From: Kangiella aquimarina DSM 16071
GTDB lineage: Bacteria; Pseudomonadota; Gammaproteobacteria; Enterobacterales; Kangiellaceae
Length of the DNA stretch: 64,000 bases
Direction: 5' to 3'
Assembly: GCF_000374105.1 (NCBI RefSeq)
Contig: NZ_KB893650.1
Span: 1,769,145 to 1,833,144, forward strand
The notes under the pieces were generated by a model. The model made no database searches. It saw nothing but the letters and a program-made list of their open reading frames with translations, and was not told the origin of the DNA. The position numbers and the translations under genes are program-made. Each line of letters opens with the position of its first letter. The first letter of the stretch is position 1. Positions 1 through 64,000 of this stretch are shown piece after piece.

Positions 1-1
1 A

Positions 2-778
2 ATTGTTAAGCGGAGGGTGAAGCTTGGTGCCAGTATGACGGCTGAAGCGAGTAGAGCTGAGGCTTCTCTTGCTCAGGCAGAACTAACACTCAATAAAGAG
101 CAATCTAATTATCGCGCAGCGCAAGTAAATCTCGCTTCTATGTGGGGAGAGTTGGATGTGTCCTCCTTTGCCGTTCAAGGAAATCTTTATCAATTTGGAA
201 AGAGTCGAAGCCTCGAACAGTTACTTACTGAAATACAGAATAACCCATCAATCCGGCAATATGCTGCACTTGAACGTATCAGGGATGCTGAGTTAGATCT
301 GGTCAGATCAAACAATCAAAGTGACCTGAACTGGTCTGTTGGCGTTGTTCGTAACGAGGCCAGTGGCGACATAGGGTTAAAAGCAGGGTTCAGCATGGAG
401 CTGTTTACCGAGTCGCGAAATCAAGGCGCTTATCAACGCGCTCAAGCAGCAAAAGAACAAACCTTTGTTAGCAAGAGAACTGCCCTGCTTCGCCTACAGA
501 CTCAACTAGCGAAAACCTATCAATATAGAGAGCAATCGATAAAGACTACTCAACGTCTTGAGCAGGATATTATCCCTGCCCTTTTGTCTGCGCTAAGTGA
601 TTCTGAAGAGGCATATAAGCGCGGTAGATATAGCTATTTTGAGTATGTTTTGGCTAGACAGGAATTGATTGCTGCCAAGAGAAAACTGATTGATGAAGCT
701 GTTGCTGTGTTGTTGTTTGGAGTGACCATTGAGCAATTAATTGCACAGCCACTGACTCAACCTGCAGTCGAACTCTAA
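2..778 (+). CDS. TolC-family outer membrane efflux protein, CzcC-like (5' partial)
   Basis: This is the C-terminal part of an outer-membrane channel of a tripartite heavy-metal RND efflux pump. The reading frame is open through the left window edge, so the GTG at 17 is probably internal and the real start is outside. The visible ~258 residues are rich in long amphipathic helices with heptad-like Leu/Ala spacing (AEASRAEASLAQAELTL near the start, and a second helical pair around residues 130-230), typical of the periplasmic coiled-coil tunnel of OEP/TolC proteins. It sits directly upstream of a CzcB-like adaptor and a CzcA-like pump on the same strand, which sets its role as the outer-membrane component. 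Family is confident; the metal is not determined. Confidence 0.85.
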   Translation: MVKRRVKLGASMTAEASRAEASLAQAELTLNKEQSNYRAAQVNLASMWGELDVSSFAVQGNLYQFGKSRSLEQLLTEIQNNPSIRQYAALERIRDAELDLVRSNNQSDLNWSVGVVRNEASGDIGLKAGFSMELFTESRNQGAYQRAQAAKEQTFVSKRTALLRLQTQLAKTYQYREQSIKTTQRLEQDIIPALLSALSDSEEAYKRGRYSYFEYVLARQELIAAKRKLIDEAVAVLLFGVTIEQLIAQPLTQPAVEL

Positions 779-824
779 AGCTATGTTAGCGCATAAGTTA
801 CAAACAGAATTCAGGACATTAAAA

Positions 825-5184
<4,360 letters not shown>

Positions 5185-5197
5185 AGACCACCTACAC

Positions 5198-5232
5198 CTA
5201 ATAAAAGCAGGATAAGTCCCTGCTTTTATTAG
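5198..5232 (+). terminator. Hairpin terminator after the metal-efflux operon
   Basis: A perfect 14-bp inverted repeat (5198-5211 with 5219-5232) encloses a 7-base loop, starting 14 bases after the czcA-like stop codon. The downstream arm includes TTTTATTA, but no long T-run follows the stem, so termination efficiency is uncertain. The symmetry would allow it to work on both strands. Confidence 0.7.
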
Positions 5233-5620
5233 ACTCTGTCTAACTTTCTCAAGTTAAACTTAGCTTTTATTCTAGGCACTCCATTTAAAACTGGGTAATG
5301 TGAAGAAATTGTACCGTGCCACGAAACTATCCAGTAAATAATTCTCACTATACAACCAAATTTGGTTAACACACTTTGATTAGTAAAACCTGAAAAAATA
5401 TTAAGTAATTTATACTTATTACAAACAAATGTGTTTAATTAAAGAAAAACTAATAAAGCCGTATAATTTCCAATAGTATATGTACAAATTATTTATATAA
5501 GATATTGAATTTTAAAGAGATAATTTACAAACCAAGGTGTAAAGAAGCGACTACGCAGATATTCTGTGGTAGACTGCGCATCTTATTATCACTCCACTCT
5601 CATATATCAATTTATATCTC
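5233..5620. other. AT-rich intergenic region before the LysE-family gene
   Basis: About 390 bases with no credible coding frame. It is markedly more AT-rich than flanking genes. A TATAAT lies at 5462-5467 with a poor TTAAAG at the -35 distance, which could be a promoter for the exporter gene, but the start codon at 5621 has no clear Shine-Dalgarno sequence. I see no repeat or RNA gene here. Confidence 0.4.
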
Positions 5621-6244
5621 ATGCTAGATACCACTTTAATTTTACTCTTTATTCCTACGTTTCTATTGATTTCTGCCACACCTGGTATGTGTATGACACT
5701 TGCCCTGACACTTGGCATGAGTATCGGTGTTCGACGAACTATGTATATGATGTGGGGTGAATTGATTGGTGTAGCACTGGTGTCCGTGTTGGCTGTGGTA
5801 GGTGTAGCCACTATCATGCTGAACTACCCTGCTGCATTTTTGGTTCTTAAATATGGCGGTGGCGCCTATCTTATTTATTTAGGAATCCAGATGTGGCGCT
5901 CCCGTGGCAAGATGGCTATTGATTTGTCTAATAACCAACCCCAAACAGTTTCCGGAAAGCAGCTGGCCACACAAGGCTTTATTACTGCGATCGCAAACCC
6001 TAAGGGCTGGGCATTTACCGTTTCATTATTACCTTCATTTATCAATCCCGATATGCCAATGCCACCACAACTTGCCGCTCTTGTAGTCATTATCTTATTA
6101 AGTGAATTTACTTTTTTGATGCTCTATGCCACAGGCGGAAAGACTTTGAGACGTATCTTGCAGCGTAGTGATAATGTAAGAATAATCAATCGACTATCGG
6201 GAACCCTAATGATAGCAGTTGGTATTTGGCTAGCATTCGGTTAA
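5621..6244 (+). CDS. LysE/RhtB-family amino-acid exporter
   Basis: A 207-residue integral membrane protein with about six predicted transmembrane helices, the standard size and topology of the LysE/RhtB translocator family, which export amino acids and related metabolites. The N-terminal segment LISATPGMCMTLALTLGMSIG matches the family pattern (P-G-P/M-x4 ... G-x3-G) at the end of TM1. The substrate cannot be read from the sequence. It stands alone: a long intergenic region precedes it, and a terminator separates it from the convergent amidohydrolase gene. Confidence 0.88.
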   Translation: MLDTTLILLFIPTFLLISATPGMCMTLALTLGMSIGVRRTMYMMWGELIGVALVSVLAVVGVATIMLNYPAAFLVLKYGGGAYLIYLGIQMWRSRGKMAIDLSNNQPQTVSGKQLATQGFITAIANPKGWAFTVSLLPSFINPDMPMPPQLAALVVIILLSEFTFLMLYATGGKTLRRILQRSDNVRIINRLSGTLMIAVGIWLAFG

Positions 6245-6250
6245 ATATGT

Positions 6251-6285
6251 AAACTCCTACTCATTTCATGGGTAGGAGTTTTTTA
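6251..6285. terminator. Bidirectional terminator between convergent genes
   Basis: A 10-bp stem (6251-6260 with 6272-6281) with an 11-base loop is followed by a T-run at 6279-6284 and preceded by A's, lying between the stop codons of the LysE-type exporter and the convergent amidohydrolase. It probably serves both genes. Confidence 0.85.
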
Positions 6286-6290
6286 TAATG

Positions 6291-7688
6291 CTATTGTCTC
6301 TGCTTGGGCGCTAGTTTCTCTTCAATTACCTGGCCATCCTGACGATAGATAACACCATTTTTCATGACAAAATCTACGTCTGAAAGTATGTTCATGTAAC
6401 GCAAAACATCGCCTTCAACAGCAATAATGTCTGCCTGCTTCCCAGGAGTTAAGCTTCCCAGACGATCCTGCACTCCCATCATAACTGCCGGCCAGTATGT
6501 TGCTGAGCGAATAACGTCCATCGCTGGAATATTCATATCATTTGTCAAAACCGCCATTTCATTCCAAGTGCTTTGGCAATGGAATTTTGTCGGAATGCCA
6601 CTATCAGTACCGATCAAGAAAACCACTCCGGCTTCTTTAAGTTGTGCAATTTTCTTTTTCAAAGTGGGTTGGCGAAGTGGCGTTAGCTGCATATAGTCCA
6701 GTTTACCAGGGTCGGTTAATGATGCTTTGATGTCTTTAATGGTGTCTGGCTTTAAGCCACGATGCCAGCATGTATTATCCAGACGCTCTGGGTTCTTAAT
6801 TAGCTCAGGGTATTGATAGAGCCCTTCTACGGTTGGAGTCCAAAATAAAGGCCCTCCCGCTACACGCCCGGTTGCCGTACGCTCTTTGAGCAGCTTCATG
6901 ACATCTTCTGGGTACTCTGGCGCTGTGGTTAATCCTGTATGCTCGAAATTATCAACACCTATTTTCAAACCCACTCGGATCTCGTCAGGTCGATGCGAAT
7001 GGCCTATGACTTTTAGATTGTTCTCGTGTGCGGTATTGACTATAGCTTGTGCAACTTCGAGATCCATTTGGTCCTGATCGACCAGTTTAATCATGTCGAC
7101 ACCAGCTTTTGCTAGCTGTCTGACTTTTTGTTTGGCTTCACGAACTGTTTTTACGCCCCAGCGATAATGCTCGGAGCCCGGATAGAGTTCGTATTGTAAA
7201 AATGGACCTGAAACGAATAGGTTAGGACCTGCTATCTCGCCCTTCTCTATCTGACTTTTAATTTCAATTGAGTCTTCAAGGTTTGCGCCTAAATCTCGAG
7301 CACTGGTTACGCCAGCAAGTAATAATTGAACTGCGCTTGCCGGCATGATTTCACTGACCTGACGCTCACGATAAGTCGGTTGCCAATGACTATAATCCGC
7401 ATGCCCATTCAGCATCAGGTGCGCATGACTTTCCCATAGGCCCGGCAATACATCCATACCTTCAGTCGAAACTATTTTAAAATCCTCTGGTATATCAAGC
7501 TGCCCAACCTGCCCAACGGCTTTAATGACACCATCCTCAACCAGAATAATGCTGTTAGCCAATGGCGGACCACCATAACCATCAATCAATCGACCGCCCT
7601 TTAGAGCATATTTATCAGCAGCCGCTTGATGAGATACCAGTAATAGCAGGAGAGTTAAAAAGGTAGATAGGAATTGAGATCTTGTCAT
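6291..7688 (-). CDS. Secreted amidohydrolase-family protein
   Basis: A metal-dependent hydrolase of the amidohydrolase superfamily (imidazolonepropionase/prolidase-like branch). I place the start at the ATG at 7688 (MTRSQFLSTFLTLLLLLV), preceded by GGGGG; a TTG four codons upstream is less likely. An N-terminal signal peptide ending near AAADK indicates export to the periplasm. The first strand of the barrel carries ESHAHL (the H-x-H metal pair), the middle carries VIGHSH, and GTDSG near residue ~360 provides the Asp at the end of strand 8. The C-terminal small beta-domain (GKQADIIAVEG) is typical. Substrate is unknown; secreted members often hydrolyse Xaa-Pro or cyclic peptides. Confidence 0.85.
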   Translation of the reverse strand: MTRSQFLSTFLTLLLLLVSHQAAADKYALKGGRLIDGYGGPPLANSIILVEDGVIKAVGQVGQLDIPEDFKIVSTEGMDVLPGLWESHAHLMLNGHADYSHWQPTYRERQVSEIMPASAVQLLLAGVTSARDLGANLEDSIEIKSQIEKGEIAGPNLFVSGPFLQYELYPGSEHYRWGVKTVREAKQKVRQLAKAGVDMIKLVDQDQMDLEVAQAIVNTAHENNLKVIGHSHRPDEIRVGLKIGVDNFEHTGLTTAPEYPEDVMKLLKERTATGRVAGGPLFWTPTVEGLYQYPELIKNPERLDNTCWHRGLKPDTIKDIKASLTDPGKLDYMQLTPLRQPTLKKKIAQLKEAGVVFLIGTDSGIPTKFHCQSTWNEMAVLTNDMNIPAMDVIRSATYWPAVMMGVQDRLGSLTPGKQADIIAVEGDVLRYMNILSDVDFVMKNGVIYRQDGQVIEEKLAPKQRQ

Positions 7689-7765
7689 TATTACCCCCAA
7701 ATATTTATCAGAAAAAATACCTTAGCTTTAATGGGTGAATGACGCAAGAAGAGACCGCTGTTGAT

Positions 7766-8203
7766 TTACTGAATAATCAAAGTAGCAAGAATGTAATAGC
7801 GCAGGAACTTACCGGTTGTCACAAGTAAAAGGAACCACAATAATCTTATACGTAATATACCGGCCATAACGGTGAGCGGGTCTCCAATGATTGGCACCCA
7901 GGCAAAAAGAAGCGCAATAATTCCATATTTCTTAAACCGTTCTTCAGCTCGCACAAATTCATACTCAGACATTCGCAACCAGCTCTGAATAACGGTTTTA
8001 CTTGCCCAGTAACCTAAGCCATAGTTTGTTAACGACCCAAGGACATTCCCCAGGGTCGCAATTAAGACCAACGTTAATGGCGGTAAACCATTGAGTACTA
8101 GAGCGGTTAAAACCAATTCAGAGCTAAGAGGCAGGATAGTCGCCGCCAGAAATGCTGAAATGAAAAGGCCTAAATAGCCATATTCGATGAATATATCCAT
8201 CAA
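7766..8203 (-). CDS. YqaA/DedA-like small membrane protein (VTT domain)
   Basis: A 145-residue membrane protein of the SNARE-associated/VTT family, closest by length and motifs to YqaA. Visible marks are E29-type ILPLSSELVL, the G-rich TLGNVLGSLTNYGLGYW segment and the re-entrant-like IPxxGDPLTVMAGILR (here VPIIGDPLTVMAGILR). DedA-family members move or scramble lipids across the inner membrane; YqaA itself has no established function. It sits alone on the minus strand upstream of the amidohydrolase, with a gap of ~75 bp. Confidence 0.8.
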   Translation of the reverse strand: MMDIFIEYGYLGLFISAFLAATILPLSSELVLTALVLNGLPPLTLVLIATLGNVLGSLTNYGLGYWASKTVIQSWLRMSEYEFVRAEERFKKYGIIALLFAWVPIIGDPLTVMAGILRIRLLWFLLLVTTGKFLRYYILATLIIQ

Positions 8204-8269
8204 TGAAAGTCTTAAGTCATCATATATCGAAAGAGAATCATAGCACCGCTATTAGGACTTCTGTATTAA

Positions 8270-9052
8270 TTACCAGGTATGTTTGTATTGAATTCCAAGG
8301 GCAAGGTTATTCACATCGCTTCTACGATATTGATTCAATCGCCACTCAGCTACAGCGTAGAGACCGCCCGTTATTCGATAACCCAGCTGAGCTTCCATTA
8401 CAACCGGATTATCTGGAATATCAACGGGTAAGCTTTCATTAAACGTATGATCGATAAAACCGGCAAGGTAAAGACTGTCTGAAAATTCTGGTGCTCTTAA
8501 GAAGAAGCTATGCTCCATCTGCCATACATGATTCGGATCGTTATCGAATTGAACCAGGTGAAAATTAACTGCATAGGTTAGATGTATCGAATCAAAGGCT
8601 TCGCTCAGTAACTTTGTGTCACTCAGCCTCCACCTCAATCCCAAACGATGTCTATCATTGTTATCACCAGTTCTAAAGTTAGACTGAAACGTTAAATCAA
8701 GTGGGCTGTCCTCACTTATCTTCCATCTTAAATTCTGTTCGCTGTAATATGTCGTAGTATCATTCAGCTCACCGGTATTATCTTGATTGTAAAAGTTGAG
8801 TAAGCTGAAATAAGAAAATTGATTACCTAAATCCGCTGCAATGTTTAAAGTGAAGACACTATCAGAATCAACATCTGATAAATACGGGTAAGCATTAAAA
8901 TCTAAAAATCCATGCAGCTCTTCACCTTCTTTAGCAAGAATTTGGCTTGAGAAAAAAACCAATTGCAAGAATAACCAGGATAGAATGATAAATTGAGCGG
9001 CATCAGATAGTTGCCGTTGAGCTGGCTGACTTTTACAAAAGTTTCCTAACAT
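8270..9052 (-). CDS. Predicted outer-membrane beta-barrel protein, last gene of the ergothioneine operon
   Basis: Function unknown. The 260-residue product has a hydrophobic signal segment (ILSWLFLQLVFFSSQILA, cleavage near AKEGEE). The rest is alternating hydrophobic/polar strands with many aromatic girdle residues, ending in an aromatic residue (KHTW), which is the typical terminal signature for BAM-assembled barrels. Strand-like segments repeat roughly every 20 residues. An AGGGG lies 8 bases before the ATG. The gene starts 20 bp after the egtD stop, so it is very likely co-transcribed with phzF-egtB-egtD. A role in moving ergothioneine or a precursor across the outer membrane is possible but purely contextual. 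It resembles Tsx-like channels only in size. Confidence 0.65.
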   Translation of the reverse strand: MLGNFCKSQPAQRQLSDAAQFIILSWLFLQLVFFSSQILAKEGEELHGFLDFNAYPYLSDVDSDSVFTLNIAADLGNQFSYFSLLNFYNQDNTGELNDTTTYYSEQNLRWKISEDSPLDLTFQSNFRTGDNNDRHRLGLRWRLSDTKLLSEAFDSIHLTYAVNFHLVQFDNDPNHVWQMEHSFFLRAPEFSDSLYLAGFIDHTFNESLPVDIPDNPVVMEAQLGYRITGGLYAVAEWRLNQYRRSDVNNLALGIQYKHTW

Positions 9053-9072
9053 TTATTATCCCCTGGCAATAA

Positions 9073-10020
9073 TTAATTGTGGGTAATACGCTGCAAATAA
9101 TTGACACTGAATAAATCGTCATCATCCAACCAGCTTTTTTGCAATCTAAACCCGGCTTTTTCAGCAAGTTGAGCAATACCATCCAGCGTATATTTATAAG
9201 AATGTTCTGTATGAATTAACTCGCCTTGCTTAAAGGCGATAGTATAACCAAGTACCGAGCATTCCTGCTCAGCCCTGCTTTCTAAATACATTTCAATGCG
9301 TTGTTGTTGCGGATTATAAAGAGCAATATGTTTAAAGTTTGTAATGTCGATTTCAGACCCAAGAATCTGGTTGATATGCCTAAGTGTATTGAGGTTGAAC
9401 TCAGCAGTTATGCCCTCCTCGTCATTATAAGCAGCGTGCAAAATATCATTATCTTTGTGCAAATCCACTCCTAATATTACTCCTCCATTCTCACCCACAA
9501 GTATATGCATATTTTTTAGAAACTGAACTGCGTCATCAGGCTCAAAATTTCCAATAGTGGAGCCAGGATAGAATACATGCTTTTGCATATTTTGATATTT
9601 GTCGGGCAAGACAATAGGTTCGGAAAAGTCACTGGCTATCGGCTCAACATGCAACCATGGGTATCGAGAAGACAATCGTGCTGCTGACTTTTGCAGGAAT
9701 TCCTCTGAGACATCCTGAGGTACATAAACACTAGGATGAAGAGCTTCTAAAAGATATTCGATTTTTGTACAGTTGCCAGCACCTGGCTCAATAATCAGTG
9801 AGTCTTTTTGAATATATTGAGCAATATCTTGAGCATACTCATGTAAAATGGTGAGCTCAGTTCTCGTGGGATAATATTCTTCAAGCTCAGTAATTTGTTC
9901 GAACAACTTAGAGCCTCTATGATCATAAAAATACTTTGGGTTGATGTGTTTTTGCTCACTAGTTAAGCCATCAAGAATGTCTTGTTGCTCTTGGCTTATT
10001 GCTTGTGCTTTTGAATTCAT
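9073..10020 (-). CDS. egtD: L-histidine N-alpha-methyltransferase EgtD
   Basis: EgtD trimethylates the alpha-amino group of histidine with three SAM molecules, giving hercynine, the first step of ergothioneine synthesis. At 315 residues it has the family length. Recognisable marks are the substrate-side segment LEEYYPTRTE near residue 50, the SAM-binding loop IEPGAGNCTKIEYLL near residues 79-95, and the YPGSTIGNF motif around residue 150. It is 20 bp downstream of egtB and 20 bp upstream of the barrel protein gene, so all are in one operon. No egtA, egtC or egtE homologue is adjacent, which is the usual minimal layout in proteobacteria. Confidence 0.95.
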   Translation of the reverse strand: MNSKAQAISQEQQDILDGLTSEQKHINPKYFYDHRGSKLFEQITELEEYYPTRTELTILHEYAQDIAQYIQKDSLIIEPGAGNCTKIEYLLEALHPSVYVPQDVSEEFLQKSAARLSSRYPWLHVEPIASDFSEPIVLPDKYQNMQKHVFYPGSTIGNFEPDDAVQFLKNMHILVGENGGVILGVDLHKDNDILHAAYNDEEGITAEFNLNTLRHINQILGSEIDITNFKHIALYNPQQQRIEMYLESRAEQECSVLGYTIAFKQGELIHTEHSYKYTLDGIAQLAEKAGFRLQKSWLDDDDLFSVNYLQRITHN

Positions 10021-10040
10021 GTCATAAGGCTCAATTAATA

Positions 10041-11378
10041 TTAATGATCACGGGCTAAACGGATGCCAGAGAACTGCCAGCGCGCATCAGGATAGAAAAA
10101 ATTGCGATAGGTTTTACGAATGTGGCTTCTGCTGGTAACGCATGAACCTCCTCGAAGCACATATTGATTGCACATAAACTTACCATTGTATTCACCAACT
10201 GCACCAGCGGCTGGCTTAAAGCCAGGATAAGCCGAGTATGAGCTGGATGTCCATTCCCACACATCACCGAATAACTGCTGTAACTGCTCATTGTCCGCAG
10301 CGGGTACTGGATGAAGGACATTATCCTCAACAAAATTATTCATAGCAGTTTCGGGTGTGTTACTGATAGCTATCGATTCCCACTCCTGCTCCGTTAATAA
10401 GCGTGCCCCACTCCAGCGAGCAAAAGCATCAGCTTCATAATAACTGACATGCGATAAAGGTTGATTAAGCGGCAACGGTTGCACACCGTTCAGGGTATAA
10501 ATAAACCAGTTTCCATCTTTTTTGAACCAATACAATGGAGCTTGCCATTGGTGATTTCGAACTGCATCCCAACCATCGCTTAACCAATACTGAGGGTCGC
10601 TATAACCACCGTGCTCTATAAACTCTAGATACTCGCCATTAGTTATTAGTCGATTGGCGACTTCAAAAGAATGTCGGTAGAACTTGTGCCTGGGTGTTTC
10701 ATTGTCGTATACAAAATCAGATTGGCTGATTGGTGCATCGGTTTGATTGACTCCAATGGACACCAGCTTTTCATCAAAAGTTATCCATTTAATTGATTCT
10801 AGTGAAGGTTCTTTGGGGGAGTATTGTGGCAAAGAATCTTCTGAGTCCCGATAAGCAGGATGCAAAGGGTTTTGAAATAAATTGTATTTGATGTCGGTCA
10901 ACAGCAGTTCCTGGTGTTGCTGCTCATGATTGATTCCTAACCGTAACAAGCTCAACACATCATTAAGATTATTGCTATTAGCCTCTACTAAGTCGCTAAC
11001 CAACTGTTTGATTTGCTCGGTGATAAATTGGCGATACCGATATACTACTTTAACATCAGGCTTTGATAGCAATCCCCTCTGGGGTCTGGGATATTGCTCA
11101 CCAATAGCGTTGTAATAAGAATTGAAGAGGTATTCGAATTGAGAGTTAAAGCATGTATAGTCTGGTAAAAACTTTTTCAGGATAAAGGTTTCAAAAAACC
11201 AGCTTGTATGAGCCAGATGCCACTTGGCTGGGCTGGTTTCAGCGATAGCTTGCAGATTATAGTCTTCAGGTTTTAGTGGTTCACATAGCTTTTCAGAAAA
11301 AGTACGAACATCAACAAAGTCTTCTAAGACTTGTTCAAGATTGTCACTTAGTCCTACAGGCTTTGTCTGATCAAGCAT
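10041..11378 (-). CDS. egtB: Ergothioneine biosynthesis sulfoxide synthase EgtB
   Basis: EgtB is the non-haem iron enzyme that joins a sulfur donor (gamma-Glu-Cys or cysteine) to hercynine with O2, forming the sulfoxide. The 445-residue protein has an N-terminal DinB-like domain with the three-histidine iron site: H57 in WHLAHTSWFFE, and H151/H155 in HEQQHQE. The C-terminal formylglycine-generating-enzyme-like domain contains GDVWEWTSSSYSAYPGF and ends in YVLRGGSCVTSRSHIRKTYR. The segment YYNAIGEQYPRPQRGLL is typical of the family. Its start overlaps the phzF-like stop by 8 bp, showing translational coupling. With no egtA nearby, cysteine may be the sulfur donor, but this cannot be decided from sequence alone. 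Confidence 0.95.
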   Translation of the reverse strand: MLDQTKPVGLSDNLEQVLEDFVDVRTFSEKLCEPLKPEDYNLQAIAETSPAKWHLAHTSWFFETFILKKFLPDYTCFNSQFEYLFNSYYNAIGEQYPRPQRGLLSKPDVKVVYRYRQFITEQIKQLVSDLVEANSNNLNDVLSLLRLGINHEQQHQELLLTDIKYNLFQNPLHPAYRDSEDSLPQYSPKEPSLESIKWITFDEKLVSIGVNQTDAPISQSDFVYDNETPRHKFYRHSFEVANRLITNGEYLEFIEHGGYSDPQYWLSDGWDAVRNHQWQAPLYWFKKDGNWFIYTLNGVQPLPLNQPLSHVSYYEADAFARWSGARLLTEQEWESIAISNTPETAMNNFVEDNVLHPVPAADNEQLQQLFGDVWEWTSSSYSAYPGFKPAAGAVGEYNGKFMCNQYVLRGGSCVTSRSHIRKTYRNFFYPDARWQFSGIRLARDH

Positions 11379-12210
11379 CGATTATAACCTTTCCAGAAAT
11401 CCAAACTGTTGCTTCTGCCGCTCCAGAGAGCTCTTGCGATTCGCATTCAATATCAATCACAGCACCCACATCTGATAGCTGCTGTGCTTTCAGTGTATGC
11501 AGTTTTAATCGCTTATTCCAATAACTACCCAGCACCCTGTTTGCAGAACCAGTAGCCTTATCCTCATTAACACCATGCTGTGGAGCAAAATATCGCATAT
11601 CGTAGTCGAAACCTTTCGTTTTGGACTTCGTTGTTGCTATTAAAGCTCGCTCTGTTGCAAAGGTTAATTTATCAAAATTAACAGCGAGATCCTTCAAATC
11701 AAAAGTCTCGGGCCATTCAAAAACCCAGTAACCATTACATGGCCCCACTTTAGATACTTCAGCAGGTAAAATGTTACAGCAATCTTCAACCCAGTTTGGA
11801 ATTGATGTTGGCTCAATTAGTGCCGGTTCAAATCCAATCCAGATTTGTTGTTTGTTATCTATTCTAGTACGGATATGTGAAGATTGAGTGATAAATGAAA
11901 CAGGCATTTGTGATTGTTTAGAACGGCTTTCATAAAGGACTTTTGCCGCTGCCAATAAGCCGTGGCCACAAAGCTGAATTTCAGTATCTGGATTATAGAA
12001 ACGAATGTGATAAGACGAGCTGTTATCAGAAGGCCAAACAAAACAGGTGGCCGAGATATCTTTGCGCTTTGCTATACCCTGCATTTCTTCGCTGGAAATA
12101 GGTTCATCCAGCAAAAAAATTAAAGCCTCAGTACCGGCATAGAGCTTGCCGAAATAATCACCGCTAAAGACTGACACATGAAAAACGGATTGGCCATTGA
12201 AACCTTCCAT
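11371..12210 (-). CDS. PhzF-family isomerase/epimerase-like protein
   Basis: A member of the PhzF/diaminopimelate-epimerase fold, first gene of the ergothioneine operon. I take the ATG at 12210 (MEGFNGQSVFHVSVFSG) with GAGGGAG just upstream, rather than the TTG at 12222. The N-terminal F-x-V-x-V-F-S-G pattern, the NPDTEIQLCGHGLLAAA loop (near residues 70-85) and the second-domain ATGSANRVLGSYW segment are the two-domain PhzF hallmarks; in many members a Glu following the first F-strand is catalytic. The substrate is unknown. The 8-bp overlap with egtB makes a link to hercynine/ergothioneine metabolism plausible, but no such function is established for the family. Confidence 0.85.
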   Translation of the reverse strand: MEGFNGQSVFHVSVFSGDYFGKLYAGTEALIFLLDEPISSEEMQGIAKRKDISATCFVWPSDNSSSYHIRFYNPDTEIQLCGHGLLAAAKVLYESRSKQSQMPVSFITQSSHIRTRIDNKQQIWIGFEPALIEPTSIPNWVEDCCNILPAEVSKVGPCNGYWVFEWPETFDLKDLAVNFDKLTFATERALIATTKSKTKGFDYDMRYFAPQHGVNEDKATGSANRVLGSYWNKRLKLHTLKAQQLSDVGAVIDIECESQELSGAAEATVWISGKVIIDA

Positions 12211-12277
12211 AAGCTCCCTCAAATTTGAATATAACTTCTAGCCTACTTGATTTGATAGATTATTCAAGCATCTGATT

Positions 12278-13603
12278 TTATTGAGTTTTATTCTTGAGAA
12301 CTCGTAGGAAAACAAGCTCGCCAACCACAATCACAGTTAAGCCAATTAAACTTGCCCAGATAACGAATGGGTCCATTTGCCATTTAATCCAAAGAAAGAC
12401 TGAGAGTATGATGGCATCAAGCGTAATCGCAATTAAAACAATTATCGGATTAGCGCCAACATCATTTCTTAACTTAACCAATACGCCCCAGTGAATGGCA
12501 ATATCCATGAGGATATAAAAAATCACACCCATGGAAGCAATTCGACTTAAGTCAAAAAATAGAGTCAAAAACATGGCAATAACGACCGTGTAAACCACAT
12601 TATGCTTTTGAATACTGCCGGGCATACCCAAATGACTATGTGGAACCAGTTTCATCTTGGTAAGCATGGTTAACATTCTTGAAACTGCGAAAATACTAGC
12701 AATAACACCGGAGACTGTCGCTACAATCGCAAATAGCACGGTAATGGTCAGCCCCCATTGTCCAAAGGCTGGTCTTGCTGCTTCAGCTAAAGAATAATCG
12801 CGAGCAGAAACTATTTCAGGAATACTAAGATTACTGCTAACTGAAACCGCGACCAGCAAGTAAACTAAGGTACAAATTCCAATTGCAATAGCAATGGCTC
12901 TGGGAATATTCTTTTTTGGCTCAATGAGTTCATCACCGCTATTCGTGATGGTTGTAAATCCCTTATAGGCCAAAACACTTAATGCCACTGCTGAGATAAA
13001 ACCCCAGGCCGGATAAATATCTAACTTCTCAGTGAGTTGAGAACGGTTAGCGGTATCAAGCAAACTATTGAAATCGAATCCGGCCGCCCATAATCCTCCG
13101 AGAGCTAGAAGAAATAAACCAATAGCCTTAATGAAAGCCATGGCTACCGATAATCTTTCAATATACTTATTACCAATAATGTTAATCAGAAAAGCAAATA
13201 CCAGTAACAATGCCCCTAACAAAGGAACTGCCCACTGTCCTAACTGGTCAATCTCAAAAAGCTGTAATGTGTAAGTACCAAATGTTCTGGCAACCAGGCT
13301 TTGATTGATGATCATTGAAAAGAACATCAATAATGCAAAAATCGCTGTGGTGGCACCCTTACCATAGGCCTTTTGCAGAAACATGGCGATACCGCCGGAA
13401 GAAGGATAGTTTTGTGAGAGTTTGATGTAGGAATATGCGCAAATACTGGTAACAATCATGCCAGCAAGAAAAGCCAGCGGAAATAAAGCATTAGCTAATT
13501 CAGCAATTTGCCCTGTTAAGGCAAAGATACCAGCGCCAATCATAACGCCCGTGCCCATTGAAACAGCGCCTAATAACGATAGCGATTTTTTCGAATCACT
13601 CAT
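12278..13603 (-). CDS. APC-superfamily amino-acid permease
   Basis: A 441-residue integral membrane protein with about 12 predicted transmembrane helices. The N-terminal TM1 motif GVMIGAGIFALTGQIA is the classic G-[SA]-x-[IV]-G-[SA]-G-I-F unwound helix of APC transporters that binds the substrate's amino and carboxyl groups. A conserved GDELIEPKKNIPRAI loop after TM6 is also characteristic. It probably takes up an amino acid by proton symport or exchange; the substrate cannot be read. It lies 68 bp upstream of nothing operonic on its own strand, and downstream (12211-12277) only a weak hairpin separates it from the ergothioneine operon, which begins on the same strand. Confidence 0.88.
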   Translation of the reverse strand: MSDSKKSLSLLGAVSMGTGVMIGAGIFALTGQIAELANALFPLAFLAGMIVTSICAYSYIKLSQNYPSSGGIAMFLQKAYGKGATTAIFALLMFFSMIINQSLVARTFGTYTLQLFEIDQLGQWAVPLLGALLLVFAFLINIIGNKYIERLSVAMAFIKAIGLFLLALGGLWAAGFDFNSLLDTANRSQLTEKLDIYPAWGFISAVALSVLAYKGFTTITNSGDELIEPKKNIPRAIAIAIGICTLVYLLVAVSVSSNLSIPEIVSARDYSLAEAARPAFGQWGLTITVLFAIVATVSGVIASIFAVSRMLTMLTKMKLVPHSHLGMPGSIQKHNVVYTVVIAMFLTLFFDLSRIASMGVIFYILMDIAIHWGVLVKLRNDVGANPIIVLIAITLDAIILSVFLWIKWQMDPFVIWASLIGLTVIVVGELVFLRVLKNKTQ

Positions 13604-13654
13604 GCAAGCTCCATCAATCGGTTTTCAACCAGCCTACGTGAATGAAATAAATTT

Positions 13655-14035
13655 TCAAGCGTGAGCCTTTTCCTCCATAAGCCCCACTAGATTGTTATCA
13701 GGATCTCGCAGAAAACCAGTCCACAGATCATGGTCAGGCATATTGGCCGCCAATTGGGGTTCACGCTCCGCTTTCGCGCCCTGCTCTACAAACGCCTTAT
13801 AAGCAGACTCGATATCATTGACGTTAAAATAAAGTATGGAATTGGCACCAACAGCTCCAGCGCCTTGAGGTGTGCTTAGCATAATTCTAACTGCATCAGC
13901 ATTGAGGAAAGCTAGGTTAGGACCTGCGCTAAACAAAAACTCCAAACCTAAGATGTCTCTATAGAATTCTAAAGCTTTATCAACATCACTTACCGTAATG
14001 GCAATTTGTTTAATGCTGGACACTTTTGTAGTCAT
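13655..14035 (-). CDS. VOC-family (glyoxalase/bleomycin-resistance-like) protein
   Basis: A 127-residue single-unit vicinal-oxygen-chelate protein. The start is the ATG at 14035 (MTTKVSSIKQIAITV) with AAGGGA upstream; the TTG at 14050 is less likely. The beta-alpha-beta-beta-beta repeats are visible as IKQIAITVSDVDKALEFYRDILGLEF and, in the second half, LYFNVNDIESAYKAFVEQGA, ending in FLRDPDNNLVGLMEE, where the last Glu is the usual metal ligand. The substrate is unknown. The gene follows the Kelch-protein gene by 17 bp and is probably co-transcribed with it. Confidence 0.8.
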   Translation of the reverse strand: MTTKVSSIKQIAITVSDVDKALEFYRDILGLEFLFSAGPNLAFLNADAVRIMLSTPQGAGAVGANSILYFNVNDIESAYKAFVEQGAKAEREPQLAANMPDHDLWTGFLRDPDNNLVGLMEEKAHA

Positions 14036-14052
14036 AATAAGTCCCTTCAAAA

Positions 14053-15045
14053 TTATAATGTAAACACAGATAGTCTATTGCTAGTGCCTTTTGCTCCAGC
14101 TTGAGTTGCACCAGCAACTACATAAATACTATCGTTTATGGCTACTGCGCCCAGGCCGTGGCGAGGAACAGGCATTTCGCCAATGTGTTGCCACTTGTCT
14201 TCTTGTGGTGAATATTGCCATACCTTTTTATAGACGCCACCGCCATTATCAAAATACTCACCGCCAAAAACATAGATGTGATCATTCATCACCGCTGCGG
14301 CTAGTCCACCTTGCGCTTGCGGCAATGGTGCACGACTGTGCCATTTGTCAGCTTTATAATCATAGACTTCATGTTTGTCGAGATTGCCGCCTTCGACGGT
14401 ACGCCCACCAATAACGTGCCAAAGCTCGTTGAGATATGCGCCTGCAGCACTGTTACGAGCGGTTGGAATCGGATGTGCACAATCCCAGGTCATGCTGGAA
14501 GGATCAAACACTTTATGGCTACTGGCGTCACTATGGTCACTCCAGTTGCCATTATTCAATCCTTTGGGTCTTCTTCCACTTGCTAAGTGAATGCGTCCGT
14601 TGATAGATGTAGCAACTGTTTCACACAGCGGATAACTCATATGGTTGGGATATTTGCGCCAGCGTTTATTTTCTTCATCAAGTACCAAGACATCTCGACT
14701 TCCCGTCCAGCTACCACGCTCAGAAACGGTAAAGCCACTGAAAGCGAATAGTTTGTCATTATGAGAAATTAGAAAAGGATGGTGCCTGGGTTCAGGCAAA
14801 GCAATGGATTGCTGCCACGAGTCAGCGGTTGGATCATAAACAACTACATCTGAAAGCACTTCAAGTTCATTATTGTTAACCGTTAAACCACCAGCCACAT
14901 AAATCTTACCTTTATGTACCGCTGGATATATTTCCTGAACATTAAAAGGCAGCGAAGCCTTAGTTTCCCACTTAGCCACACCGGGCAAAGCAATCGCCGA
15001 AGCAGACAATAAAGAACCTTTTAGAAACGTACGGCGTGTGAACAT
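14053..15045 (-). CDS. Tat-exported Kelch-repeat protein
   Basis: A 330-residue periplasmic Kelch-type beta-propeller. The N-terminus MFTRRTFLKGSLLSASAIALPG is a twin-arginine signal (RRTFLK followed by a mild hydrophobic stretch and an Ala-rich cleavage region). About six blades follow, each with the G-G doublet and spaced Tyr/Trp of Kelch repeats: for example IYVAGGLTVNN, ELWHVIGGRTVEGG, HIYVFGGEYFDNG and SIYVVAGATQ. Some Kelch proteins of this size are sialic-acid mutarotases or galactose-oxidase-like lectins, but no catalytic feature is clear here. A VOC gene follows within 17 bp. Confidence 0.82.
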   Translation of the reverse strand: MFTRRTFLKGSLLSASAIALPGVAKWETKASLPFNVQEIYPAVHKGKIYVAGGLTVNNNELEVLSDVVVYDPTADSWQQSIALPEPRHHPFLISHNDKLFAFSGFTVSERGSWTGSRDVLVLDEENKRWRKYPNHMSYPLCETVATSINGRIHLASGRRPKGLNNGNWSDHSDASSHKVFDPSSMTWDCAHPIPTARNSAAGAYLNELWHVIGGRTVEGGNLDKHEVYDYKADKWHSRAPLPQAQGGLAAAVMNDHIYVFGGEYFDNGGGVYKKVWQYSPQEDKWQHIGEMPVPRHGLGAVAINDSIYVVAGATQAGAKGTSNRLSVFTL

Positions 15046-15116
15046 AGTGTGTGCTCCTATTATGCGTAGGTTGCCCTACAAGAGCTAATACTAGACGTAC
15101 CTTTGTGAATTGCAAT

Positions 15117-15151
15117 AAAAAAATGCCTGTGAGCTATTCAACAAACAGGCA
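15117..15151 (-). terminator. Rho-independent terminator of the SDR gene
   Basis: A 7-bp stem (15124-15130 with 15145-15151) is flanked on the plus strand by an A-run at 15117-15123, which reads as a T-run after the hairpin on the minus strand. It sits 38 bases beyond the SDR stop codon. Confidence 0.7.
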
Positions 15152-15189
15152 CAACTGTGACTAACGTTAAGGGGAATTTAGTCTATTAA

Positions 15190-15948
15190 TTACCTTGCCA
15201 GATAACCACCATCGATATTTATCGCTTGGCCAGTCACGAAGCTGGATTTGTCAGAACAGAGCCACATGACGCTGTCGGATATTTCTTCGGGCCGCCCTGC
15301 ACGTTCCATTGGCTGCAATTTTGCAAACTCTGCCTGAATCGCCGGATCATGATTGGTAATCCTTTCAACCATCTCGGTCATAATAACTGCTGGGCAAATG
15401 GCGTTGACGCGAATATTACGAGTGGCGTATTCAAGCGCTGCGGTTTTGGTGAGCTGAATAACGCCGCCTTTTGAAGCGCAGTAGGCAGGTAAATTCATGA
15501 AGCCGACTTCGCCGGCAATGGAGGAGATGTTGACGATCACACCACTGCCCTGCTCGCGCATGATGTCTAGTTCATGTTTCATACCGTAGAAGACGCCATA
15601 CAGATTGACTTTTATAGTGCGGTCAAAGTTTTCGAAGGTGCAGTCAGCTGTTTCATTCTGCTCGCCTTCAATACCAGCATTGTTGACTGCATAATCCAAT
15701 CGTCCATATCGATCTTTGATAGTTTCAAATAGATATTTAACTGACTCAAGATCAGACACATCGGTTTTAACGAATAAAGCATCACCACCTTTCTGCCGAA
15801 TGCTGTCAGCCAGTTTTTCACCACGCTCCTGATCGAGGTCGCTAATGACTACAGAGTCTTTACGTTCCGCAAATGCTTCTACAATAGCTTTTCCTATTCC
15901 TGCGCTGCCGCCGGTTACCAGTGCTACTTTACGTTCTGTCTGTGCCAT
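15190..15948 (-). CDS. Short-chain dehydrogenase/reductase (classical SDR)
   Basis: A 252-residue NAD(P)-dependent oxidoreductase of the classical SDR family. The cofactor motif is TGGSAGIGKAI at residues 13-23; VVISDLDQERG with an acidic residue after beta-2 suggests NAD rather than NADP preference. NNAG lies near residue 90, the catalytic Ser is in VNISSIAGEVG, and the Tyr-Lys pair is in YCASKG near residue 156. The end, TGQAINIDGGYLAR, is a usual SDR terminus. The substrate is unknown. A perfect FNR/DNR-type palindrome lies in the divergent promoter region shared with the pirin gene, with a TAATCT -10-like hexamer (15985-15990) on this strand. Confidence 0.88.
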   Translation of the reverse strand: MAQTERKVALVTGGSAGIGKAIVEAFAERKDSVVISDLDQERGEKLADSIRQKGGDALFVKTDVSDLESVKYLFETIKDRYGRLDYAVNNAGIEGEQNETADCTFENFDRTIKVNLYGVFYGMKHELDIMREQGSGVIVNISSIAGEVGFMNLPAYCASKGGVIQLTKTAALEYATRNIRVNAICPAVIMTEMVERITNHDPAIQAEFAKLQPMERAGRPEEISDSVMWLCSDKSSFVTGQAINIDGGYLAR

Positions 15949-16011
15949 AGTGTTTCCCTTTTCCTTGATATTGGCCTTAGAGTTAGATTAACTCTTTATA
16001 GGCTGGATTTC

Positions 16012-16025
16012 TTGATATATATCAA
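16012..16025. promoter_or_regulatory. FNR/DNR-type box between SDR and pirin genes
   Basis: TTGATATATATCAA matches the FNR/DNR consensus TTGAT-N4-ATCAA at all ten defined positions. It lies in the divergent intergenic region. -10-like hexamers occur on both sides at about the class II distance (TAATCT on the minus strand at 15985-15990; TATAGT at 16046-16051 or TAGAAT at 16051-16056 on the plus strand), so it could act bidirectionally. A DNR-like regulator is encoded at 29907. Confidence 0.65.
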
Positions 16026-16088
16026 AAGAAAGGTCAATTTTAGTTTATAGTAGAATGTACTGAATTTAATGATTAGGGAGGCAAATGC

Positions 16089-17003
16089 ATGAGTAACCTT
16101 GCAAACAATGAACTGGAAATACAGTGTCAGGAAAAGCCCTGCTCGGCTATTGAGCGAGTCATTAAGCCCCGCGATAAGGATTTAGGTGAGTTTATGGTTC
16201 GTCGCTCAATACCTACTCACGAACAGAAACAGATTGGTCCCTGGGTTTTCTTTGATCACATGGGTCCTGCAGTATTCCAACCCGGCCAAGGCGTTAACGT
16301 TCGCCCACATCCACACATTAACCTTGCCACCGTCACCTATTTGTTCGCAGGTGAAATCCTCCATCGTGATTCACTGGGTAGCGAGCAGCCCATTCAACCT
16401 GGCGATATTAATTTGATGGTTGCTGGCAAAGGCATTGTTCACTCTGAACGTGAGCGCCGCGAAGTAACAGATTCAGTTCATCAGTTGCATGGTTTACAGC
16501 TGTGGCTAGCCTTGCCCGAAAAAGATGAAGAGATTGAACCAGCCTTCTATCACTACCCGAGCGCCGATATTCCTGAGCTTGAGGTTGATGGCATAACAGT
16601 AAAGGTAATGATGGGTAGTGCCTTTGGTAAAACCTCGCCGGTAAAGACTTTTGCGAAGACTATTTATCTTGAGGCAAGCATGGATCATGAGCAAACTCTG
16701 GCGCTTCCTGATGCCGATGAACGTGGGCTTTATGTAGTCGAAGGTGAAGTAGAAATTGATGGTGTCACTATTGAAGAACACTCCATGGCTATATTGAACG
16801 GAAATCCCGAGTTAAAAGTGACCGCTACAAAATCCAGCCGCGTGGCACTGATTGGTGGCGAACACCTTGGAAAGCGCTATATTGAGTGGAACTTTGTTTC
16901 CAGCCGTAAAGAACGTATCGAACAGGCTAAGCAAGAATGGAAAGATGGTAAATATCCCAAAGTCCCGGGGGATGAGTTAGAATTTATTCCTCTTCCCGAG
17001 TAA
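16089..17003 (+). CDS. Pirin-family protein
   Basis: A 304-residue bicupin of the pirin family. The N-terminal cupin holds the metal-binding HPHINLATVTY motif (two His) with further His in GIVHSER, and LHGLQLWLALPEKDE is the family signature before the second cupin. Bacterial pirins bind Fe or Zn; some have quercetinase-type activity and others modulate partner enzymes such as pyruvate dehydrogenase E1, so the specific role is open. An AGGGAGG precedes the ATG by 7 bases. The upstream perfect FNR/DNR-type palindrome suggests induction under low oxygen or nitric oxide. Confidence 0.92.
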   Translation: MSNLANNELEIQCQEKPCSAIERVIKPRDKDLGEFMVRRSIPTHEQKQIGPWVFFDHMGPAVFQPGQGVNVRPHPHINLATVTYLFAGEILHRDSLGSEQPIQPGDINLMVAGKGIVHSERERREVTDSVHQLHGLQLWLALPEKDEEIEPAFYHYPSADIPELEVDGITVKVMMGSAFGKTSPVKTFAKTIYLEASMDHEQTLALPDADERGLYVVEGEVEIDGVTIEEHSMAILNGNPELKVTATKSSRVALIGGEHLGKRYIEWNFVSSRKERIEQAKQEWKDGKYPKVPGDELEFIPLPE

Positions 17004-17062
17004 ATTTCAAGCCTGAAGCAGTCTCATTTTTAATCAAGTAGAACATTAAGAAGGAATACTAA

Positions 17063-17518
17063 ATGATTGATATTAATTGGAGTTTGGTGGGCATGCACAG
17101 CATAACCCTTGCTGCGGCATATGTACTAGCACTCCCCATTGCACTCAATCGTGAAGCAAAAGCTCGCGGTGCTGGCTTGCGTACATTTCCTCTGGTCAGT
17201 ATAGCAGCATGTGGTTTTGTATTGATTGGAATTGACATATTCGATGGCTCAGATGCTGAAGCGCGAGTTGTTTCAGGAATTATCACCGGTATTGGTTTTA
17301 TTGGCGGTGGCGCGATTTTGAAAAATGATAATAAAGTCAGTGGTACTGCAACTGCCGCAAGTATCTGGGCAACGGGTGCAATTGGTATTGCTGCAGCTTA
17401 TAGCAGATACGAAGTCGCTCTATTAATTAGTGTCATTACATTCTTTACATTGCATTTTGGCTACAACGCCAAGAAAGTGGTTAAAGAAAGCGATGTTGAA
17501 ACAGAAGAGAAGTGTTAA
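17063..17518 (+). CDS. MgtC/SapB-family membrane protein
   Basis: A 151-residue protein with about four transmembrane segments, corresponding to the membrane domain of MgtC/SapB. The segment VVSGIITGIGFIGGGAILK, followed by VSGTATAASIWATGAIGIAAA, is diagnostic of the family (R-x-x-[AS]-x-[VI]-[VI]-[ST]-G-[IV]-G-F-[IL]-G-[AG]-G). It lacks the cytoplasmic ACT-like C-terminal domain of Salmonella MgtC. Such proteins are linked to magnesium limitation and modulation of the F-type ATPase; the role in this organism is not known. AAGGA lies 6 bases before the start. It is 59 bp after the pirin gene and 33 bp before the MoeB/ThiF gene. Confidence 0.87.
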   Translation: MIDINWSLVGMHSITLAAAYVLALPIALNREAKARGAGLRTFPLVSIAACGFVLIGIDIFDGSDAEARVVSGIITGIGFIGGGAILKNDNKVSGTATAASIWATGAIGIAAAYSRYEVALLISVITFFTLHFGYNAKKVVKESDVETEEKC

Positions 17519-17551
17519 AATCCAGCGCTTTTCATACCCTTAATAAATAGA

Positions 17552-18298
17552 ATGCTTACATCACAAGAGCTCATTCATTACAGTCGCCACATCATTCTTC
17601 CTGAAATTGATGAACATGGACAGGAAAAGCTCAAGCAGAGTTCTGTGCTGATCGTTGGTGCGGGTGGTCTTGGTTCTCCGGTGGCGATGTATCTCGCAGC
17701 GGCGGGCATTGGGAAGCTGATTATTGCAGACCATGACACGGTTGAACGCTCCAATTTACAAAGACAAATTATCCACTCTCTGGATTCTATTGGTAATGCT
17801 AAAGTCGAATCAGCAAAAGATACGCTTGAGAAGCTCAATCCATGGCTTAGGGTTGAATTAATCGAAACAAAGTTGCAGGAAGAGTCATTAAATACAGCAG
17901 TGTCTGGGGCTGATTTAATTGTCGACTGTTCTGATAATTACCCTACCCGTTTTGCGCTTAATCAAGCCTGTGTTGGAGTAGGCAAACCATTAGTATCTGG
18001 CTCAGCTGTTCAGTTCAATGGACAAGTTGCCGTATTAAATCAGTCACCCCACTCCGCCTGCTATCACTGTTTATATCAAGACGGGCTGTTCAATGAAGAA
18101 AGCTGCGAAAGTCAGGGGGTTTTAGCACCTGTTGTAGGTGTAATCGGTTCATTACAGGCTACCGAAGCCCTAAAAGTGTTGCTTGGTATTGGAAACAGCC
18201 TTGATAGTCGTTTATTAATTTATGATGCCCTCAACGCAACCTTTAAAACCATTGGCATCACCAAAGATCCCGCCTGTGAGGTTTGTAGTCATTCTTAA
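17552..18298 (+). CDS. MoeB/ThiF/HesA-family adenylyltransferase
   Basis: A 248-residue E1-like enzyme that would adenylate the C-terminal Gly-Gly of a sulfur-carrier protein (MoaD or ThiS). Visible are the ATP-binding VGAGGLGSPVAMYLAAAG (residues ~32-50), D-N-[LV]-Q-R-Q (SNLQRQIIH), DCSDNYPTRF and two zinc Cys pairs (CYHC near residue 172 and CEVC close to the end). The length and lack of a rhodanese domain fit MoeB or ThiF; sequence alone does not separate the two, and no moa or thi genes are adjacent. Confidence 0.87.
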   Translation: MLTSQELIHYSRHIILPEIDEHGQEKLKQSSVLIVGAGGLGSPVAMYLAAAGIGKLIIADHDTVERSNLQRQIIHSLDSIGNAKVESAKDTLEKLNPWLRVELIETKLQEESLNTAVSGADLIVDCSDNYPTRFALNQACVGVGKPLVSGSAVQFNGQVAVLNQSPHSACYHCLYQDGLFNEESCESQGVLAPVVGVIGSLQATEALKVLLGIGNSLDSRLLIYDALNATFKTIGITKDPACEVCSHS

Positions 18299-18304
18299 AA
18301 TCGT

Positions 18305-18361
18305 GTCATTGCGAGCGACTCTAAGTAGCGTTATTGAAGGAAATGCCTTCGGGTGCAATCT
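18305..18361. repeat. Possible degenerate intergenic palindromic repeat
   Basis: The sequence GTCATTGCGAGCG opens and GGTGCAATC closes a ~57-base segment whose ends are complementary (ATTGC with GCAAT), with an internal hairpin (18336-18340 with 18346-18350). The outer words resemble the short palindromic intergenic repeat 'GTCATTGCGAGC...GCAATC' seen in many proteobacteria. Only one copy lies in the window, so the call rests on resemblance. Confidence 0.35.
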
Positions 18362-18376
18362 TGAAGGGTATAAGCC

Positions 18377-19384
18377 CTATTCAAGTGTTTCTAAAACCTC
18401 GCCTAGTGATCTACCAAGTAGTCCACCCGGTATGACTTCCTTAATAAAATCAATTGCTCCCTCCTTCGACGAAAGTAATCCAACCAGATACATGAGCTTC
18501 TCATCAATGAAAGCCCTTATATCTTTATGATCAGTCCGTAAAATGCATATGGAATCAACGTTTACTGGCCTGCCTATCAACGGCGGCAGAATATATTGCT
18601 TTGTGAGTTGTTCCCAATAACCGTAAGGCAGCATTTCTGGTTTTATGATATGCACCCACACTCTCAGAAATGCAGCATCCATTAGCTCAAAACTTATTGA
18701 ACAGTAAGTATTCGAATGTATTTCTTTAACGAAAAGAGCTTTTCCATCAGAGGTCTGCTGCTTAAAACCTATAGTCGATAGTTTATTGCTGAAAATTGGT
18801 AGAATGTAGTTAGTAAGATAGAGTGAATCTAACGTTTTATTGGAAGGTTTATAAGAACCTAAACCTTCTGAATCAAGACAAGGAAACTTCTCGTTTAATG
18901 TTGCCAGTTCCTTATTAGAAAGAGTCTTTTCATTAGACTCAGTCGATAATATAGAAAGAACATTTTTAGTACTCTTGATATCATAAAATAGCTCAAACCA
19001 TGGTAACACCATTGATTCAATTAATTGGGAAATATCTTGAACGCTTGAATCAATGCTCTCATCCTTATCTATGTCGATAAAACCATTCCCACAAACTCTA
19101 ACCTTGGATACCTGTCCTCCAACCAATGGCTCATATTTACTGGGAAAGCTATTAAGCTCTGCGATACTCTGCACCAAATAAGGAGACCATATGTCAGCAA
19201 AGAGTTTGATTCTATAACCTGCTTCTGACCTAGATGTTCCTTTATCTAAAACTATCTGGACAACATGAAAAACATGATTTATGTTTCTTACGAAGTGCTT
19301 GCCAGGTGTTAAGATACTAAAACCTTTACTGTATAACTGGTCATCTAACTGCTTAGATAGGTTAGACTCGATTTCTTGTTTCAT
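18377..19384 (-). CDS. Hypothetical protein with two DUF4304-like halves, immunity island
   Basis: I do not recognise a firm family. The ~335-residue protein appears to be built of two related halves. Each has a G-F-[SK]-x2 turn followed by a 'F-V-[RK]-[NE]-I-[NH]' strand and a strand near 'V-x-I-K/I-x-F': compare residues ~20-60 (LYSKGFSIL ... HFVRNINHVF) with ~220-260 (LSTIGFKQQT ... LFVKEIHSNTYC). This resembles DUF4304-type immunity proteins. The start is ambiguous: GTG at 19405 overlaps the upstream gene by 8 bp, while ATG at 19384 does not; I use the ATG. There is no signal peptide. It is the last gene of the minus-strand immunity cluster. Confidence 0.6.
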   Translation of the reverse strand: MKQEIESNLSKQLDDQLYSKGFSILTPGKHFVRNINHVFHVVQIVLDKGTSRSEAGYRIKLFADIWSPYLVQSIAELNSFPSKYEPLVGGQVSKVRVCGNGFIDIDKDESIDSSVQDISQLIESMVLPWFELFYDIKSTKNVLSILSTESNEKTLSNKELATLNEKFPCLDSEGLGSYKPSNKTLDSLYLTNYILPIFSNKLSTIGFKQQTSDGKALFVKEIHSNTYCSISFELMDAAFLRVWVHIIKPEMLPYGYWEQLTKQYILPPLIGRPVNVDSICILRTDHKDIRAFIDEKLMYLVGLLSSKEGAIDFIKEVIPGGLLGRSLGEVLETLE

Positions 19385-19397
19385 AGGTCTATAAATA

Positions 19398-20141
19398 TTA
19401 CTCACAAGACAAGCTTAGTTCAGACAGGCTTTCTAGAACTATCCAGAAATTTAACTCTTCATCAACCATGCTTCGAATATAAGCAAACTTCATAAGGTAC
19501 TCAAAGTTCGGAAATCGGGCAGCACCTGGTAACTCTGAGCTCATAAACCAGGCCTCCCAGCCATCTCCAACTTCTTTAGCGTTAGGCACTAGTAGATACA
19601 AACCTGAGTCAACCAGCTCAGAGATTGCTATAGCATCTTTCAAAAACTCTGGAGGAAAGGTGGCAGGATCTTGCTCGTTATAATCATTAACATACTTTTT
19701 GGTAAACTCACCAGGCTGTTGCTTAGCCCATAAATCGTACCACTCTGGGTATTTATCACGAAGGTAACCCACATTAGTGGAATCTAATAACAATCCATCT
19801 TCAGCATCCAACTGCAACTGAATCCAACCATCGGTGGCACTGAGAAAATCTGTGTAAGAAACTGGGAGCGAGACTCCTAGCGTTTGCTCTAGCTGATTAA
19901 TATCTTCCTCTGAAGCAGGTTCAAACATTTGTTTTTGCGAAGAAAAAACTTCTTTCTCATACTCTGTATACAACTCTTCCTGAGTGGATAGTTTGCTAAA
20001 AGTTTGCTTTTGCCAGCAATATAGAAAGTCATTCCAATCTTCGGTTGTAGATTCGTATTTATAGCTATCCATTCGCTCCCTACTCTCGTTACAGCCTAGT
20101 AAAACAATGACTGTAATGAGTAACATCAAGATTCTTAACAT
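19398..20141 (-). CDS. SUKH (SMI1/KNR4)-family lipoprotein, immunity-like
   Basis: A 247-residue lipoprotein: MLRILMLLITVIVLLGC carries a clear lipobox (LLGC). The domain from residue ~75 has the SUKH pattern: SEEDINQLEQTLGVSLPVSYTDFL, then TDGW. SUKH proteins are best known as immunity partners of polymorphic toxins, normally cytosolic, so a lipoprotein version would act in the periplasm or at the outer membrane, perhaps against toxins acting there. It has a decayed close paralogue at 22390-22842, which shows duplication within this cluster. No toxin gene is adjacent. It ends 13 bp before the next gene downstream (ATG choice). Confidence 0.75.
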   Translation of the reverse strand: MLRILMLLITVIVLLGCNESRERMDSYKYESTTEDWNDFLYCWQKQTFSKLSTQEELYTEYEKEVFSSQKQMFEPASEEDINQLEQTLGVSLPVSYTDFLSATDGWIQLQLDAEDGLLLDSTNVGYLRDKYPEWYDLWAKQQPGEFTKKYVNDYNEQDPATFPPEFLKDAIAISELVDSGLYLLVPNAKEVGDGWEAWFMSSELPGAARFPNFEYLMKFAYIRSMVDEELNFWIVLESLSELSLSCE

Positions 20142-20153
20142 TTTCTAGGCCAA

Positions 20154-20753
20154 TTAACTAATCAAAGGCTCATCATCCCAAAACTCTTTAACGAAGCCAA
20201 ACCCTTTTAATCCAGAGTAAAGTACTCGCTGCTTAAACCGCTCAGAAACATAGCATGTTGTTTTACTGTCAGGTAAAACAAAAAGATCTACTCCTTCTAA
20301 CTTTGACTCGTCAAAAACCCATGTATGGATAGAAGAAAAATATTCGGGACGTTTTTCGTATCCAGTGCGTTTACCAGTACTTTTCTCCCTATCAAGACAG
20401 TCAACTTCTGTTGTAACAACAATCATATAAAAATCTTCGTTAGGCGCATCCTTAAGTTTCACAGGATACAATTTTGCATGCTTATCAAATATATCCGATA
20501 AAGCATCAACAGCTTTTTGGCTAACCAAATGAATAACTCCAGATGAAGGGGCGTCACCTATGGGACTAGGTTTTCTTTTCTTTTTGCCATCACCTAAGTA
20601 CTGTTCTAGTAAAGGTGGCTCCCATTCATTCATAGAGGTCGGCAGTGGCACGCCCATTAAAGGATCGTACCATTGCATTTTCTCATCGTCAGACTCACTT
20701 ACAGCAAGGTAACCTGCGTAGGTTAAATTTGGATACGACCACTCATAAAACAT
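20154..20753 (-). CDS. DUF1629/Imm-MXAN_0049-like immunity protein
   Basis: About 199 residues from ATG 20753 (MFYEWSYPNLTYAGYL), only 2 bp after the preceding gene's stop; a longer frame from 20801 would overlap that gene. The C-terminal third has the DUF1629 pattern: an 'I-x-x-[YW]-V-F-D/R-E' strand (HTWVFDESKL), 'D-L-F-V-L-P-D' and the ending YVSERFKQRVLYSGLKGFGF, which closely follows that family's SEEFKRRVE-x2-GLTGFxF signature. DUF1629 proteins are found as immunity proteins for contact-dependent or secreted toxins. It is cytosolic, with no signal peptide. It is part of a same-strand cluster with other immunity-type genes. Confidence 0.65.
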   Translation of the reverse strand: MFYEWSYPNLTYAGYLAVSESDDEKMQWYDPLMGVPLPTSMNEWEPPLLEQYLGDGKKKRKPSPIGDAPSSGVIHLVSQKAVDALSDIFDKHAKLYPVKLKDAPNEDFYMIVVTTEVDCLDREKSTGKRTGYEKRPEYFSSIHTWVFDESKLEGVDLFVLPDSKTTCYVSERFKQRVLYSGLKGFGFVKEFWDDEPLIS

Positions 20754-20755
20754 AT

Positions 20756-21421
20756 TTATAATGCTCTGGATTCTATTTTTTTGAGAGTATCTTCTTTCCA
20801 AACATCGAACTCTTTAGGGATTTCTTCTTGTTTGGAGGAAGCTAAAAGTATATCTAAAAACCTTACCCTTTCATTAATTTCTGCTTTGGTAAATTCTTCA
20901 TCTTCTTTCACTCTAAGGATGTTTTGCTCACAGAGTGTTATTGCATCATCATATTGGCCAAGTTTTGAAAGACAAATAATTTCTTCGTAATCAAATAAAG
21001 CTTTATTAGGGTCACTGTGTATTTTCCCTAAATACTCTTTATAGCAATTAATCGAATCAAAAAACTCTATAGACTGAGTACTGGCCATACTCGCTATATC
21101 CTGTAAGAGCAATTCAATATCGGACTCATCATCTTCTGGCGCAAGCCATGCTCGCCCATTAATAGGGTTTCGGTCTAATCGAAAGCCAACTTTATAACTA
21201 CTTAGATGATTAGCTAAAGGATTAACTAAAAGATTAATAAAGCTGTGTAAATACAAAGAACCTAAGCTTCTACCTACTTGTATAGAGACTACATCAACGA
21301 AGTCTCCTCTTACTCTGTAACAAGTAACTTTATCTCTGCATAGCATGAAGCCATTGCTGAGCAGAGGCTTCAGGCTTATGTTTGATACTTTTGCTTTCAG
21401 ATTCGCTCTTGTTAATGGCAT
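20756..21421 (-). CDS. Hypothetical protein, DUF4304-like immunity-type
   Basis: The 221-residue product starts at ATG 21421, which overlaps the preceding stop by one base (TGATG), indicating coupling. The N-terminal ~110 residues follow the DUF4304-like pattern: LKPLLSNGFMLCRDKVTCYRVRGDFVDVVSIQVGRS, then a strand 'LYLHSFINLLVNPL'. The second half is helical (LSKLGQYDDAITLCEQNIL resembles a TPR-like pair). No signal peptide. Its function is not known; membership of the immunity island is the main clue. Confidence 0.6.
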   Translation of the reverse strand: MPLTRANLKAKVSNISLKPLLSNGFMLCRDKVTCYRVRGDFVDVVSIQVGRSLGSLYLHSFINLLVNPLANHLSSYKVGFRLDRNPINGRAWLAPEDDESDIELLLQDIASMASTQSIEFFDSINCYKEYLGKIHSDPNKALFDYEEIICLSKLGQYDDAITLCEQNILRVKEDEEFTKAEINERVRFLDILLASSKQEEIPKEFDVWKEDTLKKIESRAL

Positions 21422-22335
21422 CAATATCTCTCTGTAACAACAAGTTCGGGCACACCAGAAAACAAACTCTCTAAATACTCACGTTTTTCAATGTACAGAC
21501 CATATAACTCAGAACCTTTTAACAAAACTGGACGGAACTTAAGTCCTTTAAGGTTGTGTTTTTTATAAAAATCATAGAAGCTCTTACTAACGCAGCACAG
21601 CCCTGAACCATCTCCCGTCAAATTTTCCTGAGTAATATTCAAATCTTTTAACTCAGTGTTATCTAGCTTTCTTTGTTCAAACATTAACAACGTATCAAGG
21701 CTGTAACCCCATTCAGAAGTTGTCAAATATTTGTTATCTTTAATCATTTCAGGTAGCTCGTGACTGACTCCGAGCAAATGCAAACCCTCAAGCTTCTCTT
21801 GAGTAACCGGGTGTATCACCGGACACCTTGACCAACCAGTAATCCCAGCGTTATGCATTAAATCTGCAATATAATTTCCAAAAAAGAATTGCGAGCCACT
21901 CCCAGAACAAACCGCAAATGACTCTTCTTTTAACGTTTTAGCTTTTTTAAGATAATATTTCTTATAATCAAGCCTTCTAAACCCAAAAGGTTTTGCCTCT
22001 GACAACTTCCCAAGTTCTCGACTGTAATCAAGCATCTTATTGATACTCATGTCATCCTGAGAGATAAACTTAGTACCAAAAATTGTATAAAGTTTACAAC
22101 TGCTAAGTTCTTTTTTAGTGAAGTTTGACACAAGTTCAATCCGATAACCAGTATGATGCTTATGCCCTAACTCAACTAAGCGTTGAATGATATCCATGTC
22201 ATTCTCAAGTGATACTTTATCAACTCTTCTAATATACGGGTCTAACTTTTTACTAACAACCTCGTCAGCTTCAAGAATGTCACGAAACTGTACGGCATAT
22301 TCATCTTTTGCATCTATATATAGTTCAAACTTCAT
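21421..22335 (-). CDS. Hypothetical protein, immunity-island member with DUF1629-like end
   Basis: About 304 residues from ATG 22335 (MKFELYIDAKDEYAVQF); the frame is open 69 bases further upstream, but that stretch (see the scar at 22336-22410) does not look native to the gene. I do not recognise the whole protein. The end, KSFYDFYKKHNLKGLKFRPVLLKG, resembles the C-terminus of the DUF1629-like neighbour (SERFKQRVLYSGLKGFGF), suggesting a distant common fold. A segment VCSGSGSQFFFGNYIADLM in the middle and the WSRCPVIHP/HLLGVSHELP segment are distinctive. Cytosolic. It is coupled to the next gene by a TGATG overlap. Confidence 0.6.
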   Translation of the reverse strand: MKFELYIDAKDEYAVQFRDILEADEVVSKKLDPYIRRVDKVSLENDMDIIQRLVELGHKHHTGYRIELVSNFTKKELSSCKLYTIFGTKFISQDDMSINKMLDYSRELGKLSEAKPFGFRRLDYKKYYLKKAKTLKEESFAVCSGSGSQFFFGNYIADLMHNAGITGWSRCPVIHPVTQEKLEGLHLLGVSHELPEMIKDNKYLTTSEWGYSLDTLLMFEQRKLDNTELKDLNITQENLTGDGSGLCCVSKSFYDFYKKHNLKGLKFRPVLLKGSELYGLYIEKREYLESLFSGVPELVVTERY

Positions 22336-22410
22336 ATAAATCCTATAATAATAGTGAGTTGCCGCAACGCCCCCGACAACTCCAGTCCTCGGTGGTCCAA
22401 TCAAGTAATT
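22336..22410. other. Unexplained GC-rich patch at the truncation point of the SUKH duplicate
   Basis: Between the decayed SUKH copy and the next gene lies a short GC-rich stretch (around GGGGGCGTTGCGGC on the minus strand) in an otherwise very AT-rich region. It shows no similarity to the homologous part of the intact SUKH gene, so it marks a recombination or deletion junction. It stays open in frame with the downstream gene, encoding GPPRTGVVGGVAAT. Confidence 0.4.
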
Positions 22411-22842
22411 GACTTGCAGTTACCAAGCCAATAAATGGTACGATTCCTGGCATTTATCACAAAGTTGGCCGACATTAGCAGTATCAAATAACAGTCCATC
22501 TTCTGCATCCAACTGTAACTGAATCCAACCATTGGTAACAGTAAGAAAGTCTGTATAAGAATCTGGGAGCTTGACTCCAAGTCTTTTCTCAAGTTGATTA
22601 ATGTCTTTCTTCGAAGTAGGTTCAAACATTTGTCTTTGTGAAGAGAAAACTTGCTTTTCATACTCTGTATATAGCTCTTCCTGACTGGACAACTTGGTTA
22701 CAGTCTGTTCTTGCCAGCAAGTTAAGAAAGCATTCCAACCTTTAGGGTTTGATTAGTATTGGAACATATTATTTCCCCCACCATCCTTACTACACCCCAA
22801 CAATAATAGGATGATCATAATGACTAATTCCTTTCTGAGCAT
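22411..22842 (-). pseudogene. Decayed duplicate of the SUKH lipoprotein gene
   Basis: Reading the minus strand from ATG 22842 gives MLRKELVIMIILLLLGC, a lipoprotein signal like that of the gene at 19398-20141. An in-frame TAA at 22753-22755 (codon 30) is followed, still in the same frame, by NAFLTCWQEQTVTKLSSQEELY and the SUKH core (KKDINQLEKRLGVKLPDSYTDFL). A second in-frame stop at 22420-22422 occurs where the intact copy reads AKQQPG, and homology is lost soon after. So the gene has two nonsense codons and has lost its C-terminal half. Residues common to both copies, such as GWIQLQLDAEDGLL, indicate a recent duplication. Confidence 0.85.
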
Positions 22843-22886
22843 AATTTTCTTTACTTTAAATAGTTAGGTGTTCATTAATCACTGTA

Positions 22887-23900
22887 TTAGATATACAGGC
22901 CATACTTTTGAAAGGGTTGGTATGCTTTAGCTTTCTTTGAAACTTGGTTAACAATATCAGATGCTTTAGGCTTATAGTAACGAGTTCCGTCAAGACGTAT
23001 GTATTCAAGACCATGATTAGAAAGCAATGACGAAATATCGCTTTCTGTGAATTTACTACCCCCTCCTACTGCAAGGGATTTTAAGTGTTTTAAGGGGGAC
23101 AGGAAGGAAGCTGACTCTATATCGGTACCGGTCAGGAGCGCGAGCTCAAGTAAATCAAGGGATTTAATAAACTCCAGGTTGGAAAGCCTTTTACATGATT
23201 CTAACCTTAAATATTTAAGGTGTTCGCATTTGGTTAGAGCATTGCAATCAACCAGTTCTGGAGCAGAATAAACTTCTAAATATTCGATACTTGGAATTTT
23301 TGAAATACATTCCAAACTCATTAGACCCACCGGCTTTCTGAGGCTAAGATACTTTAGGTTCTTCAATTCCCCTAGCTCAAAGTACTTTTTCTTCCACCCG
23401 TTAATCTTAAGCGTTTCTAATTGCTCAAGGTCAGTTAAGCCATTAAAGGTTTTAGAATAGGTTAGCTCCAAGAATTTGAGTCGCTTTAGATTTTCAAATG
23501 ACAATGGAGATTTAAACTTACCACCGATATAAAGCTCTTCCAGGTTCTTAAACTGAGATAGAAAACCTGGTTCTACAAACTCTGTTCCCAAGTGAAGGCT
23601 TGTAATTTTTTCAGCCGTTTCGTCAGCCAACACTAAGCTTTTCCAACTACCACTTTCAAATATTAACTCATTGTAATCATAAGAGTTAAAAGCTTCATAC
23701 ATTTCATCTATGTACTTACCGGAAACTGTGAGTTTCTTATAAATAACCTTGTTATCAATGTGAAACTCTTCATGCTCACATTTGATTCTGATACTTTCCT
23801 TTTCATCAAAAGAATTAACAAAAGTCGTGACTCTTGTTAGCTCAGTTTGATTATTATTTTCAAAAAGATATTCCTGTGTTTGGCTTGCTTTATATTTCAT
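22887..23900 (-). CDS. Leucine-rich-repeat protein, cytosolic
   Basis: A 337-residue protein without signal peptide. From residue ~90 it contains consecutive LRR units of ~21-23 residues, for example FKNLEELYIGGKFKSPLSF, LKFLELTYSKTFNGLTD, LKNLKYLSLRKPVGLMSL and CEHLKYLRLESCKRLSNL. The repeats match the internalin-like L-x2-L-x-L-x2-[NC] pattern. The N-terminal ~80 residues (strand-rich, from EYLFENNNQTELTRVT) are unrecognised. LRR proteins bind other proteins; in this cluster it is likely an immunity-type or accessory protein. Its ATG overlaps the preceding stop (TAATG). Confidence 0.75.
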   Translation of the reverse strand: MKYKASQTQEYLFENNNQTELTRVTTFVNSFDEKESIRIKCEHEEFHIDNKVIYKKLTVSGKYIDEMYEAFNSYDYNELIFESGSWKSLVLADETAEKITSLHLGTEFVEPGFLSQFKNLEELYIGGKFKSPLSFENLKRLKFLELTYSKTFNGLTDLEQLETLKINGWKKKYFELGELKNLKYLSLRKPVGLMSLECISKIPSIEYLEVYSAPELVDCNALTKCEHLKYLRLESCKRLSNLEFIKSLDLLELALLTGTDIESASFLSPLKHLKSLAVGGGSKFTESDISSLLSNHGLEYIRLDGTRYYKPKASDIVNQVSKKAKAYQPFQKYGLYI

Positions 23901-24388
23901 TAAGATTGCTTTATGTATGCTTCTAATAAATTCTGTATTTTGGTAGTGATGTTAAGCTCTTCAATAAACAGTTCTTCTAGCGCGATATCATTTTCTGACA
24001 ATTCGGCTTGTCTAACTTTTTTTTGGATTTTCCTTTCTTCCTTAAGGAGCTTAAGATGCTCATCTCTTGGTACCCCAAACATATATTCAAACTTCCAGGC
24101 AGTCCATGAATAAAAGTCATTGACATCTGTAGGGAACTCTAACAATTTAAATCCTGCAAGCTTTAACTGTTCAACCATTTCCTCATAAGACAGGTTGTCT
24201 ATAATAAATGGTTTCCAGAAAAACTCAGTATTGATAAAAAGGTCTTCGGGCTGCTGACCAAAGAAGTGATTTAATACTGATAGCGGTGGTATGCACTGAC
24301 TTGAACTAATCATTGGTAATGACATTACAAGCTCGGATAACTCAATGGTTTCTTCGCTTACACCTTGTATTTCAACTTTAATTTCCAT
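23900..24388 (-). CDS. Hypothetical protein, first gene of the immunity island
   Basis: Unrecognised, 162 residues, acidic, no signal peptide. The N-terminal half is mixed (MEIKVEIQGVSEETIELSELV, then a Trp/Phe-rich stretch FINTEFFWKPFIIDNL), and the C-terminal third is a long charged helix (HLKLLKEERKIQKKVRQAEL). It is translationally coupled to the LRR gene (TAATG overlap) and heads the minus-strand cluster, about 275 bp from the divergent hppD gene. Position suggests an immunity-type role, but I see no family signature. Confidence 0.6.
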   Translation of the reverse strand: MEIKVEIQGVSEETIELSELVMSLPMISSSQCIPPLSVLNHFFGQQPEDLFINTEFFWKPFIIDNLSYEEMVEQLKLAGFKLLEFPTDVNDFYSWTAWKFEYMFGVPRDEHLKLLKEERKIQKKVRQAELSENDIALEELFIEELNITTKIQNLLEAYIKQS

Positions 24389-24580
24389 TTCTTTATTAGT
24401 TATATTTTGATACCAGGTTAATAGTCACTAACAATCATGATTACTATGCTATTAATTTCTTTAAATCAATAGCTTAGCTAAGAATACACACTTTGTTGAC
24501 AAGTTCAAGTTCAAAGTATCTAAATACATAGTCATGTCAGGTCTTACCACACATCCTGCCCAACTCTTTCTAGCCCCAGC

Positions 24581-24594
24581 TTGATCCAGGTCAA
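24581..24594 (+). promoter_or_regulatory. FNR/DNR-type box upstream of hppD
   Basis: TTGATCCAGGTCAA matches TTGAT-N4-ATCAA at 9 of 10 positions. Its centre lies 32 bp from the centre of TAATCT (24617-24622), the spacing of a class II FNR-activated promoter, and 70 bp from the hppD start codon. Because HPPD needs oxygen, the site could also serve repression; sequence cannot decide. Confidence 0.5.
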
Positions 24595-24663
24595 GAGCTT
24601 TTGGCTCGCTAGCCGTTAATCTTACGCTCACATTTATATAGCTGAAAATATGGGGCTTCTGTT

Positions 24664-25746
24664 ATGTCACATGCAACCAAGCATACTGATAATCATAATT
24701 ATTTAGGGCTACGAGGTATCGAGTTTACTGAGTTTGCCAGTCCAGATAGCGATTACATGGAAAAGGTTTTCGCGGCTTTTGGCTTTTCTAAGCTAAAGAA
24801 GTTTAAAGGAAAGGACATCTTTTATTTCAATCAAAATGATATCCACTTTTTAATTAATCAGGAGCGAGCTGGCTTTTCGCGTGAATTCGCCAAAAGTCAT
24901 GGACCAGCTATTACCTCAATGGGTTGGCGGGTAGATGATGCCGAAAAAGCATTATCCATTGCCGTTGACCGTGGTGCCATAGCTGCGAAACCAGAAGATA
25001 CCGACCTTCCCTACCCTGCAATTTATGGTATTGGTGATAGCCTGATTTATTTTATCGATACCTATGCCGGCTCTGACAGCACTTCTCAAGACAATCTAGG
25101 TTCAATCTATGAGCAGGATTTTGAAGATTTAGATAACCCTGTCATGGTTGAAAACAAAGGTTTCTTACGCATCGATCACCTGACAAACAATGTTTACAAA
25201 GGCACCATGCAGAAATGGGCTGACTTTTATAAAAACGTATTCGGTTTCAGCGAAGTTCGTTATTTCGATATTAAAGGTCAGGAAACAGCGCTACTTTCTT
25301 ATGCTTTGCGTTCACCAGATGGAAGCTTCTGCATTCCTATCAATGAAGGTAAAGGCGATGACCGTAATCAAATTGACGAATATCTACGCGAATACAATGG
25401 TCCAGGAGTGCAGCACATTGCCTTTGAAACCAATGATATTTTGGGTTCGTTAGATAAGCTTGACCATTCGGTGATTGATACTCTGGATATCCATGAAGAC
25501 TACTACAAAACAGTTTTCGATCGTGTGCCGAATGTGCGAGAAGATCATCAACGAATACAGGATCATCAAGTACTGGTTGATGGGGATGAAAACTCCTACC
25601 TTCTTCAGATTTTCACTAAGAATTTATTTGGTCCTATCTTTATCGAGATTATTCAGCGAGCCAACAATCTTGGGTTTGGCGAAGGTAACTTCCAGGCTTT
25701 GTTTGAATCAATCGAGCGCGACCAAAAGAAACGCGGCGTACTGTAA
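24664..25746 (+). CDS. hppD: 4-hydroxyphenylpyruvate dioxygenase
   Basis: Converts 4-hydroxyphenylpyruvate and O2 to homogentisate, in tyrosine catabolism and pyomelanin formation. The 360-residue protein has the double VOC fold. The iron ligands are visible as H172 (RIDHLTNNV), H251 (GVQHIAFETND) and E328 (PIFIEIIQR), together with the family-conserved FTKNLFGP before the last ligand and the C-terminal gating helix GEGNFQALFESIERDQ. It heads an operon with a VOC gene 11 bp downstream, phhA and trhP. No homogentisate dioxygenase (hmgA) is in the window. Confidence 0.96.
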   Translation: MSHATKHTDNHNYLGLRGIEFTEFASPDSDYMEKVFAAFGFSKLKKFKGKDIFYFNQNDIHFLINQERAGFSREFAKSHGPAITSMGWRVDDAEKALSIAVDRGAIAAKPEDTDLPYPAIYGIGDSLIYFIDTYAGSDSTSQDNLGSIYEQDFEDLDNPVMVENKGFLRIDHLTNNVYKGTMQKWADFYKNVFGFSEVRYFDIKGQETALLSYALRSPDGSFCIPINEGKGDDRNQIDEYLREYNGPGVQHIAFETNDILGSLDKLDHSVIDTLDIHEDYYKTVFDRVPNVREDHQRIQDHQVLVDGDENSYLLQIFTKNLFGPIFIEIIQRANNLGFGEGNFQALFESIERDQKKRGVL

Positions 25747-25757
25747 AGGAGAATAAT

Positions 25758-26297
25758 ATGAAAATTGAACAGATACACCACGTGGCCTATCGCTGCAATG
25801 ATGCAAAAGAAACCGTCGAGTTTTATACCAAAGTCTTGAACATGAACTTCATTCTGGCAATTGCAGAAGACCGAGTACCCTCTACTAAAGAACCCGACCC
25901 ATATATGCACCTGTTTATGGATGCTGGTAACGGAAACATACTGGCTTTCTTTGAGTTGCCTAACTCACCACAGATGGGTAAAGACCCTAATACCCCAGAA
26001 TGGGTACAGCATATTGCACTGCGCGTTAAGGATGAAGATGCCTTAATGGAAGCGAAAAAAGAAATCGAAGCGCATGGTATTGAAGTACTTGGCCCGACAA
26101 ACCACGAGATCATCAAGTCGATTTATTTCTTTGACCCGAACGGTCATCGCTTAGAACTTACCTGCGTGACCGCTACTGATGACATGATGCGAAAGCTCGA
26201 TGAAGTAAAGTGGGATATGTTGGAAGAATGGAGCAAAACTAAAAAAGCTCCTAAACACGCTGACTGGCTGCATAGCGAAGAGTTTGCCGAGGTATAA
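25758..26297 (+). CDS. VOC-family protein of the phenylalanine/tyrosine operon
   Basis: A 179-residue vicinal-oxygen-chelate protein between hppD and phhA. First unit: IEQIHHVAYRCNDAKETVEFYTKVL, with His as first metal ligand; second: VQHIALRVKDEDALMEAKKEI with another His, ending FFDPNGHRLELTC, whose Glu completes the site. A charged ~35-residue tail (EEWSKTKKAPKHADWLH) extends beyond the fold. GGAG lies upstream at good spacing. The tight operon makes a step in aromatic amino-acid metabolism likely, but no reaction is established to my knowledge. Confidence 0.8.
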   Translation: MKIEQIHHVAYRCNDAKETVEFYTKVLNMNFILAIAEDRVPSTKEPDPYMHLFMDAGNGNILAFFELPNSPQMGKDPNTPEWVQHIALRVKDEDALMEAKKEIEAHGIEVLGPTNHEIIKSIYFFDPNGHRLELTCVTATDDMMRKLDEVKWDMLEEWSKTKKAPKHADWLHSEEFAEV

Positions 26298-26300
26298 ACC

Positions 26301-27122
26301 ATGAGCGCTTATCAAGCTAAAACGCCCGATGAAAAAGACTTTGTCGCTTATACCGAAGAAGAAAATGGCACTTGGGAAATCCTTTATAAGCGGCAAATGG
26401 AGCTTATTAAAGGACGTGCATGTGACGCTTATATGGATGGCATTGAACGCCTTCAAATGTCCAGTAACAGTATTCCTCAGTTACCTGACATTAACCGTGT
26501 TCTACGCAAAGAAACTGGCTGGGAAGTTGCTGCAGTTCCAGCTTTGATACCGTTTGGTAAGTTCTTCGAATTATTAGCCAATAAGCAATTTCCAGCTGCA
26601 ACCTTTATTCGAACTCGTCAAGAAATTGATTACTTACAGGAACCTGATATTTTCCATGAAATTTATGGGCACTGCCCGCTTCTAACCAATCCGGTATTCG
26701 CAAAGTTTGTAGAAAACTACGGTAAACTCGGCCTGGCTGCCTCTAAACAGGAGCGAGTCTATTTGGCTCGTGTGTTTTGGTTTACGGTTGAGTTTGGATT
26801 AATTCAACAGGCTAACAATGATCTGAAAATCTATGGTGCCGGAATTCTGTCTTCTACTGAAGAAACAGTCTATAGCTTGGAAAGTAACAAGCCTGTTCGC
26901 AAACCGTTCGAACTCATGACTGCATTAAGAACCCCTTATCGGATCGATATTCTGCAAACCACTTACTTTATCATTAAGCAATTTGAAGATATCTATAACA
27001 TCATGGACAGCAACATTATTGAACGTATCCATGAAGCGATGGAGCTTGGTGATTTTGCAGCAAACTTTCCCGCAAAGTCAGAAGAACCGAAGAGTAACCA
27101 TTCAATAAAACACGACTGCTAA
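26301..27122 (+). CDS. phhA: Phenylalanine-4-hydroxylase
   Basis: Tetrahydropterin-dependent, non-haem iron enzyme converting phenylalanine to tyrosine. At 273 residues it is the monomeric bacterial catalytic core without the regulatory ACT domain. The iron ligands are H119 and H124 in the FHEIYGHCPLL motif and E164 in FWFTVEFGL. It begins 3 bp after the VOC gene and is followed 14 bp later by trhP. No pterin-carbinolamine dehydratase (phhB) is present nearby, although recycling of the cofactor normally needs one. Confidence 0.95.
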   Translation: MSAYQAKTPDEKDFVAYTEEENGTWEILYKRQMELIKGRACDAYMDGIERLQMSSNSIPQLPDINRVLRKETGWEVAAVPALIPFGKFFELLANKQFPAATFIRTRQEIDYLQEPDIFHEIYGHCPLLTNPVFAKFVENYGKLGLAASKQERVYLARVFWFTVEFGLIQQANNDLKIYGAGILSSTEETVYSLESNKPVRKPFELMTALRTPYRIDILQTTYFIIKQFEDIYNIMDSNIIERIHEAMELGDFAANFPAKSEEPKSNHSIKHDC

Positions 27123-27136
27123 TTCAATCCTCACTT

Positions 27137-28453
27137 ATGAAAATACCTGAACTACTGTCCCCTGCTGGGACTTTAAGAAACATGCGCTATGCTTTTGCCT
27201 ACGGTGCAGATGCGGTTTATGCAGGACAACCTCGTTATAGCCTGAGAGTGCGTAATAATGACTTTGGGTTGGATAATATCGCCATTGGCATCGAAGAAGC
27301 TCATTCGCAAGGTAAAAAGTTCTATATAGCCAGCAACATTGCGCCTCACAACAGCAAAATCAAAACCTTTATGGATGATATCAAGGAAGTGATCGCCTTA
27401 AATCCAGATGCTTTGATCATGTCCGATCCCGGGCTGATAATGATGGTTCGTGAGGCTTACCCAGAACAGGAAGTCCATCTTTCTGTGCAGGCTAATGCAA
27501 CCAACTATGCAACGGTAAAGTTCTGGTATCAGCAAGGTATCAAGCGAGTCATCTTATCCCGCGAATTATCGATCAAAGAGATTGAAGAAATTAAAACCCA
27601 CTGTCCCGAGATGGAACTTGAAGTGTTTGTGCACGGTGCTTTGTGTATGGCCTACTCTGGACGCTGCCTACTCTCTGGATATTTTAATCATCGTGATCCT
27701 AATCAGGGAACCTGCACCAATGCCTGTCGTTGGAAATACGATTTGCATGAAGCAACACAAAACGAAGCTGGCGATATTATTGCAGTAAGCCAATCAGAGC
27801 CAACTGTGCAAACAGTCGACCCTCAGTCTGTATTTTTATTACAGGAAAAGGAACGTCCTGGAGAGTATATGCCGGTGTTTGAAGATGAACATGGCACCTA
27901 CATAATGAACTCAAAAGATCTCCGCGCGGTGCAGCACGTTAATCAATTTACACACATGGGTATTGATTCTCTCAAAATTGAAGGCCGTACCAAATCACAC
28001 TATTATGTTGCCCGGACAGCCCAGGTCTATCGCCAGGCCATTGATGATGCTGTGGCAGGGAAACCCTTCAATATGAAGCTGATGGATGAGCTTGAAAAAC
28101 TGGCGCACAGAGGATACACCGAAGGATTTTACCGTCGGCACGTACACGATGAGTATCAAAACTATGAAACGGGCAATTCAATTCGCGACCGCCAGCTCTT
28201 TGTCGGTGAGATAAGTGATAAAAGCGAAAACACCATAACAGTTGAGGTGAAAAATCGTTTTGAAGTCGGTAATACCCTGGAAATCATGACACCACATGGA
28301 AACCAGTACTTTCAGCTCAATGATATGGAGTCTACTAAGGGGCAGTCTATAGATATTGCTCCAGGTTCAGGCCATCGAGTTGTTATACGGCTACCGGATG
28401 GCATGACTACAAACAATATCGACTCTATGCCATTGTTAATGAAGAATTTGTAG
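27137..28453 (+). CDS. trhP: Prephenate-dependent tRNA uridine-34 hydroxylase TrhP (YegQ), peptidase U32 family
   Basis: A 438-residue U32-family protein matching YegQ/TrhP, which acts in an oxygen-independent route to 5-hydroxyuridine at tRNA position 34, needing prephenate. Visible marks are the N-terminal PELLSPAGTLRNMRYAFAYGADAVY, the U32 signature ELEVFVHGALCMAYSGRCLLS, the Cys-containing GTCTNACRWKYDL (likely Fe-S ligands) and SLKIEGRTKSHYYVA. The fusion of aromatic catabolism genes with a prephenate-using tRNA enzyme in one operon is of note. A hairpin follows the stop. Confidence 0.92.
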   Translation: MKIPELLSPAGTLRNMRYAFAYGADAVYAGQPRYSLRVRNNDFGLDNIAIGIEEAHSQGKKFYIASNIAPHNSKIKTFMDDIKEVIALNPDALIMSDPGLIMMVREAYPEQEVHLSVQANATNYATVKFWYQQGIKRVILSRELSIKEIEEIKTHCPEMELEVFVHGALCMAYSGRCLLSGYFNHRDPNQGTCTNACRWKYDLHEATQNEAGDIIAVSQSEPTVQTVDPQSVFLLQEKERPGEYMPVFEDEHGTYIMNSKDLRAVQHVNQFTHMGIDSLKIEGRTKSHYYVARTAQVYRQAIDDAVAGKPFNMKLMDELEKLAHRGYTEGFYRRHVHDEYQNYETGNSIRDRQLFVGEISDKSENTITVEVKNRFEVGNTLEIMTPHGNQYFQLNDMESTKGQSIDIAPGSGHRVVIRLPDGMTTNNIDSMPLLMKNL

Positions 28454-28484
28454 AAACGAGTAGTTTATTACTCGCTTCAGGTAG

Positions 28485-28515
28485 GGGCGGACCTGTGTTT
28501 CCGCCCATTTGTTTT
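28485..28515 (+). terminator. Terminator after trhP
   Basis: A GC-rich 7-bp stem (28485-28491 with 28500-28506) with an 8-base loop is followed by ATTTGTTTT. A smaller hairpin (CGAGTA with TACTCG) lies just upstream at about 28457-28474. Together they should end the hppD-VOC-phhA-trhP transcript. Confidence 0.65.
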
Positions 28516-28564
28516 CAGACACAGGCAAAGATCTTTCCATAAAGATGCATTAAAAATGCATTTA

Positions 28565-28578
28565 TTGACATATATCAA
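28565..28578 (+). promoter_or_regulatory. FNR/DNR-type box upstream of the porin gene
   Basis: TTGACATATATCAA matches TTGAT-N4-ATCAA at 9 of 10 positions. It lies 67 bp before the porin ATG at 28646. A weak -10-like TAAGGT (28600-28605) is at the class II distance. Since the DNR-like gene follows the porin by 47 bp, the box may also give autoregulation. Confidence 0.55.
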
Positions 28579-28645
28579 AGTGGCGTTGATTTATTTCGGT
28601 AAGGTATCTAATGCCGAAAACAAAAATAGCTTATTGGAGCTGACT

Positions 28646-29860
28646 ATGACTCATCTGACAAAAATCACCATTGCAGTTGCAAGTGCCTTGTTGCTTAGCA
28701 GCAATTTTGCACAGGCAAATGAATCTCAAGAGCAGGCAACCTCGTTTGCGGAGTCGCTTGAAAACACTGAGGTTAAGTGGCATTTCCGCTATCGCCTTGA
28801 GGATGTTGATCAAGATAATGCACTGGAAGATGCAACCGCTTCTACCCTGCTTTCCAGGGTAACACTGGATACCCAGACCTATAACGATTTCAGCTTTAAA
28901 CTTGAGGTTGATAATGTCAGCGCTGTAACCAACAGAGATGACTACAACAGCACATTAAACGGTAATACCGATTATTCTGTAGTAGCCGATCCAGAAGCTA
29001 CAGAAATCAATCAGGCTGCATTGACCTACAGTGGTTTCGATAACACAAAAGTGATTGCTGGCCGCCAAAGAATCAACTTAGGCACGCAACGTTTTGTCGG
29101 TGGCGTGGGCTGGCGTCAGAATGAACAGACCTATGATGGTGTTCTGATTAATAATAAGTCCATCAACAATACCAACCTTACCTACGCTTATGTAAACAAC
29201 ATCAACACTATTACCGATGGAAATGTTGATACACGCAGTCACTTCGTAAATTATGACTGGTCATTCTTAGATAACATGAGCCTAAACTTCTATGGATATT
29301 TCCTGGACTTTAAGGAAACTCCATTAAGTTCAACCAAAACCATTGGTGCGCGCTACAGTCTAAAGCCGACGTCTGACACTCCCTTCTTTGTGAATGCTGA
29401 ATATGCGAAGCAATCGGAATATGAAGATAATCCAACCAATTTAGATACCGACTATCAGTTATTGGAAGTTGGTTACCAAATGCAAAATATCAACTTCATC
29501 ATTGCACAGGAAGTCCTGTCTGGTGATGACTCGGTATCAGGACAGGCATTCCAAACTCCTTTAGCCACTAAACATAAGTTCCAGGGCTGGGCTGATCAGT
29601 TCTTAGTAACACCAGACGCAGGCATTGAAGATACTTATTTCGCAGTTAACGCAAAGTTCTCTATGCAATCATTTGGATTGGTTTATCACGACTTCAAGGC
29701 CGAAGCCACTTCGCAAGATTATGGTTCTGAAATTGGAGTCAACTATACCGCCAAAATTGATGAAAACTTAACATTTGTAGCTAAGTTGGCTGACTATTCA
29801 TCGGATGGTTATTCCGTCGATACACGAAAAGTATGGCTCATGTTAGTAGCTAACTTTTAA
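28646..29860 (+). CDS. Outer-membrane porin, alginate-export/AlgE-like
   Basis: A 404-residue beta-barrel. I choose ATG 28646 (MTHLTKITIAVASALLLSSN), with GGAG upstream, over 28556, because the signal peptide ends at AQAN. The mature part has dense alternating strands. The block TKVIAGRQRINLGTQRFVGGVGWRQNEQTYDGV is characteristic of porin-like/AlgE-type proteins that precede respiratory or anaerobic genes in many gammaproteobacteria, and the C-terminus VWLMLVANF ends in Phe as expected for BAM substrates. It lies 47 bp upstream of the DNR-like regulator and has a 9/10 FNR/DNR box upstream. The transported solute is unknown. Confidence 0.8.
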   Translation: MTHLTKITIAVASALLLSSNFAQANESQEQATSFAESLENTEVKWHFRYRLEDVDQDNALEDATASTLLSRVTLDTQTYNDFSFKLEVDNVSAVTNRDDYNSTLNGNTDYSVVADPEATEINQAALTYSGFDNTKVIAGRQRINLGTQRFVGGVGWRQNEQTYDGVLINNKSINNTNLTYAYVNNINTITDGNVDTRSHFVNYDWSFLDNMSLNFYGYFLDFKETPLSSTKTIGARYSLKPTSDTPFFVNAEYAKQSEYEDNPTNLDTDYQLLEVGYQMQNINFIIAQEVLSGDDSVSGQAFQTPLATKHKFQGWADQFLVTPDAGIEDTYFAVNAKFSMQSFGLVYHDFKAEATSQDYGSEIGVNYTAKIDENLTFVAKLADYSSDGYSVDTRKVWLMLVANF

Positions 29861-29906
29861 GTATTTGACATGACTATTTTTTGGCTTAAATAAATATAGA
29901 GAGATT

Positions 29907-30629
29907 ATGATGGAAGCTACGCAACTTACAAACCTGGCGCCGACACTGCGCCGCAATGCCATGTTTAACTGTCTCAGCGATGAACAGTTACAGAAGCTAC
30001 TATCCATCAGTAAACTGACCTACTTTAAGCCAAACAAACCGGTAATCAGTCAGGGACAGCCCGCCAAGTACTTTTTCCTGGTACTTGACGGGCAAGTCAA
30101 GCTGCATCTGATTTCAACCGAAGGTAAAGAAAAAATCATAAAGTTCGTGAATGGCAACGATACTTTTGCAGAAGCCTTAATGTTTTTGCAAAAAAAGTTC
30201 TACCCAATAAATGCTACCAGTACAAAGCGCACCCAAATTTTAGCAGTACCCAGCGAGTACTTTTATAACTTACTACATAACAACAGTGACCTTGCCATGA
30301 AGATGCTTGGTAATATTTGCCTTAAAATGCGTGGCCACATTAATGAAATAGAAATGCTGACGGTGCTGGATGCTTCACAGCGTGTGGCTCGCTTTGTCTA
30401 CGACATGATGCCGCATGATATTGAAGATGGTGGAACATTCCCGATCAATATTTCAAAAAAATCTATAGCCGGAAAGTTATCCATTCGACCTGAAACTTTC
30501 TCCCGATTACTAAAGAAATTTGAAGATGAAAATGTATTTTCCTTTAGTAATGGTAAGGTAACGGTTTTGCAGCGTGATCGCTTATCAGAGTATTACTTAG
30601 AATCCAGTGAGGGAGTAGCTAGTTTATAA
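29907..30629 (+). CDS. Crp/Fnr-family regulator, DNR-like (nitric-oxide/low-oxygen response)
   Basis: A 240-residue transcription factor: cyclic-nucleotide-binding-type beta-roll (residues ~20-125), long dimerisation helix (near CLKMRGHINEIEMLTVLDAS) and C-terminal winged helix. The recognition helix reads IAGKLSIRPETFSRLLKKFED: the E-x2-S-R arrangement is that of FNR/DNR proteins, which read TTGAT half sites. The N-terminus has one Cys only, so there is no [4Fe-4S] cluster as in FNR; the DNR subgroup (NO sensing through haem) fits better. Seven matching boxes lie within 20 kb. I do not assign a name beyond subgroup. Confidence 0.85.
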   Translation: MMEATQLTNLAPTLRRNAMFNCLSDEQLQKLLSISKLTYFKPNKPVISQGQPAKYFFLVLDGQVKLHLISTEGKEKIIKFVNGNDTFAEALMFLQKKFYPINATSTKRTQILAVPSEYFYNLLHNNSDLAMKMLGNICLKMRGHINEIEMLTVLDASQRVARFVYDMMPHDIEDGGTFPINISKKSIAGKLSIRPETFSRLLKKFEDENVFSFSNGKVTVLQRDRLSEYYLESSEGVASL

Positions 30630-30642
30630 ATCAACAAACCCG

Positions 30643-31392
30643 TTACTCAACCCACCTAAACTTCTCAAATAAGGGTTCTATAGCAGCGCAAAGCTGCAGA
30701 CGGGTTTGTTTATCAATCATAGAGTAGGCAAATTCATCGTTTTGCAAACTTTTATCAAGAGTGTTTTTGTTACGAGCTATTTGCAAGTTATAAGTTGTCA
30801 CACCCTTTTCGGCAAGTGTTTCTGCCAGCTTTAATACCCGTTCTGGATTGGTTAAATTCCAGTGAATAGTTGTACGACATTCGTAATCCACACCACTTTC
30901 CAGCAGCATATCCAGACTTTGCCAATTAGCCTCGGCAGCTCCATTAACTCGTATGATGGCATCTCCATACTCTGGTAAGTCTTTGACATCAAAACCGACC
31001 CAGTCCACATTTGGAAGAATTGCTTTAAATCGCTTCGGTGCTGAACCTCCGGTATGTAAACCAACTTTAAATCCCATGTTCTTTACGGTTGCTATTGCCT
31101 GCACCAGAGCTGACTGTAATAGCGGTTCGCCACCACTAAACACCACTGCTTCCAGAAGGCCTTTGCGCTTATTCAAAAATTCTATTAGAGACTGCCAGTC
31201 ATACGATTGATCGGCCTGAGTAGGAATTAATTCAGGGTTGTGACAATAGCGACAGCGCCAGGCGCAGCCCTGACAATAGACAACGCAGGACAGGTGGTTA
31301 GGGTAATCAATAGTCGTAAGGGGCGTTAAGCCCCCTACTCTCAAAGTAACCTCGTGTTCGACATTACTTATAGGTTGAGCCACTTTGAGCAT
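30643..31392 (-). CDS. nrdG: Anaerobic ribonucleotide reductase activating protein NrdG
   Basis: Radical-SAM enzyme that installs the glycyl radical on the class III ribonucleotide reductase. The 249-residue protein has the cluster motif CAWRCRYCHNPEL, then VVFSGGEPLL, the SAM-binding GGE motif. The length and sequence are those of the longer, pseudomonad-type NrdG rather than the 154-residue E. coli form. The ATG overlaps the stop of the small glycyl-radical gene (TAATG), so NrdG is coupled to its own substrate. It is convergent with the DNR-like gene, with only 13 bp between them. Confidence 0.9.
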   Translation of the reverse strand: MLKVAQPISNVEHEVTLRVGGLTPLTTIDYPNHLSCVVYCQGCAWRCRYCHNPELIPTQADQSYDWQSLIEFLNKRKGLLEAVVFSGGEPLLQSALVQAIATVKNMGFKVGLHTGGSAPKRFKAILPNVDWVGFDVKDLPEYGDAIIRVNGAAEANWQSLDMLLESGVDYECRTTIHWNLTNPERVLKLAETLAEKGVTTYNLQIARNKNTLDKSLQNDEFAYSMIDKQTRLQLCAAIEPLFEKFRWVE

Positions 31393-31529
31393 TAGGCACG
31401 CTCTTTGAAGTGTTGCCGCTCTTTGTGCTCAGATTGTTTGCCCTTGTTAAAGGCTGACACTGGACGATGATAGCCCATGACGCGTGTCCAAACTTCGCAC
31501 TTTTGACGGTCTTGATTATTAAGTTGCAT
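31392..31529 (-). CDS. Separate glycyl-radical C-terminal polypeptide of class III ribonucleotide reductase (NrdD tail)
   Basis: A 45-residue protein starting at ATG 31529 with a strong AAGGAG 8 bases upstream. It reads CEVWTRVMGYHRPVSAFNKG followed by KQSEHKERQHF. This matches the C-terminal glycyl-radical module of NrdD; in E. coli NrdD the equivalent RVCGYLGSP carries radical Gly681, so the Gly in RVMGYHRP is the predicted radical site. The main nrdD frame stops 95 bases upstream, at a different position and with a spacer that is not a simple frameshift, so the module is a separate gene. It is coupled to nrdG by a TAATG overlap. Similar small 'NrdD' entries may exist in relatives. Confidence 0.82.
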   Translation of the reverse strand: MQLNNQDRQKCEVWTRVMGYHRPVSAFNKGKQSEHKERQHFKERA

Positions 31530-31624
31530 AGTAGATTTCTCCTTTGTGGTTGAAAGCTTTAGGTCATACTTATTTGAGTGATACAAATTCACTAATTCAG
31601 CATCCTGTAAATAAAATTCAAACA

Positions 31625-33664
31625 TCAGCAACACACCTTTTCACTATTCTGCCCACCTGACTTTTGAACCAGGACTTCATCACATCGAGGGCAATATTCG
31701 TGTTCACCCTGCAAATAGCCATGCACAGGACAGATCGAGAATGTTGGCGTTATGGTGATATAAGGTAGTCTGAAATTGGTTAAGGTTTTGCGCACCATTT
31801 TCTTACAGGCTTCGGCACTTGAAATTCGCTCACCCATATACAGATGCAGTACTGTGCCACCGGTATACTTGCTTTGCAGCTCATCTTGAAGCTCAAGCGC
31901 TTCGAATGCATCATCGGTATGCCCTACTGGTAACTGTGATGAGTTAGTGTAGTAAGGTGCGTCCTCATAGCCTGCCTGAATAATGTCCGAGAAGCGTTTC
32001 TTATCCTCTTTGGCAAAGCGATAAGTGGTACCTTCTGCCGGAGTGGCTTCCAAGTTGTATAAATGTCCGGTTTCTTCCTGGAACTGCACCATACGCGCAC
32101 GAACATGATCGAGTAACTCAATGGCTAATGCATGACCTTCTTTTGAAGTAATATCATGCTCATCATTGGTGAAGTTTCGAACCATCTCATTAATACCATT
32201 AACACCAATCGTCGAGAAGTGATTACGTAGCGTGCCTAAATAGCGTTTGGTGTAAGGGAATAAATCACTATCAATATAGTGCTGAATAACTTTGCGTTTG
32301 ACTTCCAAAGAGTCCTTAGCCATTAGCATCAACTCATCAATACGATCCAGTAAAGCCTTCTTATCACCTTTGTATAGATAGCCCAGTCGCGCACAGTTGA
32401 TGGTTACAACGCCTAATGACCCCGTCTGCTCTGCCGAACCAAACAATCCATTACCCCGTTTTAACAGCTCTCTGAGATCCAGCTGTAATCGACAGCACAT
32501 GGAGCGGATCATGTTGGGTGATAATTCTGAATTAATGAAATTCTGGAAATATGGCAATCCGTACTTTGCCGTCATCTCAAACAGTAAATCTGAATTTTCA
32601 GATTCCCAATCAAAATCAGGCGTAATATTGTAAGTTGGGATTGGGAAGGTAAAGACACGTTTCTTAGCATCACCTTCTATCATAACTTCAATATAGGCAC
32701 GATTAATCATTTCCATTTCTTTTTGCAGATCTCCATAAGAGAATGGCATTTCCTCACCGGCTATAATCGGTATTTGCTCACGAAGATCTTCAGGGCAAAC
32801 CCAGTCTAAGGTAATGTTGGTAAATGGTGTCTGTGTTCCCCAGCGCGAGGGTACGTTAAGGTTATAAATGAACTCCTGAATACACTGCTTCACATCCTCA
32901 TACTTCATGGCGTCTTTACGAATATAAGGAGCCAGGTAAGTATCAAAGGAACTGAACGCCTGTGCTCCAGCCCATTCGTTTTGCAAAGTGCCTAAAAAAT
33001 TTACCATTTGGCCAATAGCGCTGGATAAATGCTTTGGCGGACCGGAGTCAATCTTCCCAGGTACACCATTTAAACCTTCGTGTAACAAGGTTCTTAACGA
33101 CCAGCCCGCGCAGTAACCTGCGAGCATATCAAGATCATGAATATGCAGATCTGCGTTTCTATGAGCCTGCCCGATTTCCGGTTCGTAAATATGATTAAGC
33201 CAATAGTTGGCAATGACTTTTCCAGAAACATTTAAAATCAACCCTCCTAGCGAATACCCCTGATTAGCATTGGCTTTGACGCGCCAGTCGGAGCCCGATA
33301 AATACTCTTCTACGGATGAGGTAATATCTAAAAGCGTACGCTTATTTTCACGTATTTGCTTATGCTTTTCGCGATAAAGAATATAAGCTTTTGCCGTAGC
33401 AAAATATCGATTCACAGCAAGACAATGCTCAACAATATCCTGAACCTGCTCGACCGTTGGGACGGTTAAGTTTGTAAATCGAAAGCTCAGAACATCAATA
33501 ACCTGACGAGTCATCTTATCAGCAATATCAGCTTCAAATTCTCCTGATGCTTTACCTGCTTTAAGTATCGCTTCATAAATTTTAGCGCGTTCAAATTTGG
33601 CTTCTGTTAGATCCCGCTTTACAATCTTGAGTGGCATCGGTGCCTTTTCTGTTTCTATACCCAT
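31625..33664 (-). CDS. nrdD: Anaerobic ribonucleoside-triphosphate reductase NrdD, catalytic part lacking the glycyl-radical tail
   Basis: The oxygen-independent class III ribonucleotide reductase. I choose ATG 33664 (MGIETEKAPMPLKIVKRD) with CGGAG upstream, over the TTG at 33703. The 679-residue product starts with an ATP-cone-like domain (KRDLTEAKFERAKIYEAILKAG), then the ten-stranded barrel region, with NITLDWVCPEDL and LGVVTINCARLGYL. It ends in the zinc-finger-like CPVHGYLQGEHEYCPRC and stops shortly after, at VCC. The usual glycyl-radical module is missing from this frame but is encoded by the next gene downstream. Two FNR/DNR-type boxes lie in the promoter region. Confidence 0.92.
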   Translation of the reverse strand: MGIETEKAPMPLKIVKRDLTEAKFERAKIYEAILKAGKASGEFEADIADKMTRQVIDVLSFRFTNLTVPTVEQVQDIVEHCLAVNRYFATAKAYILYREKHKQIRENKRTLLDITSSVEEYLSGSDWRVKANANQGYSLGGLILNVSGKVIANYWLNHIYEPEIGQAHRNADLHIHDLDMLAGYCAGWSLRTLLHEGLNGVPGKIDSGPPKHLSSAIGQMVNFLGTLQNEWAGAQAFSSFDTYLAPYIRKDAMKYEDVKQCIQEFIYNLNVPSRWGTQTPFTNITLDWVCPEDLREQIPIIAGEEMPFSYGDLQKEMEMINRAYIEVMIEGDAKKRVFTFPIPTYNITPDFDWESENSDLLFEMTAKYGLPYFQNFINSELSPNMIRSMCCRLQLDLRELLKRGNGLFGSAEQTGSLGVVTINCARLGYLYKGDKKALLDRIDELMLMAKDSLEVKRKVIQHYIDSDLFPYTKRYLGTLRNHFSTIGVNGINEMVRNFTNDEHDITSKEGHALAIELLDHVRARMVQFQEETGHLYNLEATPAEGTTYRFAKEDKKRFSDIIQAGYEDAPYYTNSSQLPVGHTDDAFEALELQDELQSKYTGGTVLHLYMGERISSAEACKKMVRKTLTNFRLPYITITPTFSICPVHGYLQGEHEYCPRCDEVLVQKSGGQNSEKVCC

Positions 33665-33762
33665 ATCGTTATCTCCGTTCGTCTCTGCTGGTTTTAAAAC
33701 CAATCAGATTCAATATATTGTGTTTTCGAAATTGATTTAATCAATATGTGGTATAGCTATCC

Positions 33763-33776
33763 TTGATCTAGCTCAA
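33763..33776 (-). promoter_or_regulatory. FNR/DNR-type box for nrdD
   Basis: TTGATCTAGCTCAA matches the consensus at 9 of 10 positions. On the minus strand its centre is 32 bp from the centre of TTAAAT (plus-strand 33735-33740), the class II arrangement for nrdD, whose ATG is 99 bp away. A second box for the divergent gene lies 30 bp further. Confidence 0.6.
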
Positions 33777-33805
33777 CTAAGAACTATATTTTTGCTGCAC
33801 CCTGA

Positions 33806-33819
33806 TTGACTCAGATCAA
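33806..33819 (+). promoter_or_regulatory. FNR/DNR-type box for the DGC-domain gene
   Basis: TTGACTCAGATCAA matches the consensus at 9 of 10 positions. Its centre is 31 bp from the centre of TTACAT (33841-33846) and 73 bp from the start codon at 33886. With the neighbouring box it gives each divergent gene its own site. Confidence 0.6.
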
Positions 33820-33885
33820 TTGCTAAATCTCTTGTAAGCGTTACATTGGCCAGCCAGCTAACAGAGACATTTTGGTTGGTGTTTA

Positions 33886-34257
33886 ATGGCAACTAACGAG
33901 AAACCTCTTGTTTATTCATGCTCAGGCTGTTCAAACCTGGCGCAAACGGCAAATCACATAGCAGTTACTCTTAATGAGGAGCAGAAAGCGGAGATGTCGT
34001 GTATTGCAGGCGTCGGTGGGAATGTTCCTTCATTGGTAAAAAAAGCTAAATCTGGAAGGAAAATTATCGCAATTGATGGCTGCCATCTGGCCTGTGCCAA
34101 GGCCTGTCTGTCCAATCACGGAGTAACACCTGAACAGCATTTGGTATTGACCGAGTATGGCTATAAGAAGCGTTATAACCAGCCAGTTTCGAAAGATACT
34201 GTAAATGACCTGCTTATAAAAATTCGTTTGGTGGCAGAAGAGCTTTCAAATACCTAG
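33886..34257 (+). CDS. DGC-domain putative zinc-binding protein
   Basis: A 123-residue cysteine-rich protein matching the DGC family named for its Asp-Gly-Cys motif, here IAIDGCHLACAKACLSNHG. Other Cys are CSGC near the N-terminus (YSCSGCSNLAQ) and MSCIAGVGG, giving eight Cys likely to hold zinc or another metal. The biochemical role is unknown; homologues are often found with genes for nitrogen-oxide respiration or other anaerobic functions. The FNR/DNR-type box upstream fits with that. Confidence 0.8.
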   Translation: MATNEKPLVYSCSGCSNLAQTANHIAVTLNEEQKAEMSCIAGVGGNVPSLVKKAKSGRKIIAIDGCHLACAKACLSNHGVTPEQHLVLTEYGYKKRYNQPVSKDTVNDLLIKIRLVAEELSNT

Positions 34258-34290
34258 TTTCTGATAGATTAATCTCCAAAAGCATTCTTG

Positions 34291-34304
34291 TTGATTATGA
34301 TCAA
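34291..34304 (+). promoter_or_regulatory. Perfect FNR/DNR-type box upstream of the tyrosine-decarboxylase-like gene
   Basis: TTGATTATGATCAA matches the consensus at 10 of 10 positions. The centre lies exactly 32 bp from the centre of a TACTCT -10-like hexamer (34327-34332), the class II geometry, and 62 bp from the ATG at 34360. This is the best-formed site in the window. Confidence 0.7.
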
Positions 34305-34359
34305 TACGCCCTTGGGTGAATCGCACTACTCTGTTTAAAACATCTTAGGATAAAAGATC

Positions 34360-36339
34360 ATGAGTTTAGAATTTTTAGCACCATACTTTTTAGGGCCTTA
34401 TGGAGAAAACAATGACGTTTTCGAAAAGGTTCTAACAGAGTTATTGCGGGACCATATTTATTGGCGCAGAAATATTCACCCCGAAGATTTACCAGCAATT
34501 TCAACTTTTGCTTCACAGTCTCCCGAGTATCAGGAAGCGATAGCAAAAATGCGAACTGAACTGCATAAATTAACCGCATCACTTAAACAGTCAGTTCCAT
34601 TCTTTAGTCCACGTTATATCGGGCACATGTGTTCCGATTTGATGATGCCGGGTTTAATAGCGCAAATGGTTACGACTCTATATAACCCCAATAATGTATC
34701 ATTTGAAGCAGCAACGGTGACTGTTGATTTGGAACTCAAGGTGGGTAAACAGTTTGCTGACATGTTTGGCTTTAATACTGATGAAACGAAATCACCTTGC
34801 GCCTGGGGCCATTTAACGTCAGGTGGAACAGTTGCTAACTATGAAAGCCTCTGGAATTTCAGAGCTGCAAAATATTATCCCGTTGCTCTTGCTGAAGCAG
34901 TAAAAGAGCTAGAACTGAAATTACCGAACAGTATTATTCTTAATGGCAAGCTGGCAGAAGCCAATTTATGGCAATTGACTAACTTATCGATTGATAACGT
35001 TTTAAGTCTAAAACATGAAACAGAAAAAGCCATAAGTGCTGCTTATCCAGAGGTAGCTGAAAGCTTTAATGACTGCGTAGAACAATATCGAATTGAAAGC
35101 GTAGGTCCAGCCTACTTCTATTCTAATCACCTTGGGCTTAAGCAGCCATTAGTCCTGGTGCCTGGCTCTGCACACTACAGCTGGCAAAAAGCAATGCGCG
35201 TGATGGGCTTCGGTTCAGATCAATTGGTTAAGATTCCAGTTCATTCCAATATGCGACTAGATGTGAAATCCTTGCGAAAAACTCTTGAGGGCGCATTAAG
35301 TAAAAATATTCCTATATTGGCATGTGTTGGCATATTGGGAACCACTGAGTTTGGCACAGTAGATCCCATCCATAAAATTCTAGAGTTACGAGATGAGTTT
35401 AGTGCAAAAGGCTTGGACTTTTATGTTCATGTCGATGCTGCATGGGGTGGTTACCTTGCAAGCATGTTCCGCCAGCAAGATGGTTCAACTATAAGTCATA
35501 GTAAGGCCAAGAAAATGTTCAAATACTTCCCCTCGAAGGAAGTATTTAACTCAATAACAAGTGTTAAAGATGTAGACTCAGTTACTATCGATCCGCATAA
35601 ACTTGGCTACCTTCCGTTTGGAGCCGGCGGCTTTATCAGTCGCAATCAGAATATTACCGACCTGCTGACACAGGAAGCTCCCTATGTCTTTGAAGATATG
35701 GACAAGTCGGTAGAAACACCTGCGACTAAGCAGTTTGAAAAGTTGGGACAATACATCTTGGAAGGCTCTAAACCTGGCTCGGTAGCTGCTGCTAGCTATG
35801 TTACCAATCAAGTATTGCCACTGGACTACAAAAATTTTGGTAAAGTTATTCGACAAAGCATTAAGACATCGGAGTATTTTTACGACAAACTGCTTGAGTT
35901 AAAAGACAAAATCAAAAGTCGAGTAAATCTATGTTTACCATACACACCTGATACAAATTTGATCTGTATCGTCATTAATCCAGTAGGTAATAAATCCATT
36001 ACCTACTTGAATGACTTCACTAAGCAAATTTATCAGCACTTAAAAATCTCCAGAGACAGCTCGCCTAAGGATCGTGAGTTTATCGGTTCCAGTACACAGA
36101 TCATGCGTAAGAATATCAGTGACCATCATGCAGTAGAGTTGTGCGACATGCTGGGAGTCCAGGAAAAATATTTTGTTAGAGAAGTTAAAAACAAAACTCT
36201 TGAAAGTGATCGTGTCATGTTGCTTCGCCATACCATAATGAATCCATGGTTAGCTAATGACACTAATGGCAATGATTATGTGGTTAAGTATTGTGACTAT
36301 CTTGAGTCACTAATTTTGAAATACTTGGATATCGCATAG
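34360..36339 (+). CDS. PLP-dependent decarboxylase, bacterial tyrosine-decarboxylase-like
   Basis: A 659-residue group II PLP decarboxylase. Its overall organisation, with an N-terminal DHIYWRRNIHPEDLPAIS, the middle HVDAAWGGYLASMF (D359 pairs with the pyridine nitrogen), SVTIDPHKLGYLPFGAGG (K414 forms the Schiff base), and YILEGSKPGSVAAASYV, closely parallels the enterococcal tyrosine decarboxylase family, which is ~620-630 residues. It would make tyramine from tyrosine (or phenethylamine from phenylalanine) and use up a proton. No tyrosine/tyramine antiporter is adjacent, unlike in Gram-positive operons. Substrate assignment is by similarity from memory. A perfect FNR/DNR box lies upstream. 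Confidence 0.8.
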   Translation: MSLEFLAPYFLGPYGENNDVFEKVLTELLRDHIYWRRNIHPEDLPAISTFASQSPEYQEAIAKMRTELHKLTASLKQSVPFFSPRYIGHMCSDLMMPGLIAQMVTTLYNPNNVSFEAATVTVDLELKVGKQFADMFGFNTDETKSPCAWGHLTSGGTVANYESLWNFRAAKYYPVALAEAVKELELKLPNSIILNGKLAEANLWQLTNLSIDNVLSLKHETEKAISAAYPEVAESFNDCVEQYRIESVGPAYFYSNHLGLKQPLVLVPGSAHYSWQKAMRVMGFGSDQLVKIPVHSNMRLDVKSLRKTLEGALSKNIPILACVGILGTTEFGTVDPIHKILELRDEFSAKGLDFYVHVDAAWGGYLASMFRQQDGSTISHSKAKKMFKYFPSKEVFNSITSVKDVDSVTIDPHKLGYLPFGAGGFISRNQNITDLLTQEAPYVFEDMDKSVETPATKQFEKLGQYILEGSKPGSVAAASYVTNQVLPLDYKNFGKVIRQSIKTSEYFYDKLLELKDKIKSRVNLCLPYTPDTNLICIVINPVGNKSITYLNDFTKQIYQHLKISRDSSPKDREFIGSSTQIMRKNISDHHAVELCDMLGVQEKYFVREVKNKTLESDRVMLLRHTIMNPWLANDTNGNDYVVKYCDYLESLILKYLDIA

Positions 36340-36355
36340 ACAAGATTAATAACTC

Positions 36356-36391
36356 TTGTGTGACATGGCTAGATATAGATATGTCACACAA
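36356..36391. terminator. Bidirectional terminator between convergent decarboxylase and CorA genes
   Basis: A perfect 11-bp inverted repeat (36356-36366 with 36381-36391) with a 14-base loop lies between the two convergent stop codons. It contains TGTGACAT/ATGTCACA, which looks like a CRP half-site pair but has the wrong spacing; its position favours a terminator. Confidence 0.6.
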
Positions 36392-36398
36392 AAGCTCT

Positions 36399-37370
36399 CT
36401 AATACCACTTTTTATACTTAAACCAAGCAAGCAGTGCGACGGCAATAACGATGCAAAATATAGAGACATAGATAAAAGCGTTTTCCTGCTCCAGACCGGG
36501 TAATCCCGCTACGTTCATACCAAACATACCGGTTAAAAATGTTAGTGGTAAAAATATTGCTGAAATTATCGCTAGAACATATAAGCGGCTATTTTGCTGA
36601 TGAGCAATTCTTGCGAGATACTCTTCTTGCAAGACAATGGTTCGTTCACGTGTTAATTCGATATCCTCTAATAACCGAGTAAATTTATCGAGGTCATCTC
36701 TGATATTGTCTAGATCTTGTCGGGTGATAAATGGACTTTGACTACGATACAATTTTTCCAGGGCATCTTTCTGTGGTGTTAAGTAGCGTTTGATGGTCGC
36801 ACTCTGGCGTCGTAGGTGACTAATTTGCGCATAAAATTCATCAAAACCCATACCAACTAATGTATCTTCCTGCTTATCGAGATTTACATCAATTTCTTCG
36901 AAAAACTCTTCAACCCGTATTGCCAATCTTTCCACCAGCAAAGAAATAAACTCACCGCTGGTCTTTGGGCCTGCTCCCTGCTCTAAAGCCTGCTTAATAT
37001 CGGAAATCGACCAGCTATGGCGATTACAGCTGGAAATAATGGTATCTTCCGTAATCCATAGCCTGATTGATATCATATCCTCCGGCTGTGAACCAGGATT
37101 GAGGTTTACACCACGTAAACACATCAGCATAAAGCTATCTTCCATGTAAAAGCGTGGGCGAGTTTCTGCGCGTAACAAAATATCCTGCGCCACCTCGTTG
37201 ACCCGAGGTTCCTGGTCGAGCCAATCTTTAGCTATTTGAGAAGTATAATTAATATGATGCCAAGTCAATGTTTCACCTGATTGCATCGTATCAATTGAAT
37301 CGGGGCTGACTAACCCTCCTTTACGATTTAAATGCAGGCTTATAATCGGTGGATGATATTTTTCTGTCAT
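36399..37370 (-). CDS. CorA/ZntB-family divalent-cation transporter
   Basis: A 323-residue protein with the CorA fold: a large soluble N-terminal domain, a long helical stalk (DNIRDDLDKFTRLLEDIELT) and two C-terminal transmembrane helices. The loop signature is TGMFGMNVAGLPG, with the GMN of CorA and the context of ZntB (where the motif is often GIN). Sequence therefore supports transport of Mg, Co, Ni or Zn but not which. It lies 11 bp downstream of the MscS gene on the same strand, suggesting one operon. Confidence 0.88.
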   Translation of the reverse strand: MTEKYHPPIISLHLNRKGGLVSPDSIDTMQSGETLTWHHINYTSQIAKDWLDQEPRVNEVAQDILLRAETRPRFYMEDSFMLMCLRGVNLNPGSQPEDMISIRLWITEDTIISSCNRHSWSISDIKQALEQGAGPKTSGEFISLLVERLAIRVEEFFEEIDVNLDKQEDTLVGMGFDEFYAQISHLRRQSATIKRYLTPQKDALEKLYRSQSPFITRQDLDNIRDDLDKFTRLLEDIELTRERTIVLQEEYLARIAHQQNSRLYVLAIISAIFLPLTFLTGMFGMNVAGLPGLEQENAFIYVSIFCIVIAVALLAWFKYKKWY

Positions 37371-37381
37371 ATCGACTATCC

Positions 37382-38383
37382 TTAGCTCTGTTTATGGCTT
37401 TTTTCAGTTTCTTCAACCGAGCCTTCAGCTTGCTCACCTTTGGACTTATCTTCAATAGATTGCTGAGAGCCTGAGCTTTCAAGTTTTTTAGCAAGTTGCT
37501 TAGCAACGTCATCTGCAAAATGCAGATGCACATCTCTTTGTGGAAATGCGATAACAATGTCGTTTTCACGGAATTTCTTATCAATTTCGAACCTCAGATC
37601 ACTGCGGATACCACGTAGCTCCCTAATGGTATTAATCTGTGCCCAGTACCAAACCTCAAAGAGCAATGCGCTATCACCAAAGTCTTCAAATATTACCGAT
37701 GGCTCAGGATCCTTTAGTACGTTTTCGTTGTTGCTTAAAATGTCGAATAGAATGTCTCTAACTTTTTCTACGTCGCTCCCATAAGCAACACCAACTTTAA
37801 TTGAGTTACGAATATTAGGATCGACAAGAGTCCAGTTAATAAGGTTGGATTGGAGTAATGTGCTATTTGGGATAACCATATGAGCACCATCAATTCGTCG
37901 AATCATGGTAGAACGGTTACCGACTTGAATGACTCTTCCCAGCTGGCTATCCATTTCAACCACATCATTAATCCGAACTGGGCGTTCTGACATCAATATC
38001 CAGCCACTGATAAAGTTATCCATGACGTTCTTTGCACCGAAACCAACACCGATGGCAATCGCACCAGAAATAAAGGCAAATGCTGTTAAAGGAACATTGA
38101 GGAAGGACAGGACCGTAATGACAATAATGCCGAGCATCACAAAGAAAACGAGCCGCTGAATAATGATGACATTATCATCACTAATGTTCATCATTTTGAG
38201 GATCTTACGACCAATAAACTTCGCCACAAAACGACTGACAAGCCATGCAATAATGACAAACAATAAAGCAAGTAACAGCTGCCAAAGGTTAATACTTGAC
38301 CCCTCTTTTAAACTTATAAGAGGCTTGCTCATTATCTCTTCAAATTTTGAAAGCGTGCTTAACAAAGTGGGTAGTGCTTGCAT
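37382..38383 (-). CDS. MscS-family mechanosensitive channel
   Basis: A 333-residue small-conductance mechanosensitive channel. There are three predicted N-terminal transmembrane helices, the last being the Gly/Ala-rich pore helix FAFISGAIAIGVGFGAKNVMDNFISG. This is followed by the beta-domain with PVRINDVVEMDSQLGRVIQVGNRSTMIRRIDGAHMVIPNSTLLQSNLINW, shown here only in reference (pore-proximal region residues ~130-180). A charged tail (about 40 residues, rich in Glu/Lys/Ser) extends past the usual end. It releases solutes at hypo-osmotic shock. It is followed by the CorA-like gene after 11 bp. Confidence 0.9.
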   Translation of the reverse strand: MQALPTLLSTLSKFEEIMSKPLISLKEGSSINLWQLLLALLFVIIAWLVSRFVAKFIGRKILKMMNISDDNVIIIQRLVFFVMLGIIVITVLSFLNVPLTAFAFISGAIAIGVGFGAKNVMDNFISGWILMSERPVRINDVVEMDSQLGRVIQVGNRSTMIRRIDGAHMVIPNSTLLQSNLINWTLVDPNIRNSIKVGVAYGSDVEKVRDILFDILSNNENVLKDPEPSVIFEDFGDSALLFEVWYWAQINTIRELRGIRSDLRFEIDKKFRENDIVIAFPQRDVHLHFADDVAKQLAKKLESSGSQQSIEDKSKGEQAEGSVEETEKSHKQS

Positions 38384-38432
38384 TAATTAGTCCCGCAATA
38401 AGTTTCTAAATCCTTTTTATTATATCTCATAC

Positions 38433-38457
38433 AAAAAAGCCAGCGGAATGCTGGCTT
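38433..38457 (-). terminator. Rho-independent terminator of prc
   Basis: An 8-bp stem (38437-38444 with 38450-38457) with a 5-base loop is flanked by an A-run on the plus strand (38433-38438), giving a T-run on the minus strand, 17 bases beyond the prc stop. Confidence 0.8.
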
Positions 38458-38473
38458 AATCGTAAAGGAGTGA

Positions 38474-40657
38474 TTAGTTTTTAACCGCTTTTTGTTCGGC
38501 TAGAAAATTGGCCGCGATTTCAGGCTTTTCTCTTATCATGATTAAATCCGATAAGATATTGGCGGCTTCCTTAAGGAACAAGTCTTTTTGGTCTTCATCA
38601 ACGATATCTGTAATATCACTGGACTCTGCTTCTTCCCCATCTTCTTCAGAGGCTAACTGCTCTAAAGGTTCAAGACCTTCAATTTTCCGACGAAGATTTT
38701 CACGTTCCAGTCGTATGTCATCATTGCGTTTACGCTCCGCCAACCGCTTTTCATAGTTCAGCGAAACCACTTTTTCATCACGACGTTCTGTTGCTCGTGT
38801 GATGTCCTCTTCTAAGAATGAAAACTCCTGACTTGAGGTCTTACGTTCGTGATGCTTAGAGCGTAAGAATGGAATGACTTCCTGTAAACCTTCAGTTTTC
38901 TGGAAGTTAGTCGACTTTATAGTATCCCAGGCCAAAGCGTTGTCATAAGAGCTTTCACCGTATTCTTCAACGTCAAAAATAGTTGGAAACTCAATGTCAG
39001 GTTTAACCCCTTTATTTTGAGTACTCTCACCGGTAATACGATAGTACTTTTCAACAGTTAACTTAAGAGCACCGACCTGTGTTTCAGGATTTCTGATGTA
39101 TTGATTCAAATCAGCGACACTTTGAACGGTTCCCTTGCCAAAAGTATTTTCGCCAAGAACGATACCTCGACCGTAATCTTGGATTGCACCGGCAAAGATT
39201 TCCGACGCGCTGGCGCTGCCACCGTTAACCAACACCGCAAGAGGACCATGGTAAGCAACTCCGGAGTCCGTATCTCTTAAAATACGCAAGCGACCTCTGC
39301 TGTCTCTACCCTGCACAACAGGGCCTTTATCAATAAACAGCCCTACAAGATTGACAACTTCTGATAAAGAGCCACCGCCATTATTTCTAAGATCTATGAC
39401 CAAACCATCAATGTCTTGCTTATCAAGCTCTTTAATGAGCTTAGCAACATCTTTAGTTGTGCTGGTAATTTCACTTTTACCATCACTATTGGAAGCTACA
39501 GATTCTGAGTAGAAGGATGGTAATTCAATCACGCCCATTTTAAAGTTCTTGTCGTACTGCTCTACTTCAAGAACTTTTGATTTGGCAGCCTGGTCTTCAA
39601 GTTTAATTTCCTCACGAACCAAGCTAACGACCTTAGGCATTCCATCACCTGATTTGGTATATGGAATTATCTGTAGTCGGACTATACTACCTGCTTCACC
39701 GCGGATTAAATCAACGACGTCATCATTTCTCCATCCTATAACATCGACCATCTCGCCCTTTTCACCTTGAGCGACACCGATAATCTTATCGTTAGGATGG
39801 ACTTGGCCAGACTTGTCAGCAGGGCCTTTGTTTACGATTGAGACAATTTTGGTGAACATGTCTTCCTGAGTGAGTACCGCACCAATGCCCTGTAGCTTGA
39901 GACTCATATTGATTGTGAAGTTTTCAAACTGCCTTGGCGTGTAATAATTGGTGTGTGGGTCGATAGCTGCACTAACCGAATTCATGAAATAACCGAAAAC
40001 ATCTTCACTTTTGGTTTGTGACAGTCGACGAATAGCAGATTCATATCGCTTAGATAACTTTTCTTTAATCTGCTCATCAGTCTGCTCAGCAAGCTTTAGA
40101 TTTAGAGCATCATTCAGCACACGCTTTTTCCAAATCTCATTCATCTCCTTCTCATCTTTTGGCCAAGGAGACTCACGACGGTCATACTCGAACTCACTTT
40201 CGGAATTGAAATCTAGCGGTTTCTTGAGCTGTTCTAAAGCAAACATATAGCGATCACGAAAACGTTCTTCGAAGAGTGCAAAGAAATCATAGGCCAATTC
40301 AATACGGCCAGTCCTTAGGGCATCATCAAACAGCGTCTTGTAATCATTGAGTTGCTCTATATCTTTTTGATAAAAATAACTGCGATTAGGGTCAAGAGCT
40401 TTTAAGAACTGGTTATAAGCTTCTTCTGAGAGTTCATCATCAAAATCAGGATGCTCATAGTGACTTTGCATTAACAGGAATGAAATTACTCTGCCTGTTT
40501 CACGAAACTTATTTTCTGGCTTTATACTTAAACTGGCGGGCTCAGGAATGACGAATTCTTCCGCCTTCTCTGAAGATGCATTTTTAACTTCTTCCGCCTG
40601 AATACTTAGCGGAATTGTTAAAGCCAGTAACGTAACCAACCACTTATTTTTGTTCAT
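38474..40657 (-). CDS. prc: Carboxy-terminal processing protease Prc (Tsp), S41 family
   Basis: A 727-residue periplasmic protease with a signal peptide (MNKNKWLVTLLALTIPLSIQA). A long N-terminal helical domain is followed by a PDZ domain (MSLKLQGIGAVLTQEDMFTKI ... GPADKSGQVHPNDKIIGV) and the S41 catalytic domain: LVNGGSASASEIFAGAIQDYGRGIVLG with the nucleophile Ser and, further, GKGTVQ carrying the Lys of the Ser-Lys dyad. It trims lipoprotein- and cell-wall-associated proteins such as FtsI and MepS in E. coli. It has its own terminator. Confidence 0.95.
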   Translation of the reverse strand: MNKNKWLVTLLALTIPLSIQAEEVKNASSEKAEEFVIPEPASLSIKPENKFRETGRVISFLLMQSHYEHPDFDDELSEEAYNQFLKALDPNRSYFYQKDIEQLNDYKTLFDDALRTGRIELAYDFFALFEERFRDRYMFALEQLKKPLDFNSESEFEYDRRESPWPKDEKEMNEIWKKRVLNDALNLKLAEQTDEQIKEKLSKRYESAIRRLSQTKSEDVFGYFMNSVSAAIDPHTNYYTPRQFENFTINMSLKLQGIGAVLTQEDMFTKIVSIVNKGPADKSGQVHPNDKIIGVAQGEKGEMVDVIGWRNDDVVDLIRGEAGSIVRLQIIPYTKSGDGMPKVVSLVREEIKLEDQAAKSKVLEVEQYDKNFKMGVIELPSFYSESVASNSDGKSEITSTTKDVAKLIKELDKQDIDGLVIDLRNNGGGSLSEVVNLVGLFIDKGPVVQGRDSRGRLRILRDTDSGVAYHGPLAVLVNGGSASASEIFAGAIQDYGRGIVLGENTFGKGTVQSVADLNQYIRNPETQVGALKLTVEKYYRITGESTQNKGVKPDIEFPTIFDVEEYGESSYDNALAWDTIKSTNFQKTEGLQEVIPFLRSKHHERKTSSQEFSFLEEDITRATERRDEKVVSLNYEKRLAERKRNDDIRLERENLRRKIEGLEPLEQLASEEDGEEAESSDITDIVDEDQKDLFLKEAANILSDLIMIREKPEIAANFLAEQKAVKN

Positions 40658-40785
40658 CTATATACCTTTTATGGGAAATCTTTCCAATAATGACTCTTCT
40701 CTATGCTAAAGGTTGCGTATATTTACGTAAATTACAAGCCATAGAGTGTGTAAAAGTATGTAATAAAATAAAAAATCTTTAAATA

Positions 40786-41082
40786 TCAATGCCGTACTGA
40801 ACGATGAAGAACCAGCCCATTCGGCCCAGCAGCTATTTCAGCTTCTTTCTGGTTACCATAGACGCCCTCAAAAAACTGAATATCTCTTGCAGCGTCGTAA
40901 TTTGAAGCAGTATAGACTTCATCGGGATTTGGCTGATATCCGCGAACAGGCACTTCTACAACTTCGGGTTTGCCATGCAACTCGTGGCTTTCGACATAGC
41001 GTTGCGCCTTAGGTTTCTGGTCAAAAACGGCAATATCCTGGTCGCCATCCAATAAATGAGTTTCAATGACATAGACTTTCAT
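40786..41082 (-). CDS. Small protein of unknown function
   Basis: A 98-residue hypothetical, soluble protein with no signal peptide. AAGGAGGT lies just before the ATG, a near-ideal SD that supports expression. The N-terminal strand MKVYVIETHLLDGDQDIAVFD, the segment KPEVVEVPVRGYQPNPDEVYTASNYDAARDI, cited here only to its middle (residues 38-69), and the C-terminal LVLHRSVRH are distinctive, but I do not recognise the family. It stands alone between prc and the glutaryl-CoA dehydrogenase gene. Confidence 0.65.
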   Translation of the reverse strand: MKVYVIETHLLDGDQDIAVFDQKPKAQRYVESHELHGKPEVVEVPVRGYQPNPDEVYTASNYDAARDIQFFEGVYGNQKEAEIAAGPNGLVLHRSVRH

Positions 41083-41218
41083 AAGACCTCCTTGGACTTT
41101 TGACTACCTACTTTTCAGTGTAGCGCTCAGATTTGTTTCTCACAAGTGAAGCATGTATAAGTCAGTTAAATGTCACAAAGCTTGGCTAAAAACCAAACAA
41201 ATCAACCTTTGCAGCCAT

Positions 41219-41244
41219 AAAAAAAGGGCCTTGGAAGGCCCTTT
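41219..41244 (-). terminator. Rho-independent terminator of the glutaryl-CoA dehydrogenase gene
   Basis: A GC-rich hairpin (41223-41232 with 41235-41244, effectively AGGGCC/GGCCCT with a small loop) preceded on the plus strand by A's gives a T-run on the minus strand, ending 18 bp after the gene's stop. Confidence 0.8.
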
Positions 41245-41261
41245 AAAATATATAAAACAGC

Positions 41262-42440
41262 TTACATGAAAGCCTGCAATCCGGTCTGAGCACGACCAAG
41301 TATCAGGGCATGGATATCATGAGTGCCTTCATAGGTATTAACAGCTTCTAAGTTCATTACATGACGAATCACATGGTATTCATCTGCAATACCATTACCG
41401 CCATGCATATCACGAGACATACGAGCAATTTCGAGTGCTTTTCCGCATGAATTACGTTTAACCAATGAAATCATTTCAGGCTTAAAGCGTTTTTCATCAA
41501 TTAGACGCCCCACTCGTAATGAGCCTTGCAGACCTAAAGCTATCTCTGTTTGCATGTCAGCAAGCTTTTTCTGGAACAATTGCATTGAGGCTAATGGCTT
41601 GTTGAACTGTTTACGATCAAGACCGTATTGACGCGCAGCATGCCAGCAGAACTCAGCGGCACCTAACGCGCCCCATGAAATACCGTAACGAGCTACATTT
41701 AAGCATCCGAAAGGACCTTTTAGGCCTTTGATTTCAGGAAACTTGTTTTCTTCTGGTACAAAAACATTGTCCATCACGATTTCACCAGTGATCGAGGCGC
41801 GTAATGCAAACTTACCTTCGATCTTGGGTGCTGAAAGACCTTCCATGCCTTTTTCCAGAATAAAGCCACGAATGTCGCCTTCATCATCTTTAGCCCAAAC
41901 AATGAACACATCGGCAATTGGTGAGTTAGTGATCCACATTTTACTGCCGGTTAAACGGTAGCCACCATCAACCTTCTTGGCACGAGTTTTCATACTCGCT
42001 GGATCAGATCCTGAATCAGGCTCAGTCAGACCAAAACACCCTACCCACTCGCCGGAAGCTAATTTTGGCAGGAATTTTTCTTTCTGCGCTTCTGTGCCGT
42101 AAGCATTAATAGGATGCATAACCAAACTGGACTGGACTGATAAAGCAGAACGATAACCGGAATCAACTCGCTCAACTTCGCGAGCTACCAGGCCATAAGC
42201 AACATAGGATGCACCGGCACAGCCATAACCATCAATGGTTGAACCTAGCAAACCAAGTTCGCCTAGCTCGTTCATGATTTCGCGATCAAAAATTTCATGA
42301 CGGTTAGCCTCTAGTACGCGAGGCATCAGTTTTTCCTGACAATAGTCACGTGCAGCATCACGGATCATGCGCTCTTCTTCCGTTAACTGCTCATCGAGTA
42401 ATAGTATGTCGTCCCAGTGGTCAAGTAATGCTTTAGACAT
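41262..42440 (-). CDS. Glutaryl-CoA dehydrogenase
   Basis: FAD-dependent acyl-CoA dehydrogenase that oxidises and decarboxylates glutaryl-CoA to crotonyl-CoA in lysine/tryptophan degradation. At 392 residues it has the right length. The catalytic glutamate is E371 in the diagnostic [17 protein letters not shown] near the C-terminus, and the substrate-side Arg lies in [17 protein letters not shown], both typical of GcdH rather than other acyl-CoA dehydrogenases. FAD-binding [14 protein letters not shown] and [10 protein letters not shown] are also visible. No other lysine-degradation genes are in the window. Confidence 0.92.
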
Positions 42441-42597
42441 GATAAAAATCTGTTTGGTTAAGGGTAAAAAATTGAAGCACCGAATATACGCAATCTGGTC
42501 ATAATTAACCAGTGGTTATGTACACATCTGACCAGAAAATATAAGAAAAGTGCCCAATCCTTGGGCTAGATCAATCCTTTATCAGGAGGGATAGAAC

Positions 42598-45060
42598 TTA
42601 TCGTGCGTTGTATAAGCGAGTCATTGCAACCGCAAAGCCAGCGCGAGTCATTTGATTATAAGGATTAAACTGAGCTTTGATGGTTGGCTCCAGGTCAAAC
42701 ATACCCTGCTCTACCGAAAATTGAGCATTCAGAATACCCAGGTCAAGTGCAAGCTGGACATAACCTTTGAACTCTTGAGGGATCATGGCCTGATCTTCAA
42801 GTACCACTCTGTCAGCACCAAAGATTGCAGTAATATCACCCGAGAAGCTATTGGCGAGTTCCTCCAGTCCAAGCGACTGAACCAGTGAATAAGCTACATC
42901 CAATTTGCTTACACCCGCGTTTGGGTTAAACATGTTGCCGTTTGCTGTCATAACTGGATCGGTTACTTGCGCTCTATCGCGAAGTGGAGAACCGCTCTGT
43001 GTTACAGCATTAATTGCTGAAGTATCGATGGTTACATCAATGAACTGAACACTATCTGCTGCATTTGACTGTCGAATACCGGCACCAAGTGTCAGATAGT
43101 CAGCCATTTGTGAGCGACTAATTACCACATCAGGTGCAAATCCATCGTCTAGTGCATCGACAAGTTGCTCGCTAACCGCAGCTTCAATGAAAGCCTGCGC
43201 AGGGTGACCAACAACATCATTGAGACCAACGAAGCCATCAGTGCGAGTGATTTTAACAACCGCATCAATTTCGCCCGGTAACGCATAACCATTAGTGGCA
43301 TTCACAGGATCAACATCGACTCCAGAGACTCCACCAATGCCATTGGCGCGCAATGTCCAGGTCCCGGCTTCCGCAGGAGCTGTTACAGCGATGTTCTCAC
43401 CCAAGACAGGCAGAGCAATGCTTGAGCCATAACGTTTGCCGCTAGGGCTGGTTAAAGACATTCCAACAGTATTTTCGGCAACATTGGCGCGAACCATCAA
43501 CAATGAAGCTTCATCATTTACTTCGAAAGTTACGCCTTCATTCTCACCAACAGGGCTAAATGGAACGGTAATCTCAAACTCGCCTGCAACGGATGTTTGC
43601 GCCGCTGCATTAAATTCACGTTGGATTTTCGCCGTTTCGCCAAAGCTTTTAGACTCATCAAGCACTGCTTTTACCGCAGCATAAGCATTCACATATCCGG
43701 CACCGCTTTCCCATGGCTCAAGTCCCGGCATATTGGTTGCCGTTTCCTGAAGAATGCGCTTAACTTCACGCCAGGTCAGATTAGGATTGGCTTCAAGCAT
43801 TAACGCAACAATACCTGATGCATGAGGTGCTGCCATCGAAGTACCACTCATAACCGTGTAATAAGGTACATGGTTGGCATCCATTACTTCGCTATCAGAA
43901 GTAATGCTTAATGCACTCAGACTTGATAATGATGCGCGCGCTGAAATAACATCCACACCAGGTGCAGTAATCGTTGGGCGATCTTCCCAGGTGAAGGTTT
44001 CGCCATCAACCACCGCTTGGCCTGTTTTACCTTTGACACCGCGTGAGCTGAAGTCGGCTAAATCGCCTTGCTTGTCACCTGCAGCAACTGTAATAACCCA
44101 TGGAGCCTTTTTGAAGTTACCAGTAATGGTCGCTTCGCCTGATCCTGAGTTACCCGCAGAAAAAACCACAATAACTCCATTATCACTCAAGGCTTTGGTT
44201 GCTACGTTGGTTGGATCGTCAGGATTGAAGTCAGTACCTGTGTCACCGGTATTACCAAACGAATTTGAAATGACTCGGATGTTGTAGTCAAACTGATGAG
44301 TTAAGGCATAATCAAAGCCGCCCAGCGTATCTAGAATAAATAAACCAGCACCTGAACCATAACCAATCAGTTTCGCGCCCGGAGCTACACCTTGGTAAAG
44401 ACCGCTCGACATGGCACCGTTACCACCGATAATACCCGCAACATGCGAACCATGGCCGCCGCCGATATCAGTGTTGGCAACATCTTCCTGATAAGTAATA
44501 GGCAGAATGCCTGACAAGGAATTCAAATTAACCTGAGCCAAAACATTTTGCGTGACATGATTGGGATACTTAATGTCGCTATGAGTGCCATCAACACCTG
44601 AATCGTTGATAACTACACCGATGCCACGGCCAGAATATGGCATACCCATATTACGCATTGACTGATCATCGCGTAAACGATCAACGCCTGTCAGCTCTGT
44701 GGAGCCATCATTTTCCAGAGTTAATGGTGCGTTGTACCAGACTGAACGAACATCATCACGCGAATAGATTGCATCAATTTGTTGCTTAGTTGCTGTAATA
44801 CCCACCATCGGCAGACTGTTGAAACTTACACCGCTACTGACACCCAGGCTTTCAAGCGCCTGTAGTTGTGAAAGCGACGCAGGCTCATTGCCTTCAAAGG
44901 TTACGATAACCTCGAACACTTCTTGCTCAGTTGCCTCTGACAAAAGGTCAGAAAGCTGTGGACCAATTGATTTGGCATGACCTGCCACCGCAGATATACC
45001 TAAACCGGCAGCCAAAATGGCTCCGTAAATAGGCTTTGTTTTTAAGTTGAATTTACTCAT
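42598..45060 (-). CDS. Secreted S8 subtilisin-family peptidase with C-terminal SLH-like repeats (paralogue 1)
   Basis: An 820-residue exported protease. I choose ATG 45060 (MSKFNLKTKPIYGAILAAG), which begins a signal peptide. An inhibitor-I9-like prodomain is followed by the catalytic triad: D153 (INDSGVDGTH), H203 (GGHGSHVAG) and S408 (MSGTSMAAPH). The C-terminal ~200 residues contain S-layer-homology-like units (HPAQAFIEAAVSEQLVDALDDG, then ISRSQMADYLTLG and later FNPNAGVSKLDVAYSLVQSLG). A 16-bp box, TTGGGGAAAACCCCTA, lies 60 bp upstream of the start. It is closely related to the gene at 52292. Confidence 0.9.
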   Translation of the reverse strand: MSKFNLKTKPIYGAILAAGLGISAVAGHAKSIGPQLSDLLSEATEQEVFEVIVTFEGNEPASLSQLQALESLGVSSGVSFNSLPMVGITATKQQIDAIYSRDDVRSVWYNAPLTLENDGSTELTGVDRLRDDQSMRNMGMPYSGRGIGVVINDSGVDGTHSDIKYPNHVTQNVLAQVNLNSLSGILPITYQEDVANTDIGGGHGSHVAGIIGGNGAMSSGLYQGVAPGAKLIGYGSGAGLFILDTLGGFDYALTHQFDYNIRVISNSFGNTGDTGTDFNPDDPTNVATKALSDNGVIVVFSAGNSGSGEATITGNFKKAPWVITVAAGDKQGDLADFSSRGVKGKTGQAVVDGETFTWEDRPTITAPGVDVISARASLSSLSALSITSDSEVMDANHVPYYTVMSGTSMAAPHASGIVALMLEANPNLTWREVKRILQETATNMPGLEPWESGAGYVNAYAAVKAVLDESKSFGETAKIQREFNAAAQTSVAGEFEITVPFSPVGENEGVTFEVNDEASLLMVRANVAENTVGMSLTSPSGKRYGSSIALPVLGENIAVTAPAEAGTWTLRANGIGGVSGVDVDPVNATNGYALPGEIDAVVKITRTDGFVGLNDVVGHPAQAFIEAAVSEQLVDALDDGFAPDVVISRSQMADYLTLGAGIRQSNAADSVQFIDVTIDTSAINAVTQSGSPLRDRAQVTDPVMTANGNMFNPNAGVSKLDVAYSLVQSLGLEELANSFSGDITAIFGADRVVLEDQAMIPQEFKGYVQLALDLGILNAQFSVEQGMFDLEPTIKAQFNPYNQMTRAGFAVAMTRLYNAR

Positions 45061-45120
45061 GTTAGGAAACCCCCATTGGATTGAGGGTTTGAGCATCCCA
45101 CAAAGTAGTAAAAAGAATAA

Positions 45121-45136
45121 TTGGGGAAAACCCCTA
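45121..45136 (-). promoter_or_regulatory. S8-peptidase box 1
   Basis: TTGGGGAAAACCCCTA (plus-strand reading) is an inverted repeat of G4 and C4 around A4 with a conserved TA end. Near-identical boxes precede the other two S8 genes at 54858 and 57102/57125, at 60-100 bp from the start codon. It is a candidate operator for a shared regulator, perhaps the LuxR-type response regulator encoded next door. Confidence 0.65.
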
Positions 45137-45180
45137 TTGGAAGTTAGTGATAGTACCCTCGTATGGCCAGCTTGCTGAAT

Positions 45181-45582
45181 TTAAATAAATTTATAGCCAG
45201 CAATTAGGCCAAAAGGAACTGAGGTTATTAAAGCTATAACCAAGCCATAGATTCCAAAACCAAACATTTCACTGGGGCTAGCTTTAAAGTATAAAGCCCC
45301 TATTATCGCTGAAAGAATAAATCCAACGATTACACTAATAAATATCAAGGTAACTTGATTCAGGATGAATGTTTTTTTAATTGGCTTAATGATTGCGAAA
45401 AATGTTAATAGCATTGCGGGATAGATTATGGCTAATGTCACAAAGATAATGATGTGAGCGATCCAATCTCCTGGTAAAAATATTAAAGCAACTACCCAAA
45501 GTAACAGGCAGCTAATTAAAGGAGCGACAACTAATGCCAGTTTTTCTTTCGAACTAGTAGAATTTATATCTGTTACCATCAT
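45181..45582 (-). CDS. Small four-helix membrane protein at the end of the signalling operon
   Basis: A 133-residue hydrophobic protein with four predicted transmembrane helices (around residues 13-33, 40-62, 75-98 and 108-130) and no recognisable family. Its first codon begins directly after the response-regulator stop (no gap), so it belongs to the kinase/FHA/two-component operon. It could be a membrane anchor or sensor partner for the soluble histidine kinase, but this is only inferred from position. Confidence 0.7.
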   Translation of the reverse strand: MMVTDINSTSSKEKLALVVAPLISCLLLWVVALIFLPGDWIAHIIIFVTLAIIYPAMLLTFFAIIKPIKKTFILNQVTLIFISVIVGFILSAIIGALYFKASPSEMFGFGIYGLVIALITSVPFGLIAGYKFI

Positions 45583-46221
45583 TTAAACCAACAGATTATG
45601 TTTCGCTGCATAGCGAACTAACTCAGCTGTATTGGATACGCCAAGTTTTTCCAGCACTTTTCCTCGATGATTTTCAGCAGTTTTCACGCTGATATCTAAC
45701 GCTCGGGCAATGTCCTTTGTAGTCTTACCGTCAACTACTAGATGAAACACTTCACGCTCACGCTGGGTTAAGTTTTTATAAGGATCTTGCCATTCTTGAT
45801 CGGGTTGCGAGTACTGAGTTGCCAAAACACTGGCTGCATACTGACTGTAGTAGGTTTTGCCACTGGCCAGCGCTTTAACCGCATCAATCAACTCTTCACT
45901 GGCACTGTCTTTTAATAAATAACCTGAAGCGCCGGCACGAACCATGTGAATGACATATTCCTGTTCTTCATGCATGGTCAAAACCAGAATTTTGCATTCC
46001 GGTAATTTGTCATGAATTCGCTTAACAACTTCCATGCCATTAAGTTCAGGCATTGAAATATCGATAACCGCTACCTGCGGCCTGGTTTCGAATGCTTTCT
46101 CAACAGCTTCCAGACCATTGGAAGCCTCCGCTACAACAGTGCAATCAGCGTCTTTACTTAATAAACTGACCAGACCTTGTCTAAGAATCGTATGATCATC
46201 AGCCAGCATGACACGTATCAT
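45583..46221 (-). CDS. NarL/FixJ (LuxR-type) response regulator
   Basis: A 212-residue DNA-binding response regulator. Receiver domain: acidic pair D8/D9, phospho-acceptor D54 in VAVIDISMPELNG, and a Lys in YLLKDSASEEL (~residue 104). A GerE/LuxR helix-turn-helix occupies the C-terminal 65 residues (NLTQREREVFHLVVDGKTTK ... ISVKTAENHRGKV). It overlaps the histidine-kinase gene by 4 bp, the usual coupling for a cognate pair. It is the best candidate for binding the conserved box upstream of the three S8 peptidase genes, since LuxR-type regulators read short inverted repeats. Confidence 0.93.
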   Translation of the reverse strand: MIRVMLADDHTILRQGLVSLLSKDADCTVVAEASNGLEAVEKAFETRPQVAVIDISMPELNGMEVVKRIHDKLPECKILVLTMHEEQEYVIHMVRAGASGYLLKDSASEELIDAVKALASGKTYYSQYAASVLATQYSQPDQEWQDPYKNLTQREREVFHLVVDGKTTKDIARALDISVKTAENHRGKVLEKLGVSNTAELVRYAAKHNLLV

Positions 46222-46961
46222 GTTAATGCACCTCCCTCACCTATTGACCCCGTGATGACTACTTTAATTTCACAGCCTTCACCCGGTTGAGACTCAACCA
46301 TCAATTGACCACCAAATGCTGCAACTCGATCACGCATGGCAGACAGGCCAAAGCCTTCAGCAGATTCAGATGTGTCTTGGGTCATACCCACGCCATTATC
46401 CTTAATTTTGATCACCAGCATCCGCTCGGTTGCAATTACCGTAATATCAATGTGGCTCGCTTTTGCATGCTTTATGGCATTTGTAATAGCTTCCTGCACC
46501 ACTCTGAAAACCAGCGTCTGTGTTTCATCATCAAGATTGACTGATAATTGCTCATGGAGATCAATCTTAATCGAGTTTCTTTCGCTCATCACACGGGATA
46601 ACCATTGCAACGCGGGAATCAAACCCAGGTCATCAAGAATTCTGGGGCGCATCAATCGTGATATTTCACGAGTATCACTAAGCGCCTGTCTAGCCAGAGT
46701 CAAAGCCTCATTAAGCTCCGCAGGGTCAGGTTCACCTTCCTTGTGCATTTGCTGTAATTGGTTAATTAAAGCGGTCAATAACTGCCCCACCCCGTCATGC
46801 AGTTCACGAGCAATATGCTTTCTCTCATCTTCCTGAACTCGCCATACTCGTTTCGCTAATGTGCGCATTTGCTGATTACCGCTAAGAAGTTCCTGTGCAA
46901 TCTTTTGCTGTTTCTGACTAAGTTCATTTACCAGCTCTGAAATATCTTTTTCACTATTCAT
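46218..46961 (-). CDS. Soluble HisKA_3-type histidine kinase
   Basis: A 247-residue cytosolic sensor kinase with no transmembrane helix or recognisable input domain. I choose ATG 46961 (MNSEKDISELVNEL) over the GTG at 46970; both overlap the upstream kinase gene's stop. A coiled-coil-like N-terminus is followed by the HisKA_3 box ARELHDGVGQLLTAL with phospho-acceptor H55, and an ATPase domain with VQEAITNAIKHA (N box), KDNGVGMT and FGLSAMRDRV. With no sensor domain, input must come from partner proteins, likely the upstream Ser/Thr kinase or FHA protein in the same operon. Confidence 0.9.
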   Translation of the reverse strand: MNSEKDISELVNELSQKQQKIAQELLSGNQQMRTLAKRVWRVQEDERKHIARELHDGVGQLLTALINQLQQMHKEGEPDPAELNEALTLARQALSDTREISRLMRPRILDDLGLIPALQWLSRVMSERNSIKIDLHEQLSVNLDDETQTLVFRVVQEAITNAIKHAKASHIDITVIATERMLVIKIKDNGVGMTQDTSESAEGFGLSAMRDRVAAFGGQLMVESQPGEGCEIKVVITGSIGEGGALT

Positions 46962-49900
46962 CGTTAACACTGAGCTCCATTAAGTCATCATCAAAAGCAA
47001 CAATGTTTTGTTGTTCTATAAATACCATACGAGAGTCCTCTGGTAGTTGCTTTAATAGATGATTAAGTTGTTGTTGTGCTCGTTGGCGATAAAGTGCTGG
47101 TGATTCACCTGAGTGTTCTACCAGTAAAGCCCGAAGGCGATTGAGCTGGAAGCTTCTCCAGTAATCTCCCATTCTTCGCAAAAGCTGGTCTGCCTCATTT
47201 AACGATTGCTCCAACCTTTTCCAATCATTATTAATGAAAGAATAGGCAGCTTCTAATTCTAATAGATAAATATATTCATATTGATGAAGGGCCATGTCAT
47301 AAAGGCGTATTTTTTCAACAAACTCAGGAAAACCTTCTTTATTTGTTTTGAGCGAGCGCCTGGCCTGGTCAAGTAAATATCGTAATTTGGTTGCCTCAGG
47401 TATGTTAGTTTTATCAAACATATCAAGCAGAAATTGTTCAGACTGTAACGATTGTTCCTCAGTGCGTAACAGCAAGGTCTTAAAGTAAAACTGTTGCTCT
47501 ACACTTCCTTTATCAACCACCAAATCATTTATTGTTTGCAGCTGCTCCTGTAAAGCACCGTGATTACCTGTGAGTGAATGCCAGTCTGCCAGCCATAAGC
47601 CAAACTCAATCACGCCGCGGATATCATTACGTTCCTGCAATTGTTGATAAAGGGAATCTAACTTAGGAAGACTTTGCTCGAAATTACCCTGCAAAAAACT
47701 GAGTTTTGCGAGATAAGCTTCAGCCACTAGAGCCTCTTCAAATAATCCCAGCTCTCTAGAGTCCTGCAATGCTTTTTCAAATATGAAATAAGCACTGCGC
47801 CAATTCCCCATAGCTAGTTCCATCTGACCAAGGTTTTCGCGAACCCTGATAACGCCAACGGGATCCTGAACTTTTTGATACGCCTGCTCGGCCTGCTGCC
47901 AATAAACTAAAGCATTTTCTGGGTTTGAAAGTAAGTAGTAAATAAAGCCGATATTGTTCATGCTCTCAGCTTTAAGCCATTCGTCTCCAAGATTGATACG
48001 CAGGGATAATGCCTGACGATAATTCTCAAGCGCTTTTTCATACAGACCCTGTTCCTCATCAATGATACCCATTTCATTAAAGGCGTTGGCCTTGCCTTCC
48101 ATGTCATTTAAGGACTCATAAACAGCAAGGCTCTGCTCAAGATAATTAGTAGCCTCTTCGTGCTGTCCCTGAATAGAGTGAACAGATGCAAGGTTTGACA
48201 TACTCGTTGCCATACCATTTTGATCATCGGCTGTTTTACGCTTGTATAACCCCTGTTCATAATAGTCTTGTGCAAGCGCTAAATTACCAAGACGCTGGTA
48301 TGCAACCCCCATTGCATTCAACACATCACCTTCTAAATTAATGTCTTTGAGTTTTTTAGCGATGACCAGTGCTTTTACCAAATAGTCATCAACAGCTGTT
48401 TGTGCGTCACCTGACCAAATTGATACTTTAGCCAATTCAAACCAGGCGCCAGGGTGATTAGGATCGAGAGCTACGACTTGTTGAAGCGTCTGTTCAGCTT
48501 TTGGAAACTGTTGCGTTGAAACGTAGAGTTCAGCAAGTGAAAATTTAATATCAATGTTTAAAGGATATTGTTCAATAAGACTAAGATAATCTATCTCAGC
48601 CTGGTCAAACTTTTCAGCAAGCTCATTTAATATGGCGGTTGAATGGATATGGATGAAGCTTTGAGCTGGACTTAACGATTGGGATTTGGCAAATGCACTT
48701 TCCGCCTGAGAATTTTCTCCCATGTTTAAGTACACCTGACCAAGCTCAAACCATAAGTGTTCGGAATCAGGCTGCTGATTAATTAACTCAGCAAGCTTGG
48801 TTGCTGCCTGTTGCCATTCACTATTCTTAATTAATTCTTGTACTGCACTTTGTAGAATAAAAGCTTCACTGCTTTCTATTGATGGCTGTTGGTTAATCTT
48901 CAAAGCCTGATTGAGATCAGAAACTAGCTGCCTAACTATTGAGTCAGCGGAATCGGACTGCATGACAACTTCAGAAACCGGTTGCTTATTTACAGTATTG
49001 CCGGATATGGATAACACTTCCACAAGCAATGTATTTTGATCGCTACTGGAAGCTATCACCCTTGCATTAACAATTTTGTTTACTTTAAGTAAATCAGCTA
49101 GCAGAAGTATCTGGTTATCATTTAGGGTGGATTGGTAGCCTAGCAAATCAAGAGTTTCTAATACACGCTCATTATTTACCAGTCTTAACTCTGGGTATTG
49201 AGTTAGCTGATAATTAAGATAGTCAGGAATACCGTATTTAACCCAGCTATCAACAGACTGGCCTCGTGTCTCACTCTCAAAAGGTAAAATTGCCAGCGAG
49301 GTATATTGCGATGAAACTATTGGCTGATTTTGATAACGCCACCAGAAAACTGCAGCCAGTGAAATAAGGATAACTGCAGCGACCAAACCAAAAACCTTAT
49401 TTGCTCTGGCTTTAGGTGGCTGCTTGATGAAGGCATAATCAATCGCTAACTGTAAATCTACAGCTGATGGGTAGCGTGAATTACTGTATGGAGAAATTAG
49501 CTTAAGTACTACCGACTTAAATTTTTTGAAATCTGATCTTGCTGCTGGAAACTCTTTGGTTCCTTTCTGTTTTTGCTCAATAAGTATATCAAGTGAATTT
49601 CCATCAAAAGGCAATGTATTACATAAAATTTGATAGAGAATGACTCCAACGGCATAGAGATCGATGCTACTGCTTATTTCATTTCTTTGCAGGTATTCGG
49701 GTGGCAAGTATTGTGGCGTTCCACTAATAACGCCCTGTTCCTTTGATTCAGATAATACTGCAAGGCCAAAATCTGCCAGATAAAGCTGATCATTATGAGC
49801 GATAAGGATATTTTCTGGCTTAATGTCGCGATGATAAATATTATGACTCTCGGCAAAACTCAGGGCACTGATAATCTGATTAATATAGAGCTCAATCTGA

Positions 49901-50319
49901 CTTTCTGAGAAAGTATCACCCGATTTATTATTGTGCTCCATTTTCTGTTCAAGGCTTTCCCCTTCAATCCAGTCCATGGTAAAAAAGTGTAGTTCGTTAT
50001 CGCTATAGTATTCATGCACCCGAACGATATTGGGATGGGAAAGTTGCCTTAGGAGGAGAATTTCTTTTTTGAAGTCAGCAAGGGCTTGCTGATTTTTTGA
50101 GATAACCGGATGCAAGACTTTTAGCGCAACTATGACATCGAGCTGCAAGTCTTTTACTTTATAGACAGCACCAAATCGACCTACACCCTGTAATTTTTCA
50201 ACTTGGAAACGTCCAGCCAGAAGGGTTCCAGTTTCAAGAATTTCAAAGTCTTCAATTACTTGAGTCTTTGATAAGTCCCCAGAATCATTTTGGCTTTGCT
50301 TCGGGTCATCATTCACCAT
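46954..50319 (-). CDS. Ser/Thr protein kinase with transmembrane helix, TolB-like segment and TPR repeats
   Basis: An 1121-residue membrane kinase. The N-terminal kinase domain shows the glycine loop GVGRFGAVY (residues 45-53), K67 in VALKVLH, HRD at 163-165 in YHRDIKPENIL, and DFGLAVL, then GTPQYLPPE; it should be active. A single transmembrane helix (~residues 309-328, GLVAAVILISLAAVFWW) separates it from an external part: a TolB-like domain (LAILPFESETRGQS) and ~15 TPR units (for example AESAFAKSQSLSPAQSFIHI, ALENYRQALSLRINLGDEW). It is a sensor-type layout, with the TPRs in the periplasm. It lies 20 bp after the FHA gene and overlaps the histidine-kinase gene. Confidence 0.92.
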   Translation of the reverse strand: MVNDDPKQSQNDSGDLSKTQVIEDFEILETGTLLAGRFQVEKLQGVGRFGAVYKVKDLQLDVIVALKVLHPVISKNQQALADFKKEILLLRQLSHPNIVRVHEYYSDNELHFFTMDWIEGESLEQKMEHNNKSGDTFSESQIELYINQIISALSFAESHNIYHRDIKPENILIAHNDQLYLADFGLAVLSESKEQGVISGTPQYLPPEYLQRNEISSSIDLYAVGVILYQILCNTLPFDGNSLDILIEQKQKGTKEFPAARSDFKKFKSVVLKLISPYSNSRYPSAVDLQLAIDYAFIKQPPKARANKVFGLVAAVILISLAAVFWWRYQNQPIVSSQYTSLAILPFESETRGQSVDSWVKYGIPDYLNYQLTQYPELRLVNNERVLETLDLLGYQSTLNDNQILLLADLLKVNKIVNARVIASSSDQNTLLVEVLSISGNTVNKQPVSEVVMQSDSADSIVRQLVSDLNQALKINQQPSIESSEAFILQSAVQELIKNSEWQQAATKLAELINQQPDSEHLWFELGQVYLNMGENSQAESAFAKSQSLSPAQSFIHIHSTAILNELAEKFDQAEIDYLSLIEQYPLNIDIKFSLAELYVSTQQFPKAEQTLQQVVALDPNHPGAWFELAKVSIWSGDAQTAVDDYLVKALVIAKKLKDINLEGDVLNAMGVAYQRLGNLALAQDYYEQGLYKRKTADDQNGMATSMSNLASVHSIQGQHEEATNYLEQSLAVYESLNDMEGKANAFNEMGIIDEEQGLYEKALENYRQALSLRINLGDEWLKAESMNNIGFIYYLLSNPENALVYWQQAEQAYQKVQDPVGVIRVRENLGQMELAMGNWRSAYFIFEKALQDSRELGLFEEALVAEAYLAKLSFLQGNFEQSLPKLDSLYQQLQERNDIRGVIEFGLWLADWHSLTGNHGALQEQLQTINDLVVDKGSVEQQFYFKTLLLRTEEQSLQSEQFLLDMFDKTNIPEATKLRYLLDQARRSLKTNKEGFPEFVEKIRLYDMALHQYEYIYLLELEAAYSFINNDWKRLEQSLNEADQLLRRMGDYWRSFQLNRLRALLVEHSGESPALYRQRAQQQLNHLLKQLPEDSRMVFIEQQNIVAFDDDLMELSVNDE

Positions 50320-50339
50320 TGAAGCTTAACCTTATAGTG

Positions 50340-51236
50340 TTAATGCACGAGTTGTAATATCGGTTTATTTAACAGGCTATCATAACTTCTTGATTCTGGC
50401 ACCAGATTCATGAGATTGGTTATTTGATTTTGTAAAACAATCGCCTCGGAACTTAAAGTTATTTGCTGACTAATTATGGATAGGATATCCATATCTAGTT
50501 CAGTCAACACTTTGGTAGATTCTTTGCTGTCTGTATAGACCACACCAATTAACTGATTATCAGAAAATAACGGTACACAGGCCAATGCAGCAATTTGCTT
50601 GCGCTGAACACTCTCACGCTTTGCCAGCATGGCATCTTGACTGACATCCATTGCTACTACGGAATTAGCGGTATTGATGGCTTTCATCATAGCACCGACA
50701 CTTCCTTCGAATGAGCGGTTATCAAAGTCAGCTGAAGACATGCCAAGTACAGCACCGACTTTTAAGCTTTGGAAATCGTTTCCGAGCATCACCAGGCCAC
50801 GTTGAGTACCCATTAAACTGATAACGGAATTCAGTTGCTCCTGCAGGGTTTCGACTAACATGCCATCTGCTACATGATTAATAGATTTAGTCTGCTCCAA
50901 ACGCCAATGGTTATGCGCCTCAATAGCTTGTAGCTGTTGTGCAGTCTTTGCTTCAAATAAACAATCTACGTCACCCACAGAAATCAGCTCATTGCCGTTC
51001 AGCAAGCTTGCCTCAACTTTTACCCCATTAACTTTAGTACCATTCTGGCTCGACTGATCATTCAAGTGCCAGCCATCGGCTAGATGAGACATAAGCGCAT
51101 GTTGTCTGGAAACGGTTGGATGTTTTAAGACCAGGTCACAGGAGCTAGCCCGACCAATTCGATAGTCGGACCGCTCATAGAGAAATGCTTCAGTTGCGGG
51201 TTGGTCTGAATAACAGACCGTTATCTTTGCAGGCAT
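50340..51236 (-). CDS. FHA-domain protein with C-terminal GAF-like domain
   Basis: A 298-residue cytosolic protein. The N-terminal FHA domain (residues ~20-95) has the phosphothreonine-binding residues: GRASSCDLVL, SRQHA and NGTKVNG. The C-terminal part, from MGTQRGLVMLG through ACVPLFSDNQLIGVVYTDS, has a GAF fold signature. FHA domains bind phosphothreonine peptides, so it is likely a substrate or partner of the Ser/Thr kinase encoded 20 bp downstream. It may carry the signal to the histidine kinase. Confidence 0.88.
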   Translation of the reverse strand: MPAKITVCYSDQPATEAFLYERSDYRIGRASSCDLVLKHPTVSRQHALMSHLADGWHLNDQSSQNGTKVNGVKVEASLLNGNELISVGDVDCLFEAKTAQQLQAIEAHNHWRLEQTKSINHVADGMLVETLQEQLNSVISLMGTQRGLVMLGNDFQSLKVGAVLGMSSADFDNRSFEGSVGAMMKAINTANSVVAMDVSQDAMLAKRESVQRKQIAALACVPLFSDNQLIGVVYTDSKESTKVLTELDMDILSIISQQITLSSEAIVLQNQITNLMNLVPESRSYDSLLNKPILQLVH

Positions 51237-51252
51237 AGTCGTCTATTCAAAT

Positions 51253-52089
51253 TTAGTTAACAAGACGTAGGCTGAATCTAAGCGTATTGGCATACGCAAT
51301 CAGCTCACCGGCAACATTGTCGATATCACGACTTGAGCGCCAGACATTGGGAATATCGGCTGGATCTGCCTGTTCAATGATTCGACTAAATTCATCTACT
51401 TTATTACTGGCCAAGGTGTAGTTCTGTTGAGTAATCAGTTGCTGTACTTCGCTCAACTTACTGCTTAACTGGCTATAAAGCACTGGGTCAATCTGGGTTG
51501 AGAAAGTTGCAAGACTGTTACTTAAACGGTTGTACTTGGTGTTCACAACCGTAAGAACTGGTCTTAAGTCAGCAACAATCAGAAACTGCGAGAACTTACC
51601 TGTTGTTCCGCGCGCACGATAACTCCCGGAACCCATGGTTGCAGTAATATCTTCAAACTGACCATTTAGAGGCGCCTTGAAGAATCGCAGTGGTGTACCC
51701 GGCAAGTAATCTAAATTATGGGTATGGATATCTACTGTAGCCAATCCTGAAAAAGCGAACCCTTTATTTGATGGGGGCTCAATCGTAATCAGCATTGGAA
51801 AAGCAGCCTGAAGATTGATATTGGTAACATCTGAAAGTCTATTAAGGATATTTATATCCGTAATATCAATTAACTCTGCAGTGATACCGATGTTATCTGC
51901 GGTTAATCCCACAGAATTTTCAAAAGTTAAAGTTAAATCAGCTGATACGTTCCCTGTAAGATTGATTACGGCTTCAACTTTGTCACCCTGGACCGTAAGT
52001 TCTACTGGATTAGCTTTACTGGCGATCGAGCCAAAGCTCATGAATAGAACGACTACGCTTAAGGCTAGAGCTTTAAAAGCTGACATCAT
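51253..52089 (-). CDS. Secreted protein of unknown function, first gene of the signalling operon
   Basis: A ~278-residue protein with a signal peptide (MMSAFKALALSVVVLFMSFG, cleavage near SKA/NP) starting at 52089, with GAGGT upstream; an ATG further upstream at 52152 is unlikely. The mature part is strand-rich (VELTVQGDKVEAVINLTGNVSADLTLTFEN), resembling a cell-surface or Ig-like fold, with a helical C-terminus (LSEVQQLITQQNYTLASNKVDEF). It may belong to a DUF family found near S8 peptidases (DUF6689-like), but I am not sure. It is 16 bp before the FHA gene. Confidence 0.6.
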   Translation of the reverse strand: MMSAFKALALSVVVLFMSFGSIASKANPVELTVQGDKVEAVINLTGNVSADLTLTFENSVGLTADNIGITAELIDITDINILNRLSDVTNINLQAAFPMLITIEPPSNKGFAFSGLATVDIHTHNLDYLPGTPLRFFKAPLNGQFEDITATMGSGSYRARGTTGKFSQFLIVADLRPVLTVVNTKYNRLSNSLATFSTQIDPVLYSQLSSKLSEVQQLITQQNYTLASNKVDEFSRIIEQADPADIPNVWRSSRDIDNVAGELIAYANTLRFSLRLVN

Positions 52090-52203
52090 CTTTACCTCGC
52101 AACGTGAGAGAAATATTTCATTAGATATAACTAATGCAACACTCCATTTCAAAATACTTAAATTTATGCCCTAAAGCAAGAATGCATTACAACAAATTGA
52201 TTA

Positions 52204-52229
52204 AAAAGTAGGCATCCCTGCCTACTTTT
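52204..52229 (-). terminator. Rho-independent terminator of S8 peptidase paralogue 2
   Basis: A perfect 11-bp stem (52204-52214 with 52219-52229) with a 4-base loop TCCC, followed on the minus strand by T's. It lies 63 bases past the peptidase stop and just before the signalling operon. Confidence 0.85.
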
Positions 52230-52291
52230 CTCGTATATTCAATAGTAGTTAACAAATTTCTGAATGAGTTGCATCCAATTAATAAGCTAAC

Positions 52292-54757
52292 TTATTGATA
52301 ATACGAATCGTAAAAGCGACCAATTAATACAGCGTACTCCGCACGGCTAACAGTTTCAGCAGGCTCGAAGTAAGCGACCAATTTAGACTGTAGGTCAAAT
52401 GGTCCCTGCTCAACATCAAAGCGTACGCCAACTATTGATAGATCCAGTGCTAACTGGACATAGCCACGTAGCTCAGCTGGAATATCATTCTGGTCAAGAA
52501 CAGGAATGACTTCACCATTGTAATCGACCGTTACATCACCGCTGAAAGCCTTTGCTTCAGTTTCCAAACCTAAGCTTTGTACTAATGAATAAGCAAGCTC
52601 GACTCTACTGACATTGTCATTTGGGCGGAACTTATCGCCATTGCTCAACATGACTGGCTGTTGAGTTTGAACGCGGTCTTTTAACGCTCCTCCTTCAGCA
52701 CCAGCAGATTCCGCATAAGGAGCTAGATCAGATCCTATATCCGTAAAGTTAACAGCTTGCTCGCCTAATAGATCTCGATACTGTCTTACGGCAGCACCCA
52801 TCACTAAATACTGAGCCAATTCTTTACGCTTCAAAGCACGATCAGGACGGAAGAACTTGTCATTAAAGCTATCAACCAAGCGCTCACTGGTAGCAAACTG
52901 AATAGCTTTTTCCGCTGGGTGTCCGCCAATATCATCAAGACCTTCGTAACCACCTGAAGTAAAGATGCCAATTTGGCCACTGACTACTTCTGGTACGCCT
53001 GGTCCATTTGTTGCTCCTGTTGGGTCAGCTTCTACCCCAGAAAGCGATGTTAAACCATATGCGGAAAGTTTCCATGTACCCTCTTGAGCTGGCGCAGAGA
53101 CACGCATTGAAGTCGTTAACACTGGTAGCGTCAAGTTTCCGAAGTACTCGGTACCATCCGGAGCTTCTAATTTTAGTTTGATGGTATTTGCTAGAGACTC
53201 AGCAGAAGCAGAAATCCAGACAGCATCAGGGCCCACAGTAAACTCATGAACTTCTGGCTCTCCTACTGGAGAATAAAGCACTTCAAACGCTTCTGGATCG
53301 GTAGGTGGTAGTACAATGGCATTACCGTTAAAGGTGTTAAAGTTGTTCACCGTAACTTTATGACCAGTGTCGTAATTAAGTGCTGCGGCAACTGCGGCAT
53401 AGGCATTAACATAGCCGGCCCCTACTTCCCAGGTTTCATAACCAGGCATGTTAGTAGCAGTTTCCTGAATCAGGCGCTTTGTTTCAAGCGGTGTCAGGTT
53501 TGGATTAGCCTCAAGCATCAGAGCAATAATGCCGGCGACATGCGGCGTAGCCATCGAAGTACCGGAAATCATGGTGTAGTAAGGAAGATATTCAGTTTCG
53601 ATAGCATCAATATCAGCATCGCCACCATTTGAAACCAGGTTGGTTTTGGCGCGAGTTGAAATAATATCGACCCCCGGAGCAACCACCGAAACCTCATTAC
53701 GGTAAGTCCACTCGGTTCCATCAGGCATAGTAAATGTACCTGTCTCATCGCGCTGACCACGAGAAGAAAAGTCAATCAATGTACCCTGCTTGGTACCAGC
53801 ACCAACAGACATACCCCAAGGGATCTGTGCATAAGGGTTGTGAGTATCTTCACCTGGGCCATCATTACCAGCAGCAAAAACAGAAATCATGCCTAACTTA
53901 TAAGCTTTGTACGATGCTACAGAAATAGGACCATTTGGTTCATATTTACCGCTTGAGCCCCACGAATTGCTCATCACACGAATGGGCGAATTGAAGTCAT
54001 AGATATGGGTAATGGCATAGTCATACCCACCAAGCGCATCAAGAATTGATAAGCCCGCTCCAGAACCATAGCCAACCAATTCAGCATCAGGAGCTGCGCC
54101 TTTGTACTTACCATCTGAGTTTGTACCCCAACCTGCTACCGTACCGGCACAGTGAGTACCATGACCAACATTAAGATCCGTATTCAACTGCCCCTCAATC
54201 CATGCTCCGCTGAAGCCTGTGAGAGATAACGCTTGTGCGTGTGTGAGAGCTTGAACATTTTCAACAACCTTAGTTCCGAACTGCAGGTCATCATGAGTCG
54301 CATCGATACCAGAGTCATTGACCATGACGGTAACGCCCTTACCGGTAAAGCTAATGCCATTTGTTTGCATAAACTCATCACTTTGCAACTTTTCTGCACC
54401 GGTTAATTCGCGAGCTTCAGCGTTGAAATATTTCAGGTTACGGTTAGCAAACACAGAACGGACACCATCCATTTTGCTGATTTGCTCAATCTGTAGCGGA
54501 GTTGCAACAACACCGATTATTGGCAGAGACTGGAACTGAACACCTTCAGTAATTCCCAAGTCCATCAATGACTGGATTTGCTGAGGTGCTAACTGATCAA
54601 GTTGATCGAAAGTCACCACAGCCATAGTGCTGTCAGTAACTGACATGGTCTGTAAGTTCTGCTGCAGCTCACTACCGATAACGGCTTCTGCTGCTGCATT
54701 CATGCTAAAGCCAGCTAATGTAGCCGCTAGCGCTAGTCGTTTGATTTGTGTGTTCAT
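52292..54757 (-). CDS. Secreted S8 subtilisin-family peptidase with C-terminal SLH-like repeats (paralogue 2)
   Basis: An 821-residue exported protease with signal peptide (MNTQIKRLALAATLAGFSMNA, cleavage AAA/EA). Catalytic triad: D148 (VNDSGIDATH), H199 (VGHGTHCAG) and S401 (ISGTSMATPH). The C-terminus has S-layer-homology-like units (HPAEKAIQFATSERLVDSFN, then RALKRKELAQYLVMG; later FRPNDNVSRVELAYSLVQSLG). These parallel the gene at 42598 along almost the whole length, so the two are recent paralogues. A TTAGGGAAAACCCCTA box lies 100 bp upstream. Confidence 0.92.
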   Translation of the reverse strand: MNTQIKRLALAATLAGFSMNAAAEAVIGSELQQNLQTMSVTDSTMAVVTFDQLDQLAPQQIQSLMDLGITEGVQFQSLPIIGVVATPLQIEQISKMDGVRSVFANRNLKYFNAEARELTGAEKLQSDEFMQTNGISFTGKGVTVMVNDSGIDATHDDLQFGTKVVENVQALTHAQALSLTGFSGAWIEGQLNTDLNVGHGTHCAGTVAGWGTNSDGKYKGAAPDAELVGYGSGAGLSILDALGGYDYAITHIYDFNSPIRVMSNSWGSSGKYEPNGPISVASYKAYKLGMISVFAAGNDGPGEDTHNPYAQIPWGMSVGAGTKQGTLIDFSSRGQRDETGTFTMPDGTEWTYRNEVSVVAPGVDIISTRAKTNLVSNGGDADIDAIETEYLPYYTMISGTSMATPHVAGIIALMLEANPNLTPLETKRLIQETATNMPGYETWEVGAGYVNAYAAVAAALNYDTGHKVTVNNFNTFNGNAIVLPPTDPEAFEVLYSPVGEPEVHEFTVGPDAVWISASAESLANTIKLKLEAPDGTEYFGNLTLPVLTTSMRVSAPAQEGTWKLSAYGLTSLSGVEADPTGATNGPGVPEVVSGQIGIFTSGGYEGLDDIGGHPAEKAIQFATSERLVDSFNDKFFRPDRALKRKELAQYLVMGAAVRQYRDLLGEQAVNFTDIGSDLAPYAESAGAEGGALKDRVQTQQPVMLSNGDKFRPNDNVSRVELAYSLVQSLGLETEAKAFSGDVTVDYNGEVIPVLDQNDIPAELRGYVQLALDLSIVGVRFDVEQGPFDLQSKLVAYFEPAETVSRAEYAVLIGRFYDSYYQ

Positions 54758-54857
54758 TAATACACTACCCCTTTGTGTGTTTAATAGATTGATGTTTCAT
54801 CATCCATTGCAAGTCATTTTTGACTTATTAGCTATCGGTGCAATTACTTAGATTCCC

Positions 54858-54873
54858 TTAGGGAAAACCCCTA
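54858..54873 (-). promoter_or_regulatory. S8-peptidase box 2
   Basis: TTAGGGAAAACCCCTA differs from box 1 at one of 16 positions. It lies 100 bp upstream of the paralogue-2 start codon, and a partly overlapping palindrome CCCTTAGGG adjoins it on the left, possibly a second half-site arrangement. Confidence 0.65.
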
Positions 54874-54922
54874 TCAGAGATTGTTATTGTTTGAACTTTG
54901 TTAATGTGATTTCGCAGGAATT

Positions 54923-54944
54923 AAAAAAGAGGGCCCGAAGGCCC
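54923..54944 (-). terminator. Rho-independent terminator of S8 peptidase paralogue 3
   Basis: A GC-rich 5-bp stem GGGCC/GGCCC (54931-54935 with 54940-54944) with a CGAA tetraloop follows an A-run (54923-54928) on the plus strand, giving hairpin plus T-run on the minus strand, 20 bases beyond the stop. Confidence 0.8.
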
Positions 54945-54964
54945 CCAACGCCTCTCACGAGCAG

Positions 54965-57025
54965 TTACTGGATCAGGTTCGATACTTCTACATCTATCGT
55001 GTAGTCAGTCGAAACACTAATATATCCGTTCACACGTAAGGTGTAGTCACCAGCCTGTTCTGGTCTGAATGAAATGACCTCAGGGTTATCCAGAGATGCA
55101 CTGCTAGCAACAACATTTCCTTCAGCATCTAGCATTTGGAAATCGAGGTCAGCCACACCGCCCCAGCTCAATACTGCATCAATGGCTACTGCATCAGCAC
55201 CAACGCTAATTACATGATCATTGAACTGGATGTTTTCAGCCGAAGGGCCAATGTTACCCTCAATAACCTGCTGGTCTGTAGTAATAGAGGTCCCGTTGTC
55301 CACTAGTTGACCATCCATTTTCAGGCCATCAAAGTTAATGGTGCCTTCAACGTTTTTGATAGACAGGCTGTGAACCTGTGAAGTATTTAAATCGCGCAGA
55401 ACAAAAGCCTTTGCTGTTGACTCCGGAGCATAGAAGTCGATAACTCCTTTGCTTTGACCATTCAGGAAAACTTCACCATGGCCACCTTTTGAGTTGGCTG
55501 TGTAAAGAATCTGAATGCTATCACCGATGAAGTTAAACATGACTTCAGCATTGTTACGGCGGCTTTGCTGATAGCTACCCTCAGTACTTTCAGAGTCAGA
55601 CTTAGTGCTCCAGCGTGAAACATAGTCAATCATAGAATCATTCTCTGAAACCACTTTCCAGTTACCCTGAGATGACCATTTTGTTTCGCCAGCTAGGAAC
55701 TCAGCACGCTTACCTTCTGTAACGCGAGCAAGCTCTATCGCTGCTTTAACATTGATGTAACCGCCACCCACTTGATGGAATTCAAAACCTTCCATTGGGT
55801 CAGCTGTATCACGAATGATTTCTTCAATCTGGTCAGGAGATAGGTCAGGATTAACCTCAAGAAGTAAGCCTGCTACACCAGCAACGAATGGAGTAGCCAT
55901 AGAAGTACCACTCATTCCGGCATAATAAACATCATACTCTGGATACTCAGGGTCAAGCACTGGACCTAATAGTGGCAGAACGGTATTCAATGCTTTTGTA
56001 GAGATGATATTACTACCTGGTGCAGTCACGTCAGGAGCTTTGAATTCATCTCCGGCAACACCGCGACTTGAAAAATCTGCTAAACCGCGATTTTCTGTAC
56101 CCGCTGCAACATTAATAGTCCATGGAGCAACACCATAAGGGTTAAGAGTGTTATCACCTGGGCCGTCGTTACCCGCAGCGAAAGTTACAATGATGCCCTG
56201 TTTGTAAGCTTCGTATGATGCTTGATTGGTTGGGCTATTAGGGTCAAAGTTGGCGCCGCCCGAAGTTCCCCAGCTATTGGTGATTACATCAATGCCATAT
56301 TTATCTTTGTTGCCAATTGCATAATCAAAACCCGCAATTGCATAAAGAATCGAGATGGCATCACCAGCACCTAAGCCAACCAGTTTTGCGTCAGGAGCAA
56401 TACCATCATGGTAATTTGCACGGCGAGCATCATCGGCAGAAGCTGCACCGGTACCTGCAACCGTACCTGCTACGTGGGAGCCGTGACCTGAGCTGGTATC
56501 ACTGTTTGGAACACCCTCAAGAAACACATTCAAACCGCCAGCCAAATCGAGATCGCCAACGATTTTAACGTTTTGTACAACTTTAGAACCAAACTGTAAA
56601 TCAGGGTGTGTAGCATCAACTCCTGAATCTAATACAGCAATGGTTGCACCGCGGCCCGTGACATTTTCAACATCATGTACATAATGGCCGCCAGTGATTT
56701 CACCAGAGTTGTAGTTGTAATATTTTAAAGGCGCATCATAGTAGATACTTTTAACGCGCTCATCTTTAGCGAGTGCATTAATTTGCGCTTTAGTCAAAGT
56801 TGCACCAGCCATAGGCAAGGTTTTCATCGCCAGGTATGGCTGACCAAGGTTAGCCATCACATCATTCAGTTGTGATTGGTCATGGGTAGTCACAATAACT
56901 TTGGTTGGCGTTAACGCTGTAGGTAACATTTCAGTTAACTCAGGTCCGATAATAGCGTCTGCGTGAGCGGTCCCTGCTACGGCTGCCAAAACACTGGCTG
57001 TGATAATTGATACAGTTGGTTTCAT
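54965..57025 (-). CDS. Secreted S8 subtilisin-family peptidase with C-terminal PPC-like domain (paralogue 3)
   Basis: A 686-residue exported protease with a signal peptide (MKPTVSIITASVLAAVAGTAHA). Triad: D133 (VLDSGVDATH), H181 (SGHGSHVAG) and S375 (MSGTSMATPF). In place of the SLH-like repeats of its two neighbours it has a different C-terminal part: a beta-rich ~130-residue domain (QGNWKVVSENDSMIDYVSRW, VMFNFIGDSIQILYTANSKG) and a final pre-peptidase-type beta-sandwich (LDFQMLDAEGNVVASSASLD, PEQAGDYTLRVNGY). Two S8-peptidase boxes precede it. Confidence 0.92.
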   Translation of the reverse strand: MKPTVSIITASVLAAVAGTAHADAIIGPELTEMLPTALTPTKVIVTTHDQSQLNDVMANLGQPYLAMKTLPMAGATLTKAQINALAKDERVKSIYYDAPLKYYNYNSGEITGGHYVHDVENVTGRGATIAVLDSGVDATHPDLQFGSKVVQNVKIVGDLDLAGGLNVFLEGVPNSDTSSGHGSHVAGTVAGTGAASADDARRANYHDGIAPDAKLVGLGAGDAISILYAIAGFDYAIGNKDKYGIDVITNSWGTSGGANFDPNSPTNQASYEAYKQGIIVTFAAGNDGPGDNTLNPYGVAPWTINVAAGTENRGLADFSSRGVAGDEFKAPDVTAPGSNIISTKALNTVLPLLGPVLDPEYPEYDVYYAGMSGTSMATPFVAGVAGLLLEVNPDLSPDQIEEIIRDTADPMEGFEFHQVGGGYINVKAAIELARVTEGKRAEFLAGETKWSSQGNWKVVSENDSMIDYVSRWSTKSDSESTEGSYQQSRRNNAEVMFNFIGDSIQILYTANSKGGHGEVFLNGQSKGVIDFYAPESTAKAFVLRDLNTSQVHSLSIKNVEGTINFDGLKMDGQLVDNGTSITTDQQVIEGNIGPSAENIQFNDHVISVGADAVAIDAVLSWGGVADLDFQMLDAEGNVVASSASLDNPEVISFRPEQAGDYTLRVNGYISVSTDYTIDVEVSNLIQ

Positions 57026-57101
57026 GGTTTGGTCCTCGTAGTCAAAATAATAATTTTTAGGTCTCGACTACGACTATGCACAAAGCCAATGAAATCAGGT
57101 A

Positions 57102-57117
57102 TTGGGTAAAGCCCCTA
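57102..57117 (-). promoter_or_regulatory. S8-peptidase box 3a
   Basis: TTGGGTAAAGCCCCTA, a further copy of the 16-bp box, lies 76 bp upstream of paralogue 3. It differs from box 1 at two positions, both inside the spacer region or next to it. Confidence 0.6.
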
Positions 57118-57124
57118 GATCATG

Positions 57125-57140
57125 CAGGGGTTTTCCCCTA
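57125..57140 (-). promoter_or_regulatory. S8-peptidase box 3b
   Basis: CAGGGGTTTTCCCCTA lies 7 bp beyond box 3a. It shares the G4-N4-C4-TA frame with the others, the spacer being T4 rather than A4. Two tandem boxes suggest cooperative binding. Confidence 0.55.
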
Positions 57141-57166
57141 GTTACTTGGCCACAATAAAAAAAGCC

Positions 57167-57195
57167 ACCTGCATGAGGTGGCTTTATTGGCATTA
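57167..57195 (-). terminator. Rho-independent terminator of the M16 peptidase gene
   Basis: A 10-bp stem (57171-57180 with 57186-57195) with a GCATG loop is preceded on the plus strand by an A-run (57167-57173), giving a T-run on the minus strand. It lies 15 bases past the M16 stop. Confidence 0.85.
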
Positions 57196-57209
57196 AATTG
57201 ATGCCTTAA

Positions 57210-60065
57210 TTATAAAGGGTTTCCTTTTCTATCTAACATTATCGGTTCGCCATAACCAAAAGCTTTGACTCTCTCTAGCTGAGTTGCGGCATCACCAACG
57301 ATAACATAGATCATTTCCTGCTCATCAGCATATTTTTGATAGATAATTTTCACTTCTTCTACCGTCATAGCCTCAAGCTGGGCCTGCTCTTTTTCAATAA
57401 AGTTAAATGGTAAATCAAACTTACTGACCTCATTCAACATAGTCAGTAAATTATTGATGGTTTCGTATTCACGCGTACTTCGTTTAATCAGAAGGTTTTT
57501 GGTGGTTTCCAGATCCTGCTGAGTAAAAGTTTCGTCATAGTTTGCAATAAGATCTTTGAAAATCTCCAAGGATTCAAGAGTAACGTTTGCACGTACCTGC
57601 GAATAAGCCATGAAAGGTGCTATGTAACGGGCTTTACCAATGGTCGAATAAGCTCCGTAGGTATAACCCTTTTCAATTCTCAAAGTCTGGAATAAACGCG
57701 CACTGCCGCCTGCTCCTAGACGGTTTTGCGCAACTGTGAATGGGAAATAATCAGGATCGTCACCACTTAAACCCCGCTTACCCACGATAATGACAGATTG
57801 CTTGGCATCTGGAATATCAACAAAAAAGACTTTAGGCGAATCAAATGTCTTTGGTTCTTCATACTCAGGCAAAGCAAGCAGCTCTCCAGTCCATGATTGA
57901 GACAGCTGCTTAATAGCTGACTTTGCCTGCTGATGATTGATTTGGCCTACAACATGAATCGCTGCATTTTTTGGTGATAGCGCTTTATCATAAAAAGCTT
58001 TTACGTTATCTAAAGTGATAGTCGCAACTGACTCGGAGGTGCCACCAACAGGAATACCTGCACGATGCTCATTGCCATATATCTGGCTATAGAAACCTCT
58101 GCTGGCAACTGCAAAAGGACTGGCTTCGCTCTGCTTAATCTCATTCAGCTGCTTAGCCTTCAACCGCTCGAACTCTTTAGCATCAAAGCGCGGCTCCAGT
58201 AACATTTCAGTCAGCAGCTCCATGGTTGGTTTGTAATTTCTTGCTAAGGTTGTGCCTACTACTGAAATTGAGTCGATACTGGCATCAAATCTGATACTTG
58301 CGCCTAACAAGCCAATGGCATCTTCTAACTCTTCAGGAGTTTTATTTGCAGTCCCTTCATTCATCAACTCAGCTAATAAATTAGCAACACCATACTGACC
58401 TTCGGTTTCTAACCAGGCGCCACCATCAATGCGCATGGCGAAACTGACGATTGGAAGCTCGTTATGTTCCATCGTGTAGATTTCCAAACCATTATCAGCA
58501 ACTGACTTAGAAATCTCAGGAATAGATACCTTGGGTGTTTCACCCAATGGCGGCTCTGAACGATCATGTTTGGTAGGCGTTTTTTCATAATCAGCTAATG
58601 CATCAGCATCAAACTCTTCTTCCGCACCTTGAACAATCTGCTCTTCCACAACATTAGCTTTTTGTGAACCCTCGACAATTAAAGCTGGTTGATCTTGAGG
58701 TACGAAGCTGGTCATGATGAAGTTCTGACCTTTAATATACTCATCATAAACGCGCATAATGTCTTGGTGAGTTACGCTTTTGATATTAGCAATATCTTTC
58801 GCAACGTATGCCGGATCACCCGCATACTCATTATAGATACCTAACTGAAATGCTTTACTGAGAACGCTCGAAATACCATTGTAAAAAGAAGTCTCCTGTC
58901 TGGCTTTAATGCGTTGCAAATCATTATCACTGAAACCTTCTTTCTCAAAGTTAGCAAGAGCTTGTTGAATGGCTTGGTAGACTTCATCCAGGTCAACGCC
59001 CTCATTGGCTCTTACTCGAATAGTGAAAGTACCTGCTATTTCGTTCGAGCCGTTATATGCTGCGACGGATGGCGCTAATTTTTGCTCTTCAACAAGGGCT
59101 TTGTATAGATGCGCTCGTTTACCACGACTTAGGATTTCTCCTAATGCATCCAGTGCATAAGAATCTTTGTGGTATTGCTCAACAGTCGGAAAAGTTAATC
59201 GAATTTCTGGAACCTTAGCAAAGTTATCCAAATGATATAATTTTTTGGTTTCTTCCAACTCTACCGACATCGGTTCAGGATCGCTTACTGGCTCAGACGA
59301 CTTTATTTCACTAAACCATTTAGCAACCATTTTTTTGGTTTCATCAAAATCAATATCACCAGCAATGACCAATGTTGCATTCGATGGGCCATAGTATTCG
59401 CTATAAAACTCTTTAACATCTGAAAGTGTTGCAGCCTGCAGGTCATCCAGATCACCGATAACGGTCCAGTTGTAAGGATGTCCTTCTGGATAAAGGTTTT
59501 TGAGAATCACATGCTGAGTATGGCCATAAGCTTGGTTATCAACGCGTTGTCTTTTTTCATTCTTAACAACCTGCTTTTCTCTTTCCAAAGCCCCTTCGGT
59601 TACCGTATTGATCATAAAGCCAAGGCGGTCTGAATCGATCCACATCAATTTTTCTAACGCATCCTTTGGCACAACCTCGTAATACATAGTACCGTCAGTC
59701 CAGGTACCACCATTACGCGTGCCACCTAACTCTTCGATCATCTTACGGTTTGCGCCTTGAGGAACGTTTTCTGAGTCATTAAATGCCATATGTTCAAAAA
59801 AGTGTGCAAAGCCTGTGCGGCCAGGTTTTTCACGATTTGAACCCACATGCACGATGGTCGCCATGGCAACAATAGGATCAGACTTATCCTGATGCAGAAT
59901 AACTGTTAGCCCATTATCCAACTGATATTTTTCGAAAGGGATTTTAAATTCGGTTTCTTGGTTAGACTGTGACTTTTCAGAGGCTGGCTGTTTATCGCTC
60001 GTTCCGTTATGTTGGCAAGCAACGATGACAAAAGATAGACATAATAGAAGCAATAGTTTTTTCAT
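57210..60065 (-). CDS. M16-family zinc metallopeptidase lipoprotein
   Basis: A 951-residue pitrilysin/insulinase-family lipoprotein: signal MKKLLLLLCLSFVIVAC with lipobox IVAC (C17). The inverted zinc site HxxEH is H88-F-F-E91-H92 in GFAHFFEHMAFN, with a downstream glutamate in ALEREKQVVKNEKRQ. The usual two M16A/M16C-like halves follow: the second, from about residue 510 (SVADNGLEIYTMEHNELPIV), lacks the zinc site and ends in IYVIVGDA. It is likely anchored in the outer membrane or periplasm and degrades peptides, which fits with the secreted S8 enzymes nearby. It has its own terminator. Confidence 0.93.
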   Translation of the reverse strand: MKKLLLLLCLSFVIVACQHNGTSDKQPASEKSQSNQETEFKIPFEKYQLDNGLTVILHQDKSDPIVAMATIVHVGSNREKPGRTGFAHFFEHMAFNDSENVPQGANRKMIEELGGTRNGGTWTDGTMYYEVVPKDALEKLMWIDSDRLGFMINTVTEGALEREKQVVKNEKRQRVDNQAYGHTQHVILKNLYPEGHPYNWTVIGDLDDLQAATLSDVKEFYSEYYGPSNATLVIAGDIDFDETKKMVAKWFSEIKSSEPVSDPEPMSVELEETKKLYHLDNFAKVPEIRLTFPTVEQYHKDSYALDALGEILSRGKRAHLYKALVEEQKLAPSVAAYNGSNEIAGTFTIRVRANEGVDLDEVYQAIQQALANFEKEGFSDNDLQRIKARQETSFYNGISSVLSKAFQLGIYNEYAGDPAYVAKDIANIKSVTHQDIMRVYDEYIKGQNFIMTSFVPQDQPALIVEGSQKANVVEEQIVQGAEEEFDADALADYEKTPTKHDRSEPPLGETPKVSIPEISKSVADNGLEIYTMEHNELPIVSFAMRIDGGAWLETEGQYGVANLLAELMNEGTANKTPEELEDAIGLLGASIRFDASIDSISVVGTTLARNYKPTMELLTEMLLEPRFDAKEFERLKAKQLNEIKQSEASPFAVASRGFYSQIYGNEHRAGIPVGGTSESVATITLDNVKAFYDKALSPKNAAIHVVGQINHQQAKSAIKQLSQSWTGELLALPEYEEPKTFDSPKVFFVDIPDAKQSVIIVGKRGLSGDDPDYFPFTVAQNRLGAGGSARLFQTLRIEKGYTYGAYSTIGKARYIAPFMAYSQVRANVTLESLEIFKDLIANYDETFTQQDLETTKNLLIKRSTREYETINNLLTMLNEVSKFDLPFNFIEKEQAQLEAMTVEEVKIIYQKYADEQEMIYVIVGDAATQLERVKAFGYGEPIMLDRKGNPL

Positions 60066-60116
60066 TGATACATCCTGACTGTCTGACTAAAACTTAGTTT
60101 CGCATGATTTATAGCA

Positions 60117-60911
60117 TTAGGTGATTGTAACCACGCTTTTATTAAATAGCATTTTGTAATTGTTAGCAGTTATTTCACACAACTCGTCATAATTAATGTG
60201 GTGTAAATCAGCAACGAACTGCCCTACTTCTTTAACATAGGCAGGCTGGTTACTTTTCCCTCGATAAGGTACAGGAGCTAAATAAGGAGAGTCTGTCTCA
60301 ATTAAAAGTCTATCTAGTGGTATCTGACGGCATACTTCTCTTAACTCTTCGGCATTTCTAAATGTCACAATTCCTGAGAATGAAATATAAAAGCCCAGCT
60401 CCAATGCAGCCTGAGCCATTTCTAAACTCTCAGTAAAACAGTGCAATACACCGCCGCACTCTTCGGCTTTTTCTTCGCGCAGAATATCAATGGTATCCTG
60501 ACGAGCATCGCGGGTATGGACAATTACTGGTAACTTAGCCTGACGAGCAGCCTGAATATGCTTGCGAAAACTGTCTTGTTGTAATTTATGATTATCAGGA
60601 TCTTTGTTGTAGAAGTAATCAAGCCCAGTTTCACCGATAGCCACAACTTTAGGGTGTTTTGCTTTTTCAACCAGTAACTCAACATCTGCTTCAGACACCG
60701 CATCATAAAGCGGGTGGATACCTACTGAGCATGAAATATCATCATGAGCTTCTGCAATAAGCCGAACGTCATCGAACTTATCCAGAGTAATGCCGACACA
60801 TAGCATGTGCTTAACACCACGGCTACGGGCAAAATCTAGAGCTTTATTGAGGTCGTTATCGTATGCACCCAGATCAAGGCGATCCAGGTGACAGTGTGAA
60901 TCTATGAGCAT
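60117..60911 (-). CDS. TatD-family metal-dependent hydrolase
   Basis: A 264-residue TIM-barrel nuclease-like protein of the TatD family (YcfH-like by position and sequence). Metal-binding motifs: N-terminal IDSHCHLDRL, the glutamate in AIGETGLDYFY, the histidine in VIVHTRDA, HCFTES, and the aspartate in LIETDSPYLAP. Members are 3'-5' DNA exonucleases or deoxyribonucleases. It lies 27 bp after pilZ at the end of the mltG-tmk-holB-pilZ-tatD operon. Confidence 0.93.
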   Translation of the reverse strand: MLIDSHCHLDRLDLGAYDNDLNKALDFARSRGVKHMLCVGITLDKFDDVRLIAEAHDDISCSVGIHPLYDAVSEADVELLVEKAKHPKVVAIGETGLDYFYNKDPDNHKLQQDSFRKHIQAARQAKLPVIVHTRDARQDTIDILREEKAEECGGVLHCFTESLEMAQAALELGFYISFSGIVTFRNAEELREVCRQIPLDRLLIETDSPYLAPVPYRGKSNQPAYVKEVGQFVADLHHINYDELCEITANNYKMLFNKSVVTIT

Positions 60912-60938
60912 AAGAAATTATATTGAATTAGAAATGAG

Positions 60939-61289
60939 TTACATCGTGTGGGTGGGTTTGTCAGAATCAAGACGACCGGCTAGCAAGTTTTCAATTTTAT
61001 TTTTAGTTTGACCATTATCCTGATCGCTAAACTGAATACCGATGCCGGCGCGCTTATTACCCTGAGAACCAATTGGTGTGATCCAGACAACTTTACCAGC
61101 AATGGGCAATTTTTCTGGCTCATCAATGATGGCAAGCAGCATGAAAACATCATCGCCTAAGTTATATTCTTTATTGGTTTGAATAAAGATACCGCCATTC
61201 TCAAGGAACGGCATATAGGCTTTGTAGAGATCTTCTTTGTCTTCGACATGAATGGTTAATATGCCGGGACCGGTTCTTTCTATCCGCAT
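60939..61289 (-). CDS. pilZ: PilZ-domain type IV pilus protein
   Basis: A 116-residue PilZ protein of the type IV pilus assembly subgroup. Sequence blocks MPFLENGGIFIQTNKEYNLG, DDVFMLLAIIDEPEKLPIAG and KVVWITPIGSQGNKRAGIGI match Pseudomonas PilZ along its length. It lacks the RxxxR c-di-GMP-binding motif, as does that protein, so it probably acts through partners such as PilB and FimX. An in-frame TAA 15 bases upstream fixes the ATG at 61289. It is conserved between holB and tatD in many gammaproteobacteria. Confidence 0.92.
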   Translation of the reverse strand: MRIERTGPGILTIHVEDKEDLYKAYMPFLENGGIFIQTNKEYNLGDDVFMLLAIIDEPEKLPIAGKVVWITPIGSQGNKRAGIGIQFSDQDNGQTKNKIENLLAGRLDSDKPTHTM

Positions 61290-61346
61290 CGGGTAACTGC
61301 CTTAATCATGAAAGTCTTAATAACCATCAACCAGTTTATAATAAAA

Positions 61347-62345
61347 TTAACCTAATGACTTGTATTTACTGGCAATTTGGGTGACAAAAATCAATAAGCT
61401 TTGCCACGATGCCATTAGATTAACGGGACTTTTTTGCTTAATCAACCGTTGTAGCTCATTTATTTTCTCGAGCAACATCAACCAGCCCTGACCATTTATC
61501 GCTTTTGACAAGGTCACTAACTCCTGTTTTTGTTGAGCAAAAAGCAATTCGGCCTGATCACCGGCCTGCTGAATTAAGAGAACATCGCGCACCATTAACT
61601 GCATCCAGAATGCCACATCCGCAAGCTCTTCATGCCAGAACTGAGCCATTTGTACAGGGCTTTGGTTGCCTTGGACCAAATCAGTCATCTGTACAATAAA
61701 CTCGGCATATTTGAGTGTATCACCATTAACTCCAAAGTCTTCGGCTTTATAGGGTGCCTGTGGGAACAGGTTTAGAGCAGCTTCAAGAGCCTGGGTCATA
61801 TGCCCTTGTCGTTCCGTTAGCCATTCTTTGACTTGCTTATGATCGTCTACGCTAAGTGATAATAATTGTGCTCGACTACGTATGGTCGGTGGTACTCCCT
61901 GCAACTGTGAGGTTTGAAGAATCAGCAACGTATTATCCTGTGGTTCTTCAAGGGTTTTCAGCAGTGCATTGAACGAGCTGGCGTTCATAGCCTGAACATT
62001 GGCAATATTGGCAACTTTCCAGCCGCCCTGATGTGAAGATTCCTGCATTGAAACAATCAACTCACGGACCTGGCCGACTGATATTTGCGTTTTATCCTGC
62101 TCAACATCAAGAAGATGATAATCAGGATGATTACCGGCCTCAAATAAAAAACAACTTTTACATTCACCACAGGCTTCCTGTTGGCGATTGAGGCATAACA
62201 ACCACTGCGCCAAACTTTCGGCGAAGGTTTCGCGTCCAATACCCTCTGGCCCCATTAAAAGAATGGCATGAGGTAATGAACCCTGCTGAAACTGATCCTG
62301 TACTCGCTTAAATTGACTTTGATTCCAAACTTCAACTTGCGTCAT
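61347..62345 (-). CDS. holB: DNA polymerase III delta' subunit HolB
   Basis: A 332-residue clamp-loader subunit. The N-terminal AAA+ domain keeps the family features (HAILLMGPEGIGRETFAESLA, a degenerate P-loop), the zinc-binding cysteines CGECKSC preceded by LLCLNRQQEAC, NALLKTLEEP (Walker-B-adjacent sensor region) and IRSRAQLL with the SRC-like motif reduced to SRA. It does not bind ATP itself but stabilises the gamma-complex. Its start overlaps the tmk stop by 4 bp. Confidence 0.92.
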   Translation of the reverse strand: MTQVEVWNQSQFKRVQDQFQQGSLPHAILLMGPEGIGRETFAESLAQWLLCLNRQQEACGECKSCFLFEAGNHPDYHLLDVEQDKTQISVGQVRELIVSMQESSHQGGWKVANIANVQAMNASSFNALLKTLEEPQDNTLLILQTSQLQGVPPTIRSRAQLLSLSVDDHKQVKEWLTERQGHMTQALEAALNLFPQAPYKAEDFGVNGDTLKYAEFIVQMTDLVQGNQSPVQMAQFWHEELADVAFWMQLMVRDVLLIQQAGDQAELLFAQQKQELVTLSKAINGQGWLMLLEKINELQRLIKQKSPVNLMASWQSLLIFVTQIASKYKSLG

Positions 62346-62992
62346 AGCACAGAATCCTGCTGTTGATAGAACTGAATGAGAACCTGTTCAATTTGCTGCT
62401 GAACCTCTTCCAGGCTACCTCTAGCATCAACAACCTTGACTCGCTGGGGCTCTTGCTCGGCAATTTGTAAATATCCACGGCGAACCTGCTCGAAAAACCC
62501 TATCTTTTCTTCTTCAAAGCGATCCACCGGTCCACGCTCCTGAGCACGAGAAAGACCAATCTCCACAGGCAAATCAAGCAGAATCGTCAAGTCAGGCTTG
62601 AAGCCTTCAAGGACCCACTGATCAAGTTCAACTAATTTCTCAAGGCCTAATGCCCTGCCTGCGCCTTGATAGGCAAAACTGGCATCACTGAAACGATCAC
62701 ACAAAACCCACTGGCCCCGCTCAAGCGCTGGTTTGATTTTCTGGCTAACATGCTGTGCGCGTGCTGCGTACATCAACAACAACTCACTTTTTGCATCAAC
62801 CTGTTCATCACGCTTAGATAAAAGCAGTTCACGGATCTCTTCTGCGAATGGCGTTCCACCCGGTTCACGCGTATGCAGCAACGAAATATTCTTTGCCTCG
62901 AACCAAGCTTTGATAAAAGCAATGTTAGTGGACTTTCCAACGCCCTCAGTGCCCTCAATGGTGATAAATTTGCCTGTTTGCTTATTAGTCAT
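62342..62992 (-). CDS. tmk: Thymidylate kinase
   Basis: A ~216-residue dTMP kinase. P-loop GTEGVGKSTN near the N-terminus, DR-[FY] motif in LCDRFSDASFAYQGAGRALG, the catalytic TREPGGTPFAEEIR region, and a lid with LSRAQERGPVDRFEEE. The start is ambiguous: ATG 63001 or ATG 62992, the second with GGAA just upstream; I use 62992. It overlaps holB by 4 bp, and the mltG stop lies 15 bp before it. Confidence 0.94.
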   Translation of the reverse strand: MTNKQTGKFITIEGTEGVGKSTNIAFIKAWFEAKNISLLHTREPGGTPFAEEIRELLLSKRDEQVDAKSELLLMYAARAQHVSQKIKPALERGQWVLCDRFSDASFAYQGAGRALGLEKLVELDQWVLEGFKPDLTILLDLPVEIGLSRAQERGPVDRFEEEKIGFFEQVRRGYLQIAEQEPQRVKVVDARGSLEEVQQQIEQVLIQFYQQQDSVL

Positions 62993-63007
62993 AATTTCCA
63001 TTGATCA

Positions 63008-64000
63008 CTATCGGTTTAATTGATACTTACGAACTGCGCGATTGTGTTCTTCGAGAGTCTTACTGAAGTGGTGACTGCCATCACCTTTTGCCACAAAATA
63101 TAAAGTGTCACCGGGCTTGGGGTTCAGTGCCGCCTGAATAGCTTCCCGTCCAACCATAGCAATCGGTGTTGGTGGCAAGCCTCTGTGTACATAGGTATTC
63201 CAAGGGTGAGGATTTCGAATATCATTGCGTCGGATATTGCCATCAAACTCAGGTAATAAGCCGTAAATAATGGTTGGATCCGTCTGCAGTAGCATATTCT
63301 TTGCCATACGGCGTACAAACACACCGGAAATTTCAGGACGTTCGGCCGGTACGGCGGTTTCCTTTTCTATAATCGACGCCATAATCAAGGCTTGATAAGG
63401 TGTCTCATATGGCAGGCCGTCAGCCCGACCAGACCATTCTTGGTCTAAGATAGTCAGCAGCCGATCGTGCGCACGCTTAAGAATATCAAGGTCGGAGTCG
63501 CCTTTAATGAATTGATAAGTGTCAGCATAAAACATGCCTTCTGGGTGCGACTGCCCAACAAATTGCATAGACCTAAAGATATCAGCATATTCCTTCTCAT
63601 AGTTAAGCTCATGCACCAAGTCTGGATTTGCCTGCAATGCAACCAGCAACTCGTAAATATTGGAGCCTTCAATCACTGAAAACTGGTACTTGATGACATC
63701 CCCTGCAACTAGCTTCTGTAACACATCAACTGCTGTCATATCTGGAGTAATTTTGTAATTACCCGCTTTAATCGAACGTAGCTCAGGTTTCAACTTGAGC
63801 AGTAATTGGTAATAGTAAAATTGCTCAATAACGTCTTGTTTCTGCCATTTACGACCAAGACTATAGGCACTTGTGCCCTTCTCAACATCAAGCTCTTGTT
63901 CAAGACCCAATGGCTGTTGTATAAATTCCTGGAAGCCATTCCATAAATACCAGGTAATACCGGAAAAAATGAGAACCAGCAAAATAAAGAAAGTCAGAAT
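63008..64000 (-). CDS. mltG: Endolytic murein transglycosylase MltG (5' partial)
   Basis: The YceG-family transglycosylase that cuts nascent glycan strands. The frame is open past the right window edge; the TTG at 63982 is internal to the N-terminal transmembrane helix (ILTFFILLVLIFSGITWYLW), so the start lies outside. The visible ~330 residues include VIEGSNIYELLVAL (LysM-like region), MFYADTYQFIKGD, the catalytic Glu segment IMASIIEKETAVPAERPEISGVF and LQTDPTIIYG, ending RNPHPWNTYVHRGLPPTPI. It heads the mltG-tmk-holB-pilZ-tatD operon. Confidence 0.93.
   Translation of the reverse strand: MLTFFILLVLIFSGITWYLWNGFQEFIQQPLGLEQELDVEKGTSAYSLGRKWQKQDVIEQFYYYQLLLKLKPELRSIKAGNYKITPDMTAVDVLQKLVAGDVIKYQFSVIEGSNIYELLVALQANPDLVHELNYEKEYADIFRSMQFVGQSHPEGMFYADTYQFIKGDSDLDILKRAHDRLLTILDQEWSGRADGLPYETPYQALIMASIIEKETAVPAERPEISGVFVRRMAKNMLLQTDPTIIYGLLPEFDGNIRRNDIRNPHPWNTYVHRGLPPTPIAMVGREAIQAALNPKPGDTLYFVAKGDGSHHFSKTLEEHNRAVRKYQLNR

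Follow-up and report, generated by a model that had tools for sequence, protein, structure and literature searches.

A palindromic box shared by secreted S8 peptidase genes and a signalling cassette proposed to control them in Kangiella and other bacteria

The window, a stretch of 64,000 nucleotides from Kangiella aquimarina DSM 16071, contains three genes for secreted S8 peptidases (S8A, S8B and S8C) and a set of signalling genes. The genes, boxes, hairpins and promoter elements are listed below.

42598..45060, minus strand: S8A, secreted S8 peptidase with SLH (PF00082, PF00395); start predicted (Met13)
45092..45097, minus strand: predicted −10 of S8A, GATGCT, 3/6 to TATAAT, 23 bp after the box
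45121..45136, minus strand: S8A box, TAGGGGTTTTCCCCAA on the gene strand
45181..45582, minus strand: small membrane protein, matched in near Kangiella relatives only
45583..46221, minus strand: NarL/LuxR-type response regulator (PF00072, PF00196), the proposed box-binding activator
46218..46970, minus strand: HisKA_3 histidine kinase by domain matches, with no recognised sensor domain
46954..50319, minus strand: Ser/Thr kinase with TPR C-terminus (Pkinase and TPR matches) and N-terminal tail motif TQVI
50340..51236, minus strand: FHA-GAF protein (FHA and GAF domain matches)
51253..52089, minus strand: DUF6689 secreted protein, the cassette marker (DUF6689 match); start predicted at 52089
52204..52229, minus strand: hairpin with T-run in the gap between S8B and the signalling genes, read directly; possible attenuator
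52292..54757, minus strand: S8B, secreted S8 peptidase with SLH (S8 and SLH domain matches)
54835..54850, minus strand: weak second box of S8B, TAAGTAATTGCACCGA, offset 23 bp
54858..54873, minus strand: S8B box, TAGGGGTTTTCCCTAA on the gene strand
54929..54946, minus strand: terminator-like hairpin 3′ of S8C, found in the region
54965..57025, minus strand: S8C, secreted S8 peptidase (S8 match; PPC just below cut-off)
57073..57078, minus strand: predicted −10 of S8C, CATAGT, 23 bp after the proximal box
57102..57117, minus strand: S8C proximal box, TAGGGGCTTTACCCAA on the gene strand
57125..57140, minus strand: S8C distal box, TAGGGGAAAACCCCTG on the gene strand; the two S8C boxes are 23 bp apart

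The start of S8A was moved from the ATG at 45096 to 45060 because the former overlaps the predicted −10. Position 45060 (Met13), where a signal-peptide-like stretch begins as judged by eye, is probably the start; measured to it, the box lies 61 bp away. The signalling genes had been described in the earlier note as an operon of six. A five-gene core (DUF6689, FHA-GAF, Ser/Thr kinase, histidine kinase and NarL-type regulator) is indeed conserved, but the small membrane protein is not part of it, with matches among the annotated loci in near Kangiella relatives only. The S8 peptidases, as a correction to the earlier reading, are members of the conserved cassette. The great majority of the examined loci keep the order FHA, kinase, histidine kinase, regulator, and the distribution of the five-gene cassette is patchy.

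The regulator combines REC (PF00072, 97.9 bits) and GerE (PF00196, 69 bits) domains, the composition of the NarL/FixJ type. Its recognition helix reads KTAENHRGK, and the pattern KT[AV]E[NH]HR is nearly invariant, being kept down to about 43% overall identity. The histidine kinase has the HisKA_3 (PF07730, 50 bits) and HATPase_c (PF02518, 63.4 bits) domains of its class. The catalytic Lys, the Asp of HxD, the Asn and the Asp of DFG are present in 30 of 30 aligned cassette Ser/Thr kinases, which carry the residues of an active Hanks-type kinase. The TPR part of the kinase is predicted outside the cell from a single hydrophobic stretch, read by eye. Residues G28, R29, S43 and H46 are invariant in 12 aligned cassette FHA-GAF proteins, consistent with a phosphothreonine-binding site, which we take to be defined in FHA domains by G-R, S and H. 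The motif T-x-x-[I/L] is found in the kinase tail of 27 of 30 distinct kinases with the wider anchor and 16 of 29 with the narrower one; two more were recognized by eye, and genome G212 lacks it. This tail motif is a plausible FHA docking site, and a pTXXI motif is bound by Rad53 FHA1 (PMC4037201). The predicted structure of DUF6689 is confident (mean pLDDT 89), and a fold search with this model gave only matches of low TM, including ankyrin ZU5 domains at about 0.3; these were not taken as evidence of a function.

The earlier note placed four boxes upstream of the three S8 genes, and all four are present: a 6-4-6 palindrome, TAGGGG-N4-CCCCTA, is found at each site with 0 to 2 mismatches in the window scan, a match well above what chance would yield. 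At up to 3 mismatches, 7 matches were observed in the window against 2.5 expected, a number reached in 1 of 100 shuffles. The remaining matches, at 2969, 25974 and 58532, have 2 to 3 mismatches each and are chance-like. In the 2.68-Mb genome, three of the named sites are the sole exact occurrences of TTRGGKAAARCCCCTA, and one further site elsewhere has 1 mismatch.

The comparison was extended to 30 cassette loci, 12 from Kangiella and the rest from genera including Colwellia, Pseudoalteromonas, Marinicella and Aliidiomarina. The box, at up to 3/12 mismatches, precedes 56 of 57 S8 genes and 2 of 82 other genes, with a consensus partly derived from these same loci and with promoters that are homologous within one gene class. 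The control genes for ACAD, M16 and TatD account for 0/22 and those for STK and FHA for 2/60. Shuffled S8 upstream regions contained the box in 6.4 of 57 on average and 11 at most (40 trials). The 57th region, that of S8A in G093, has sites with 3 and 4 mismatches, 23 bp apart, 5′ of the corrected start. The box is thus not lost upstream of S8 genes where the operon is kept. In Aliidiomarina, it lies 5′ of the regulator's own signalling operon. The loci of G003 and G212 lack S8B, yet the S8B box is retained 5′ of DUF6689. No box was seen before DUF6689 in G773; in G230 the box before this gene has 3 mismatches, and a better one lies near the regulator gene. Co-variation between box and recognition helix was hinted at by the second cassettes of A. 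indica and Idiomarina (KTAEHHRGK with TCGGGG boxes), and was dropped as a rule with G093, where KTAENHRTR accompanies both TCGGGG and TGGGGG.

The box has a preferred spacing to a −10-like hexamer. When the downstream box of tandem pairs is used, 31 of 61 promoters have a −10 matching at least 4/6 at 23 bp downstream of the proximal box, against 0 to 8 at other spacings from 14 to 33; with the best-scoring box alone, the figure at 23 bp is 17/61 against up to 11 at other spacings. Among the S8A promoters, a −10 of at least 4/6 is found in only 2/23 and one of 3/6 in 13. A second box lies at +23 in 17/61 and at −23 in 11/61, compared with 1.4% over all offsets. The extended −10 (TGn) was not used as evidence because it is as common at 31 bp (21/61) as at 23 bp (21/61). 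This anatomy, with the box 23 bp 5′ of the −10, little −35 and second boxes, suggests activation.

The co-occurrence of the box with the cassette was analyzed across genomes. For this purpose a zero-mismatch pattern was used, because TAGGGGNWWNCCCYNR with one mismatch did not separate genomes with the regulator from those without. This strict box, picked after the cassette boxes were known, is present in 12/12 Kangiella genomes with the regulator and 1/7 without (Fisher test, 2.6e-4), so that box and regulator orthologues, whose association the earlier note had proposed to check, do occur together in Kangiella; the box accompanies the cassette regulator in several other genera too. In the 12 regulator-bearing genomes, 32 of 40 strict matches are inside the cassette. 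The strict matches of G230 show no excess over its control. In 14 other cassette genomes, 9 of 23 off-cassette strict sites adjoin S8 genes; the proteins include S8+PPC, S8+PA and I9+S8 forms, and the genes are unrelated S8 genes. The carrier Pseudoalteromonas lipolytica likewise has a box at an S8C relative that lies away from the cassette. A random placement of the box is contradicted at the cassette sites, but not throughout: the other 14 of the 23 have no adjoining S8 gene, nor do 7/7 such sites in the Kangiella set. No strict box was seen before the off-cassette S8 genes of G000.

The peptidases themselves follow the cassette. A search for S8A in Kangiella without the regulator gave nothing beyond weak S8 matches, the strongest at 40 bits. 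Among 80 Pseudoalteromonas genomes, by best match per genome, S8C relatives above 250 bits are confined to G400 and G401, both already known as carriers. For the 40 Pseudoalteromonas genomes that lack this S8 subfamily, the strict pattern gave 29 matches against 21 in the control; of 28 sites, none stands before an S8 gene and 23 are inside ORFs. The S8 subfamily and the cassette have been gained or lost together in Kangiella and Pseudoalteromonas, and therefore box and regulator are inseparable in these two genera.

Because cassette and proteases co-occur in marine bacteria and the same box precedes the protease genes near their promoters, the signalling set very probably controls the secreted S8 peptidases, as judged from sequence comparison. 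The likely explanation of the whole is that the cassette regulator binds the palindrome and activates the S8 genes and its own operon, with input from the kinase and FHA proteins. A dimer of the regulator would occupy the 6-4-6 palindrome and promote transcription of both. It would abut the place of the −35, 23 bp 5′ of the −10, in a class II-like manner, and a second dimer would often sit at a distance of 23 bp from it. The adjacent HisKA_3 kinase would be expected to phosphorylate the regulator. The input probably comes from the membrane Ser/Thr kinase with its TPR region. When the N-terminal T-x-x-[I/L] tail of this kinase is phosphorylated, it may recruit the FHA-GAF protein, which in turn may control the histidine kinase. 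The sequences themselves show the box, its spacing, conservation and co-occurrence, the conserved catalytic and FHA residues and the conserved tail motif, whereas the binding of the regulator to the box, the sign of its effect, the order of signal flow and the nature of the signal are inferred. Of the earlier claim that a signalling system governs these proteases, comparison gives good support to the regulatory half (co-occurrence, spacing, off-cassette S8 boxes and the Aliidiomarina operon), and the entry of an extracellular signal through kinase, FHA protein and histidine kinase stays conditional.

The full relay is put forward tentatively, as quite possibly right but short of probable. It would be a mobile hybrid in which the kinase phosphorylates its own tail, the FHA-GAF protein reads it, the sensor-less histidine kinase is switched, and the regulator activates any protease gene that has gained the box 5′ of its −10, placing unrelated secreted subtilases of each host under one external-signal control. 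There is a substantial possibility that the Ser/Thr kinase and FHA-GAF protein instead serve secretion or another process and are only co-inherited, without feeding the two-component pair. The histidine kinase could sense alone, and the G212 cassette does without the tail motif. Against such a separate role stand the four-gene order kept in the great majority of loci, the want of a recognised sensor domain in the histidine kinase, and the conservation of both the tail motif and the FHA residues.

Repression, or no more than tuning, of the proteases by a regulator bound at the box is unlikely. A protein bound next to a promoter is able to repress, and sequence does not reveal the sign; the box, however, is located 5′ of the −35 position and not over the −10 or the start, and a −35 of at least 4/6 is present in only 3 of 61 promoters, which fits activator-dependent promoters. 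Binding of the box by a different genome-wide regulator, with the cassette regulator working elsewhere, is rather improbable. Other receiver-domain proteins are numerous, as 20 Kangiella genomes have 9–22 matches each to the regulator query. Nevertheless, the strict box drops to 1/7 in Kangiella without the cassette and is near control counts (29 vs. 21) in the 40 Pseudoalteromonas genomes without the S8 subfamily, the cassette regulator is the sole recognised DNA-binding protein of the core, and the regulator's operon bears the box in Aliidiomarina. That the box acts as an RNA hairpin or terminator is hardly credible: GGGG-N4-CCCC could form a short stem, but no T-run follows it, the terminator-like hairpins of the region are separate, and the box lies 5′ of the predicted −10 and would therefore be outside the S8 transcript.

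Several known systems resemble parts of the activating cassette proposed here. ComA of Bacillus subtilis is part of a Gram-positive quorum response and has, to our knowledge, no Ser/Thr kinase or FHA partner. Like the cassette regulator, it is of the NarL type and is described as recognizing inverted-repeat hexamers with a 4-nt spacer and a degenerate second element nearby (PMC4797271). The hexamer is TAGGGG here and TTGCGG for ComA, so that the box does not correspond to the ComA recognition element, and the second element is a direct repeat with 5-nt spacing for ComA and a palindrome at 23 bp here. The cassette regulator may work like ComA and is not classed as ComA. NarX/NarL and DegS/DegU also pair a HisKA_3 kinase with a REC-GerE regulator; unlike them, the cassette has a kinase that is sensor-less by recognised domains and adds a Ser/Thr kinase, FHA-GAF and DUF6689. 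DegU also controls secreted proteases. In PknB/EmbR, Stk1/CovR and PpkA/Fha1, bacterial Ser/Thr kinases have FHA partners or two-component cross-talk; the likeness is a Hanks-type kinase partnered by a phosphothreonine reader or a response regulator, and the difference is that kinase, FHA, histidine kinase and regulator stand together here with protease targets.

Marine heterotrophs feed on protein by means of secreted proteases. Kangiella is described as having a high potential for extracellular protein degradation (PMC6000758). The main text of that study does not contain the terms two-component, regulator, histidine kinase or promoter; it mentions tandem S8A gene clusters, among which the present locus may or may not be, and its reference list includes a Kangiella study on metal ions and the transcription of protease genes. 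No report of the box or cassette was found in the literature on the system, genes and hosts, a scope outside which most subscription papers lie, and a regulon of the NarL type that possibly receives kinase/FHA input is apparently undescribed. With a regulator, a site, a promoter geometry and a regulon all predicted, protease control becomes a testable question for species in culture. If the kinase/FHA branch is true, the cassette would be a clear example of a transferable unit that connects a eukaryote-like kinase and an FHA reader to a two-component system.

All four boxes that the earlier note had placed upstream of the secreted S8 peptidase genes S8A, S8B and S8C (45121, 54858, 57102 and 57125) were found, and their gene-strand reading fits the 6-4-6 palindrome TAGGGG-N4-CCCCTA. 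The exact pattern of that note, searched over the 2.68-Mb Kangiella genome, was present at these three genes only. Domain search bore out the gene content it had described, and the secreted protein belongs to the DUF6689 family. The S8A ATG at 45096 shares bases with the predicted -10; a start at Met13 (45060) is the better fit. The secreted peptidases at 42598-45096 and 52292-54757 gave SLH (S-layer homology) matches of 30-37 bits in this gammaproteobacterial host. A T-run hairpin lies at 52204-52229, between S8B and the DUF6689 gene, and several other Kangiella loci have palindromes such as CAGGGGATAGCCCCTG at the corresponding position; it is a possible attenuator setting the ratio of protease to signalling genes.

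Cassette loci were gathered by a histidine-kinase scan of genome contigs and a search with the DUF6689 family PF20396. The gene set S8B-DUF6689-FHA/GAF-kinase-histidine kinase-regulator-S8A was found in Kangiella, Colwellia, Cognaticolwellia, Pseudoalteromonas, and Marinicella. In Aliidiomarina and Idiomarina the signalling genes occur with no S8 gene beside them; A. indica and one Idiomarina MAG have, in addition, a diverged second cassette with S8 genes on its flanks (loci L285 and L286), with TCGGGG-type boxes and the recognition helix KTAEHHRGK. Among 394 genomes of the order, 17 have PF20396 (1 of the 17 below the cut-off), as do 3 among 369 genomes drawn from the class. Regulator orthologues of at least 82% identity are present in 12 of 20 Kangiella genomes, and the Kangiella regulators are 78-80% identical to those of Colwellia or Pseudoalteromonas. 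This identity and the patchy distribution suggest that the cassette may have moved horizontally.

Conservation of the box was counted over 30 loci, 12 of them from Kangiella, excluding same-genome second copies and the truncated locus L054. The best match to 12 fixed positions was scored within -350 to +150 of the ORF start, with a threshold of at most 3 mismatches. A box was found for 56 of 57 S8 genes, and counts of this kind overstate independence because the consensus was partly learned from the same loci and promoters of one class are related. It was found for 0/22 ACAD, M16 and TatD genes, 2/60 kinase and FHA genes, and 9/29 DUF6689 genes, themselves candidate targets. Dinucleotide-shuffled S8 upstreams gave a mean of 6.4/57 and a maximum of 11 in 40 trials. 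The single exception, S8A of genome G093, has an over-long ORF, and its corrected start is preceded by 3- and 4-mismatch sites 23 bp apart.

The strict pattern TAGGGGNWWNCCCYNR was counted against its reversed form as the control. Its co-occurrence with the regulator, a check put forward in the earlier note, was confirmed in Kangiella (G007, 55% complete, excluded): 12 regulator-bearing genomes have 40 strict rows (32 in the cassette; control 9), and 7 genomes without the regulator have 1 (control 0; Fisher p = 2.6e-4). The 14 genomes behind the other cassette loci have 47 against 2 in the control; genome G230 has 3 against 3. As background, 40 genomes from the genus of Pseudoalteromonas lipolytica, picked by S8C score alone (best relative below 80 bits), gave 29 against 21. 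Of the 28 sites there, 23 fall within long ORFs, and in the 1.5 kb examined on each side no site precedes an S8 gene, the single S8 match containing the site itself; on 15 carrier loci this check recovered 6 of 7 S8-bearing loci.

None of the 7 distinct off-cassette strict sites in regulator-bearing Kangiella genomes adjoins an S8 gene. Three of them (L269, L271 and L273, from G001, G003 and G019) are upstream of orthologous genes for a lipoprotein-like protein (171-173 aa), a candidate further target; its conserved strict box lies ~80 bp upstream, and the two proteins scanned have no Pfam match. The S8 matches outside the cassette in genome G000 lack a strict box, and thus not all S8 genes are targets. 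Genome G049 has one off-cassette strict site before an S8 gene. In the 14 genomes, 23 distinct sites lie beyond the cassette and operon; all were fetched, and at 9 the next gene on one side is an S8 gene. These include S8+PPC, S8+PA, and I9+S8 proteins, so the box seems to have been acquired by unrelated proteases. The remaining 14 include a TonB-receptor gene, a GGDEF-EAL gene, a ZapC gene, an FlhD neighbour, a response-regulator-like gene, and intra-ORF sites. The TonB-dependent receptor gene (Pfam) follows the strict box at L256 of A. shirensis, and the strict box at L258 of Idiomarina precedes a similar-looking gene that is probably its counterpart; the two boxes may mark a nutrient-uptake branch of the regulon. 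In G230, a box at L175:300-315, beside the regulator gene, lies 23 bp before GATGCT and upstream of a 181-aa protein whose start resembles a signal peptide and which has no Pfam match.

The promoter set numbers 61, from 56 S8 genes and 5 Aliidiomarina operons. In 31 of them a hexamer with at least 4/6 matches to TATAAT lies 23 bp downstream of the proximal box; every other spacing of 14-33 gives 0-8. For pairs with a second box (at most 5 mismatches) at +23, the downstream box was the one used; if the best-scoring box is used throughout, 17/61 have the hexamer at 23 bp, and other spacings of 10-35 reach at most 11. The hexamers at 23 bp differ by class:
S8A: 2/23 with at least 4/6, 13 more with 3/6; mostly GATGCT or CATGCT
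S8B: 13/21; TCAAAT- or TTTAAT-like
S8C: 12/12; all CATAGT
Operon: 4/5; CAT and three variable bases
A -35 with at least 4/6 was found in 3/61. A second box (at most 5 mismatches) lies at +23 in 17/61 and at -23 in 11/61, compared with 1.4% over all offsets. In Aliidiomarina the box is directly upstream of DUF6689, and in G003 and G212 the locus lacks S8B, yet its box or box pair is kept 410-460 bp upstream of DUF6689, consistent with the box driving the signalling operon as well.

It is quite likely that the cassette regulator is an activator of the NarL type, with a site of ComA-like geometry. Acting from a class II-like position, it would switch on the secreted S8 peptidase genes and its own signalling operon. 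The ComA site has 6-nt half-sites with an optimal 4-nt spacer (excerpt of PMC4797271), the geometry of the cassette box; the system may work like those of ComA or DegU and is assigned to neither. The earlier note held that the regulator binds the box and couples extracellular signals to protease expression. The comparison supports the association of box, regulator, and S8 genes; activation stands as a proposal, as does input from the kinase/FHA branch, which is plausible and conserved but unproven. A relay from the Ser/Thr kinase tail through the FHA-GAF protein and the histidine kinase to a regulator activating any box-bearing protease gene is offered tentatively. Binding of the box by another, genome-wide regulator is improbable beside the co-occurrence in Kangiella; the weak S8A hexamer and the off-cassette misses raise its standing slightly, and slightly lower confidence in the NarL-type activator and in the relay. 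Literature searches for the system, its genes, and its hosts found no description of the box/cassette system.

The recognition helix is KT[AV]E[NH]HR in the cassette regulators examined, also at 43-48% overall identity. Catalytic residues of the Ser/Thr kinase are kept in 30/30, and the G, R, S and H of the FHA domain in 12 aligned proteins. Of 30 distinct tails ahead of the kinase domain, 27 carry a T-x-x-[I/L] motif that starts 16-18 residues before the [GNS]RF anchor (shuffled tails: mean 2.8/30, maximum 10). The L285 and L286 tails, outside the 27, have TTVI at about the same position with a different anchor, and the G212 kinase has no such tail. A pTXXI motif is a reported ligand of Rad53 FHA1 (excerpt of PMC4037201), which makes it a concrete hypothesis that an autophosphorylated kinase tail would be read by the FHA-GAF protein. 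The model of DUF6689 (51253-52089; pLDDT 89) consists of beta strands and C-terminal helices, and it resembles solved structures, including ZU5 domains, at low TM only.
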